Positions 1 through 39,611 of a DNA stretch of 39,611 nt are shown here, piece by piece. A model generated the notes under the pieces. The model was not told where the DNA came from. It made no database searches and saw nothing but the letters and a program-made list of their open reading frames with translations. Position numbers and translations under genes: made by a program. This stretch comes from Acetobacterium malicum subsp. dehalogenans DSM 11527. Lineage in GTDB: Bacteria; Bacillota; Clostridia; Eubacteriales; Eubacteriaceae. Where the stretch lies: assembly GCF_000472665.1 (NCBI RefSeq), contig NZ_KI421451.1:1-39611 (forward strand), written 5' to 3'. Position 1 is the stretch's first letter. Each line of letters opens with the position of its first letter.

Positions 1-108
1 ACCGACATCAAAGCAATTTTTGTTCGCTTTTTTAAGTTTCGCAAATTCTATTTCAGATTCAACTTAATTTTATAATTATGCAATGTAAATCAACAAACGA
101 CTAACCCA

Positions 109-296
109 GTACCGACAATTGTTACATCATGTTGTACGCATCGGAGCGGACACGGCGTAGCCTGTCCGATTCTGCGCGCAGGCAACGAGCCAATCATAAG
201 CTTGCTTATAGTTGGCGACTGCCCGCGACCAATGCGAAAGGAGCGTAGCGAATTTCGCATGGCGCAGCGAACAACAGATTAACAATTGGTCGGTAC
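109..296 (+). repeat. Palindromic intergenic element, copy 1 (188 bp, long form)
   Basis: Imperfect terminal inverted repeat. The left arm is GTACCGACAATTGTTACATC then ATGTTGT; the right arm is ACAACAGATTAACAATTGG then TCGGTAC. The arms pair with a conserved bulge (extra G on the right) and a conserved asymmetric loop, so the element has polarity. Inside lie stacked hairpins: CGGACA..TGTCCG around GGCgtaGCC, the palindrome CTGCGCGCAG, GCCAATCATAAGC/GCTTATAGTTGGC, and ATGCGAAA/TTTCGCAT. It is nearly identical to copy 2 (about five differences) in opposite orientation; the two bracket the XRE-cupin, aminotransferase and permease genes. No coding function is apparent. Confidence 0.9.
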
Positions 297-387
297 GGCA
301 GTTGAGTGCAAACAAAGATTTTGGGGTAGCCGTTGATTTTAACTGGCGGTTAAGTTAAACTTAGCCTTAGAGAAAGTCGAGGCGAAG

Positions 388-945
388 ATGATGGATTACT
401 TGAATAAAAATATCTCAATCAATTTAAAGGCGATCCGCCGGGAAAAAGGCATGAGTATGGACGAGGTGGCCGAGCAGACCGGGGTCAGCAAAAGCATGTT
501 GGGCCAGATTGAACGGGGCGAAGCCAATCCCACCATTGGGACTCTCGGCAAGATCGTCAGTGGGCTGCGGGTCGATCTGTCCGACCTGACCCGAACCCCG
601 GGGCTTGGTGTCTATGAGGTCAACCGCCAAAAGCTGCTCCCCTCCAAAGAGGTGCCCGGCCAGTATGCCGTTTACACCTATTTTCCCTATGAAAAGAACC
701 GCTTGTTTGAAATCTATGAAATTGAAATTGAACCCGGGGCCTGTTATGTCAGCGGCGCCCATGGTCAGGGAACCAACGAGTACATTGTCGTGCACGCTGG
801 GGAATTGACCCTGGAAATCGACAATGCCTTTTATCAGATCAAAAAAGAAGACGCTATCTGTTTTGGTACCGCGATGAAACATACCTACTGGAATAAGGGC
901 GAGGAGCAATTGAAATTTATCATTGTCTTTGTCTTTAAACAGTAG
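388..945 (+). CDS. XRE-family regulator with C-terminal cupin domain, PuuR-like
   Basis: 185-residue transcription factor. Residues about 10-65 form an XRE helix-turn-helix (MDEVAEQTGVSKSMLGQIERG) and residues about 110-182 a small cupin barrel (GTNEYIVVHAGELTLEI), the usual ligand-sensing layout of PuuR/SutR-type regulators. E. coli PuuR, the putrescine-utilisation repressor, has this architecture and about the same length. The ATG at 388 follows GAGGCGAAG; a second ATG at 391 is equally possible. It is divergent from nothing and reads toward an aminotransferase and an APC permease. The intergenic region downstream carries two 15-mers resembling the known PuuR site. I infer that it senses an amine or amino acid and represses the downstream genes. 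The effector is not determinable from sequence. Confidence 0.85.
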   Translation: MMDYLNKNISINLKAIRREKGMSMDEVAEQTGVSKSMLGQIERGEANPTIGTLGKIVSGLRVDLSDLTRTPGLGVYEVNRQKLLPSKEVPGQYAVYTYFPYEKNRLFEIYEIEIEPGACYVSGAHGQGTNEYIVVHAGELTLEIDNAFYQIKKEDAICFGTAMKHTYWNKGEEQLKFIIVFVFKQ

Positions 946-993
946 CAGTAGCGGCTAATCTTACCATTTGAGTCGCGGTGATGGTCGCGTCGT

Positions 994-1011
994 TGTGCAA
1001 TATAATGCACA
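994..1011 (+). promoter_or_regulatory. Putative operator 1 for the XRE-cupin regulator
   Basis: TGTGCA-ATATAA-TGCACA is a perfect inverted repeat. The embedded 15-mer GCAATATAATGCACA (997-1011) matches 12 of 15 positions of the E. coli PuuR recognition sequence as I remember it (AAAATATAATGAACA). It lies just after the regulator gene and upstream of the aminotransferase promoter. Confidence 0.55.
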
Positions 1012-1087
1012 GAACATTATCATTTAATGGATACTATCCCTTTAAATAGCGATTTATAAAAAAATAAAAGAAAAAATACAATGTGTG

Positions 1088-1116
1088 TTGACAATATAGT
1101 GCACACGTGTTATATT
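1088..1116 (+). promoter_or_regulatory. Sigma-70-type promoter with overlapping operator 2
   Basis: TTGACA at 1088-1093 and TATATT at 1111-1116 are separated by 17 bp, a strong vegetative promoter for the aminotransferase transcript. ACAATATAGTGCACA at 1091-1105 overlaps the -35 and spacer and repeats operator 1 with 13 of 15 identity in the same orientation. Repressor binding there would block RNA polymerase. Confidence 0.7.
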
Positions 1117-1121
1117 GTAGA

Positions 1122-1133
1122 TGTCAATTGACA
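1122..1133. promoter_or_regulatory. Perfect 12-bp palindrome at the expected transcription start
   Basis: TGTCAATTGACA is self-complementary and lies 6 bp past the -10, where the transcript should begin. It could be a further operator; no family is recognised. Confidence 0.4.
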
Positions 1134-1146
1134 GGACGAAGGCGTT

Positions 1147-1210
1147 CGAAACATGATGGTTCATGTTCCGGCGTTTTTTTTTATTTATCCGACAAACGAA
1201 GATGTTTGTC
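1147..1210 (+). terminator. Leader hairpin with T9 tract (possible attenuator) plus second hairpin
   Basis: AACATGA (1150-1156) and TCATGTT (1161-1167) form a 7-bp stem with a TGGT loop. A CG/CG pair extends it beyond one mismatch, and GCG plus nine T residues (1174-1182) follow. This is an intrinsic-terminator shape starting only about 25 nt after the predicted transcription start and ending about 140 nt before the aminotransferase ATG. A second hairpin, GACAAAC/GTTTGTC, follows at 1191-1210. Readthrough or antitermination would be needed to express the gene from this promoter. Confidence 0.55.
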
Positions 1211-1319
1211 AGAAATAAAAAACTTATAACGACACCAACAATAATGGCTTTGCTGGCAAACCGGCAGCGAAGCGCATGGCACTATAACACAACGCTTGAA
1301 CAGGGAAAGGAAATTTGGA

Positions 1320-2537
1320 ATGAAACTGAAAGACACCGGACTTACAAAAGAGGAACTAAAGCAAAAAGTTGACACCTATATGATTGAAACCTACGAACGG
1401 TTTGATTTTATCGCCGAGACCGCCAAGGATATGTATATTTATGACGAGAATGGCGAGGCCTACCTCGATTTTTACGCCGGGATCGCCGTTAACAGCGCTG
1501 GCAACTGTAATGATAAGGTAGTGGCTGCGGTGCAGGATCAGGTTGCCGATGTGATTCACACCTTCAACTATCCCTACACCATCCCCCAGGTACTGTTGGC
1601 CGAAAAGATTTGTACCAGCATTGGCATGGACAAGATCTTTTTCCAGAACTCCGGGGCCGAATCCAATGAAGCGATGATCAAAATGGCCCGGAAGTATGGG
1701 GTAGAAACCTATGGCCCGGAACGCTACAACATCGTCACCGCCCGAATGTCCTTTCACGGCCGGACCATGGGTGCCCTCAGCGCCACCGGCCAGCCCCACA
1801 ATGCCTGCCAAATTGGCTTTGGCGATATGACCCCGGGTTTCAGCTATGCTGAATTCAACAACCTGCAGTCTTTTAAAGACGCGGTCAACGACAATACCAT
1901 TGCTATTCTCATTGAACCGGTCCAGGGGGAAGGCGGCGTCCATCCGGCAACAATGGAGTTTATGGAAGGACTGCGGGCCCTCTGTGATCAAAAAGGTTTG
2001 CTGTTATTACTGGATGAAGTTCAGACCGGCTGGTGCCGTACCGGGGCGATTATGTCCTATATGAATTACGGCATCAAGCCAGATATTGTCTCCATGGCTA
2101 AAGCCATGGGTGGGGGTATGCCAATCGGTGCTATCTGTGCGACCACGGAGGTTGCCAAAGCCTTTACGATGGGTTCCCACGGTACCACCTACGGTGGCCA
2201 TCCGGTTTCCACCGCCGCCTCGCTGGCGCAGATCACCGAACTGCTCGATCGCGACCTGGCCGGTAATGCCCGGGAAATGGGCGCCTACTTTATGAACCAA
2301 CTAAAAGGTCTGCCCAAGGTCAAAGAAGTCCGCGGCCAGGGCCTATTGATCGGGGTGGAATTTGAAGACGGCATCTCCGGCGTCGATGTCAAACACGGCG
2401 TCCTGGAGAAAAAACTGCTGATCACTGCCATCGGCCAAAACATCATCCGCATGATTCCACCGCTGATCGTCTCCAAAGAAGATTGTGACAAGGCCTACGG
2501 TATCATCGAAGCAACGGTTAAAGAACTGGTTAATTAA
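1320..2537 (+). CDS. Class III PLP-dependent aminotransferase (GABA/putrescine/acetylornithine type)
   Basis: 405-residue fold-type I aminotransferase of class III, transferring an omega- or alpha-amino group to an oxo-acid. Visible hallmarks are the NSGAESNEAMIKMAR phosphate-binding segment (about residue 105), FHGRTMGALSATG, the cofactor aspartate in LLLLDEVQTGWCRTG (about 225-240), the Schiff-base lysine in MAKAMGGGMPIGA (about 255), and GTTYGGHPVSTAA. The start at 1320 is preceded by GGGAAAGGA; an in-frame TTG at 1296 lacks a comparable site. Its neighbours, a PuuR-like regulator and an APC permease, suggest a diamine or amino-acid substrate. Acetylornithine aminotransferase is the main alternative, but no arginine genes are nearby. 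It differs from the second class III enzyme at 6273-7625. Confidence 0.85.
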   Translation: MKLKDTGLTKEELKQKVDTYMIETYERFDFIAETAKDMYIYDENGEAYLDFYAGIAVNSAGNCNDKVVAAVQDQVADVIHTFNYPYTIPQVLLAEKICTSIGMDKIFFQNSGAESNEAMIKMARKYGVETYGPERYNIVTARMSFHGRTMGALSATGQPHNACQIGFGDMTPGFSYAEFNNLQSFKDAVNDNTIAILIEPVQGEGGVHPATMEFMEGLRALCDQKGLLLLLDEVQTGWCRTGAIMSYMNYGIKPDIVSMAKAMGGGMPIGAICATTEVAKAFTMGSHGTTYGGHPVSTAASLAQITELLDRDLAGNAREMGAYFMNQLKGLPKVKEVRGQGLLIGVEFEDGISGVDVKHGVLEKKLLITAIGQNIIRMIPPLIVSKEDCDKAYGIIEATVKELVN

Positions 2538-2576
2538 ATAGATCACTTAAATTAAATAAATAGATTATCTAAACAA

Positions 2577-2654
2577 TGGGGTTTTTACAGCTGAACAGCT
2601 GCGGTCTGAATCAACAGACCGTCAGCAACCGGCTGATAAGGACCCCGTTTTTTT
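2577..2654 (+). terminator. Multibranched terminator-like RNA (closing stem, three hairpins, T7)
   Basis: TGGGGTTTTT (2577-2586) pairs with AAGGACCCCG (2638-2647), allowing G-U pairs. The enclosed sequence folds into CAGCT-GAAC-AGCTG, CGGTCTG-AATCAA-CAGACCG and TCAGC-AACCG-GCTGA. Seven T residues follow at 2648-2654. It lies between the aminotransferase stop and the permease ribosome binding site, so it could end the upstream transcript, attenuate the permease, or be a leader RNA. No known riboswitch class is recognised. Confidence 0.6.
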
Positions 2655-2701
2655 ATTTAAACACGCAATTATTTTAACAAATCCAAAAACGAAAGGAGTG
2701 T

Positions 2702-4219
2702 ATGATTCACAATGCGGATCATACAAACAAAAAAATGAGTGAAAAAACAAACAAGTCAAAATTTGACAAAGTGTTGAGTACCAAAGACATTTTTGTGTTG
2801 GCCTTTGGTGCCATGATTGGCTGGGGCTGGGTGGTTAACACCGGCATCTGGATTGAAACCGCTGGAGCCCTGGGCGCGGCGTTGGCCTTTGTGATCGGGG
2901 GCATTATGGTGCTCTTCGTCGGGTTGACCTATGCCGAATTGACCGCGGCGATGCCCCAATGTGGTGGCGAGCATGTCTTCAGTTATAAGGCCATGGGCCC
3001 GACCGGGTCGTTTATCTGTACCTGGGCCATCGTTCTCGGGTATGTCAGCGTGGTGGCTTTTGAAGCCGTCGCCTTTCCGACCGTAATCCAATATCTGAGC
3101 CCCAATTTTCTGCAGGGTTACATGTACACCGTCGCCGGATTCGATATTTACGCTTCCTGGGTGGCAGTTGGTGTGGTCACCGCGATTATCATTACCATCA
3201 TCAATATTTTGGGCGCCAAAACAGCGGCCAAACTGCAGACTATTTTTACTGCCTTAATTGCCGGCGCCGGGATTCTCCTAATTGCTGGATCAGCCGTTAA
3301 TGGCGACCCTGGCAATATTGTCAGCAATATGTTTGGCGGCAGCGTTGAAGCTGGCACCACGGCGCTGGGCAGTGTCCTGACGGTTGCCGTGATGACCCCG
3401 TTCCTATTCGTTGGCTTTGATGTGATTCCCCAGGCAGCTGAAGAAATTAATGCCGGCTTTAAAAAAATCGGCGGTATTATGATTCTGTCGATTGTCATGG
3501 CAGTGGCCTTTTATGCCCTGGTAATTCTGGCAGTGGCCTACGTGATGCCACTCAGTGCGATGGCTGATTCCACGCTGGTGACCGCTGATGCGATGGGTCT
3601 GGCTTTTAACAGTGCGATCATGACCAAGGTCCTGATTGTCGGCGGGATGGCCGGGATTATCACCAGCTGGAATTCATTCTTAATCGGTGGCAGTCGGGCG
3701 ATGTACTCAATGGCAGAATCGAACATGATTCCCCGGGTTTTTGCCAAACTGCACCCGAAATATAAAACCCCAGTCTATGCCATTGCCCTGATTGGTATAC
3801 TATCAGTGATTGCTCCTTTCTTTGGCCGTAAAATGCTGGTTTGGATTGTTGATGCCGGCAGCTTCGGGGTCTGTTTAGCCTATGCGATGGTGTCCTTATC
3901 GTTCCTGATTTTAAGAAAAAAAGCGCCCGATATGAAACGACCATACCAAGTTAAATATGGTACCTTTGTGGGGATCATGGCGGTTTTACTGTCTGGCTTG
4001 ATGACGCTGCTTTATGTGATTCCGTTGCCCTTTGCTTCGACAGCTCTGATCTTTGAAGAATGGATCATGGCCGGCGGCTGGGCGATCCTGGGCGTGATCT
4101 TCTATGGTTACTGCAAGTTCAAATACGGTGATGAGTTTGGCGCCCATATGGACGTGGAATATGTAGACGTCGACGAACAACCAGTCTTCGCCGGCCGGGT
4201 TGGCAGCGTGACTGAATAA
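2702..4219 (+). CDS. APC-superfamily amino acid/polyamine permease
   Basis: 505-residue integral membrane transporter with about 12 hydrophobic helices. The first helix contains FGAMIGWGWVVNTG, the unwound glycine-rich substrate-binding segment typical of APC permeases. TYAELTAAMPQCGGEHVFSY is the conserved helix 2 and loop. A short cytosolic N-terminus precedes the membrane part, and an acidic tail follows it. The ATG at 2702 is preceded by AAAGGAGTG; an internal ATG at 2735 is less well placed. It follows the aminotransferase by 164 bp, with a structured terminator-like RNA in between. I infer uptake or exchange of the amine or amino acid degraded by the neighbouring enzymes. The exact substrate (putrescine, GABA, ethanolamine or other) cannot be fixed. 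Confidence 0.85.
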   Translation: MIHNADHTNKKMSEKTNKSKFDKVLSTKDIFVLAFGAMIGWGWVVNTGIWIETAGALGAALAFVIGGIMVLFVGLTYAELTAAMPQCGGEHVFSYKAMGPTGSFICTWAIVLGYVSVVAFEAVAFPTVIQYLSPNFLQGYMYTVAGFDIYASWVAVGVVTAIIITIINILGAKTAAKLQTIFTALIAGAGILLIAGSAVNGDPGNIVSNMFGGSVEAGTTALGSVLTVAVMTPFLFVGFDVIPQAAEEINAGFKKIGGIMILSIVMAVAFYALVILAVAYVMPLSAMADSTLVTADAMGLAFNSAIMTKVLIVGGMAGIITSWNSFLIGGSRAMYSMAESNMIPRVFAKLHPKYKTPVYAIALIGILSVIAPFFGRKMLVWIVDAGSFGVCLAYAMVSLSFLILRKKAPDMKRPYQVKYGTFVGIMAVLLSGLMTLLYVIPLPFASTALIFEEWIMAGGWAILGVIFYGYCKFKYGDEFGAHMDVEYVDVDEQPVFAGRVGSVTE

Positions 4220-4264
4220 CCCACCGCGGGGTTGAGTTCGGGGTTGAGTGCGATGCGGGTTGCC

Positions 4265-4452
4265 GTACCGACCAATTGTTAATCTGTTGTTCGCTGCGCC
4301 ATGCGAAATCCGCTTTGCTCCTTTCGCATTGGTCGCGGGCAGTCGCCAACTATAAGCAAGCTTATGATTGGCTCGTTGCCTGCGCGCAGAATCGGACAGG
4401 CTACGCCGTGTCCGCTCCGATGCGTACAACATGATGTAACTATTTTCGGTAC
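4265..4452 (-). repeat. Palindromic intergenic element, copy 2 (188 bp, long form, inverted)
   Basis: Reverse-complement copy of the element at 109-296, with the same length and hairpin modules. Two substitutions weaken one outer arm (GAAAATAG instead of GACAATTG), and three lie in the loop of the ATGCGAAA hairpin. It lies 45 bp after the permease stop. With copy 1 it forms an inverted pair around a 4-kb regulator, enzyme and transporter block. Confidence 0.9.
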
Positions 4453-4576
4453 TGGTGCGGGTGTGAGATTACATTCTCTGTACTTTATAAACTGGTTAAA
4501 CTATAGGGACGAAAACAAAATCAACGGGTCAGAAAGCTTTGTAGGCTCTCAACGAATAAAAGTCTACACTAACCCA

Positions 4577-4709
4577 GCACCGACAATTATTACATCATGT
4601 TGTGTGCATCAAGGCGAACAGTTGCGGTGATGAAGTGCTTTGTTTCGTCTTCTATAATTCGCAACTGTACGAATTGTAAGCACACAACAGATTAATAATT
4701 GGTCGGTAC
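4577..4709 (+). repeat. Palindromic intergenic element, copy 3 (133 bp, alternative core)
   Basis: It has the same outer arms as copy 1 but a different core: ACAGTTGCG and CGCAACTGT form a 9-bp stem, and TGTGTGC pairs with GCACACA nearer the base. The outer arm reads AATTATTA/TAATAATT where other copies read AATTGTTA/TAACAATT, a paired G-C to A-T change. It is adjacent to the 3' end of the 4-hydroxybutyrate dehydrogenase gene. Confidence 0.88.
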
Positions 4710-4731
4710 GGCAGTTACGCATAAAAAGTAA

Positions 4732-5850
4732 TTAATAAAGCTGCTCATAAATCGCCAGCACCTGGTCCTGATCCAGTGGGACGTAGTTGTTGGCCATCAG
4801 CCGGGTTTGTTTGGTCATCACGGCTTCGGTAAAGCTGTCCAGATCGGCCCTGGTGACGCCGTAGTCGCGGAGAGCTTTTTTAGGTAGGATATGGCCCAGC
4901 AGGGTTTCGATTTCTTCATAAACGGCCGTGGGATCACAGCCCAGCATGGCGGCTAAAAATAGGTTGAGTTCGGCAATGCTGCCGTCGGGATCGAGGGCCT
5001 GGTAGGTTTTATAAACCGCGGTAAACATCGCATAGTTGGCTTCGCCGTGGGGGACGTGGTAGACCGCCCCGAGCGGGTAGCTCATCGCGTGGACGGCGGC
5101 GCAGCCGGCGTTGCCAAAGGCGATCCCGGCAAAGGTTGAGGCAATCATAAACTCTTTCAGTAGCGGTTTTCTGGCTTCCGCGCCCTGCTCGGCAATGGTC
5201 TGATAGCCGCTGATGATCATTTCCATGGCTTTTTTCGAATACAGCTGGCTAAAGGCGCTAGCCTTGGGCGAGGTGTAGGATTCGATGGCATGAATCAAGG
5301 CATCGATGGAACTGGTGGCAAAGACGCTCAGCGGCAGATCGTTTAGCAGCTCCGGTACCAGCACGGCATAGTCGGCGTACAGTTCATCCACCGCCAGACC
5401 AAATTTCGAATGGATCGCGGTCAGTTCCAAAATCGAGATATTGGTCACCTCGCTGCCGGTGCCGCAGGTGGTGGGAATCAGAATCAATTCCTTGTCTTTG
5501 CTGATTTCCAGTTCTTTGTTAAACAGGTCCACCACCGGTACGGTGTTTTTCAGGGCAAACAGCTTGGCCACATCCAAGATCGTGCCGCCGCCGATGCCAA
5601 AGACCCGGTTATACTGATAATCTTTGATATCGGCAAAAATCGCCTCGACCATCACATCGGTGGGTTCACCCGTAACATAGTTCCGGTAATTGACCCGATA
5701 GGCCTCATCACCGATGGTATCGTTAAAATATTGTTCATAGGTCCGGTCACTGATAAAAACCAGATCCCCCTGACCGATCTGAAAATGCTCACCGACTTCC
5801 TGACAGTACTCAAATTCCAGGATCTTCGGGGTAATTCCAAATTGTTTCAT
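4732..5850 (-). CDS. Iron-containing 4-hydroxybutyrate dehydrogenase
   Basis: 372-residue group III iron-dependent alcohol dehydrogenase. The nucleotide-binding GIGGGTILDVAK (about residues 87-98), PTTCGTGSEVTN (about 127-138) and the metal-ligand segments ALIHAIESYTSP, AVHAMSYPLGA and HVPHGEANY are all present. Sequence and length resemble Clostridium kluyveri 4-hydroxybutyrate dehydrogenase as I remember it (DLF, NKELIxxPTTCGTGSEVTN, ELYAxYAVLVPE, VPHGEANY). It reduces succinate semialdehyde to 4-hydroxybutyrate with NAD(P)H, or the reverse. AAGGAGA precedes the ATG at 5850. The GABA transaminase on the same strand upstream would supply its substrate. An inverted pair of palindromic elements (copies 3 and 4) closely brackets the gene, so it is probably transcribed alone. 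A different short-chain semialdehyde or diol substrate remains possible. Confidence 0.85.
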   Translation of the reverse strand: MKQFGITPKILEFEYCQEVGEHFQIGQGDLVFISDRTYEQYFNDTIGDEAYRVNYRNYVTGEPTDVMVEAIFADIKDYQYNRVFGIGGGTILDVAKLFALKNTVPVVDLFNKELEISKDKELILIPTTCGTGSEVTNISILELTAIHSKFGLAVDELYADYAVLVPELLNDLPLSVFATSSIDALIHAIESYTSPKASAFSQLYSKKAMEMIISGYQTIAEQGAEARKPLLKEFMIASTFAGIAFGNAGCAAVHAMSYPLGAVYHVPHGEANYAMFTAVYKTYQALDPDGSIAELNLFLAAMLGCDPTAVYEEIETLLGHILPKKALRDYGVTRADLDSFTEAVMTKQTRLMANNYVPLDQDQVLAIYEQLY

Positions 5851-5927
5851 AGTTTCTCCTTTCCGGCTGGGTGTTCGTTTGACGGCGATAAATGGGATTT
5901 TTTATTATAGGCTCGATGCTGACTGCC

Positions 5928-6060
5928 GTACCGACCAATTGTTAATCTGTTGTTTGCTTACAATTCGTACAGTTGCAAATTACTGAAGAGCAAATGAATC
6001 ACATCATCTCCGCAACTGTTCGCCTTGATGCAAACAACATGATGTAACAATTGTCGGTAC
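5928..6060 (-). repeat. Palindromic intergenic element, copy 4 (133 bp, inverted)
   Basis: It is the same size and core type as copy 3, in the opposite orientation. Its inner stem reads TGTTTGC/GCAAACA against TGTGTGC/GCACACA in copy 3, so both strands of the stem changed together. It lies about 78 bp upstream of the 4-hydroxybutyrate dehydrogenase start and may add structure or promoter separation there. Confidence 0.88.
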
Positions 6061-6116
6061 TGGGTTTGGCATTTAACCATAAGTTAGTTGTAAACTATCG
6101 CCTATCCATTACGTAA

Positions 6117-6127
6117 ATTTGCGAAAC
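6117..6127 (-). promoter_or_regulatory. Shared GTTTCGCAAAT motif, upstream of 4-hydroxybutyrate dehydrogenase
   Basis: GTTTCGCAAAT on the minus strand recurs exactly at 36-46 and 7762-7772, with a variant (GTTTCACAAAC) at 7694-7704. All are intergenic and near the GABA genes or the PuuR-like locus. It may be a binding site; no regulator is identified. Confidence 0.3.
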
Positions 6128-6272
6128 CAACAGCGACGCAATTTCTGTTCATGCTATAAATTTTAAAATTATTTGGCCAAATGTCATTCTCTGTAAACTA
6201 TTGTCAAAGAGATAATTATACTGCCATTTGATCAGCATACTTTTACTTTATAGATAGCCAATTAATCAGGGT

Positions 6273-7625
6273 TTACACACATTTGATGATCGCATTCTCA
6301 AAAATATTCAAGCCGGCCTGTAGTTGGGCGTCGGTGATGACCAGCGGGGCCAGGAAGCGAATTACATTACCGTAAACGCCGGCGCTTTCGATGATCAGGC
6401 CGTTTTGGGCGGCTTCGGTGACAATTGCCGACACCAGTTCCGGGTATGGCGCTTTGGTGGTCCGGTCTTTGACAAATTCAATCCCGACCATGGCGCCCAG
6501 TCCGCGGACGTCGCCGATGACGGCATAGTCTTCCTGCCAGCGGTTAAAGCGTTCCATGATAATCGCACTGATTTCGCAGGCACGTTCGTCCAGGCGATCG
6601 CGCTTCATGATTTCGATAACTTTCAGGGCTGCAGCACAGGCCACCGGATTGCCGCAATAGGTTCCCCCGATGGTCCCGCCTTTGACGGATTCCATAATTT
6701 CTTTGCGGGCAGTGATGGCACTCAGCGGCAGTCCGGCCGCGATCGATTTGGCAGTGGTGATAATATCCGGTTCCGCCCCGACCTCCTGCCAGTACTGTGA
6801 AGCAAACATCTTACCGGTGCGGCAGAATCCGGTTTGGACCTCATCGGCAATCAGTAAGATGCCCTTGTCATCACAGATTTTCCGGACGGCTTTGATCCAC
6901 TCCAGCGGGGCGGGAATAAAGCCGCCCTCGCCCTGGAGGGGTTCCACCACAATCGCCGCCACATGTTCGGCCGGGGACGATTCTTCAAAGACCCGATAAA
7001 TGCTGTCGGTGTAATAGTCAATCGCATCCGCCGCGCTCATTCCCGCCGGGTTGCGGTAGAGATAGGGAAACTGGGCCCGATAAACGCCATCGGGAAAGGG
7101 TCCCAGGCCATGGGCATAGGCTTTTTTCGCGGTCATCGTCATCGTCAGCATCGTGCGGCCGTGGAAGGCTCCGGAAAAGACGATGATATTGGGGCGTTTG
7201 GTAAAAGCTTTGGCAATTTTCACGGCGTTTTCATCGGCTTCGGCACCGCTGTTGGCAAAAAAAGTCATCTTCTCAGCGCCCCGAACCGGCACGATCGCAT
7301 TCATCGTTTCCGCCAGCTCGACATAACCCTCATGGGTGACAATATTGAACATGCCATGAAAATACTTCTCGGACTGGGCTTGCACCGCCGCCACGATTTC
7401 CGGATGAGAATAGCCGATGTTCAACACGCCCACACCGCCAACCCAGTCGACAAAGTGATTGCCGTCAACATCTTCAACCATCGCTCCGGCGCCCTGGTCG
7501 ATGACCAGCGGATAAACACATTTGATCGCCCCGGGAATGGCGTTTTCTCTGCGGGCAATGATGGCCGCAGCCTTGGGCCCGGGCACCTGTTCGGTAATTA
7601 TTTTTGGTAAGGCATTTTTTAACAT
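6273..7625 (-). CDS. gabT: 4-aminobutyrate (GABA) aminotransferase, GabT/PuuE type
   Basis: 450-residue class III PLP aminotransferase that transfers the GABA amino group to 2-oxoglutarate, giving succinate semialdehyde. It shows the GabT-type N-terminus (GPKAAAIIARRENAIPGA), DVDGNHFVDWVGGVGVLNIG, NSGAEADENAVKIAK, FHGRTMLTMTMT, VVEPLQGEGGF, the cofactor aspartate in LLIADEVQTGFCRTG, the lysine in TTAKSIAAGLPLSA and GGTYCGNPVACAAA. AGAGGAG precedes the ATG at 7625. It reads toward the 4-hydroxybutyrate dehydrogenase, with 420 bp and palindromic copy 4 between them. Two terminator-like hairpins lie upstream. Related omega-amino substrates such as beta-alanine or 5-aminovalerate cannot be excluded. 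Confidence 0.88.
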   Translation of the reverse strand: MLKNALPKIITEQVPGPKAAAIIARRENAIPGAIKCVYPLVIDQGAGAMVEDVDGNHFVDWVGGVGVLNIGYSHPEIVAAVQAQSEKYFHGMFNIVTHEGYVELAETMNAIVPVRGAEKMTFFANSGAEADENAVKIAKAFTKRPNIIVFSGAFHGRTMLTMTMTAKKAYAHGLGPFPDGVYRAQFPYLYRNPAGMSAADAIDYYTDSIYRVFEESSPAEHVAAIVVEPLQGEGGFIPAPLEWIKAVRKICDDKGILLIADEVQTGFCRTGKMFASQYWQEVGAEPDIITTAKSIAAGLPLSAITARKEIMESVKGGTIGGTYCGNPVACAAALKVIEIMKRDRLDERACEISAIIMERFNRWQEDYAVIGDVRGLGAMVGIEFVKDRTTKAPYPELVSAIVTEAAQNGLIIESAGVYGNVIRFLAPLVITDAQLQAGLNIFENAIIKCV

Positions 7626-7693
7626 CTTAATCTCCTCTTTTCTAAACTAATGCTAATTGCGAACTATCCGTGAGCTTTGTTCGATATCTTTAA

Positions 7694-7772
7694 GTTTCAC
7701 AAACGCCTATCTCAATAAACTGGATAACCCTTGTAGTCAAACCATCTTTGCTTTGACTTCGGTTTCGCAAAT
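7694..7772 (+). promoter_or_regulatory. Two GTTTCrCAAAy motifs upstream of gabT
   Basis: GTTTCACAAAC (7694-7704) and GTTTCGCAAAT (7762-7772) lie in the gabT leader. The first sits in a stretch resembling bases 22-55 of the window (GTTCG, TTTAAGTTTC, CAAA, CTAT, TCA in the same order), hinting at a shared upstream control region. Confidence 0.3.
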
Positions 7773-7781
7773 AAACTAAAC

Positions 7782-7821
7782 AAAAAAAACAAGACCGGGA
7801 AGCGACTTCCTTGTCTTGTTT
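7782..7821 (-). terminator. Intrinsic terminator or gabT leader attenuator (minus strand)
   Basis: AAACAAGAC and GTCTTGTTT form a 9-bp stem around a GGAAG/CTTCC inner stem. On the minus strand the hairpin is followed by eight T residues. It lies about 160 bp upstream of the gabT start and after another terminator, so it may act as an attenuator in the gabT leader rather than as a gene end. Confidence 0.65.
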
Positions 7822-7934
7822 ATGTCTGTTATTATAGCACAGCTAAAAACAGGCGCAATGGCCAGCTAGCCTAAATTATTTCAATTTAATTGTGCTGACC
7901 ATACAATATCATCAGCTGCGCGACTGGTTAATCT

Positions 7935-7983
7935 AAAAAAAAGCCGGATTCCCCAAGCTTTTATGGTGCTGGGGATCCGACTT
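7935..7983 (-). terminator. Intrinsic terminator of the TspO-like gene (minus strand)
   Basis: On the minus strand AAGtCGGATCCCCA pairs with TGGGGaATCCGgCTT (one bulge, one mismatch) and runs into eight T residues. It lies 46 bp after the stop of the gene ending at 8029. Confidence 0.8.
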
Positions 7984-8028
7984 GATTATTACTAACAATT
8001 TTAAAATAATGCTGATCTGCGACCTGTC

Positions 8029-8826
8029 TCAGGTGGCGTCGGCGTTAGCCACGGGCATCAGCCGCCAGTGATTTAAGTAAAACTGAACCCCAGTTATTAC
8101 CAGCAGCACCCCAATCCCCACCAGCGCAGTCATCGCCAGTGCTGGATAGGCGCCAGCAAAACCATCGATTGAAGTTAACGATTGATAAATGCCAAAATAG
8201 CCCCAGGCCACCGGAACCGGCAAGATGGCATTCTTCGTGATCAGGGTCACTCCCGCCGTCACGACCACCGCCACAATCAGAATGATAATCCCCCAGACAT
8301 CGGCGGCAATCCCAAAGCCCTGCCAGTCGATACTGACCAGCCAGGAGGAAATATTAACCACCGTGGCAATCAATAGCCAGCCGGTATACATCCCAAAGGC
8401 CGCCGGTAACAGCCACTGATTGCCGGTCTGGATCTTTCCCAGTTGCAAAATCAGCAAACTCAGGATGATCGCAAAGGCCAGGATCACCAGCGCCGAGAGG
8501 CCAATCAGGTTAAAGGAAAAAATGACAATCCAGAGCATATTCAAACCACTGGACAACCAGAACAACATACTGATACCATCAATGGCCTGGCCATAATACT
8601 CATCCTTGTTTTTAACAATCATCACCACAGCGGCAGCAATCAACAGGGCATAAATCACACTCCAGATACTGAAGGTTGACGGTGCCGGAGTAATCAGGGT
8701 TCCGTTCATGTCCGAAATATCCTTCTGGGACATCCCATTGAAAACCCCGAAGGCACCAAAACTGTTTACTACCAACGTGCCGATTAACAGGATCATCCCG
8801 ATCCAGGCTTTTGTTAGACGATTCAT
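8029..8826 (-). CDS. TspO/MBR-like tryptophan-rich membrane protein
   Basis: 265-residue membrane protein with about eight hydrophobic segments. Family-like signatures are TPAPSTFSIWSVIY after the first helix, FWLSSGLNMLWI, and AAFGMYTGWLLIATVVNISSWL. This pattern fits the longer TspO/MBR-related proteins of Bacillota, which are larger than the classic 160-residue, five-helix TspO. Ligand and role are unknown; TspO proteins bind tetrapyrroles. The ribosome binding site AAGAGGTGAG overlaps an upstream in-frame GTG (8835), which favours the ATG at 8826. Flanking terminators suggest a single-gene transcript. Confidence in the membrane topology is higher than in the family name. Confidence 0.65.
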   Translation of the reverse strand: MNRLTKAWIGMILLIGTLVVNSFGAFGVFNGMSQKDISDMNGTLITPAPSTFSIWSVIYALLIAAAVVMIVKNKDEYYGQAIDGISMLFWLSSGLNMLWIVIFSFNLIGLSALVILAFAIILSLLILQLGKIQTGNQWLLPAAFGMYTGWLLIATVVNISSWLVSIDWQGFGIAADVWGIIILIVAVVVTAGVTLITKNAILPVPVAWGYFGIYQSLTSIDGFAGAYPALAMTALVGIGVLLVITGVQFYLNHWRLMPVANADAT

Positions 8827-8965
8827 AAAGCTCACCTCTTCTGTATTTTTTCTGTACGTTAGTTTTTTTATACCCCTTTTTTGACCAATTATTGAATCAA
8901 ACCGATTAATTGTTAAGGCTTATTTTCATTTCTTTTGCTAAGGCCACTGACTGACTACCTTGTGC

Positions 8966-8994
8966 TGGACAGACTAAGGCCCTTTTAGTATACT
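8966..8994 (+). promoter_or_regulatory. Promoter for the PucR-type regulator
   Basis: TGGACA (8966-8971) and TATACT (8989-8994) with a 17-bp spacer lie about 50 bp upstream of the regulator start at 9047. No operator is obvious. Confidence 0.5.
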
Positions 8995-9046
8995 GAAGAA
9001 AAGGCCGTGCTTAAAAGACCGTCCCGAATTTCAAGTGAGGTAACTG

Positions 9047-10180
9047 ATGTCGATTATTTTAGCCGATTTATTCCACGCCACCCAAAAAAACTACCAGCTC
9101 CAGCTGCTGGCTGGAGCCACCGGCCTGAACACCCCCATCGATTGGGTGCAGTTTACCGAAGACCGTGCTACCACTGATTTTTTAAAAGGCGGCGAGCTGA
9201 TCATCACCACCGGTATGAGTGCTGATTCCGATTCTTGGCTTTATGATTTTATTACCCGGCTGATCGCTAGAAAAAGCGCCGGCCTGATCCTCAATACCGG
9301 CCGTTATCTGTTTGTCGATGCCATCTCAACAGCGGTTATCAACCTGTGTGATCAACATCAATTCCCGCTTTTTGCGATGCCCTGGAAAATCCATCTGGCC
9401 GCCATTATGCAAGATTACGGCAACCGCCTGTTTACCCAATCGTATCAGGAAGACCGCACCACGATGGCCTTTTCGCGCCTGCTGCTGCACCCCGAGGAGC
9501 CGGAAGGTGCCATCGACACCCTTAACAGCCTCGGTTATGAAACCGCTGCCCTCTATCTGGTGATGGTCTGTTCGGCGCCGGAAATCCCGGCCCGGCTGAC
9601 GGCGCAGCTGCGCCAGGTCGCCCCCCGCTGCTATTACTTCCGACTCGGGGAGGTCTGTGTCGTTATTTTTCAGAGTCCCGACAGCAATGCCCTGACCCAG
9701 GCGCTTGCCGATTTTACTGCTGATCCGGCGACCCGCCCGGCGGCGGCGCTTTGTTTTGGCAGCGGTGAGTTGACCGACTCGCTGTTAACCCTCCACCGCA
9801 GCTATGAACAAGCCGTTTTTGCCCTGAAAGCGGCCCGGCAGCAGCAGCTCCGGCACCTCCGTTTTGATGATCTGGGGCTGTTCAAGGTCTTTTTTGCGGT
9901 GCCCGACCCGGCTATTCTGGCAGCACTGGCGGCCGACAGCCTGAGCCGGCTGGAAGCCCACGATGCCCAGGGCCAGTCCAACCTGGCCGCCACCCTGCGG
10001 CTTTACCTTGAGCATGATGGCAGCATTCAAGCCGTTGCCGATGCCAGCTTCACCCATCGCAACACCATCAACTATCGAATGAAAAAAATCCGTCAGCTAT
10101 TAAACATGGATCTGATTACAATGGAAGAAAAGTTCAATCTACGGTTAGCCTTTCTGATTAAAGACTATCTGGCGCTGTGA
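9047..10180 (+). CDS. PucR-family transcriptional regulator
   Basis: 377-residue regulator. The N-terminal PucR domain (about residues 8-125: LAGATGLNTPIDWVQFTEDRATTD, GGELIITTGMSA) is a ligand-responsive module of purine and amino-acid catabolism regulators. A central region (about 150-290) is GGDEF-like but lacks a diguanylate cyclase motif. The C-terminal helix-turn-helix (HTH_30) follows at about 318-375 (DGSIQAVADASFTHRNTINYRM). AAGTGAGGTAA precedes the ATG. The gene points into the diaminopropionate ammonia-lyase gene 131 bp downstream, so I infer activation of that enzyme in response to its substrate or a related amine. The effector is not visible. Confidence 0.88.
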   Translation: MSIILADLFHATQKNYQLQLLAGATGLNTPIDWVQFTEDRATTDFLKGGELIITTGMSADSDSWLYDFITRLIARKSAGLILNTGRYLFVDAISTAVINLCDQHQFPLFAMPWKIHLAAIMQDYGNRLFTQSYQEDRTTMAFSRLLLHPEEPEGAIDTLNSLGYETAALYLVMVCSAPEIPARLTAQLRQVAPRCYYFRLGEVCVVIFQSPDSNALTQALADFTADPATRPAAALCFGSGELTDSLLTLHRSYEQAVFALKAARQQQLRHLRFDDLGLFKVFFAVPDPAILAALAADSLSRLEAHDAQGQSNLAATLRLYLEHDGSIQAVADASFTHRNTINYRMKKIRQLLNMDLITMEEKFNLRLAFLIKDYLAL

Positions 10181-10311
10181 TCCTAATGGCTGTCACCAAC
10201 CCTCTATTGGTTAGAATTACCGTCAGCTTCATTACCGGTTAGTGGGCAACCCCTGCCGTTCGTACATTTGTCCACCGTCAAATTAAATTTACAAAACTAA
10301 AGGAGCACCCG

Positions 10312-11532
10312 ATGAAATCACCAATCGCCATTATCCCCAGTCCTACTGATCACCAAAACACAAATCTCGACCTGACCCCGCTACTAGCCCCAGCCGCTGT
10401 CGCCGCGGTCCGCCGTTTCCACCAATCCCTGCCCGATTATCAGCCAACGCCGCTGGTGTCGCTGCCCGGACTGGCGCAGAAATTAGGCGTCGGGGCTATT
10501 TTTATTAAGGATGAGTCCCACCGATTTGGTCTCAATGCCTTTAAAGGCCTGGGGGCCTCTTATGCGATGGCCACCATCATCGCCAATTATGTTAACGCCG
10601 AAGCGGATCTGAATTACACTTTTCTGACGGCCCCGGCGGTTCGCCAGCAAGTCAAAGAGCTGGTTTTTATCACCGCCACCGACGGCAACCACGGCAAGGG
10701 GGTGGCCTGGGCCGCGGCGCTGTTCGGTTGTCGGGCGATCGTGCTGATGCCCCGGGGAACTCAGGCCTGCCGGGCTGAGGCGATCCGGGCCATCAATGAT
10801 ACTCAGGTCGAGATCACCGACCTCAATTACGACGATGCCGTCCGCCGGGCCGCCCATCTGGCTGCGGAGCATGGCTATCTCCTGATTCAGGACACCGGCC
10901 TGGCCGGCTATGAGGAGATTCCCAATGCCATTACCCGGGGTTATACCACGATGGCCGCGGAAGCCCTGGAACAATTGCAAGACCGTGGCATTGCCAAACC
11001 CAGTCATGTTTTTCTGCAGGCCGGGGTCGGTTCCATGGCCGGCGGGGTACTGGGTTATCTGACCCATTACTACGACCACAATCCGCCACTGACCACGATT
11101 GTCGAACCGGACACCGTCGCCTGCATCTATCAATCAGTCCAGCAGGGTCAGGGCCAGCCGTTGGCTATTGGCGGTAACCCGGAAACGATTATGGCCGGTT
11201 TAAACTGCGGCGAACCCAACCCCCTGACCTGGCCGATCCTGCGGGACTATGCCAGTTTCTATGCCCGCTGTCCGGACTGGGTCACCGAGCTGGGGATGCA
11301 GACCCTGGCCCACCCCGAAGCTGCTGACCCGACTGTCATCTCCGGCGAATCCGGTGCCGTCGGTCTGGGTCTGCTGCTGTCCCTGTGTACCGACCCAAAC
11401 CTGGCTGCCCTGAAACACCAGCTCCAGCTCGATCGTGCCTCAACGATCCTGCTTTTTAGCACCGAGGGCAATACCGATCCCGTCGGCTATGATGCAATTG
11501 TCAATCGCCTCGGGTCGCTGCAACTCATATAA
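10312..11532 (+). CDS. dpaL: 2,3-diaminopropionate ammonia-lyase
   Basis: 406-residue fold-type II PLP enzyme (EC 4.3.1.15) that splits 2,3-diaminopropionate into pyruvate and two ammonia; the family is also called YgeX. The Schiff-base lysine lies in RFGLNAFKGLGASYA (about residue 80). A phosphate and substrate loop is visible at TATDGNHGKGVAWAA, FLQAGVGSMAGGVLGY is typical of DpaL, and VISGESGAVGLG is the C-terminal glycine-rich cofactor segment. Length matches the family (about 400). AAAGGAGCACCCG precedes the ATG. It is paired with a PucR regulator and ends at a strong bidirectional terminator. Serine dehydratase-like relatives are the alternative, but the motif set favours DpaL. Confidence 0.88.
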   Translation: MKSPIAIIPSPTDHQNTNLDLTPLLAPAAVAAVRRFHQSLPDYQPTPLVSLPGLAQKLGVGAIFIKDESHRFGLNAFKGLGASYAMATIIANYVNAEADLNYTFLTAPAVRQQVKELVFITATDGNHGKGVAWAAALFGCRAIVLMPRGTQACRAEAIRAINDTQVEITDLNYDDAVRRAAHLAAEHGYLLIQDTGLAGYEEIPNAITRGYTTMAAEALEQLQDRGIAKPSHVFLQAGVGSMAGGVLGYLTHYYDHNPPLTTIVEPDTVACIYQSVQQGQGQPLAIGGNPETIMAGLNCGEPNPLTWPILRDYASFYARCPDWVTELGMQTLAHPEAADPTVISGESGAVGLGLLLSLCTDPNLAALKHQLQLDRASTILLFSTEGNTDPVGYDAIVNRLGSLQLI

Positions 11533-11550
11533 TAAGCCACTTAAAAAAAT

Positions 11551-11608
11551 AAAACCGCCGCCCCAGCTTGTCGATCCGCGATCGGATCTGTTCTGGGGCG
11601 GCGGTTTT
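11551..11608. terminator. Bidirectional intrinsic terminator between convergent genes
   Basis: A 16-bp perfect inverted repeat (AAAACCGCCGCCCCAG / CTGGGGCGGCGGTTTT) encloses a second small hairpin, GATCCG-CGAT-CGGATC. A-rich and T-rich flanks let it end both dpaL and the converging sugar aminotransferase transcript. Confidence 0.92.
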
Positions 11609-11659
11609 TTATCGTCATTGGTGAAGATTCCCTGGGTTCTTTTGGTAAGCGCTTATTTT

Positions 11660-12793
11660 TTAGTATTGATAAAACGCCGCGACTCGTTCCACCACCGTCG
11701 CCAGCTGGGCTTCGGTCAGGTTGTAAAACAAGGGCAGCCGCAATAGTCGCAGGCTTTCGCTGGTGGTAAAGCGGTCGGCGCCATGAAAGCGCCCGAATTT
11801 CTGGCCGCCGGGGGTCTCGTGAAGAGGGGTATAGTGAAAAACAGTACTGATCTGATCCTGCTTAAGCCAGGCGATCAGCTCATCCCGCTCCGACTGACTG
11901 GCGGTTTTGAGATAAAACAGATGGCCGTTATGCTGACAGTGCTCCGGCACCACCGGCAGCTCAATCCGGCCGGCGGCAGCCAGCGGGGTTAATTGCTCAA
12001 AATATTGCCGCCATAAGCTCAGCCGCCGGGCATTGACCATTGCGGCAGCTTCCAGCTGGGCATAAAGATGGGCGGCATTCAGTTCACTGGGTAAATAGGA
12101 GGAACCCAGATCAACCCAGGAATACTTGTCCACCCGGCCAGCCAGAAAATCATGACGGTTGGTGCCCTTGTCGCGAATAATCGTGGCCCGCTCCAGCAGG
12201 CTTTCCCGATTAATCAGCAGCGCGCCGCCTTCACCCATGGTGTAGTTCTTGGTTTCATGGAAACTGTAACAGCCCAGATCCCCGATGCTGCCGAGGGCCT
12301 TGTTTTTGTAACTGGCCATCAACCCCTGGGCGGCATCCTCCACCACCAGCAGGTGATGCCGTCTGGCCAGGCCCATAATCGCGTCCATCTCACAGCCGAT
12401 CCCGCCATAATGAACCGGCACAATCACCTTGGTGCGGGGGGTGATGGCCGCCTCAATCAGGGTTTCGTCGATGTTCAGGGTATCCGGGCGGATATCGACA
12501 AAGACGATGGTAGCGCCGCGCAGGGCAAAGGCATTGGCAGTGGTCACAAAGGTAAAAGCCGGCATGATGACCTCATCCCCGGGTTTGATGTCGGCCAGCA
12601 GGGCGGTCATTTCCAGGGCCGCAGTGCCGGAGCTGGTTAAAAAAGCGCCGGGCACCTGGGCATTTTGACATAACCAGTCCGAGCAGGCTTTGGTAAACGG
12701 GCCATCACCACCAATCTGGTGATTCTGGGTGATCGCTTCCTGGATGTATTTGATTTCGGTGCCCAAACACAGGGGCAGATTAAATGGTATCAT
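11660..12793 (-). CDS. wecE: dTDP-4-amino-4,6-dideoxygalactose transaminase-like (WecE/RffA, DegT family)
   Basis: 377-residue DegT/DnrJ/EryC1 sugar aminotransferase, closely resembling E. coli WecE (376 residues): MIPFN start, LTSSGTAALEMTALL, KPGDEVIMPAFTFVTTANAF, PDTLNIDETLIEAAIT, VVEDAAQGLMASY and the Schiff-base lysine in SFHETKNYTMGEGGA. WecE makes dTDP-4-amino-4,6-dideoxygalactose from the 4-keto sugar for envelope polysaccharides. Of several in-frame starts, the ATG at 12793 has GAGGAA 7-8 bp upstream and gives the family length. It lies 51 bp after the ABC ATPase gene and is probably cotranscribed with that sulfonate-type transporter, an unusual partner. No dTDP-sugar synthesis genes are in the window. 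Confidence 0.85.
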   Translation of the reverse strand: MIPFNLPLCLGTEIKYIQEAITQNHQIGGDGPFTKACSDWLCQNAQVPGAFLTSSGTAALEMTALLADIKPGDEVIMPAFTFVTTANAFALRGATIVFVDIRPDTLNIDETLIEAAITPRTKVIVPVHYGGIGCEMDAIMGLARRHHLLVVEDAAQGLMASYKNKALGSIGDLGCYSFHETKNYTMGEGGALLINRESLLERATIIRDKGTNRHDFLAGRVDKYSWVDLGSSYLPSELNAAHLYAQLEAAAMVNARRLSLWRQYFEQLTPLAAAGRIELPVVPEHCQHNGHLFYLKTASQSERDELIAWLKQDQISTVFHYTPLHETPGGQKFGRFHGADRFTTSESLRLLRLPLFYNLTEAQLATVVERVAAFYQY

Positions 12794-12844
12794 CGTCATT
12801 TCCTCGTTTATCTTAAGCTGGTGCATCAATGCCTGTTGCGATTT

Positions 12845-13615
12845 CTAAACATCAATCAGATCGAGAATTTCTTCGCGCCGGGCCAGATAGTCGGCATCGA
12901 CGTGAACCCGGCCGGTGCGTTCATCAACCCGGTCACAAAAAGCGACGTTGAATTCCTGGATAATGGTGCCGGGACTTTTGGACATCACCAGCAGCCGGGT
13001 CCCCAGGGACAGGGCCTCGTCAACATCGTGGGTGATCATAAAGATGGTGTTCTGGTCTTCTTGCCAGATTTTACGGACCAGCTGCTGCATGTGAATCCGG
13101 GTCAGCGCATCGAGAGCGCCGAAGGGTTCATCCAAGAGCAGGATCGCCGGTTCATTGGCCAGCGCCCGGGCCAGGGCAACCCGCTGTTTCATTCCCCCGG
13201 ACAGCTGAAAAGGCGGCTGATCGGCTACCTCCAGCAGGTGCACCTGGTCCAGATAATGACTAGCAATCCGGTTGATCTCTGCGGCCGGCAGACCTTTTAT
13301 TTTCGGGCCAAACTCGACATTTTTGCGGACACTCATCCAGGGATACAGGGACGCCGACTGAAACACTACCCCCCGTTGACGATCCGGTCCGGCAACCGGC
13401 TGGCCCTGCATTAAAAAGGTCCCGTCACTGGGCCGGGTAAACCCGGCAATGACGTTAAGCAATGTACTTTTGCCACAGCCCGAGGGCCCCAGCACGCAGA
13501 TGAAATCGTGCTGATAGATCTTCAGATCAACCCCATCCAGGGCCCGGACCGATTCATTTTCGGTGGGATAATCCACGGTTAAATTGTCAATTTCGATGAT
13601 CAGCTCGTTGTTCAT
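12845..13615 (-). CDS. ABC transporter ATPase, TauB/SsuB type (system 1)
   Basis: 256-residue ATPase of the nitrate/sulfonate/taurine importer family. Walker A GPSGCGKST (about 43), Q-loop in VVFQSASLYPWMSV, signature LSGGMKQR (about 143), Walker B ILLLDEPFGALD (about 163) and the switch histidine in FMITHDVDEA are all present. It energises the permease at 14859-15644, with substrate delivered by the lipoprotein at 13628-14671. The start follows GGAGGGATCCGG and lies 12 bp after the binding-protein stop, so the genes are cotranscribed. The substrate is inferred from the family and the sulfur-gene neighbourhood only. Confidence 0.9.
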   Translation of the reverse strand: MNNELIIEIDNLTVDYPTENESVRALDGVDLKIYQHDFICVLGPSGCGKSTLLNVIAGFTRPSDGTFLMQGQPVAGPDRQRGVVFQSASLYPWMSVRKNVEFGPKIKGLPAAEINRIASHYLDQVHLLEVADQPPFQLSGGMKQRVALARALANEPAILLLDEPFGALDALTRIHMQQLVRKIWQEDQNTIFMITHDVDEALSLGTRLLVMSKSPGTIIQEFNVAFCDRVDERTGRVHVDADYLARREEILDLIDV

Positions 13616-13627
13616 CCGGATCCCTCC

Positions 13628-14671
13628 TTATTTTAGTGACATTTCAATATAGCTTGAATTGATAAAGGCGTCAAATGCTTCCTGACTGGGGGAATTATCA
13701 ATGGATTTCTGACTTTGCAGAAAATCAGCGGTATCCTTCATGATTTTGGCAAAATTCCCGGGCTGCTCGGCCGTCCCCAGATAATCGGCACTGAGCTGTT
13801 CTTCCGGCGTCAACCAGATTGATCCGGTCATCTGCATCAGGGCGTTTTCGGTGGTGATCCCCAGTTCGGTGGCCACTGCCGTAGCGGCTTCCTGGGGATT
13901 GCTGCGATAGAGATCGCCGCCGTCACTGAGGCATTTCACAAAGCCGGCCACCAGCTCGGGATACTGGGCCGAAAATTCTTTGCGCACCAGACAGACATTG
14001 GCGGTGACATAGCCTTTTTCGGCCATATCGGCACTGCTGACCAGAATCGTCCCATTTTGGGTCAGATCGCCCAGGGTCGGCTGCCAGCTATAGGCGGCAT
14101 TGATATCGCCCCGCTCCCAGGCGGCGACGATTTCGGCGGTCTGCATATCCAGCAATTGGACCTGATTTTCAATCCCCGCTTCTTTTAGATAATTCAGCAA
14201 GCTGTAATGGGCGGTACTGGCAAACGGCGTAGCAATCTTCTGACCCACCAGATCTTCGGGTTTGGTGATATTACTGCCGTTCTTCACCGCCAGCCCCTCA
14301 ATTTCGCCCAGCACCTCATGGATCCAGATCAGTTCCACATCGATCCCCCGGGCCAAGGCAATAATGCCATTGGTATTACCCATGGTGGCAAAGTCGATAC
14401 TGCCCGAAGCCAGCGCCTTGTTGGCATCCACCCCGGAATCAAAGACGATAAACTCGTATGGTACTCCCAGCTCATTGAAATAGGCCTCATAGACCGCCTT
14501 GGTCTTACTGACCATCTCATCATTGGGCACCCGCAGATAACCAATATTCACCTTCTTGGGTAAGCTGCCCTGCTCGCTCTGCGCCTGACAGCCGCTAAAC
14601 AGCCCCATCGTCACAACCACAGCCACCAGCACCGCCAGCACCCAGACCTTTTTCTTTATTACTCTTTTCAT
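13628..14671 (-). CDS. ABC transporter substrate-binding lipoprotein, TauA/SsuA type (system 1)
   Basis: 347-residue extracellular binding protein. The N-terminus is a lipoprotein signal: KRVIKKK, a hydrophobic stretch, then lipobox LFSGC with Cys about residue 28. The mature part has the NMT1/SsuA-type periplasmic-binding fold (NIGYLRVPNDEMVSKTK, ALASGSIDFATMGNTNG, AAYSWQPTLGDL). It resembles taurine/alkanesulfonate binding proteins. Its ribosome binding site AGGAGG (14679-14684) lies partly in a 16-bp repeat duplicated on the far side of palindromic copy 5. That repeat separates the gene from the permease gene upstream. The substrate is not proven. Confidence 0.87.
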   Translation of the reverse strand: MKRVIKKKVWVLAVLVAVVVTMGLFSGCQAQSEQGSLPKKVNIGYLRVPNDEMVSKTKAVYEAYFNELGVPYEFIVFDSGVDANKALASGSIDFATMGNTNGIIALARGIDVELIWIHEVLGEIEGLAVKNGSNITKPEDLVGQKIATPFASTAHYSLLNYLKEAGIENQVQLLDMQTAEIVAAWERGDINAAYSWQPTLGDLTQNGTILVSSADMAEKGYVTANVCLVRKEFSAQYPELVAGFVKCLSDGGDLYRSNPQEAATAVATELGITTENALMQMTGSIWLTPEEQLSADYLGTAEQPGNFAKIMKDTADFLQSQKSIDNSPSQEAFDAFINSSYIEMSLK

Positions 14672-14681
14672 TTCCTAACCT

Positions 14682-14697
14682 CCTATTGGTAGCCCTT
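14682..14697 (-). repeat. 16-bp direct repeat, copy B (beside palindromic copy 5)
   Basis: CCTATTGGTAGCCCTT on the plus strand is identical to 14858-14873. On the minus strand it reads as a former permease end (GGCTACCAATAG) running into the AGGAGG of the binding-protein gene. Confidence 0.85.
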
Positions 14698-14742
14698 TTA
14701 CTTCAGATCAAATAGCAAGCGTATTCTTCAATAGACAACCCA

Positions 14743-14840
14743 GTACCGACAATTGTTACATCATGTTGTACGCATCGGAGCGGACACGGCATCGCCTGTC
14801 CGAGTCCGCGGCGAACAACAGATTAACAATTGGTCGGTAC
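14743..14840 (+). repeat. Palindromic intergenic element, copy 5 (98 bp, short form)
   Basis: It has the common outer arms plus only the first hairpin module (CGGACAc-GGCatcGCC-tGTCCG). It lies between the tauC-like and tauA-like genes of one operon, so it must be transcribed and would fold in the mRNA. The loop ATC differs from GTA and AGC in copies 1 and 6 while the stem is kept. Confidence 0.9.
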
Positions 14841-14857
14841 GGTAGTCTGACGCCACC

Positions 14858-14873
14858 CCTATTGGTAGCCCTT
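14858..14873 (-). repeat. 16-bp direct repeat, copy A (permease 3' end)
   Basis: It is identical to 14682-14697 and includes the TAG stop of the permease gene. Together the two copies bracket a 160-bp segment that contains palindromic copy 5, which looks like an insertion with target duplication. Confidence 0.85.
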
Positions 14874-15644
14874 CCAGAAAACAATTTTCTTTTCCAGGGC
14901 TTTCAGACCCTGATCAATCAACACCCCCGAGATCCCCATGATGATGATCCCGACAAAGATGACACTGCTTTTTAAGTACCGGGACGCATCTATGACCATC
15001 CAGCCCAGACCCGAGGTGGCGGCGATCATCTCCGCTGATACCAGGGTGGTGTAGGCCACCCCCACCGCCGTCCGGATGCTGGTAAAAATATCCGGCAGAC
15101 AGGCCGGAAAAACAATCTGAAAAAATAAGTCCTTGCCGCTGGCCCCCAGCGACTTGGCACTGAGCAGATACTCCACCCGAATGTTGGATACTGCTGAGAC
15201 ACAGGCAATGTAAATCGGCGCAAAGGCCGCCAGATACAGCAGCGTGATCTTGGACGATTCATCAATCCCCAGCCACAGAATCAATACCACGTAATAAGCC
15301 AGCGGCGGCAGCGGCCGGTAAAACTGGACAATCGAATCCACCACCGCCCCGACCTTGCTGAAATAACCGCTGAATAACCCCAGCGGCACCGCCGTGACAA
15401 TCGCCAGCAGCGAGGCGATCAACAGCCGCAGCATACTGATGCCCAGATGTTCCCAGAGACTGATGCCGTTATAACCATCTTTGACAATCGAAATAAAGGT
15501 CTGGATCACTTCCCCCGGGGATGGCACAATCAGGTGGGAAACCAGATTGAAGCGGGTGATCAGAAACCAGACCAGAAAAATAAAGGCCCAGGTCAAGAGA
15601 GTCAGCATCCGATGGTTTTTGTTAAAATCCTTCTTGTTCTGCAT
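14859..15644 (-). CDS. ABC transporter permease, TauC/SsuC type (system 1)
   Basis: 261-residue inner-membrane permease with about six hydrophobic helices. The EAA-type coupling motif is around residues 165-185 (SAKSLGASGKDLFFQIVFPACLP). The family-typical stretch VGVAYTTLVSAEMIAATSGLGWMV follows; this is highly characteristic of sulfonate/nitrate/taurine permeases. AGGAGG precedes the start ATG. It is the first gene of the permease, binding-protein, ATPase and wecE series. Palindromic copy 5 now lies between it and the binding-protein gene. Substrate specificity rests with the binding protein. Confidence 0.9.
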   Translation of the reverse strand: MQNKKDFNKNHRMLTLLTWAFIFLVWFLITRFNLVSHLIVPSPGEVIQTFISIVKDGYNGISLWEHLGISMLRLLIASLLAIVTAVPLGLFSGYFSKVGAVVDSIVQFYRPLPPLAYYVVLILWLGIDESSKITLLYLAAFAPIYIACVSAVSNIRVEYLLSAKSLGASGKDLFFQIVFPACLPDIFTSIRTAVGVAYTTLVSAEMIAATSGLGWMVIDASRYLKSSVIFVGIIIMGISGVLIDQGLKALEKKIVFWKGYQ

Positions 15645-15726
15645 GCTTCCTCCTGATTCTGGGCCTTTAGCCGGTTGTTTTCTGATAATTCACAAACCGC
15701 TTATGATTCGGTTAATTGTTTCTATC

Positions 15727-17424
15727 TTAACAAAAATTATAGTCCGTTACAATAGGTTTGCGGTTCTTTGTCTGGTCGTTGAAATATTCGTAGGTACAGA
15801 TCCCCAGGAAGGAACCGGATACGTTGAAGATATTGTCATAGCCCAGTTGTCCCAGGGCTCTGGTCATATTGTAGCTGCGTTGAGCGCTACGGCAATGGAT
15901 GTAAACCGGTTGGTCTTTGGGAATCTCGGTCAATCGCTGACGGAATTCACTCAGCGGAATGTTCACCGCATTGATCAGGTGGCTTTGGGCAAACTCATCG
16001 GGCTCTCTGGCATCAATGATAAAGGCATTGCTTTCCACCAGACCGCGCACGGCGGTCACCGGTACCTGCTTGAATTCGCCATTCAGAATATTCAGGGCGA
16101 CCATGGCGGCAAAATTGACCGGATCCTTGGCGGTACTGAAGGCCGGAGCGTAACAGAGTTCCAGTTCTTTGAGGTCTTCCAGGGTGGCACCCATGGAAAT
16201 CATCGCGGCAACCACATCAATCCGCTTGGTGGCATTACCCTTACTGACTGCCTGGGCCCCGATAATTTTTCCGGTGGGCACTTCAAAAACCAGCTTTAAA
16301 AAGAAGGGGGTGGCATCCGGCATGATGCCGACAATATCACCGGGAATCAGGTACACCATGTCATGGGGAATCCCGCAGCGGGTGGCATTAGCTTCGGTTA
16401 ACCCGGTGGAGGCCACGTTCATTTCAAAGATCTTGATACAGGAAGAACCAATCACCCCATTGTTCCGGGTGGGAATGCCATAAAGGTGATCAGCGGCGGC
16501 ACGGGCCTGTTTCTGGGCCGGGCCGGCCAGCGCCAGTTTGGTTTTCTTGTGGGTCAGCTGATGATAGACTTCCACGGCATCGCCGACCGCATAAATGTTT
16601 GGCACGCTGGTCTGATAATGATGGTTAACCAGAATCGCACCGGTTTCGCCAATTTCCAGTCCGGCTTGCTGCGCCAGGCGGGTATCCGGGGTGACCCCGA
16701 TGGCCATGACGACAGCCTGGGCAGGCAGGGTTTGGCCCGATTCTAACACCACTGAATCATCATTAATGGTGGCGATGGCATCTTCGAGAATCAGCTGAAC
16801 GCCATTGTCGAGCAGTTCTTTGTGGAGAATCTGAACCATGTCATAATCCAGGGTACACATGATCTGATCGGCTTTTTCAACCAGGGTAACGTTAAAGCCC
16901 GCCGCTGACAGTTTCAGATTTTCGGCCACTTCGACACCGATAAAGCCGCCGCCAACAACAACCACATCTTTAACGCCATTCTGGACAAACTTATTGATCT
17001 TATCTATATCTACCACATTTTTGACGGAAAAAACATGGGCTTTGTCATAACCGGAAATTTTAGGGACGATGGGATTGGCCCCCGGCGCCATAAACAGGGC
17101 ATCATAGCTTTCTTCATATTCTTTTCCGGCCAGCAGGTCTTTGACCCGGACGGTTTTTTGTTCGGGATTGATCCCCACCACTTCCTGGTTGACCCGGGCC
17201 GTAATGTTATATTGTTTTTTAAAGACATCCGGTGTCATCAACACCAGATCTTCGCTTTTTTCAATCATGCCACTGAGGTGATTGGGCAGACAGCAATTTG
17301 AAAAGGATACGTTTGGCCCTTTTTCAAACATGATAATCTCAGCCGCTTCATCCAGTCTTCTTGTTCGCGCCGCTACTGAAGCTCCTCCAGCAACGCCGCC
17401 GATAATGACTACTTTTTTTCCCAT
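15727..17424 (-). CDS. CoA-disulfide reductase / rhodanese fusion (FAD-dependent)
   Basis: 565-residue fusion. Residues about 1-450 form a pyridine nucleotide-disulfide oxidoreductase: FAD motif VVIIGGVAGGASVAARTRR, redox cysteine in SFSNCCLPNHLSG (about 43), NAD(P)H motif VVVVGGGFIGVEVAENL and FAD-binding IYAVGDAVEV. Residues about 455-550 form a rhodanese domain with catalytic cysteine in YIHCRSAQRSYN. CoA-disulfide reductase-rhodanese proteins reduce CoA disulfides, persulfides or polysulfide using NAD(P)H. The active site has two adjacent cysteines (NCC) where the family usually has NCG, and the protein ends in YNFC. A YeeE/YedE permease is encoded just upstream on the same strand. It probably handles sulfane sulfur brought into the cell. 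Confidence 0.88.
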   Translation of the reverse strand: MGKKVVIIGGVAGGASVAARTRRLDEAAEIIMFEKGPNVSFSNCCLPNHLSGMIEKSEDLVLMTPDVFKKQYNITARVNQEVVGINPEQKTVRVKDLLAGKEYEESYDALFMAPGANPIVPKISGYDKAHVFSVKNVVDIDKINKFVQNGVKDVVVVGGGFIGVEVAENLKLSAAGFNVTLVEKADQIMCTLDYDMVQILHKELLDNGVQLILEDAIATINDDSVVLESGQTLPAQAVVMAIGVTPDTRLAQQAGLEIGETGAILVNHHYQTSVPNIYAVGDAVEVYHQLTHKKTKLALAGPAQKQARAAADHLYGIPTRNNGVIGSSCIKIFEMNVASTGLTEANATRCGIPHDMVYLIPGDIVGIMPDATPFFLKLVFEVPTGKIIGAQAVSKGNATKRIDVVAAMISMGATLEDLKELELCYAPAFSTAKDPVNFAAMVALNILNGEFKQVPVTAVRGLVESNAFIIDAREPDEFAQSHLINAVNIPLSEFRQRLTEIPKDQPVYIHCRSAQRSYNMTRALGQLGYDNIFNVSGSFLGICTYEYFNDQTKNRKPIVTDYNFC

Positions 17425-17503
17425 TTGTCTTCTCCTTCTGATTAAAATTTTTGAATTTATTATGATGTCGTGATCGTTGTGCTCAGTTTCTCACGCAAGA
17501 TTG

Positions 17504-18793
17504 TTATTTCTGATGTCGGTCAGGGGGAATAATGTTGACCTTTCCGGCAAAAACTTTCAGCGCTAATATTCCGCCCATCCACAGAGTCAGGAAGAATCCC
17601 CACCCGGACAGTGAAAAATTGGCAATCCCCGAGAACAACGCCCCGATGTTACAGCCGCCGGCCAGTCTGGCTCCAAAGCCCATTAAAAAACCGCCGATCA
17701 GATAGTAAATAACGTCTTTTACTTTAAATTTGCCGTCAAAGGCAAGCCGACCAGCCAGTAAGAAGGCGATTGCGGCACCGAGAATAATACCGATGTTTCG
17801 CAGCGAGCCGGGATCATTTAAAATGCCCCCATTGGCGGTTGCCACGGCGTCAGCAAAAACCGGCGCGGTAAATTGCACCCCAAACAGCTGCAGGAAGGCG
17901 ACACCCCAGGATACAAATGGGCCGGTTACGCCCCAGCTGTGGCCGGTGGAGATCAGAATAAAAGCAAACATCAGCGCCAGCAGAATCCCACCGATCATAA
18001 AACTCCAGCGTTGGACAAAAAGCTTATGGAAGGTCGCATAGCTGAACAGTTTAAACGGCTCTTTATTGGGGATCGGTAATTCCTGGTCTTCGTAGACGGT
18101 GGATTCATAGTAGCCTTCTTTTTTACGGAAGTTTTCATATTTGCGCACGACCAGATAAAGACCGGCCAGCATCAGTATTGAGACCACCACGGCGCCCACA
18201 TAACCAAGAACATCCGGCAGATAAAGCTTGATCCCGATCTGGCCGATGGCGGAATTATTCAGGGCATCCTGAGCCATCAAACCCGGCAGTGAGCCCAGTA
18301 CAAAGGTGGTCATGGCGATCATCGCTCGTCCGGCACCTTCACCTAAATCACTGAGCGTTCCGGACGCACAGCCTCCGGCCAGCATCATCCCGATGCCAAA
18401 GATAAACCCGCCCAGTAAAATAGAGATGTTTAAGAACTTAACTGAACTTAACCCCGGCACATCAGCCCCGGACATCGTGGCGGACCACTGAATCCCGGCG
18501 GCCAGAACCATGGCAAGCGCAAACATCACCAGCAGCGCCGTGCTGAGGCTGCCTTCGCCGGTGACATAGATCCGTTTGAACCCACCGGCAAAGCCATAGC
18601 GGGAGCGGGTCAAAATATAACCCAGCGCTAAACCGGTCATCAGAAACAGGGTCAGTTTCTGATCCACATTTCCTTTGATGATGCCAAAAACGACAACTGC
18701 AATAAATAAGGCCAGGCCGATAACCGGCTGTATTTTTTTCTTTTTCGTTAGTTCATTTGTTTTTGGTAGATCGATACGATTAGAAATATCCAT
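17504..18793 (-). CDS. YeeE/YedE-family sulfur-compound permease (full length, TsuA-like)
   Basis: 429-residue membrane protein with two homologous halves. Each half carries a conserved pore cysteine motif: FGIGMMLAGGCASGTLSDLGEG in the first, MGFGARLAGGCNIGALFSG in the second. In the family, TsuA imports thiosulfate through a chain of conserved cysteines. The start follows TAGGAGGGTAAAATA. The CoA-disulfide reductase/rhodanese gene is 79 bp downstream on the same strand, and a secreted double rhodanese gene lies upstream beyond palindromic copy 6. I infer thiosulfate or persulfide import feeding cytosolic rhodanese. Transport of another sulfur or selenium species is possible. Confidence 0.87.
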   Translation of the reverse strand: MDISNRIDLPKTNELTKKKKIQPVIGLALFIAVVVFGIIKGNVDQKLTLFLMTGLALGYILTRSRYGFAGGFKRIYVTGEGSLSTALLVMFALAMVLAAGIQWSATMSGADVPGLSSVKFLNISILLGGFIFGIGMMLAGGCASGTLSDLGEGAGRAMIAMTTFVLGSLPGLMAQDALNNSAIGQIGIKLYLPDVLGYVGAVVVSILMLAGLYLVVRKYENFRKKEGYYESTVYEDQELPIPNKEPFKLFSYATFHKLFVQRWSFMIGGILLALMFAFILISTGHSWGVTGPFVSWGVAFLQLFGVQFTAPVFADAVATANGGILNDPGSLRNIGIILGAAIAFLLAGRLAFDGKFKVKDVIYYLIGGFLMGFGARLAGGCNIGALFSGIANFSLSGWGFFLTLWMGGILALKVFAGKVNIIPPDRHQK

Positions 18794-18822
18794 TATTTTA
18801 CCCTCCTATCAGGTCTAAATAA

Positions 18823-18851
18823 ACATGAAGTGGCAAAATGCCACTTCATGT
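18823..18851 (-). terminator. Perfect hairpin (13-bp stem), weak terminator or mRNA element
   Basis: ACATGAAGTGGCA and TGCCACTTCATGT enclose three bases. On the minus strand TTTATTTAG follows, a weak U-tract. It lies between the double-rhodanese gene and the permease start, next to palindromic copy 6, so it may end the former transcript or stabilise the permease mRNA. Confidence 0.55.
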
Positions 18852-18870
18852 GAGGTTGTCAAAAACCACC

Positions 18871-19059
18871 GTACCGACCAATTGTTAATCTGTTGTTCGC
18901 TGCGGCCAATACGAAATCCGCTTTGCTCCTTTCGCATTAGTCGCGGGCAGTCGCCAACTACAAGCAAGCTTGTGATTGGCTCGTTGCCTTCGCGAAAATC
19001 GGACAGGCGCTGCCGTGTCCGCTCCGATGCGTACAACATGATGTAACAATTGTCGGTAC
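18871..19059 (-). repeat. Palindromic intergenic element, copy 6 (189 bp, long form, inverted)
   Basis: Reverse-orientation long form. Compared with copy 1, one hairpin has a paired T-A to C-G change (CATAAGC/GCTTATA to CACAAGC/GCTTGTA), and CTGCGCGCAG has become TTCGCGAA, again self-complementary. It lies between the double-rhodanese and YeeE/YedE genes. Confidence 0.9.
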
Positions 19060-19089
19060 TAGGTTATCTTTTTGAAAGTCTACCGTTAA

Positions 19090-20019
19090 TTAATTGGTTA
19101 CCAGTGGGTAGCCTTTGTTTGTCCAGCCAGCGGTACCAGTAGCGGCAGTTCCGGCTCCGGAGTTAAGGGATACAGCATCATAACCCAGTAACCGTAATCC
19201 GGCTACAGTCTGTCCAGCGGTTTGTCCGGTGTAACAGTAAACGATGATGGTTTTGTCGGTTGGCAGAGTGCCAAACTGTGTTTCCATGCCTTTTCCGAAA
19301 GGTATGTTGACAGCGCCTTCAATATGGCCTTTGGCAAAATCTTCTGCTTTTCTGACGTCCAGGAAGGTAATGGTCGTGTCTTTGGCGTCCAGTGCGGCTT
19401 TAGCATCGTCTTCGGTAATTTTGTAGTTGGCAAATTTAGTATCTTTCACATCGGTCAGACCGGCATAATAAGCAACGACGGCTTCTTGAATCGCAGGATC
19501 AATTTCAGTTTTGACGGCATCATCAAAAGCATTTGGTGTCGTTTCAATGACGGCATCCACGCCTTCGACCTTGGAAATCCCCAGGTTCCAGCCTAAATTG
19601 ACTGATTTCGTGTCGAATCCGGCGATATTCAATAAGGCAACTGTCTGTCCGGCGGTTTGTCCGGTGACACAATAAATCATGACGGGTTTATCAGCGGGAA
19701 TTTTGGTCAGGTTTTCGGCCAGGTTGGGACCCCATGGCATACTCAGGGCGCCTTTGATATGGCCCTGGGCATAAGCATCGGCACTACGGATATCGATGAT
19801 GGTCATCGCGTCGCCGGCTTTCACCTTGTCCACGAAAGCAACCTGATCAATCTTGTAGATGTCTTCCGGCATGCTGGCAAAATACTCATTGGTTGCGGTA
19901 ACAACCGGATCGACCTCGGTCTTGCCACCTGTTTGTGTGGTGCCAGTGCTGCAGGCACTGACAAATATCATGGTGCTGAGTAATACCAATAAAACTAAAA
20001 CACGACTTCTTTTTAACAT
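19090..20019 (-). CDS. Secreted lipoprotein with two rhodanese domains
   Basis: 309-residue exported sulfurtransferase. The N-terminus is a lipoprotein signal (KRSR, hydrophobic core, lipobox VSAC with Cys about 23), so the protein should sit on the outer face of the membrane. Two rhodanese domains follow (about 45-155 and 175-305). Each keeps a catalytic cysteine in nearly the same loop, MIYCVTGQTAGQT and IVYCYTGQTAGQT, suggesting an internal duplication with both halves active. GGAGGAAAAG precedes the ATG. It is encoded just upstream of a YeeE/YedE permease. I infer that it handles thiosulfate or sulfane sulfur outside the cell and hands it to the permease. Confidence 0.88.
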   Translation of the reverse strand: MLKRSRVLVLLVLLSTMIFVSACSTGTTQTGGKTEVDPVVTATNEYFASMPEDIYKIDQVAFVDKVKAGDAMTIIDIRSADAYAQGHIKGALSMPWGPNLAENLTKIPADKPVMIYCVTGQTAGQTVALLNIAGFDTKSVNLGWNLGISKVEGVDAVIETTPNAFDDAVKTEIDPAIQEAVVAYYAGLTDVKDTKFANYKITEDDAKAALDAKDTTITFLDVRKAEDFAKGHIEGAVNIPFGKGMETQFGTLPTDKTIIVYCYTGQTAGQTVAGLRLLGYDAVSLNSGAGTAATGTAGWTNKGYPLVTN

Positions 20020-20047
20020 TTTCTTTTCCTCCAGTTCGTTAATTAAT

Positions 20048-20076
20048 TATTTAACAACATTGTAACCGATCGTCAA
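20048..20076 (-). promoter_or_regulatory. Possible promoter of the double-rhodanese gene
   Basis: On the minus strand TTGACG (20076-20071) and TAAATA (20053-20048) are separated by 17 bp, about 30 bp before the start codon at 20019. The match is moderate. Confidence 0.35.
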
Positions 20077-20237
20077 GCGTTTTGGTTCACAGACATTGTA
20101 ATGCAGCATTAGTGTTATTAATGGCACCTCCCACTGTGATATTTATGTGATACCGGCCCGGCTTTGTGTTATACTCAATAAAACGAATCCGACCGGTATC
20201 CGTAAATCGGTTTGAGAATTATTTTGAGGTGGCATCC

Positions 20238-21905
20238 ATGGATGATAACAAAACCCCTGTAAAGCGCATCAGAGCTGTGGCAAATATAAGCCGCGCCGTT
20301 AAGCAATTAACCCGGTCAGAGCAAGCTCTCTATTGCTATCTGGGATTATATTTTCTCATCAATCTGCTGTTTCTGACCGTTTTTCCCTATGTTCATTCTG
20401 ACGAGTCCTGGCTCAGCGGCTTGTCCCGGCATATCGCCGCAACCGGCGACATCGGTGTCACCGAGCCTTTTTTCAATGTCTATCAACGCTATCCCCATGC
20501 CATCCGGCTGCTGTTTCATCTGCTTCAGGCCGGTTTTATGCAGCTGTTCGGTTATCAGATTTTTACCTTCCGACTGATTTCACTGCTCTTTTCCGTGGCC
20601 ACGCTGTATTTTTTTTACAAACTCAGCCGACTTTTCTGTCGATCGGCCGGCACGGCGCTGCTGGCCACGCTGCTGCTATCGCTGGATCTTCAGTATCTTT
20701 ACGCTTCCCATCTGGCCCGTCAGGAAATCATCATTGTTTTTATTCTGGTGCTGGCTCTTTATCTGCTGATCAGCCGGATTGACACCCATCGCTGCAGCGA
20801 TGATTTGGGGCTGGGGATCATCGTCGGTCTGGGAATTGGCGTTCATCCCAACATTTTGGTGGTGGCCGTGACCATTGGCCTGGGTTATTCTTATTATCTC
20901 TACCAAAAGAAAATCAGCTGGCGCAATCTGGCTCTGTTGGTGCTGGTGATCGGCCTGTTCGCCGCGCTGTTTGTCGGCCTCAGTATCACCATGGACCCCG
21001 ACTATCTGGCCCACTACACCCAGCATGGCCAGAATTTTGGAGTTGGCGACGGGCTGCTGGGCAAGTGGCAGGGATTCCTGCTTTTTTATCAGCACCTGTT
21101 TAACCAATTCAGCATCGAGTATTATATGCCCAATATCCGCTTCCAGCTGCTTGTTTTTGCATTGGTGGCGGTGCTCAGCCTGGGACTGCTGGCTAAACAC
21201 CGCTCAACGCCCCGCGATCAGCCACTGCGGCTGCCATTGTTGCTGGTTTTCGGCGTCAATCTGGGAATTTTGCTGATCGGCCGCTACAATGTCACCAGCA
21301 TCGTATTTACTTTTCCGCTCTGTTACCTGCTGACCGTACTGTTGCTGGAAACTGCTTTTCCCGACCAGATGCCGGCCGAACCAATGCTGAATACTCATCA
21401 GATTCCGGGAAAAAAACGCAAAAAAAAATGGCTACCGGGACTGCTGGTCCTGATAACCGTGGTGTTGACGCTGACCGGGCTGCAACCCCCGGCCAATTCC
21501 TATGCTGCCTATCTCCGTCAGATCCAGACCGCCATTCCCGGCAGTCCCAAGATCCTTGGCAATTTAAACGCCGAATATGCCTTTGCCGATGGCCAACTGC
21601 TTGACTACCGCAACCTGCAATACCTGGATGACCAGGGGATCGCCTTTGCCGACTACGTCGCGGCCCAGCAGATTGAGGTCATCATCTATTATGACGAACT
21701 GGCCGTTATCGTCGCAAACCATCCCCGCTATGAGGTGATGTATGGTGATCTCACCCCGATTGATGCTGAGATGACCGCCTTTATCGCCGATCACTGCGAA
21801 GAAATCACGGTCTTTAGCGACGCCAGTTACGGCACCAATCTGGCCCCGCTGATTGATACCAGGCCCTGGCCGATCCATATTTTCAGGGTGACAACAGCGC
21901 CGTGA
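20238..21905 (+). CDS. Membrane glycosyltransferase, PMT/ArnT-like (GT39/GT83 type)
   Basis: 555-residue multi-pass membrane protein with about ten hydrophobic helices and a C-terminal soluble part. The first external loop carries an acidic pair in FPYVHSDESWLSGLSRHI, the catalytic feature of dolichyl/undecaprenyl-phosphate sugar transferases. Family members move a sugar from a polyprenyl phosphate carrier to a protein or envelope glycan outside the membrane. The ATG at 20238 has GAGGTGG upstream; a GTG-started extension from 20166 is unlikely. Its 3' end overlaps the convergent ABC ATPase gene by 23 bp. The GT2 and ATP-grasp genes of the facing operon may supply its lipid-linked sugar. The acceptor is unknown. 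Confidence 0.75.
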   Translation: MDDNKTPVKRIRAVANISRAVKQLTRSEQALYCYLGLYFLINLLFLTVFPYVHSDESWLSGLSRHIAATGDIGVTEPFFNVYQRYPHAIRLLFHLLQAGFMQLFGYQIFTFRLISLLFSVATLYFFYKLSRLFCRSAGTALLATLLLSLDLQYLYASHLARQEIIIVFILVLALYLLISRIDTHRCSDDLGLGIIVGLGIGVHPNILVVAVTIGLGYSYYLYQKKISWRNLALLVLVIGLFAALFVGLSITMDPDYLAHYTQHGQNFGVGDGLLGKWQGFLLFYQHLFNQFSIEYYMPNIRFQLLVFALVAVLSLGLLAKHRSTPRDQPLRLPLLLVFGVNLGILLIGRYNVTSIVFTFPLCYLLTVLLLETAFPDQMPAEPMLNTHQIPGKKRKKKWLPGLLVLITVVLTLTGLQPPANSYAAYLRQIQTAIPGSPKILGNLNAEYAFADGQLLDYRNLQYLDDQGIAFADYVAAQQIEVIIYYDELAVIVANHPRYEVMYGDLTPIDAEMTAFIADHCEEITVFSDASYGTNLAPLIDTRPWPIHIFRVTTAP

Positions 21906-22599
21906 TTTCGGCCACCCGGGTTTCAGCGGTATTGCGGGTCTGATTTTTAAGCACCGCGGCCACCGCCCCGGCTTTCAGCACCACAATCCGGTCGGCCAGA
22001 TAGAGGGCCTCGCGGATATCATGGGTCACAAAAACCGTGGTCGCCTGGGTTTCCTGGCGGATCTCCAACAGGGTCTCCTGCAGCTCCCGTTTGGTTTGGG
22101 CATCGAGACTGCCAAAGGGCTCATCCATCAGCAGTACCTGGGGGGACAGCGCCAGGGCCCGGGCCAGGGCCGTCCGCTGCTTCATCCCACCGGACAACTG
22201 GTTGGGATAATAATCGCCAAAATCGCTGAGTTTGACCATCGCCAGATAATGATCGGCCCGGCTCCGGATTTCCGGATGACTCAACCGCTCCGGGGCTTTT
22301 TTTAACGCAAATTCAATATTATGGCGGACCGTCTGCCAGGCAAACAGCTGATCAAATTCCTGAAACACCATGATGCATTGACGACTGGGTTTTTCCACCA
22401 GTCTCCCGTTGAGCCGGATTTCGCCCTGATCCGCTTTGACAAAGCCGCCGATCAGGTTCAGCAGGGTACTTTTACCACAACCGGAGGCGCCGATGACGCA
22501 GATCAATTCACCGGACCCGATCTCCAGATCAATGTCGGCCAGCACCGGCCGCCCCTCATATGATTTGCCCAATCCGCAGATTTCAATAATCGGCTTCAT
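21883..22599 (-). CDS. ABC transporter ATPase, SsuB/TauB type (system 2)
   Basis: 238-residue ATPase. Walker A GASGCGKST (about 38), Q-loop in MVFQEFDQLFAW, signature LSGGMKQR (about 135), Walker B VLLMDEPFGSLD and switch histidine in VFVTHDIREA are present. The ATG at 22599 overlaps the permease stop (ATGA), indicating translational coupling; an upstream GTG at 22611 is less likely. Its last 23 bp overlap the end of the convergent membrane glycosyltransferase gene. With the next two genes it forms a second nitrate/sulfonate/taurine-type importer. Confidence 0.9.
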   Translation of the reverse strand: MKPIIEICGLGKSYEGRPVLADIDLEIGSGELICVIGASGCGKSTLLNLIGGFVKADQGEIRLNGRLVEKPSRQCIMVFQEFDQLFAWQTVRHNIEFALKKAPERLSHPEIRSRADHYLAMVKLSDFGDYYPNQLSGGMKQRTALARALALSPQVLLMDEPFGSLDAQTKRELQETLLEIRQETQATTVFVTHDIREALYLADRIVVLKAGAVAAVLKNQTRNTAETRVAEITALLSP

Positions 22600-23378
22600 G
22601 CCACACCCCACTTTTTAATGGTATTTTTCTCCAGCTGGCCAAAAACAACATCTTCGACAAAAATCCCCATCGCAATAATCATCAGAATCCCGGCATAAAC
22701 CCCGGCGGTATCCATAAAGACCCGTTTATTAAAAATATACCAGCCAATCCCGCCGATCCCACCGGAGGCGCCAAAGATCATTTCCGCCGAGATGGTGGCC
22801 CGCCAACCCCGGGCCCAACTGATTTTCAGCCCGGCAATGAGAAATGACAGCGAGGCCGGAACAAAGATCCGGATGATACTCTGCAAGGTATTAAATTCAT
22901 AATTCTTGCCGATTTTTTTATAGACTTCGGGAATGGCCTTGAAACCGGCGGTCATATTGAGAATCATCGGCCATAAAACCGAATGGACAATGATAAACAA
23001 GATCGCCATACTGCCAGTCCCAATCCAGAGAATAATCAGCGGCAACAGCGCAATCCCCGGTAAGGGATGAAAAATTGAGACGCAGGTATCGGTAAAACTG
23101 GCAAAGACCGGACTCACCACTGACAGAAATGACATCAGAAAGGCCAGCGCCACGCCAATTCCCAGGCCGATTAAGATCAACCCCAGTGAAAACAGCATCT
23201 GCATCAGGATATCCCCATTGATGATCGAATCGATTAAGGCAGTCAGAATCAGCTCCAGGGATGGAAACGCCAGGGGACTCACCGGTGCCAGTTTCGCTGT
23301 CAATTCCCAGGCTAGCAGCATCAACGCGATCCAGATATATTTTGAATAGGGCTTCAGAAAGAGTGCTTTAATCTTCAT
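22596..23378 (-). CDS. ABC transporter permease, SsuC/TauC type (system 2)
   Basis: 260-residue membrane permease with about six helices. The C-terminal half carries the family-typical coupling region and ISWARGWRATISAEMIFGASGGIG. The start ATG lies inside the end of the binding-protein gene (11-bp overlap), and its stop overlaps the ATPase start, so the three are tightly coupled. It pairs with the lipoprotein at 23368-24330. Confidence 0.9.
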   Translation of the reverse strand: MKIKALFLKPYSKYIWIALMLLAWELTAKLAPVSPLAFPSLELILTALIDSIINGDILMQMLFSLGLILIGLGIGVALAFLMSFLSVVSPVFASFTDTCVSIFHPLPGIALLPLIILWIGTGSMAILFIIVHSVLWPMILNMTAGFKAIPEVYKKIGKNYEFNTLQSIIRIFVPASLSFLIAGLKISWARGWRATISAEMIFGASGGIGGIGWYIFNKRVFMDTAGVYAGILMIIAMGIFVEDVVFGQLEKNTIKKWGVA

Positions 23379-24330
23379 AATCGGTTTGCTCCCAAATGAC
23401 CGCCGCGGGGTTTTCGAAACTTTTCTTCAGATACCCGGTTTTCAGCATAAAATCAGAAAAGGTCCGCAGGCCTTTGACGGTCGGGCTGTATTCGGTATCG
23501 GTGGCGGACAGATAAGCCAACACGTCCGCTTCCGGCAAATCATAGGCGTCGCTGAGAATCACCGCCGCTTCCTGGGGATGGTCCTTGATAAAGGTAATCG
23601 CTTCGGCCACTGATTGATTAAAGGCGGCATAAACTTCGGGATTTTGATCATGCAGCTTTTTAGTGGTTACTCCGACAATAAATGAGAACTCGCCACCAAA
23701 GGCTTCGTTCCCGGAGAGGATCTGATGAAATCCCGGGGTGGCCAGCTCTTTTTCCAGATACGGGGTGGCAGTAAAGTGGGCGGTCACATCGCCGCCGGAA
23801 AGCAGGGCGTTCATGCCATCGGGATGGGATAGCGTCACCAGCTGGTTGTCCAGTTTCTGAGGATTGCCAAAGTCCCGGTCACAGGCCATGGCCAGCAGGA
23901 TATGCTGAACCGAACCCGGCTGCGGTACCGCAATGCGGTCCTGTTCGCTCAGTTCGGCCAGGCTGTTGATACTGGTTTTAGTGACCAGCCCGGTGGGTAC
24001 CGATGAGAGTCCGGTGGCAATTTTCCAGTCCATTCCGTTATCCCAACCAATCAGAAATGGCGGAATGGCCATAAACCCGGCATCCAGACGATCGGCCACC
24101 ATGGCTTCGCGAATGGCCGCGGTATTGTTCATTTGTTCCCAGGAAATCGCGATCCCCGGGCAGTTTTTTTCCAGCAGGCCCTGGGCTTTCATAATTTGCA
24201 CCGGTGCATAGGCAATCCCATATTGTTCGGCAATGCGGATGGTTTTCTGACCACCGGCCGTTTCTGTTTTGGCACAGCCGGCTGTCAGCAACAGCACCAT
24301 TATCGATATGATGATCATAAACTTTTTCAA
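23368..24330 (-). CDS. ABC transporter substrate-binding lipoprotein (system 2)
   Basis: 320-residue extracellular binding protein of the SsuA/NMT1 type. A TTG start at 24330 gives a short lipoprotein signal (KKF, hydrophobic core, lipobox LTAGC with Cys about 19) and is preceded by AAGGGGGAC. The longer reading from an ATG at 24378 would place a charged stretch before the signal and is disfavoured. The mature part shows RIAEQYGIAYAPVQIMKAQG and DAGFMAIPPFLIGWDNG, typical of the fold. It is distinct in sequence from the system 1 binding protein, so the substrates probably differ. It lies 72 bp after the ATP-grasp gene on the same strand. Confidence 0.85.
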   Translation of the reverse strand: MKKFMIIISIMVLLLTAGCAKTETAGGQKTIRIAEQYGIAYAPVQIMKAQGLLEKNCPGIAISWEQMNNTAAIREAMVADRLDAGFMAIPPFLIGWDNGMDWKIATGLSSVPTGLVTKTSINSLAELSEQDRIAVPQPGSVQHILLAMACDRDFGNPQKLDNQLVTLSHPDGMNALLSGGDVTAHFTATPYLEKELATPGFHQILSGNEAFGGEFSFIVGVTTKKLHDQNPEVYAAFNQSVAEAITFIKDHPQEAAVILSDAYDLPEADVLAYLSATDTEYSPTVKGLRTFSDFMLKTGYLKKSFENPAAVIWEQTDYED

Positions 24331-24401
24331 TTGTGTCCCCCTTTTTCTTCTGCGTAATAATTCGTCAGTACTACCCAAGCCATTTTTGCCAGTTGTGGCA
24401 A

Positions 24402-25634
24402 TCAGTCAAGATAGGCCTTGGGCTGGATCACCAGATTCTGACCCTGTTCGTCGCTGATTTTTAAAGCGTCGAAAGCCTGATTAATGGCTTGATGCAAGGC
24501 GCGCTCCGAGGTTTCGGCAATCACCAGATAGCCGGCTCGGGCGGTGGCATTGGCAATGGTTTCCAGGGTCTCGCCGACGGCCACATTGTAACCCGCGGCA
24601 ATCATCCCAGGAAGCTTTGTGAGGCGCTCCAGACTGGTCAGGCTGGCTATTTTGCCCGGTTTGGCAAAAAACAGCTGCACCGATAAGTGCTCACTAAGAC
24701 GCGCTGCTCGTGGCCGCGGCGGCGCAGCAATGATCCCCAGCGAAAAATTAATGACCCGATCGAGAATATCAAAGCCGGTCAGATACGGAATAAAGATATC
24801 CTCATGGGCGCCGCCGATCCGGCCGGCCACCTCATTGACGACAATCCCCTGGTCCCCCACCAGCAACTGAATATAGAGTGGTCCGGCCTTAATCTGAAAG
24901 GCCCGGGTGATTTTGTCAACCAGCGTTTGGATCTCCGGCGACCGGTTGTGATGGCGGCTGGGATATTCATGAGCATAACAGATGCCAATATTACGTTCAA
25001 AGGAAAAGCTCTCGCGATCAGTAATGGTCAAAATCTCCGGCACCCCCTTGTCAACCCAGGCGCTGACGGTAATTTCATCACTGGGATAATAGGACTCCAG
25101 CAACACTTTGTCAGCCCGGGAAAATGACAGAGTTTCCGACAGGCTGTTGATCACCTCCGCCGGGCTGTTGAGTTTAAAAACGCCCCGCTGACCCTGACTG
25201 TCCAGCGGTTTAATCACCACCGGAAAAGGGATATCCTTGAGCTCCGCGACTCCGGCCGCAGCGGTCAGAAAACGATAGGGTACGGTGGGAATCTGGTTAT
25301 CGGTCATAATCGCCTTCATGACTTCTTTATTGGTCACGGCCCGGGCGGTTGGCACATCCAGAAACGCCGGCAGCTGCAAGGCCTCGGCCACCCGGGCGAC
25401 AGTATATACCGGTTGGTCGGTGCCCATGGTCATGACCCCGTCAACCCGGTACTTTTTTGCGATCTCGATGTTTTTTTCAACATCAAAGGTGCTGACCACC
25501 TCATTAAAGGCCGCATATTTCCGGCCCGGCGGATTTTTAAAATAATCCACCAGGACCACCTCGTGTCCCTGTTCAGCCGCCCGGCGGATAGCCCCCAGCT
25601 GATTGTTTCCGCCACCTAAAATTTGCAGTCGCAT
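24402..25634 (-). CDS. ATP-grasp ligase
   Basis: 410-residue ATP-grasp enzyme of the carboxylate-amine/thiol ligase superfamily. It has an N-terminal Rossmann-like preATP domain (LQILGGGNNQLGAIRRAAEQG), a central ATP-grasp domain (about 110-300: PFPVVIKPLDSQGQRGV, LYIQLLVGDQGIVVNEVAGRIGG with metal-binding E and N/R) and a C-terminal domain. Members join a carboxylate to an amine with acyl-phosphate formation; the substrate here is not recognisable. Its start lies 2 bp after the stop of the GT2 gene, so the two are cotranscribed. That suggests modification of a sugar or lipid-linked intermediate, for example aminoacylation of an amino sugar. This is inference. Confidence 0.78.
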   Translation of the reverse strand: MRLQILGGGNNQLGAIRRAAEQGHEVVLVDYFKNPPGRKYAAFNEVVSTFDVEKNIEIAKKYRVDGVMTMGTDQPVYTVARVAEALQLPAFLDVPTARAVTNKEVMKAIMTDNQIPTVPYRFLTAAAGVAELKDIPFPVVIKPLDSQGQRGVFKLNSPAEVINSLSETLSFSRADKVLLESYYPSDEITVSAWVDKGVPEILTITDRESFSFERNIGICYAHEYPSRHHNRSPEIQTLVDKITRAFQIKAGPLYIQLLVGDQGIVVNEVAGRIGGAHEDIFIPYLTGFDILDRVINFSLGIIAAPPRPRAARLSEHLSVQLFFAKPGKIASLTSLERLTKLPGMIAAGYNVAVGETLETIANATARAGYLVIAETSERALHQAINQAFDALKISDEQGQNLVIQPKAYLD

Positions 25635-25636
25635 GC

Positions 25637-26407
25637 TTATTTCCGTCCTTTATTTGTAATTTTGTCCGTTTCTGTATTCGTGGTATGGTGTCCGCGGTTG
25701 ATGCCGTAGTAATAAAACAACCGCAAGAACAACAGACTCAATTTCTTAACCGTATAGTTGGATTTGCCATAGCGCCGGGGCTGATAAGCCACCTTGACAT
25801 TGCCAATGTTTTTGGTAAAGCGCAGGGTAATGGCCGTGATATAGACAAAGGGGGTTTGGTCTTCAACGATCTGATCAACGATTTTTCGGTTAAGCACCCG
25901 AAAGCTGCCAACCCGGATGTTTTTCGGTTTTTTCAGAATCAGGGTAAAAAAAAGATCCACCAGATTGGATCCCGATTGCCGGTAAAGCGGATAGCCGGAC
26001 CGGTCGGGAATGCCGTAAACCACGTCAAAGCCGCTTTTAATCTGATCCAGCAACAGCGGAATATCTTCCGGCTGTTGTTCCAGATCGTCATCGATGGTCA
26101 CGACCCAGCGTCCCCGGGAGCGACCCATTCCGGTCTTGATGGCCGCCTGCTGCCCGGCATTGTGATCCCGGGCTATTAAAATAATGCGCTCATCCCCGGT
26201 TGCCAGGGCCCGGATCACAGCCCGGGAATCATCCCCGGAGCAATCGTCAATCAGAATCAGCTCAAAGCTCAGCCGCTGGCTTGCCAGGGTGGCCGACAGC
26301 CGGCTGATTAATTCGCTGATCGATTGAGCACTGTTATAGACCGGGATGACAATACTGACTTCCGGTTCCAAAGCGGCTGCCTGATCCAATTTGACTTCGT
26401 TATCCAT
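25637..26407 (-). CDS. GT2 family glycosyltransferase, ArnC/DPM1-like
   Basis: 256-residue GT-A-fold glycosyltransferase. VSIVIPVYNSAQSISELI opens the nucleotide-sugar domain. ILIDDCSGDDS and the metal-binding VTIDDDLEQQPEDIP are the diagnostic acidic motifs of polyprenyl-phosphate sugar transferases such as ArnC, GtrB and DPM1. Unlike ArnC it lacks the two C-terminal membrane helices, so it would be cytosolic or peripheral. It is first in the GT2, ATP-grasp and ABC system 2 operon. I infer that it loads a sugar onto undecaprenyl phosphate, possibly for the membrane glycosyltransferase at 20238-21905. The sugar is unknown. Confidence 0.82.
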   Translation of the reverse strand: MDNEVKLDQAAALEPEVSIVIPVYNSAQSISELISRLSATLASQRLSFELILIDDCSGDDSRAVIRALATGDERIILIARDHNAGQQAAIKTGMGRSRGRWVVTIDDDLEQQPEDIPLLLDQIKSGFDVVYGIPDRSGYPLYRQSGSNLVDLFFTLILKKPKNIRVGSFRVLNRKIVDQIVEDQTPFVYITAITLRFTKNIGNVKVAYQPRRYGKSNYTVKKLSLLFLRLFYYYGINRGHHTTNTETDKITNKGRK

Positions 26408-26457
26408 TTAAACTCCCTGCCGGTCGATAAATAACCCTACCGAAAAATATTTTAATA

Positions 26458-26466
26458 TGTTATACT
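26458..26466 (+). promoter_or_regulatory. Extended -10 promoter for tusA
   Basis: TG-T-TATACT is an extended -10 element 31 bp upstream of the tusA start; no good -35 is visible, as is usual for this class. Confidence 0.5.
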
Positions 26467-26497
26467 AAAAACCAAAAAAAGATAAGGCGGTTGATCC

Positions 26498-26710
26498 ATG
26501 ATAACCATTGATTGTCTGGGGGATATGTGTCCCATTCCAGTCCTGAAAGCTCAAAAAGAATTTAAAAAACTGGCATCCGGTGATACCATCAAAATCATTA
26601 CCGATCACAGCTGTGTCCTGGAGTCTGTAGCGAGCAAGTTTAAAAAACATCAGATTAGCTCAGACGAAGTCATTGTCGGGGTCTGGGAAATCTTTATCAC
26701 CAAATCCTGA
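26498..26710 (+). CDS. tusA: TusA/SirA-family sulfur carrier protein
   Basis: 70-residue cytosolic sulfur carrier. DCLGDMCPIPVLKAQKEF holds the catalytic Cys-Pro of the TusA fold, on which a persulfide is carried and passed to acceptors in thiolation or sulfur-oxidation pathways. Length is normal (about 70-80). It stands alone on the plus strand between divergent and convergent minus-strand genes, with an extended -10 promoter. YeeE/YedE permeases are often encoded with TusA-like proteins; here two such permeases and several rhodanese domains are encoded nearby. It could accept sulfur released from imported thiosulfate. Confidence 0.88.
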   Translation: MITIDCLGDMCPIPVLKAQKEFKKLASGDTIKIITDHSCVLESVASKFKKHQISSDEVIVGVWEIFITKS

Positions 26711-26757
26711 GCCTGCTTTGCCATTATTCGCGGTTTGGGATTTAATTTCAAGCGCTG

Positions 26758-27651
26758 CTAACACAGACTTTTTCGGGCAATATCCTTAAAATATTTGATA
26801 AAATCGATGATCACATGGTTGTTTTCGGTTTCGTCATAAATCAGATACATCTCGTATTCAATGGTCAGATCAGTAATCTCGATGGCCTTGATCTGCTTGC
26901 GGTACAGCTCTTTTTTTATCGCAATGTAGGGCAAAAAGCCAATCCCGAATTCGTTCATCACCGAGGCCTTGACAGATTCGATGGAATCACTTTTGTATAA
27001 AATACTCAGGGGCTTATCGCTGTGACCGGTTTGCTGCATCGTTCTCATAATCACCTGGGTTAAATCCATGCTGTCGTTGAGAATAATCAGCGGGTAATCC
27101 GGCAGATCACTGAGACTGATGGTATCGGGGATGTCAAAGTCCGCCGGGGCCACCAGCACCAGCTTGTCGACCCCAATTTGATATGATGACAACCGCTCAT
27201 TCTGGGGTTTGCCGTAAATCACCCCGAGATCGCAGATATTGTTAATAATATTTTCTTCAATGGTCAGCGCTTTGTTGGACCGGATTTCGTAATTATTCTG
27301 GGGAAACCGTTTCTTGACCTTATACATCACACAGGGTAACGAGTAATTGGCGATGGTCCAGAAAGCTTCAATTTTGATGTCTTTTAAAACCTGATCACTT
27401 TCTTCCAGTTTGGCCCGCATCATCTTAACGGTGCGCACGATGTTACCCGCATACTGATAAACAATTTTTCCTTTTTCGGTCAATTCTACCCCTTTATTAC
27501 TGCGGATCAGCAGGGTGCTGTCAAAGTCTTTTTCCAGCTTGGAAATCTGTTGGCTTAACGCCGATTGGGAGAGATGGTTTTCAATGGCCACCTTTGATAT
27601 GCTTTTCGCTTTGGCCACCTGATAAAAATTTTCAAGATATTCAATATGCAA
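26758..27651 (-). CDS. LysR-family transcriptional regulator
   Basis: 297-residue LysR regulator. The N-terminal winged helix-turn-helix (about residues 1-60: FYQVAKAKSISKVAIENHLSQSALSQQI) is followed by a periplasmic-binding-like effector domain (about 90-295). The start codon is TTG at 27651, with GAGGAAGTG upstream and HIEYLENF as the usual LysR beginning. It follows the split YeeE/YedE pair on the same strand and converges on tusA. I infer control of this sulfur block, by analogy with CysB/CysL regulators. The effector is unknown. Confidence 0.87.
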   Translation of the reverse strand: MHIEYLENFYQVAKAKSISKVAIENHLSQSALSQQISKLEKDFDSTLLIRSNKGVELTEKGKIVYQYAGNIVRTVKMMRAKLEESDQVLKDIKIEAFWTIANYSLPCVMYKVKKRFPQNNYEIRSNKALTIEENIINNICDLGVIYGKPQNERLSSYQIGVDKLVLVAPADFDIPDTISLSDLPDYPLIILNDSMDLTQVIMRTMQQTGHSDKPLSILYKSDSIESVKASVMNEFGIGFLPYIAIKKELYRKQIKAIEITDLTIEYEMYLIYDETENNHVIIDFIKYFKDIARKSLC

Positions 27652-27760
27652 GTATCATCACTTCCTCATTTTTTAATTCTTTGTGATCATTTTATCACAG
27701 TTTATCTTTCTGATCATCAGCAATTTAATAATTACGCCGGATTTGTACGGCGCAGGGCGG

Positions 27761-28294
27761 TTAAATCAGAAACCGGATCAGCAATTTTCCGCCGATAAAC
27801 GCCCCAATAAACAAAAAAAGACCGAACACCCAGCCGGACAAGGACATCGATCCGATGCCGCTGAAAAAGGCGCCGATATTGCAGCCCGCTGCGATGCTGG
27901 AACCATAGCCCATCAAGAGTCCCCCCAGCAATGCGGTCAGGGCCTGCTGCCCCGATTTGATTTTCTTAAGTCTGAACTGGGATGCCAGCAACGCTGATAA
28001 TAACGCCCCCAAAATGATCCCCAGATTACGCAGGGTGACCAGATTTTCCTCAAACCATAAGGCCTCCCGGGCGCCTAACAATTGGGTAACCATTGTCAGC
28101 TGTGCGGGCGTCCCAAAACCGAGAACGCCTTGTAGACGGATAGCCCAGTAAGAAAAGGCACTGGTAATCCCCAGTGGCTCCTGGGTAACAATCAGGGTAA
28201 TGACCTGAAGGATCGATAATAACACCGCCCCGGTCACATAGGACCATGACGGTTTAAACCATCTTCTGAAATTTTTCTGATCTTCCCTTTCCAT
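27761..28294 (-). CDS. YeeE/YedE-family half permease (second half)
   Basis: 177-residue membrane protein matching the C-terminal half of the full-length permease at 17504-18793, with LMGYGSSIAAGCNIGAFFSGI carrying the conserved pore cysteine. GGGGAAAA favours the ATG at 28294 over a GTG at 28297. It is encoded 84 bp after the first-half protein, so the two probably form a heteromeric permease. Confidence 0.83.
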   Translation of the reverse strand: MEREDQKNFRRWFKPSWSYVTGAVLLSILQVITLIVTQEPLGITSAFSYWAIRLQGVLGFGTPAQLTMVTQLLGAREALWFEENLVTLRNLGIILGALLSALLASQFRLKKIKSGQQALTALLGGLLMGYGSSIAAGCNIGAFFSGIGSMSLSGWVFGLFLFIGAFIGGKLLIRFLI

Positions 28295-28378
28295 CACTTT
28301 TCCCCGCTTATCTGCTTATATTTTAGTATAAATCATTGCTGCCGCATAGGCAAACCGCTTTGAATAAAGAAGTCGCCT

Positions 28379-29029
28379 TTACAGTTCCTGTTTTGCCTCC
28401 CATTTGATCGCCAGTCCGTACAGTAACGCGATGACCAGGAGCTGGATAATCAGGGCCCCTGCCCAGCCGAACAGATCAGGCAAAAACACCCCTTCTTTGA
28501 CCCACATCCAATGGCTGTTCCACCACTGCAGATGATTATTGCCCAGCATGGTGCCCAGAAAAAAGCCGACCAGGGTGATCAGATGGATTTCGAAACCTTC
28601 ACCGATCCGCATCAGCATCCCCGAGGCACACCCCCCGGCAATTACCATCCCAATGCCAAAGATAATGCCGCCGACCACAGTATTCATGCCGATGGACGCA
28701 ATATAGCTTTGTCCCGGGATGGTCTGGCTGGTGAGGTGATAAAAATATTTGACCGCTGTAAAACCGATGGTTGTCAAGGCCAGTGCCACCAACACTCCAC
28801 GGGTTACAGCGGTGCTGCCAGTTAAGGCGGGATCCCGAAACGCTGCGACAAAACAGAAGCGGGAGCGCTGTAAAATATAGCCGAAGCCAAGGCCACTAAG
28901 CCAGAAAAAGGCAATCATCGGGGCGTACTGAAATAAAAAAACACCAATCATCATCAACATCACAAACAGGACTAAACCAGCTGAAAATTGTTTGGCGAAA
29001 TTATCTTTTTTTTGATCGCTTAAATTCAT
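28379..29029 (-). CDS. YeeE/YedE-family half permease (first half)
   Basis: 216-residue membrane protein corresponding to the N-terminal half of the full-length permease. FGIGMVIAGGCASGMLMRIGEGFE holds the conserved cysteine, and GYILQRSRFCFVAAFRD matches GYILTRSRYGFAGGFKR of the long form but adds a cysteine. GGAGGG lies 8 bp before the ATG at 29029. It is the first gene of a half-permease pair followed by a LysR regulator. The substrate is presumably a sulfur compound. Confidence 0.83.
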   Translation of the reverse strand: MNLSDQKKDNFAKQFSAGLVLFVMLMMIGVFLFQYAPMIAFFWLSGLGFGYILQRSRFCFVAAFRDPALTGSTAVTRGVLVALALTTIGFTAVKYFYHLTSQTIPGQSYIASIGMNTVVGGIIFGIGMVIAGGCASGMLMRIGEGFEIHLITLVGFFLGTMLGNNHLQWWNSHWMWVKEGVFLPDLFGWAGALIIQLLVIALLYGLAIKWEAKQEL

Positions 29030-29250
29030 CACGGCAACCCTCCATCATGTTTTTCTGGTAATAATCAGTAAGTCGTTGGCTCTAATTTCTGAAAAAGCAA
29101 CCGATCGGTAACGCTTTTCGAGCCTTCTTCTGTAAAAATGTTATCATTATCTTACACTGAATCAGAATTTTTTGCAATGCTTTACCGACACCAGCTTAGC
29201 TAATACTGTTGCTATCATTACTTACTTTTGTTACGATACTTCACAAATAA

Positions 29251-30240
29251 TTAATCAATCAGGTCATACTGGAATCTGGACAGGTGCTCATAAGGAAGAA
29301 TCAGTCTGCCGCGGTAGAGGCCACAGCCGTCGTTGATCAGGGAATTATCCATGGCGGCAAACATGTTGACATCCAATTTTGATAATTCCAGCTGTTGTAA
29401 GGTGATCCCGCGTTCATAGGCATCATCAAAATAAACATTTTCTCCTTGGGGAATGGCATCGCGTCGGGCTCTTTCACTTTCCTGTCGTTTTTCGTAACCT
29501 AAATGATTTGCCGGGCCAATCTCAGCAAAATCGTCCATTTCTTTGGTCCGCAGTTGTACCTCCACATAACAACGGGCGATGTTATCATAAAAGGTGATAT
29601 GCAGCGAACGATAGCCACTGGACTCCGTGTTTGCAATATAATCGCGATAGTATGGGCTGACGCGCTCATTTAACAAGGGCGCTTTTTTCTGACCCTTTAA
29701 CGTCGACAGTTCGGCAGTAAATCCGCGTTCCTCGAGGAAACCGGGCAGCTGGTTGGCCACATCATAGAGATATTTTATTTCTTCGTCGGCGCAAGTCTGC
29801 CCTGCTTTCAGATGACATTTGGGCAATGAAATCACGATCCGATAGGCAATCAGGTCGCGAAAACAATTTAAAGCGTTTTTGAGTTCCGGCAGTGACGGGT
29901 AATTGCCGTACTCTCGATAATAATCGTAAATGTACTCGACAATGTATCCATTAAATTTGGCTTCGGCGCGAATCAGTGATTTAATCCGACCCTTAAAAGT
30001 AAAAGCCAGAAAAGGATAGTCATTGGCCATCAGTGCATAGAATTCCCGAATCCGCTGCGATTGCGAAGTCAGGAAATCATTATGCTGCAAAAGTTCCGCA
30101 ATTTGAAGCAGAAAATTACAATGCAACAGCTCAATCTGGTTATCCGTTTCTTTCGCCGACTGTTTCAAATCTTCCGAATACCGCTGTAAAATCTTCAGCA
30201 CGGTATCGCCGGAGTATAAGTAATCATTTAGTTTTTTCAA
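29251..30240 (-). CDS. RelA/SpoT-domain protein (alarmone synthetase-like)
   Basis: 329-residue protein with a RelA/SpoT nucleotidyltransferase domain in its middle and C-terminal part: TFKGRIKSLIRAEAKFNG, CFRDLIAYRIVISLP, GYRSLHITFYD and VEVQLRTKEMDDFAEIGPANHLGYEK, the last holding the conserved glutamate and histidine. It has no HD hydrolase or TGS/ACT domains, so it resembles a small alarmone synthetase with an added helical N-terminus (about 90 residues). It may make (p)ppGpp or a related signal, or act as a toxin-like pyrophosphokinase. The TTG start at 30240 has GAAAGGA 9 bp upstream. An ATG at 30324 would place a repeated sequence in the coding region and is disfavoured. Confidence 0.78.
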   Translation of the reverse strand: MKKLNDYLYSGDTVLKILQRYSEDLKQSAKETDNQIELLHCNFLLQIAELLQHNDFLTSQSQRIREFYALMANDYPFLAFTFKGRIKSLIRAEAKFNGYIVEYIYDYYREYGNYPSLPELKNALNCFRDLIAYRIVISLPKCHLKAGQTCADEEIKYLYDVANQLPGFLEERGFTAELSTLKGQKKAPLLNERVSPYYRDYIANTESSGYRSLHITFYDNIARCYVEVQLRTKEMDDFAEIGPANHLGYEKRQESERARRDAIPQGENVYFDDAYERGITLQQLELSKLDVNMFAAMDNSLINDGCGLYRGRLILPYEHLSRFQYDLID

Positions 30241-30273
30241 GATGGACCGTCCTTTCCTACTTGTAAATTTGAG

Positions 30274-30334
30274 TTTGTATCTTTTCTCGTTCTTATTTGG
30301 TAGAGGCGATCCGTACCGGTTCATAGTGCCAATT
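30274..30334 (-). repeat. Repeat R1 upstream of the RelA/SpoT-domain gene
   Basis: About 60 bp resembling 31682-31734: TTCTTATTTGGTrGAGGCrA followed by TCCGTACCGG, with flanking TTTGTATCTT and GTGnCAATT also shared. It lies in the leader of a minus-strand gene, as does R2. Confidence 0.7.
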
Positions 30335-30531
30335 AATATCAGGGGTTATCGACACGTGAAAAAATGAATTTTTGAAAGAATATTGCACCTTTAACAATGT
30401 CTATTTTACTATAAGCTTTCAATCGTATCACTTTCTATGTAGCATTGTATCAAATAATTTAATCCATCTTCCTTTTTTCTCGATGAACGTTATTCCTATT
30501 TTTTCGTCCTTATTCAAACTCGATCGATGGA

Positions 30532-31473
30532 TCACTCTTCGCATACCCAGATATAACGCAAAAAATCGCCATTTTTATTTTTCCCAATTTTACAATGATC
30601 GATGATTCTGAGATTTTCCTGTGTGAGTTCATCCCTTATATCTTCTGATGAAGCCAAAACGATTTTTTTCGAAATTCTTATCGCATTCCTAATGATTTTT
30701 AATTGATTTTCATCATTTTTATGGCTGAAATTACCGTATGGAAGATCTACAATGGCAGCATCAAAACTATCATTTATATCCTGAATATCTCCGGTAATAA
30801 CTTTTGCTTCATAGTTAAAATGCCTCAAGTTTTTTCGTGCATTTTCAGCCGTTTTACTATTTATTTCACACCCGATAATATCATATCCGGCCCAAATACC
30901 TTCTAATAATACCGTCCCGACACCACAACATGGATCGATTAATCGTTTTGATGTATCGCCATTCCCGGCAATATTTATCAAAACTTTTGCAGTACTTAGA
31001 CCGATCGAACTAGAATACGAATTTGGTTTCTGATTGTGCTTTTTCCAATAAGGACTTCTCTCTGTTAATTTTCCTAAGTACCAGTTTTCCTCATAAAAAG
31101 TAATTCCAAATATAATTTTAGGTGAAGTATAACAAACAAGGCCCTCAATAGCAAGACCGATTGCTTTGCAATACTCTCGTCTTTTTGTGAAGTGCGGGTC
31201 ATCTATTCCCAATTCCATATATTTAACCATGAAATCTGATGCTGCTATCTTATCTTTCATTGTCAACTCTATAAGTTCTAAAAACGTGGAAGCTTTGTAT
31301 ATAATTTCCAACCGGCTTTTTAAAAATGGACTTATGGAAGGATGAACCTTTCTACTTTCAAAAAAGACTTTTTCTTTCAAACCGAACTTAAAAAGAGAGC
31401 GCACCTCAATTTCGCAACTTTCTTTTTCATAAGTAGGATAATTCAAATTATAGATGAACCGTTCTGTTTTCAT
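30532..31473 (-). CDS. TRM11/UPF0020-type nucleic-acid methyltransferase
   Basis: 313-residue protein. The C-terminal half is an SAM-dependent Rossmann methyltransferase: LIDPCCGVGTVLLEGIWAG (SAM motif), IIGCEINSKTAENARKN, VITGDIQDI and catalytic-site IVDLPYGNFS (N/D-PPY-like, as in tRNA guanosine N2-methyltransferases and RlmL). The N-terminal half is a poorly conserved, possibly THUMP-like region. GAGGTG 6 bp upstream supports the ATG at 31473. Base composition is clearly more AT-rich than the sulfur region, suggesting a different origin. Target RNA is not determinable. Confidence 0.78.
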   Translation of the reverse strand: MKTERFIYNLNYPTYEKESCEIEVRSLFKFGLKEKVFFESRKVHPSISPFLKSRLEIIYKASTFLELIELTMKDKIAASDFMVKYMELGIDDPHFTKRREYCKAIGLAIEGLVCYTSPKIIFGITFYEENWYLGKLTERSPYWKKHNQKPNSYSSSIGLSTAKVLINIAGNGDTSKRLIDPCCGVGTVLLEGIWAGYDIIGCEINSKTAENARKNLRHFNYEAKVITGDIQDINDSFDAAIVDLPYGNFSHKNDENQLKIIRNAIRISKKIVLASSEDIRDELTQENLRIIDHCKIGKNKNGDFLRYIWVCEE

Positions 31474-31681
31474 TTGCATCACCTCATGGTTTATTTGATG
31501 TTACCTATTCTGTGTTTTGTCCACACTTCCACCTCTGGTATAGTTGCCCAAGTATTCTGAATTCAGACAACCAACCTATCCATTTAAATAAATTCGTACT
31601 TACTCTCTCCCCTTTGCAAAGACATTTATTTCAAATATATATATATAACACCTCACCACAAGGTGGCCTTTATTGTATCAA

Positions 31682-31734
31682 TTTGTATCTTCTTATTTGG
31701 TGGAGGCAATCCGTACCGGTTTGAGGTGACAATT
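31682..31734 (-). repeat. Repeat R2 upstream of the methyltransferase gene
   Basis: Second copy of R1, about 210 bp upstream of the methyltransferase start. A small inverted repeat (CCACAAGGTGG) lies just before it. Similarity continues weakly to about 31760 (TTATCG). Confidence 0.7.
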
Positions 31735-31760
31735 TGCATTGAAGATTATCGTCGTAATTA

Positions 31761-32252
31761 ATCTTAATTACTCGTTCATGCAAATAGCGTACCCTAGCCT
31801 ACATATGTACGACAACCATTCAGAAAACTAAAGGTCTTTGATTAAGAAATACTTAAATATATCGCTTTCCTTTCCGTTTTTGACGACGGATAAAAAATAT
31901 CTTTTCCATTTTATCCATCGATCAGAGACTATGTTCATTATTTTATTAGCTAAAATCGATTAATCATCACTTTGGGCATCTTCATCTAACTTGATATTTC
32001 TTCACTCACAGTAGCACTATCTTATGCAATTGACGAATTGTGGTGGATAACTTGGCAACCTGATAAATCCCGGCATTGAAAAGGACTTTTATTAATTCTT
32101 CCTGCTACAAGTATGATACTTATTAATAGAAATAAAGGGCATAGATTAAATATTTCGTCTTCACTTGTCGTCATTTTATCTGATATCATTGATTCGCCAT
32201 TTCATTATGAGATTTCTCTAAAATCTACATTTGCATTAGATAACATTAAACA
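31761..32252. other. AT-rich intergenic stretch without recognised genes
   Basis: About 490 bp of AT-rich sequence between repeat R2 and the diguanylate cyclase remnant. I see no convincing gene, RNA or terminator. A short open frame at 32113-32376 on the plus strand overlaps the cyclase and looks spurious. Confidence 0.5.
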
Positions 32253-33492
32253 TTATATTTGGTTTTCACGTGACTTATATTTATTTTTATATCGATACAT
32301 TTCCTGGTCAGCCGAAGTAATCAGATCCATTGGATTGGAAATCCTCGATTTTTCTGTATATTCCGCAATCCCATAACTAAAACTGATCGGATAATCCATC
32401 AATGAAGGTGGTTTTTCAGCCTCTACTATTATCAGAATTCTTTCCATAATTCCTTTTAATTCCTCGGACGAATGCTCCTGAAACACAACTAGAAATTCGT
32501 CTCCGCCTATACGGATTATTTGGTCATACGACCTAATGTTTTTCCTGATTGTTGAAATGATATGACAGATCATTTGATCCCCATATAGATGCCCTAAATT
32601 ATCATTTACAGCTTTTAAATCGTTAATATCTAAATAGACTATATTAAAACTCTGTCCCTTTTTATGGGAGGTTACAATCATGCTTCTTAAATAATCCATG
32701 CCCTCTTTTCGGGTCATCGTTCCCGTTAATTCGTCTGTAGAAGCCGCTCGTTTCAATTCCAAAAATTTATTTCGTTGCTCAATAATCGTGATACCAACAA
32801 AAGCACCAATTAGAACTAATATCAAACTTGAAATTAACCAAAATAAATTTGATGTCTCATATCCGATAATGTTAGCTGCCACTAAAAACCAGACGGAAAT
32901 CACCAATAGATATGCTGTTACAACCGTCATAGACCGATTATGTTTTATCAAGACAGAGTCTCTAAAACTAAATATACGTTTGCCGAGATTGTTATTTAAC
33001 ACTATATAGAGTCCTAAAACCAAGAGCAAAAATGATAGATTATCAATAATATTATTATTAAATTCGACAAGCGTTTTTTTAGTATGCCTGTATAATAGAT
33101 AGCAAACAAAACATTAGCTAGCACTTGTATAAAAAAGTATACATGCTTTCAATGAATGAACAAAATATATTCCGCCTTGAAAAAATCATCATACTAAAAA
33201 TATAAAAACCTACATTTGCGACAACACTGGCATTTATACTTCGATCATGACAAAAAATCGTAAATGTTGTTATTAAAATCGCATAACTAATATTCCCTAT
33301 AATGAATCCTCTTACTTCCAGGGGGTCCTTTATATTGTTCAATTTTAAATTAAACCATAGCATCACTGCACTTGTCCAAATACAGCTGATTAAAACAATC
33401 ATAACGTCCAATTTAGCCCTCCTTTTGGTAATATTGAAATAATTATTTAATTCTAAGATTTGTAATTCCTCTGAAATCATATCACATGGCAT
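32253..33492 (-). pseudogene. Membrane diguanylate cyclase (GGDEF), broken by two frameshifts
   Basis: The 3' part (33029-32253) encodes two helices and a GGDEF domain with intact active-site RIGGDEFLVVFQ and DINDLKAVNDNLGH. The 5' part (from ATG 33492 or 33480 to 33118) encodes four further helices (DVMIVLISCIWTSAVMLWF, GNISYAILITTFTIF) and stops at YKC. The parts join if reading shifts at the T6 run (minus strand, 33136-33131) and back at the A7 run (33080-33074). The bridging frame reads QVLANVLFAIYYTGILKK, another helix. So the original was probably a membrane-sensor cyclase making c-di-GMP. Real inactivation, phase variation or homopolymer sequencing errors are all possible. Confidence 0.75.
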
Positions 33493-33703
33493 TACCTTTT
33501 TCAATCTGTGGCATGTTGTGTGACATAAAAACAAGGTAAAAAGCTAAATAAAGTTTTGGAAGATGTAGCATTTTCATTTTTACGAATATTTCATCATAGT
33601 CAATTTTGCAATCACCAATATCAACTTCATAATAGCACCACAGATGGAAGACGCTGCGGATTTGATCGGATTTAAAAATGTTATTTGAACTTAAAATTTT
33701 CAT
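33482..33703 (-). CDS. Hypothetical short protein or remnant before the cyclase
   Basis: 73-residue open frame beginning MKILSSNNIFKSDQIRS and ending PQIEKGNAM. It overlaps the start of the cyclase remnant. No family is recognised and no ribosome binding site is visible. The frame continues upstream into the IS3 remnant on the other strand, so it may be the tail of a gene cut by that insertion. Confidence 0.3.
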   Translation of the reverse strand: MKILSSNNIFKSDQIRSVFHLWCYYEVDIGDCKIDYDEIFVKMKMLHLPKLYLAFYLVFMSHNMPQIEKGNAM

Positions 33704-33721
33704 ATTATTAAGTAACTTTAA

Positions 33722-34227
33722 CCATTCAAGCAGAAGCAGCTCATAACGAGAAGCGCCCGGTTTCAGTCTCCGGAATGCTGCAAAAATTGGGGGTATCACG
33801 AACCGGATATCGTTCGTGGAGCAAAAGAAAACCATCGAATACCCAAAAACGACAGGAAGTCATCAAATCCAAAATCAAGACCATTTATAACGACTCAAAA
33901 CAAAACTATGACACTCCGAATCGCTAAAAAACTGAAACAGATCGGTGAAATAATCGCCGAGCGGACTGTCGGTAAATACATGAAAGAAATGGGGATTAAG
34001 GCCCAGTGGATCAAACATTATATGATCACGACTGAAGATTCTGATTTCAGTAAAAAAATCAGAAATATTTTTGATGAACAATTCAATCCCGAACGCCCCA
34101 ATGCTTTCTGGTGCGCCGATATAACCTATATTTGGACAATGGATAGATTTTTTTATCTAGCCAACATCATGGATTTGTACTCCCGAAAAATCATTGCCTG
34201 GACACTGTCAAAACGATGGAAGTTTCC
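33722..34227 (+). pseudogene. IS3-family transposase (orfB) remnant
   Basis: Fragment of an IS3-group DDE transposase. The first part reads KRPVSVSGMLQKLGVSRTGY and KIKTIYNDSKQNYDTP, then a frameshift near 33926. The second part (from about 33908) reads RIAKKLKQIGEIIAERTVGK, DEQFNPERPNAFWCADITYIW (first catalytic Asp) and ANIMDLYSRKIIAWTLS (second Asp). A further base is missing at the A run near 34210, where LSKTMEVS would be expected. The 3' third with the catalytic Glu is gone, cut by the IS66 left end. The 5' end is also missing. It cannot be active. Confidence 0.85.
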
Positions 34228-34313
34228 GTAAGTGATTCAAAAGATAGCGTAGTGCAAAACAGGTCAAAATGTTGTAGACTAACCTAAAGTACGTTCGGGA
34301 GGTTAAGAATACA

Positions 34314-34643
34314 ATGGACGAATCAAAAAGACAACTTTGGGAAGGGCGTTTTGAAGAACAGGTAAACAGTGGAATGACCGTCGACGCCTGGTGTACCTCA
34401 GAGCAGCTTAACAAATATACCTACTATTATTGGAAGCAGCGGATCCGAAAGGCGAAAATGGAGCCGATGGAGAAAGAGACTACAGCACCACTGTTTGCAA
34501 AACTGGAAATGCCGACGGCTTCTGATGAGCGACTACCGGCAGCGGGACTGATTATCCGATGGCGGGGTTTTGAGCTGGTTTTGTCGGACCACCGTGATAT
34601 CACCCTCGCAACACAGTTTATCCGTCAGTTTTCACAGTCATGA
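34314..34643 (+). CDS. tnpA: IS66 TnpA accessory protein
   Basis: 109-residue IS66 first-gene product with a helix-turn-helix-like segment (RFEEQVNSGMTVDAWCTSEQ) and the typical YTYYYWKQRIRKAK. GGAGG precedes the ATG. Its stop overlaps the tnpB start (ATGA), the usual coupling in this family. It looks intact. Confidence 0.85.
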   Translation: MDESKRQLWEGRFEEQVNSGMTVDAWCTSEQLNKYTYYYWKQRIRKAKMEPMEKETTAPLFAKLEMPTASDERLPAAGLIIRWRGFELVLSDHRDITLATQFIRQFSQS

Positions 34644-35068
34644 TGGATCGGTTTATCAAAGACACTACCCATATTTATATTGCGTGTGGAGCCACTGACT
34701 TCAGAAAACAGATGGATGGCCTGGCCATCGTTGTTAATACAGAGTTCAAGCTGGATCCATTCGCTGACAAATGTGCTTTTATCTTCTGCAACCGGAAAAG
34801 AAACGCCCTTAAAGTTTTACGTTACGACGGCAACGGCTTTATTCTGGCCAGCAAGAAGCTGCTGAATGGCATGAAATTTCAGTGGCCCAGAACCCCATCG
34901 GAAGTCAGAGAAATAAACGGCCAGCAGGTTCAGTGGTTGCTTCAGGGACTTGAAATCAAGCAGAAAAAAGCCCTTCAACCGGTGACAATGACGCTTGAAA
35001 ACAGCTGTTTTAACTGCTTTAAAATAGCGCAAAGAAACTTATTAAATGGCTTTAAAATGGCATTCTAA
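34640..35068 (+). CDS. tnpB: IS66 TnpB (Orf2-type) accessory protein, C-terminally extended
   Basis: 142-residue product. IYIACGATDFRKQMDGLA and CNRKRNALKVLRYDGNGFIL are the IS66 Orf2 hallmarks. The family usually ends soon after GLEIKQKKALQPV (about residue 117). The additional 25 residues suggest a lost stop or frameshift in the spacer before tnpC. Confidence 0.85.
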   Translation: MMDRFIKDTTHIYIACGATDFRKQMDGLAIVVNTEFKLDPFADKCAFIFCNRKRNALKVLRYDGNGFILASKKLLNGMKFQWPRTPSEVREINGQQVQWLLQGLEIKQKKALQPVTMTLENSCFNCFKIAQRNLLNGFKMAF

Positions 35069-35154
35069 AGACTTTTCATTACCAATAAATGTAGCGCATT
35101 CTGAAACTGAAAATGGTATAATAGTACCAATAAAAAGCAAAGGAATGGATACGG

Positions 35155-36349
35155 ATGACGGGACAAGAAGAACTGCTGATGCTCCGGGCGCTGGTGGAAA
35201 AACAGAAAGAAGAACTGGCCGCCAAAGATGAAATCATTGCCAGACAGAATATCCGGATTGAAAACATGGTGCAGGCGCTGCTGCAGGCCCGCAAAAAACT
35301 GTTTGGTGAACAGCAGAAAATAACCGTCCCCAGTCATACCCGGAAAGCCCGCCAACCCGGATTCCGTCAGGAAAAAGACTGGTACCGGTTGGGGCTGATT
35401 CTATCCCGTTCAAACATGGCCAACTGGACGAACCGCTGCAGTGAAGAATGGCTGACCCCGATTTATGAACGCATTCATGCCGAACTGCGCGCCTGTGAAG
35501 TGTTGCATATGGATGAGACATGGATTCAGTGCAACCGGGAGGATGGTAAAAAAGCCAGCAGCGATTCCTATATGTGGGTGATCAGGAGTGGGGCATGCGA
35601 GCATATCCAGGCCGTTTTCTTCCATTACTCCCCCAGTCGCAAAAGGGAGATCGCCGGGCAGCTGCTTTCCGGGTTCCAGGGCTATTGCGTATTCTGGCTA
35701 TGATAAAGTGGAAAATATCCGACGCAATTTATGTTGGTCGCACTGTCGCCGTTATTATATCGAAAGCATCCCGCTGACCAGCAATGGAAAAGAAATCCCG
35801 GGTTCCAAAGGTGCCGAAGGCCGGGCGTACATCGACCTGCTTTTTAAAGTCGAGAACGAAATAAAGGATCTTCCCTATGAGGAGATCAGAGAAAAGCGTC
35901 TGGAAAGGTCACGCCCCATCCTGGAGGCCTTTTGGTCGTGGGTTGACGAAACGGCGGCCATTCCAACAACCAACGAAAAGCTGACAGCGGCTCTGAACTA
36001 TTCCAGAAACCAGAAGAAATATCTGGAAACCTTCCTGAAAGACGGACGCCTTCCTATCTCCAACAATCTCTGTGAGGCCAGCATCAGGCCTTTTGCGACA
36101 GGCCGTCGCGCCTGGCTTTTTACCGATTCACACAAAGGTGCCACTGCCAATGCGGCTCTCTACACCCTTGTGGAATCAGCCCGGGCTAATGAGCTTGATG
36201 TCTTCGAATATCTGAATTACCTTCTGACCGAAATTCCCAACAGTGACTATCTGCACCAGCCGGAAGGACTTGAAAAATACCTGCCATGGTCTTCAGATCT
36301 GCCTGATCGTTGTCGACTCAGCCATAACTATAAAAAGTGCCTCAAATAA
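35155..36349 (+). pseudogene. tnpC: IS66 TnpC transposase with internal deletion and frameshift
   Basis: DDE transposase remnant. The coiled-coil N-terminus (LRALVEKQKEELAAKDEII) runs to SHTRKARQPGF, then jumps directly to RQEKDWYRLGLILSRSNMAN. The zinc-binding and linker region, roughly 100 residues or more in intact relatives, is missing. A second lesion near 35690 shifts frame: GFQGYCVFWL stops at 35703 while YSGYDKVENIRRNLCWSHC continues in another frame. The C-terminal part (KDGRLPISNNLCEASIRPFATGRR) is otherwise intact. Inactive. Confidence 0.87.
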
Positions 36350-36440
36350 GATGTCTCCAGTATAGCAGGTTAAACTCAAACTTGCTATACGTCATCTTTT
36401 GAGGCACTTACATAAATTATTTCTATTTTTGGGTAAATAT

Positions 36441-36687
36441 TTAGTTTGATCTCAAGCTCCAAGTAAATTCTGACTCATCCTTAAACACAATTACCATTTT
36501 CGGATCGGATTGAACAATGATTTTCTCAACTGTCGCCAGAAAAATTGCTTCATCAAATTGGCTCTAAATCAGCGGAATACTCAATGATGGCGGGGTGGCT
36601 ATTTTCGACATAGTATTGGGGCACTTCCCCTTCATTGGATTTCTTTTTCTTGGTGACAAAGTCCACGGTGTAGGTCTTTTGGTGGAG
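36441..36687 (-). pseudogene. Large serine recombinase remnant
   Basis: Minus-strand fragment. [20 protein letters not shown] then [14 protein letters not shown] matches the end of the Recombinase domain in clostridial large serine recombinases of conjugative and mobilisable transposons. It stops at 36553. After a shift, [20 protein letters not shown] and VIVFKDESEF resemble the recombinase C-terminus, ending at 36441. The catalytic N-terminal domain is absent. This indicates a former integrative element here. Confidence 0.65.
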
Positions 36688-36712
36688 GCGAGGAGAGTCG
36701 AATCCGTGTTAA
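36680..36712 (-). other. tRNA/tmRNA 3'-end-like fragment (possible attachment-site remnant)
   Basis: On the minus strand ACGGATTCGACTCTCCTCGC continues into CTCCACCA. TTCGACT resembles a T-loop, and GCCTCCA-CCA an acceptor with its CCA end, as at the 3' end of tmRNA. The T-stem pairs poorly and no 5' part is present. It abuts the recombinase remnant. Similarity to R1/R2 is limited to ACGGAT and GCCTCyACCAAA. Confidence 0.3.
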
Positions 36713-36984
36713 AACAAGTCCAGCCCCCAAATTATTTAGTCGAACGCTTATAATCGATGGTAGTAGACGGTTTAATGACAACGATGGTTTAACTCAAAAA
36801 GACTACCAACCTTAGGCCAATTATTTCTCTTAATATAAAAAAAGTGCCTGTGTTATAGCACTAATGATGCGTTCAACACTTACACTTTTAAGGTACTAAA
36901 AAGACCTCACAGTAACCCCTATGAAGAATTTTTGATTTTAGATTAGATTCTTTTTTAAATTCATTGATAACAAACGAAATTTTC
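36713..36984. other. Intergenic, no gene recognised
   Basis: AT-rich sequence between the recombinase remnant and the toxin gene. Short inverted repeats (AGTGC...GCACT around 36841-36862) are present, but I see no convincing gene. Confidence 0.4.
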
Positions 36985-37260
36985 TTAAAATAAGGTTGAA
37001 TGACTTCCTACACGATAGAGCATCAACACTAAAACATCATCCATTACCTCATAGATCAAAAGCCAATCGGGTTCGACATGGCATTCACGGCATCCTTTAA
37101 AGTTACCACTTAAATCATGATCGCGATATTTTTGTTCCAAGAGTTCTTCATCGGCAAGTTTTTCAATAACAGCATAAAGTCGTTCAATATCTTTGCCTTG
37201 TTTCTTGGCAAGCTTGAGATCCTTTTTAAACTGATTCGTGAATTTAACTTCGTATTTCAT
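36985..37260 (-). CDS. Type II toxin, RelE/ParE superfamily, YafQ-like mRNA interferase
   Basis: 91-residue toxin. KFTNQFKKDLKLAKKQGKDI at the N-terminus and YRDHDLSGNFKGCRECHVEP then DWLLIYEV are the YafQ pattern, with catalytic histidines and aspartates in RDHDL and ECHVEPDW; the end is YRVGSHSTLF. YafQ-type toxins cut mRNA in the ribosome. The start ATG overlaps the antitoxin stop (ATGA), the typical translational coupling. Confidence 0.9.
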   Translation of the reverse strand: MKYEVKFTNQFKKDLKLAKKQGKDIERLYAVIEKLADEELLEQKYRDHDLSGNFKGCRECHVEPDWLLIYEVMDDVLVLMLYRVGSHSTLF

Positions 37261-37535
37261 TCGTCAAGCGCAGCTCGCAAATCATCCATATTTGAATAAC
37301 CTTTGACGCTGCTATCTTTGCCCAGTCTTCTACCTTCGGTAATTGCAGCGACTGTTTCCTGATTTGGGACAGATAGTTTCATTTCAAAAGGTATCCCATT
37401 TTCTCGGATTGCTTGTCTAAGAAAAATATTGATTGCAGTTGTCATGTTAAGACCAAGCTCTCCAAAAATTTTCTCCGCCGCTTCTTTGATATCTTTATCG
37501 GTACGAATATTCAAATTTGTACTAGTAGCCATCAT
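37257..37535 (-). CDS. RelB/DinJ-family antitoxin
   Basis: 92-residue antitoxin. The N-terminal ribbon-helix-helix (TNLNIRTDKDIKEAAEKIFG, ELGLNMTTAINIFLRQAIREN) binds the operator; the C-terminal tail (YSNMDDLRAALDE) wraps the toxin. AAGGAGG lies 5 bp before the ATG at 37535; an ATG at 37532 is the alternative. It is first in the operon and should autoregulate through the palindrome overlapping its promoter. Confidence 0.9.
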   Translation of the reverse strand: MMATSTNLNIRTDKDIKEAAEKIFGELGLNMTTAINIFLRQAIRENGIPFEMKLSVPNQETVAAITEGRRLGKDSSVKGYSNMDDLRAALDE

Positions 37536-37557
37536 GAGCACCTCCTTATCTATCATC

Positions 37558-37601
37558 ATTATAGTTCTAAATGCGCATATTGTCAATTCATTGTGCGTAT
37601 T
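37558..37601 (-). promoter_or_regulatory. Consensus promoter and operator of the toxin-antitoxin operon
   Basis: On the minus strand TTGACA (37586-37581), a 17-bp spacer and TATAAT (37563-37558) form a perfect sigma-70 promoter. An inverted repeat, AATGCGCA (37570-37577) / TGCGTATT (37594-37601) with one mismatch, spans the -35 region, as expected for antitoxin autoregulation. Confidence 0.85.
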
Positions 37602-37716
37602 ATAGACGAACTATTCTTAATATTGTCAAAATCGGTGTTAAACTACCCATAATAAACGGTTGAAAATTCCCCAAAAACACGGTATGTTTCTTCTTAAAGA
37701 TAAGGAGGACAACCGA

Positions 37717-38961
37717 ATGATAACAATGGAGGAATATTATATGATCAAAGGTTTAAAGAACAAGGGAATGTCAATCATGCAGATTTCCAGAGAAATGGGT
37801 GTTGATCGAAAAACGGTCAGCAACTGGCTTAAACGCAAGGAACCGCCAGCATATCGGAAACGTCAGTTTCGGCAAGGAAAGCTTGATCCGTTTAAAGATT
37901 ATATTCTGGAACGAATGAATGAAGGCTGTGTCAATGCCGCTGTGATTTTTGATGAAATTGCAGCCGACGGGTACCAGGGAAAAATGACGATTCTTCGGGA
38001 ATTCATGAAACCATATCGTGAAAAAGTGTTAGCCAAAGCATCAATCCGCTATGATACGCCCCCTGGCAAACAGGCCCAGGTTGACTGGGGAGAATTCGTT
38101 GTCACGATGCCCGATGGAAAGCTTAAAAAATTGTATGCCTTCATCATGGTTTTAGGGCATTCCAGAAATTATTATCTTGAGTTCACGGAGAATTCGAAAT
38201 TTGACACATTAATCGGTTGCCATGAACGGGCATTTGCCTATTTTGGTGGTGTAACAGAGAGCATTCTGTATGACAATATGAAAACTGTTGTTGCCCACAG
38301 TCACAAAACCGGCAACGATAAATGGAATCAGCGATTTTTGCGATTTGCCGAGCATCACCATTTTATTCCGGTTCGGCATCGGCCTTATCTGCCCCGTTCC
38401 AAGGGCAAGGTGGAACGTGGGGTCCGATATGTACGCGGCAATTTCTGGCCCAGAGTCAAAAGCTTTTCAGATCTGGCCGAACTCAATGAGCAGGCCCGGC
38501 TCTGGCTGGATACGAAATGCAATACCCGGCTTCATCAGACGATTCACAAAATACCCCGTGAAATCCTGCAGGAAGAACAGCTGAAGCCGATGAATACCGA
38601 GCCGTTTCTTGCTGTTGATCTGGTCAGCCGGAAAGTCATGAACGATTGCTTGATCAGTTATCAGTCCAATTATTATTCCGTTCCCTTCCGCTTTGTTGGT
38701 CACCGTGTCGGTGTGCGGGATTTGAGCAATGGAACGATTGAAATCTATGATGAAACCGGTACTTTCATAGAAGGTTACCGGAAACCGGCCCAAAAACATC
38801 AGGTCCAAAAAATGAAAAGGCACTTTGAAGGATTGAACAGTCAAAATCATAAAGCCAAAGCCCGCAAAGCACCGCTTATGATTCCAGAACAATCGCCCAA
38901 AGTGCATCAAAGACCGCTCGCAGTCTATGATTCTTTAGTCAGTGAGGTGGTTACATGGTAA
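37717..38961 (+). CDS. istA: IS21 transposase IstA
   Basis: 414-residue DDE transposase. An N-terminal helix-turn-helix (MSIMQISREMGVDRKTVSNW) is followed by the RNase H-fold core with Asp in AQVDWGEFV, Asp in ILYDNMKTVV and Glu in RSKGKVERGVRYV. It cuts and joins element ends. AAGGAGG 8 bp before the ATG at 37717 sets the start; the longer open frame upstream lacks a site. Its last bases overlap the istB start. It appears intact. Confidence 0.92.
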   Translation: MITMEEYYMIKGLKNKGMSIMQISREMGVDRKTVSNWLKRKEPPAYRKRQFRQGKLDPFKDYILERMNEGCVNAAVIFDEIAADGYQGKMTILREFMKPYREKVLAKASIRYDTPPGKQAQVDWGEFVVTMPDGKLKKLYAFIMVLGHSRNYYLEFTENSKFDTLIGCHERAFAYFGGVTESILYDNMKTVVAHSHKTGNDKWNQRFLRFAEHHHFIPVRHRPYLPRSKGKVERGVRYVRGNFWPRVKSFSDLAELNEQARLWLDTKCNTRLHQTIHKIPREILQEEQLKPMNTEPFLAVDLVSRKVMNDCLISYQSNYYSVPFRFVGHRVGVRDLSNGTIEIYDETGTFIEGYRKPAQKHQVQKMKRHFEGLNSQNHKAKARKAPLMIPEQSPKVHQRPLAVYDSLVSEVVTW

Positions 38962-39611
38962 CCCATCACCTGAAGGAAGCTTTTGATCGTCTGAATCTCA
39001 CCCATATGGCTGCCGTTTATGACCACCATGCGGAAGAAGCTTCCAAGGATAGTATATCCTATTTGGAGTTTCTGGACAAGCTGCTTTGGGCAGAAATTGA
39101 TGCAAAAAGAGAACGGACAACCACGACGAACTTGAAACTTGCAAAATTTCCCTATATCAAGGCCATCGATTCCTTTGACTTTGATTTCCAGCCCAGTGCC
39201 AACCAGCGTAAGATCAACGAACTGAAAACACTCGCCTTTGTGGAACGTTCCGAAAATGTCGTATTTTTGGGCCCGCCCGGCGTTGGCAAAACCCATCTGG
39301 CCGTTGGGTTGGCGGTTTGTGCGATCAGAAGTGGCTATACCGCTTATTTTCTCAGTGCTCATGAACTGATTTCAATGATTCAGGAAAATATTGTTTCCGG
39401 GCGCATTCATCGCAAACTCAAAACACTGAATAAACCCAATATCCTGATTATTGATGAGGTTGGCTATGCGGCTATGGATGATGAAGTAGCCCATTACTTT
39501 TTTCAGATTGTTTCCAATCGCTATGAAAAAGGCTCAATCATCCTGACTTCCAACAAGTCTTACGGCAGTTGGGGTGATGTATTCGGGAATAATGTCGTTG
39601 CAACGGCGATC
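38955..39611 (+). CDS. istB: IS21 helper ATPase IstB (partial, runs off window)
   Basis: 219 codons of an AAA+ ATPase that assists IstA target capture. Walker A GPPGVGKTHLAVGLA (about 115) and Walker B ILIIDEVGYAAMD (about 162) are present, and ILTSNKSYGSWGDVFGN is the sensor region. The ATG at 38955 overlaps the istA stop. The C-terminus lies outside the window. Confidence 0.92.
   Translation, partial: MVTHHLKEAFDRLNLTHMAAVYDHHAEEASKDSISYLEFLDKLLWAEIDAKRERTTTTNLKLAKFPYIKAIDSFDFDFQPSANQRKINELKTLAFVERSENVVFLGPPGVGKTHLAVGLAVCAIRSGYTAYFLSAHELISMIQENIVSGRIHRKLKTLNKPNILIIDEVGYAAMDDEVAHYFFQIVSNRYEKGSIILTSNKSYGSWGDVFGNNVVATAI

Follow-up and report, generated by a model that had tools for sequence, protein, structure and literature searches.

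A MITE inserted with a 16-bp target duplication between tau-like genes of Acetobacterium, in a family probably moved by IS1182-type transposases

A MITE has inserted between a tauC-like and a tauA-like gene of Acetobacterium malicum subsp. dehalogenans DSM 11527 with duplication of 16 bp of target sequence, and the family to which it belongs was likely moved by IS1182-type transposases that copy whole stem-loops; we put the probability of this combined reading at about 0.8. The element, referred to here as copy 5, lies in a window of 39,611 nucleotides (contig NZ_KI421451.1, positions 1 to 39,611), the window being the whole stretch of DNA that was analysed. In the proposed course of events, a non-autonomous MITE would have entered the junction in the ancestor of the locus versions now carried by the window's own genome (G000), A. 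wieringae DSM 1911 (G012) and A. fimetarium DSM 8238 (G016). In the duplicated 16 bp lie the tail of tauC and the first part of the tauA ribosome binding site, and so both genes stayed intact.

The tauC-tauA site with and without the insert

The operon is read from the minus strand in the order tauC, tauA, tauB (tauB-like gene at 13615-12845; other coordinates in Table 1). NCBIfam matches of the three products fall under the curated cut-offs (in bits, TauC 214 against 342, taurine-binding protein 213 against 304, taurine ATPase 254 against 357), so the gene names are approximate and are given as 'tau-like'. The 16-mer CCTATTGGTAGCCCTT occurs twice, in exact form. The preliminary description had placed the tauC stop in one copy and the tauA AGGAGG at the other, and these coordinates were confirmed. 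Elsewhere in the window, two 62-nt stretches show 76% similarity; that at 30290-30351 overlaps minus-strand ORF 29251-30324 at its 5' end, and that at 31690-31751 lies beyond ORF 30532-31482.

Table 1. Features of the tauC-tauA junction and of a second family copy in the window.
Feature	Position	Strand	Remark
tauC-like ABC permease gene	14859..15644	-	stop TAG 14861-14859 within right 16-bp copy
Target duplication CCTATTGGTAGCCCTT, tauC side	14858..14873		single in G001 (exact) and G011 (two differences)
Inserted unit, 160 bp	14698..14857		missing from empty-site relatives
Copy 5 right arm, 17 nt	14841..14857		standard consensus GGTAGTTTATCGACAACCTC, 20 nt; ACC at usual family offset
Copy 5 palindromic core GTACCGAC...GTCGGTAC, 98 bp	14743..14840		dozens of repeats
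Copy 5 left arm, 45 nt	14698..14742		outer 25-30 nt confined to this site (G000, G012, G016)
Target duplication, tauA side	14682..14697		final AGG (minus strand) belongs to AGGAGG
AGGAGG, ribosome binding site of tauA-like gene	14679..14684	-	conserved in G001, G011, G012, G016
tauA-like substrate-binding protein gene	13628..14671	-	ORF and NCBIfam match
Copy 6, same family as copy 5	18864..19072	-	adjoins hairpin ATGAAGTGGCAAAATGCCACTTCAT

A protein search with TauA found a match in 42 of 61 genomes, and the tauC-tauA junction was read in the best 16 of these matches, the next-listed weaker ones having at most 33% identity. Three of the 16 junctions are filled and carry both 16-bp copies (G000, G012 and G016). 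The other 13 are without the element: eight have a single near-copy of the 16-mer (0-5 mismatches), five have no copy, and none of these 13, among the 16 best TauA matches, has two. The clearest empty site is that of G001, the metagenome-assembled genome HGW-Firmicutes-4, in which the locus lies on one 3472-bp contig and TauA is 97% identical. Exactly one 16-bp copy is present there, in a compact tauC-stop/AGGAGG/tauA arrangement equal to the collapsed duplication. G011 has a compact junction laid out in the same way, its 16-mer showing two differences, and in both genomes the flanking alignments overlap by exactly 16 bases. A chance 16-bp repeat is ruled out by the single-copy junctions in relatives together with these 16-base overlaps. 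The preliminary description had proposed insertion of a unit of about 160 bp with target duplication that left both genes intact, had predicted the compact junction that collapsing the duplication would give, and had called for a comparison with empty sites in relatives; the empty-site relatives support the proposed insertion, and the predicted junction is precisely the one seen in G001.

The filled junctions of G012 and G016 have the same insert, the same flanks and both 16-bp copies, the right copy of G012 having one base changed. Their left arms match that of G000 at 41 of 45 and 39 of 45 bases, respectively. With both copies and the same arms present, the three filled sites therefore go back to a single insertion event.

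In a tree of the tauC and tauA flanks, G000, G001 and G012 group together with an ultrafast bootstrap of 100 and G016 falls outside, while the branching order among G000, G001 and G012 is not settled. Three tested topologies that place G001 outside the filled group were rejected (AU p 0.0035, 0.0011 and 0.0042). Because the flanks nest the empty G001 among filled genomes, its clean junction probably reflects precise loss of the insert, an outcome that recombination between the 16-bp repeats would give. This conclusion is provisional, as it concerns one metagenome contig at a locus with signs of interspecies exchange. Positions 11266-20000 are about 95% identical to A. wieringae G012, compared with 83-88% for neighbouring stretches of the window, which suggests that the tau block was exchanged between species. 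The same figures would favour a different history, in which the insertion took place after G001 had split off, G001 was never filled, and the G016 insert arrived by interspecies recombination of the locus. We regard this as a minority possibility, because the flanks on both sides of the junction unite G001 with G000 and G012 and leave G016 outside.

The repeat family and its flanking hairpins

A search with copy 5 gave at least 42 matches in its own genome, 2 of which are the same palindromes on the other strand (40 of 124 candidates were scored). Standard copies run CAGACTGTCAAAAAAG...GACAACCTC, with arms of about 24 nt on the left (CAGACTGTCAAAAAAGATAACCCA) and about 20 nt on the right (GGTAGTTTATCGACAACCTC) beyond the core; core and arms together have imperfect inverted ends. 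The left-end pattern (at most 2 mismatches) is found in 13 of 19 genus genomes, with 23 occurrences in G000 and 27 in G009, and its reversed control in none of the 19. Among 30 genus-wide loci chosen by this pattern, the right end is recognisable in 28, and the unit is 141-270 bp long in 27 of those 28 and 58 bp in one. The family has the features of bacterial MITEs: its members are shorter than 500 bp, non-coding and repeated, and they have inverted ends and empty sites with target duplication. No Rfam family matched in the window at gathering thresholds, ruling out a known RNA family.

Standard arms are a minority. Within 373,252 bases chosen regardless of content, 37 copies have both core ends and only 6 of them have standard arms. 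Among 36 non-standard copies, 14 nevertheless have the motif A[AC]CC at right-arm offset 14, and no other offset has it in more than 4. Because non-standard right arms keep this motif in place, the data favour several related mobile end types rather than a core with variable flanks. Decay of the arms with age could account for many of the non-standard copies.

Outside the arms of many standard copies, and directly adjoining them, are two copies of one palindrome that resembles a terminator stem-loop. AAGTGATGGCTAAGCCATCACTT is one instance, an A run lying to its left and a T run to its right. Among 55 copies in G000, a partly selected set in which L001-L030 had been picked by similarity to copy 5, flanking direct repeats score at least 11 in 14 copies and at least 16 in 10, compared with 0.7% and 0.03% of mispaired flanks, a control that itself contains some high scores (maximum 34). 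Divided by arm type, this selected set has direct repeats at 12 standard copies out of 19 and at 1 of the 36 others, a figure that becomes 2 of 37 once copy 5 is counted; the tally omitted copy 5 and copies too near the end of a piece, L104:78 and L009 among them. The unselected sample gives 3 of 6 standard-armed copies and 2 of 31 others with a score of at least 11, copy 5 being one of the two. The score misses diverged hairpin pairs such as that of L019, where the duplication is visible from the empty site.

Across the genus, 18 of 28 loci have flanking direct repeats scoring at least 11 (0.4% of mispaired flanks), although the 28 are not all independent: L142, L154 and L166 are also in the 55-copy set, and L145 and L146 have the same flanks in two genomes. 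Twelve of the 18 repeats abut both ends exactly; 12 fold to -8 kcal/mol or better and 6 do not. An A run lies on the left of 12 and a T run on the right of 9, both in 6 and at least one in 15, and it is by these runs, that is by appearance, that we call the flanking hairpins putative terminators.

Empty sites reveal the duplication directly. For four standard copies of G000, 18 of 20 orthologous stretches have one hairpin and no element, where G000 has two hairpins around the element; the other two stretches are uninformative (L228 was aimed at the wrong place and L229 has a different hairpin). The duplicated targets are AACTTAAAAGGTTTTTAAG (19 bp) and a 22-bp hairpin, both measured from alignment overlap, and hairpins of 23 and about 24 bp, measured from the two copies. 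Folded as DNA, the empty targets of the four sites reach -6.8 to -17.2 kcal/mol (z -3.7 to -9.9). The palindrome alone can be rejected as the mobile unit of standard copies, since the duplicated hairpins abut fixed ends outside it. The preliminary description had held that the mobile unit exceeds the palindrome, by 45 and 17 bp on its two sides. The first part stands for standard copies, whose left and right arms add about 24 and 20 nt; of the arm sizes, the 17-nt right arm ends near the usual place for the family, but the 45 bp on the left are not general to the unit.

Several individual copies deserve mention. The hairpin ATGAAGTGGCAAAATGCCACTTCAT next to copy 6 is single both in filled genomes and in the empty G001 and G011, and so is not duplicated; the copy 6 element is absent at the orthologous site in G001, G011 and G016. 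At L022 (G000:C6:2389), the stem is preserved in both hairpin copies although they differ at paired positions (AAACAGGG..CCCTGTTT and AAACGGGG..CCCCGTTT), as if both stayed in use. In A. wieringae the operon contains another copy, one with standard arms, in its tauA-tauB gap (L033:1339-1469, G012); this copy comes with a small palindrome in imperfect direct repeat over 16 bp (CATTATTCTAATGTCA / CATTATTCTAGTGACA). G000:C68 has a pair of copies with 190-bp cores (L090:3771-3961 and 7737-7927), 3.8 kb apart and oppositely oriented, which have the outer flank CCCGAGAGTTCATC in common, possibly through rearrangement or as a composite. Comparison with the G012 loci L108 and L033 shows core lengths at the copy 6 site of about 189 bp in G000 and about 98 bp in G012, with flanks that agree. 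The flanks agree likewise at the copy 5 site, where the core is 98 bp in G000 and G016 and about 131 bp in G012. Cores thus seem to have been swapped among dispersed copies.

IS1182-family elements and the origin of copy 5

Matches to IS1182-family transposases are present in 15 of 19 genus genomes and exceed the curated cut-off in 10. One element, L126 of A. wieringae G012, is autonomous: it is 1489 bp long and encodes an intact IS1182-family transposase of 474 aa. L112 of G007 is a decayed relative with stop codons in the transposase. Both have the ends CAGACTGTCAAA, and a run of 16 bases, CAGACTGTCAAAAAAG, is common to them and the standard left end of the MITE; the MITE right end (GAGGTTGTC read inward) is only partly similar to their ends. 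On either side of each stands a direct copy of a palindrome (18-21 bp). The target hairpin of L126 is single at empty sites in G000, G001 and G007, and the flanking alignments overlap by 21 bases in G000, G001, G007 and G002. Whole-hairpin duplication is thus seen with an autonomous IS1182-family element that has the same end sequence as the MITE, and with the MITE itself. Replacement of the IS1272 type, in which the target stem-loop is deleted and nothing is duplicated, was not seen at these sites: the four standard copies and L126 have two hairpins versus one in relatives.

Relatives of the L126 transposase (E 1e-30) occur in 5 of 19 genus genomes, and none was found in G000 at this threshold; the G000 family may therefore be immobile now, or depend on a different enzyme. 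Two long IS1182-family genes of G000, L111 and L128, were rejected as the source, their inverted matches spanning just 8-14 bases. Among other IS1182-family elements, L127 (G011) has inverted half-stems at its sides, a footprint like that of stem-loop replacement, and L114 and L134 have direct repeats of about 9 bp.

IS1182-type transposases are the most likely movers of the family; they would attack both strands at the base of a stem-loop. Repair of the gaps would then copy the whole stem-loop, and a terminator target would become one terminator on each side. That a branch of IS1182-type enzymes cleaves at the outer feet of the target stem-loop and reproduces it in full, leaving a putative terminator on both sides, is a reading to which we give somewhat better than even odds.

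Copy 5 is not a typical member. Its arms are 54% (left) and 65% (right) identical to the standard arms, and its target, folded as DNA, forms no hairpin (-0.8 kcal/mol, z +0.6). The outer 25-30 nt of the left arm have no match outside this site (19 genomes, E 0.01), so a 45-nt left arm was discarded as a conserved family feature. This outer part weakly resembles CAGACTGTCAAA (TTCAGA--TCAAA; shuffle p 0.03), less so in G016, and the right outer part compares with the family end at p 0.39. Excerpts of PMC12056078 indicate that IS1182-related transposases can use degenerate ends, and the outer left arm could, on this weak similarity, be a degenerate IS1182-type end. Because the left arm is still 39/45 identical between G000 and G016, the arms of copy 5 were probably non-standard already at insertion, and arm decay hardly explains them. 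Origin of the left arm by tandem duplication inside the arm (AATAG...AATAG) is speculation. For copy 5 itself we infer movement by a transposase of this kind, which may have worked through a degenerate outer left end, with insertion into a non-hairpin target.

These irregularities bear on two other explanations. One holds that the core palindrome is the unit that truly moves or is copied, the arms being donor flank and the IS1182-like ends one of several contexts. Arms are indeed far more variable than the core (standard ones are missing from 31 of 37 copies), the outer left arm of copy 5 is confined to its site, and the core differs in size at that site between G000/G016 and G012. However, in standard copies the ends that the duplicated hairpins abut are fixed, about 24 and 20 nt beyond the core, and 14 of 36 non-standard right arms keep A[AC]CC at offset 14; we consider this explanation unlikely. 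Still less probable, in our view, is an origin without transposition, by slippage during replication or by template switching, in which the junction was duplicated and a copy of the repeat picked up. The lack of a hairpin in the target and the unexplained filler in the left arm would suit such an event, but the insert is a family member whose right end is at the usual place, and other family copies show target duplication. Insertion of the MITE by transposition remains the preferred reading.

As RNA, the copy 5 insert with its flanks is predicted to fold to -78.4 kcal/mol (z -4.1), forming a long hairpin between tauC and tauA. The main stem does not include the tauA AGGAGG, which the centroid structure leaves unpaired; the minimum-energy structure places 5 of its 6 bases in a weak side stem. 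Simple scans of 14500-15100 found no promoter or terminator pattern created at the site. An effect of the hairpin on tauA expression is possible.

Relation to known elements and significance

The MITE resembles L126 and L112 in its left end CAGACTGTCAAAAAAG and in the direct copies of a palindromic target. It differs from L126 in that the latter is 1489 bp long with a transposase gene, and no GTACCGAC palindrome was seen at the L126 ends. Palindromic repeats and MITEs such as Correia, RUP, BOX, SPRITE and REP/BIME have a similar general character. Like them, the family is short, intergenic, palindromic, non-coding and present in many copies (excerpts of PMC10969869); judged by their descriptions, it is set apart by its end sequence and its hairpin-sized target duplication.

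A close parallel is IS1272/TnSha1 of staphylococci, which, in the portions of PMC4923244 and PMC5678879 consulted, has an IS1182-family transposase and targets stem-loops, several of them terminators, by structure and not by sequence. Unlike the Acetobacterium elements, which duplicate the whole stem-loop, IS1272 is described there as removing or replacing it, with no target duplication. The consulted part of PMC4923244 describes partial loss of hairpins and counts terminators among the targets, that of PMC5678879 draws whole-hairpin duplication by this IS1182-family element as a possible pathway only (3b-6b, Fig 13), and that of PMC12056078 has IS1182-related transposases acting with or without target duplication. 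It is the possible pathway of PMC5678879 that the Acetobacterium sites fit. The titles and abstract openings of the literature searched mention neither an Acetobacterium MITE nor whole-hairpin duplication. Part of these findings may already be known.

For the IS1182 family, IS databases list long, variable repeats. Whole-hairpin copying offers an explanation of such variable and unusually long target duplications. The published staphylococcal cases concern hairpin loss, as excerpted from PMC4923244 and PMC5678879, while the empty and filled sites in several Acetobacterium species present the opposite outcome, duplication of the whole hairpin, and form a testable system for structure-guided transposition. 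The sites also illustrate a way for an element to settle within an operon or a terminator while its neighbours stay uncut. If the proposed mechanism is true, terminators would be safe landing sites, which would explain the spread of one MITE family through Acetobacterium, and the long direct repeats would allow clean reversal of an insertion, as the G001 junction suggests.
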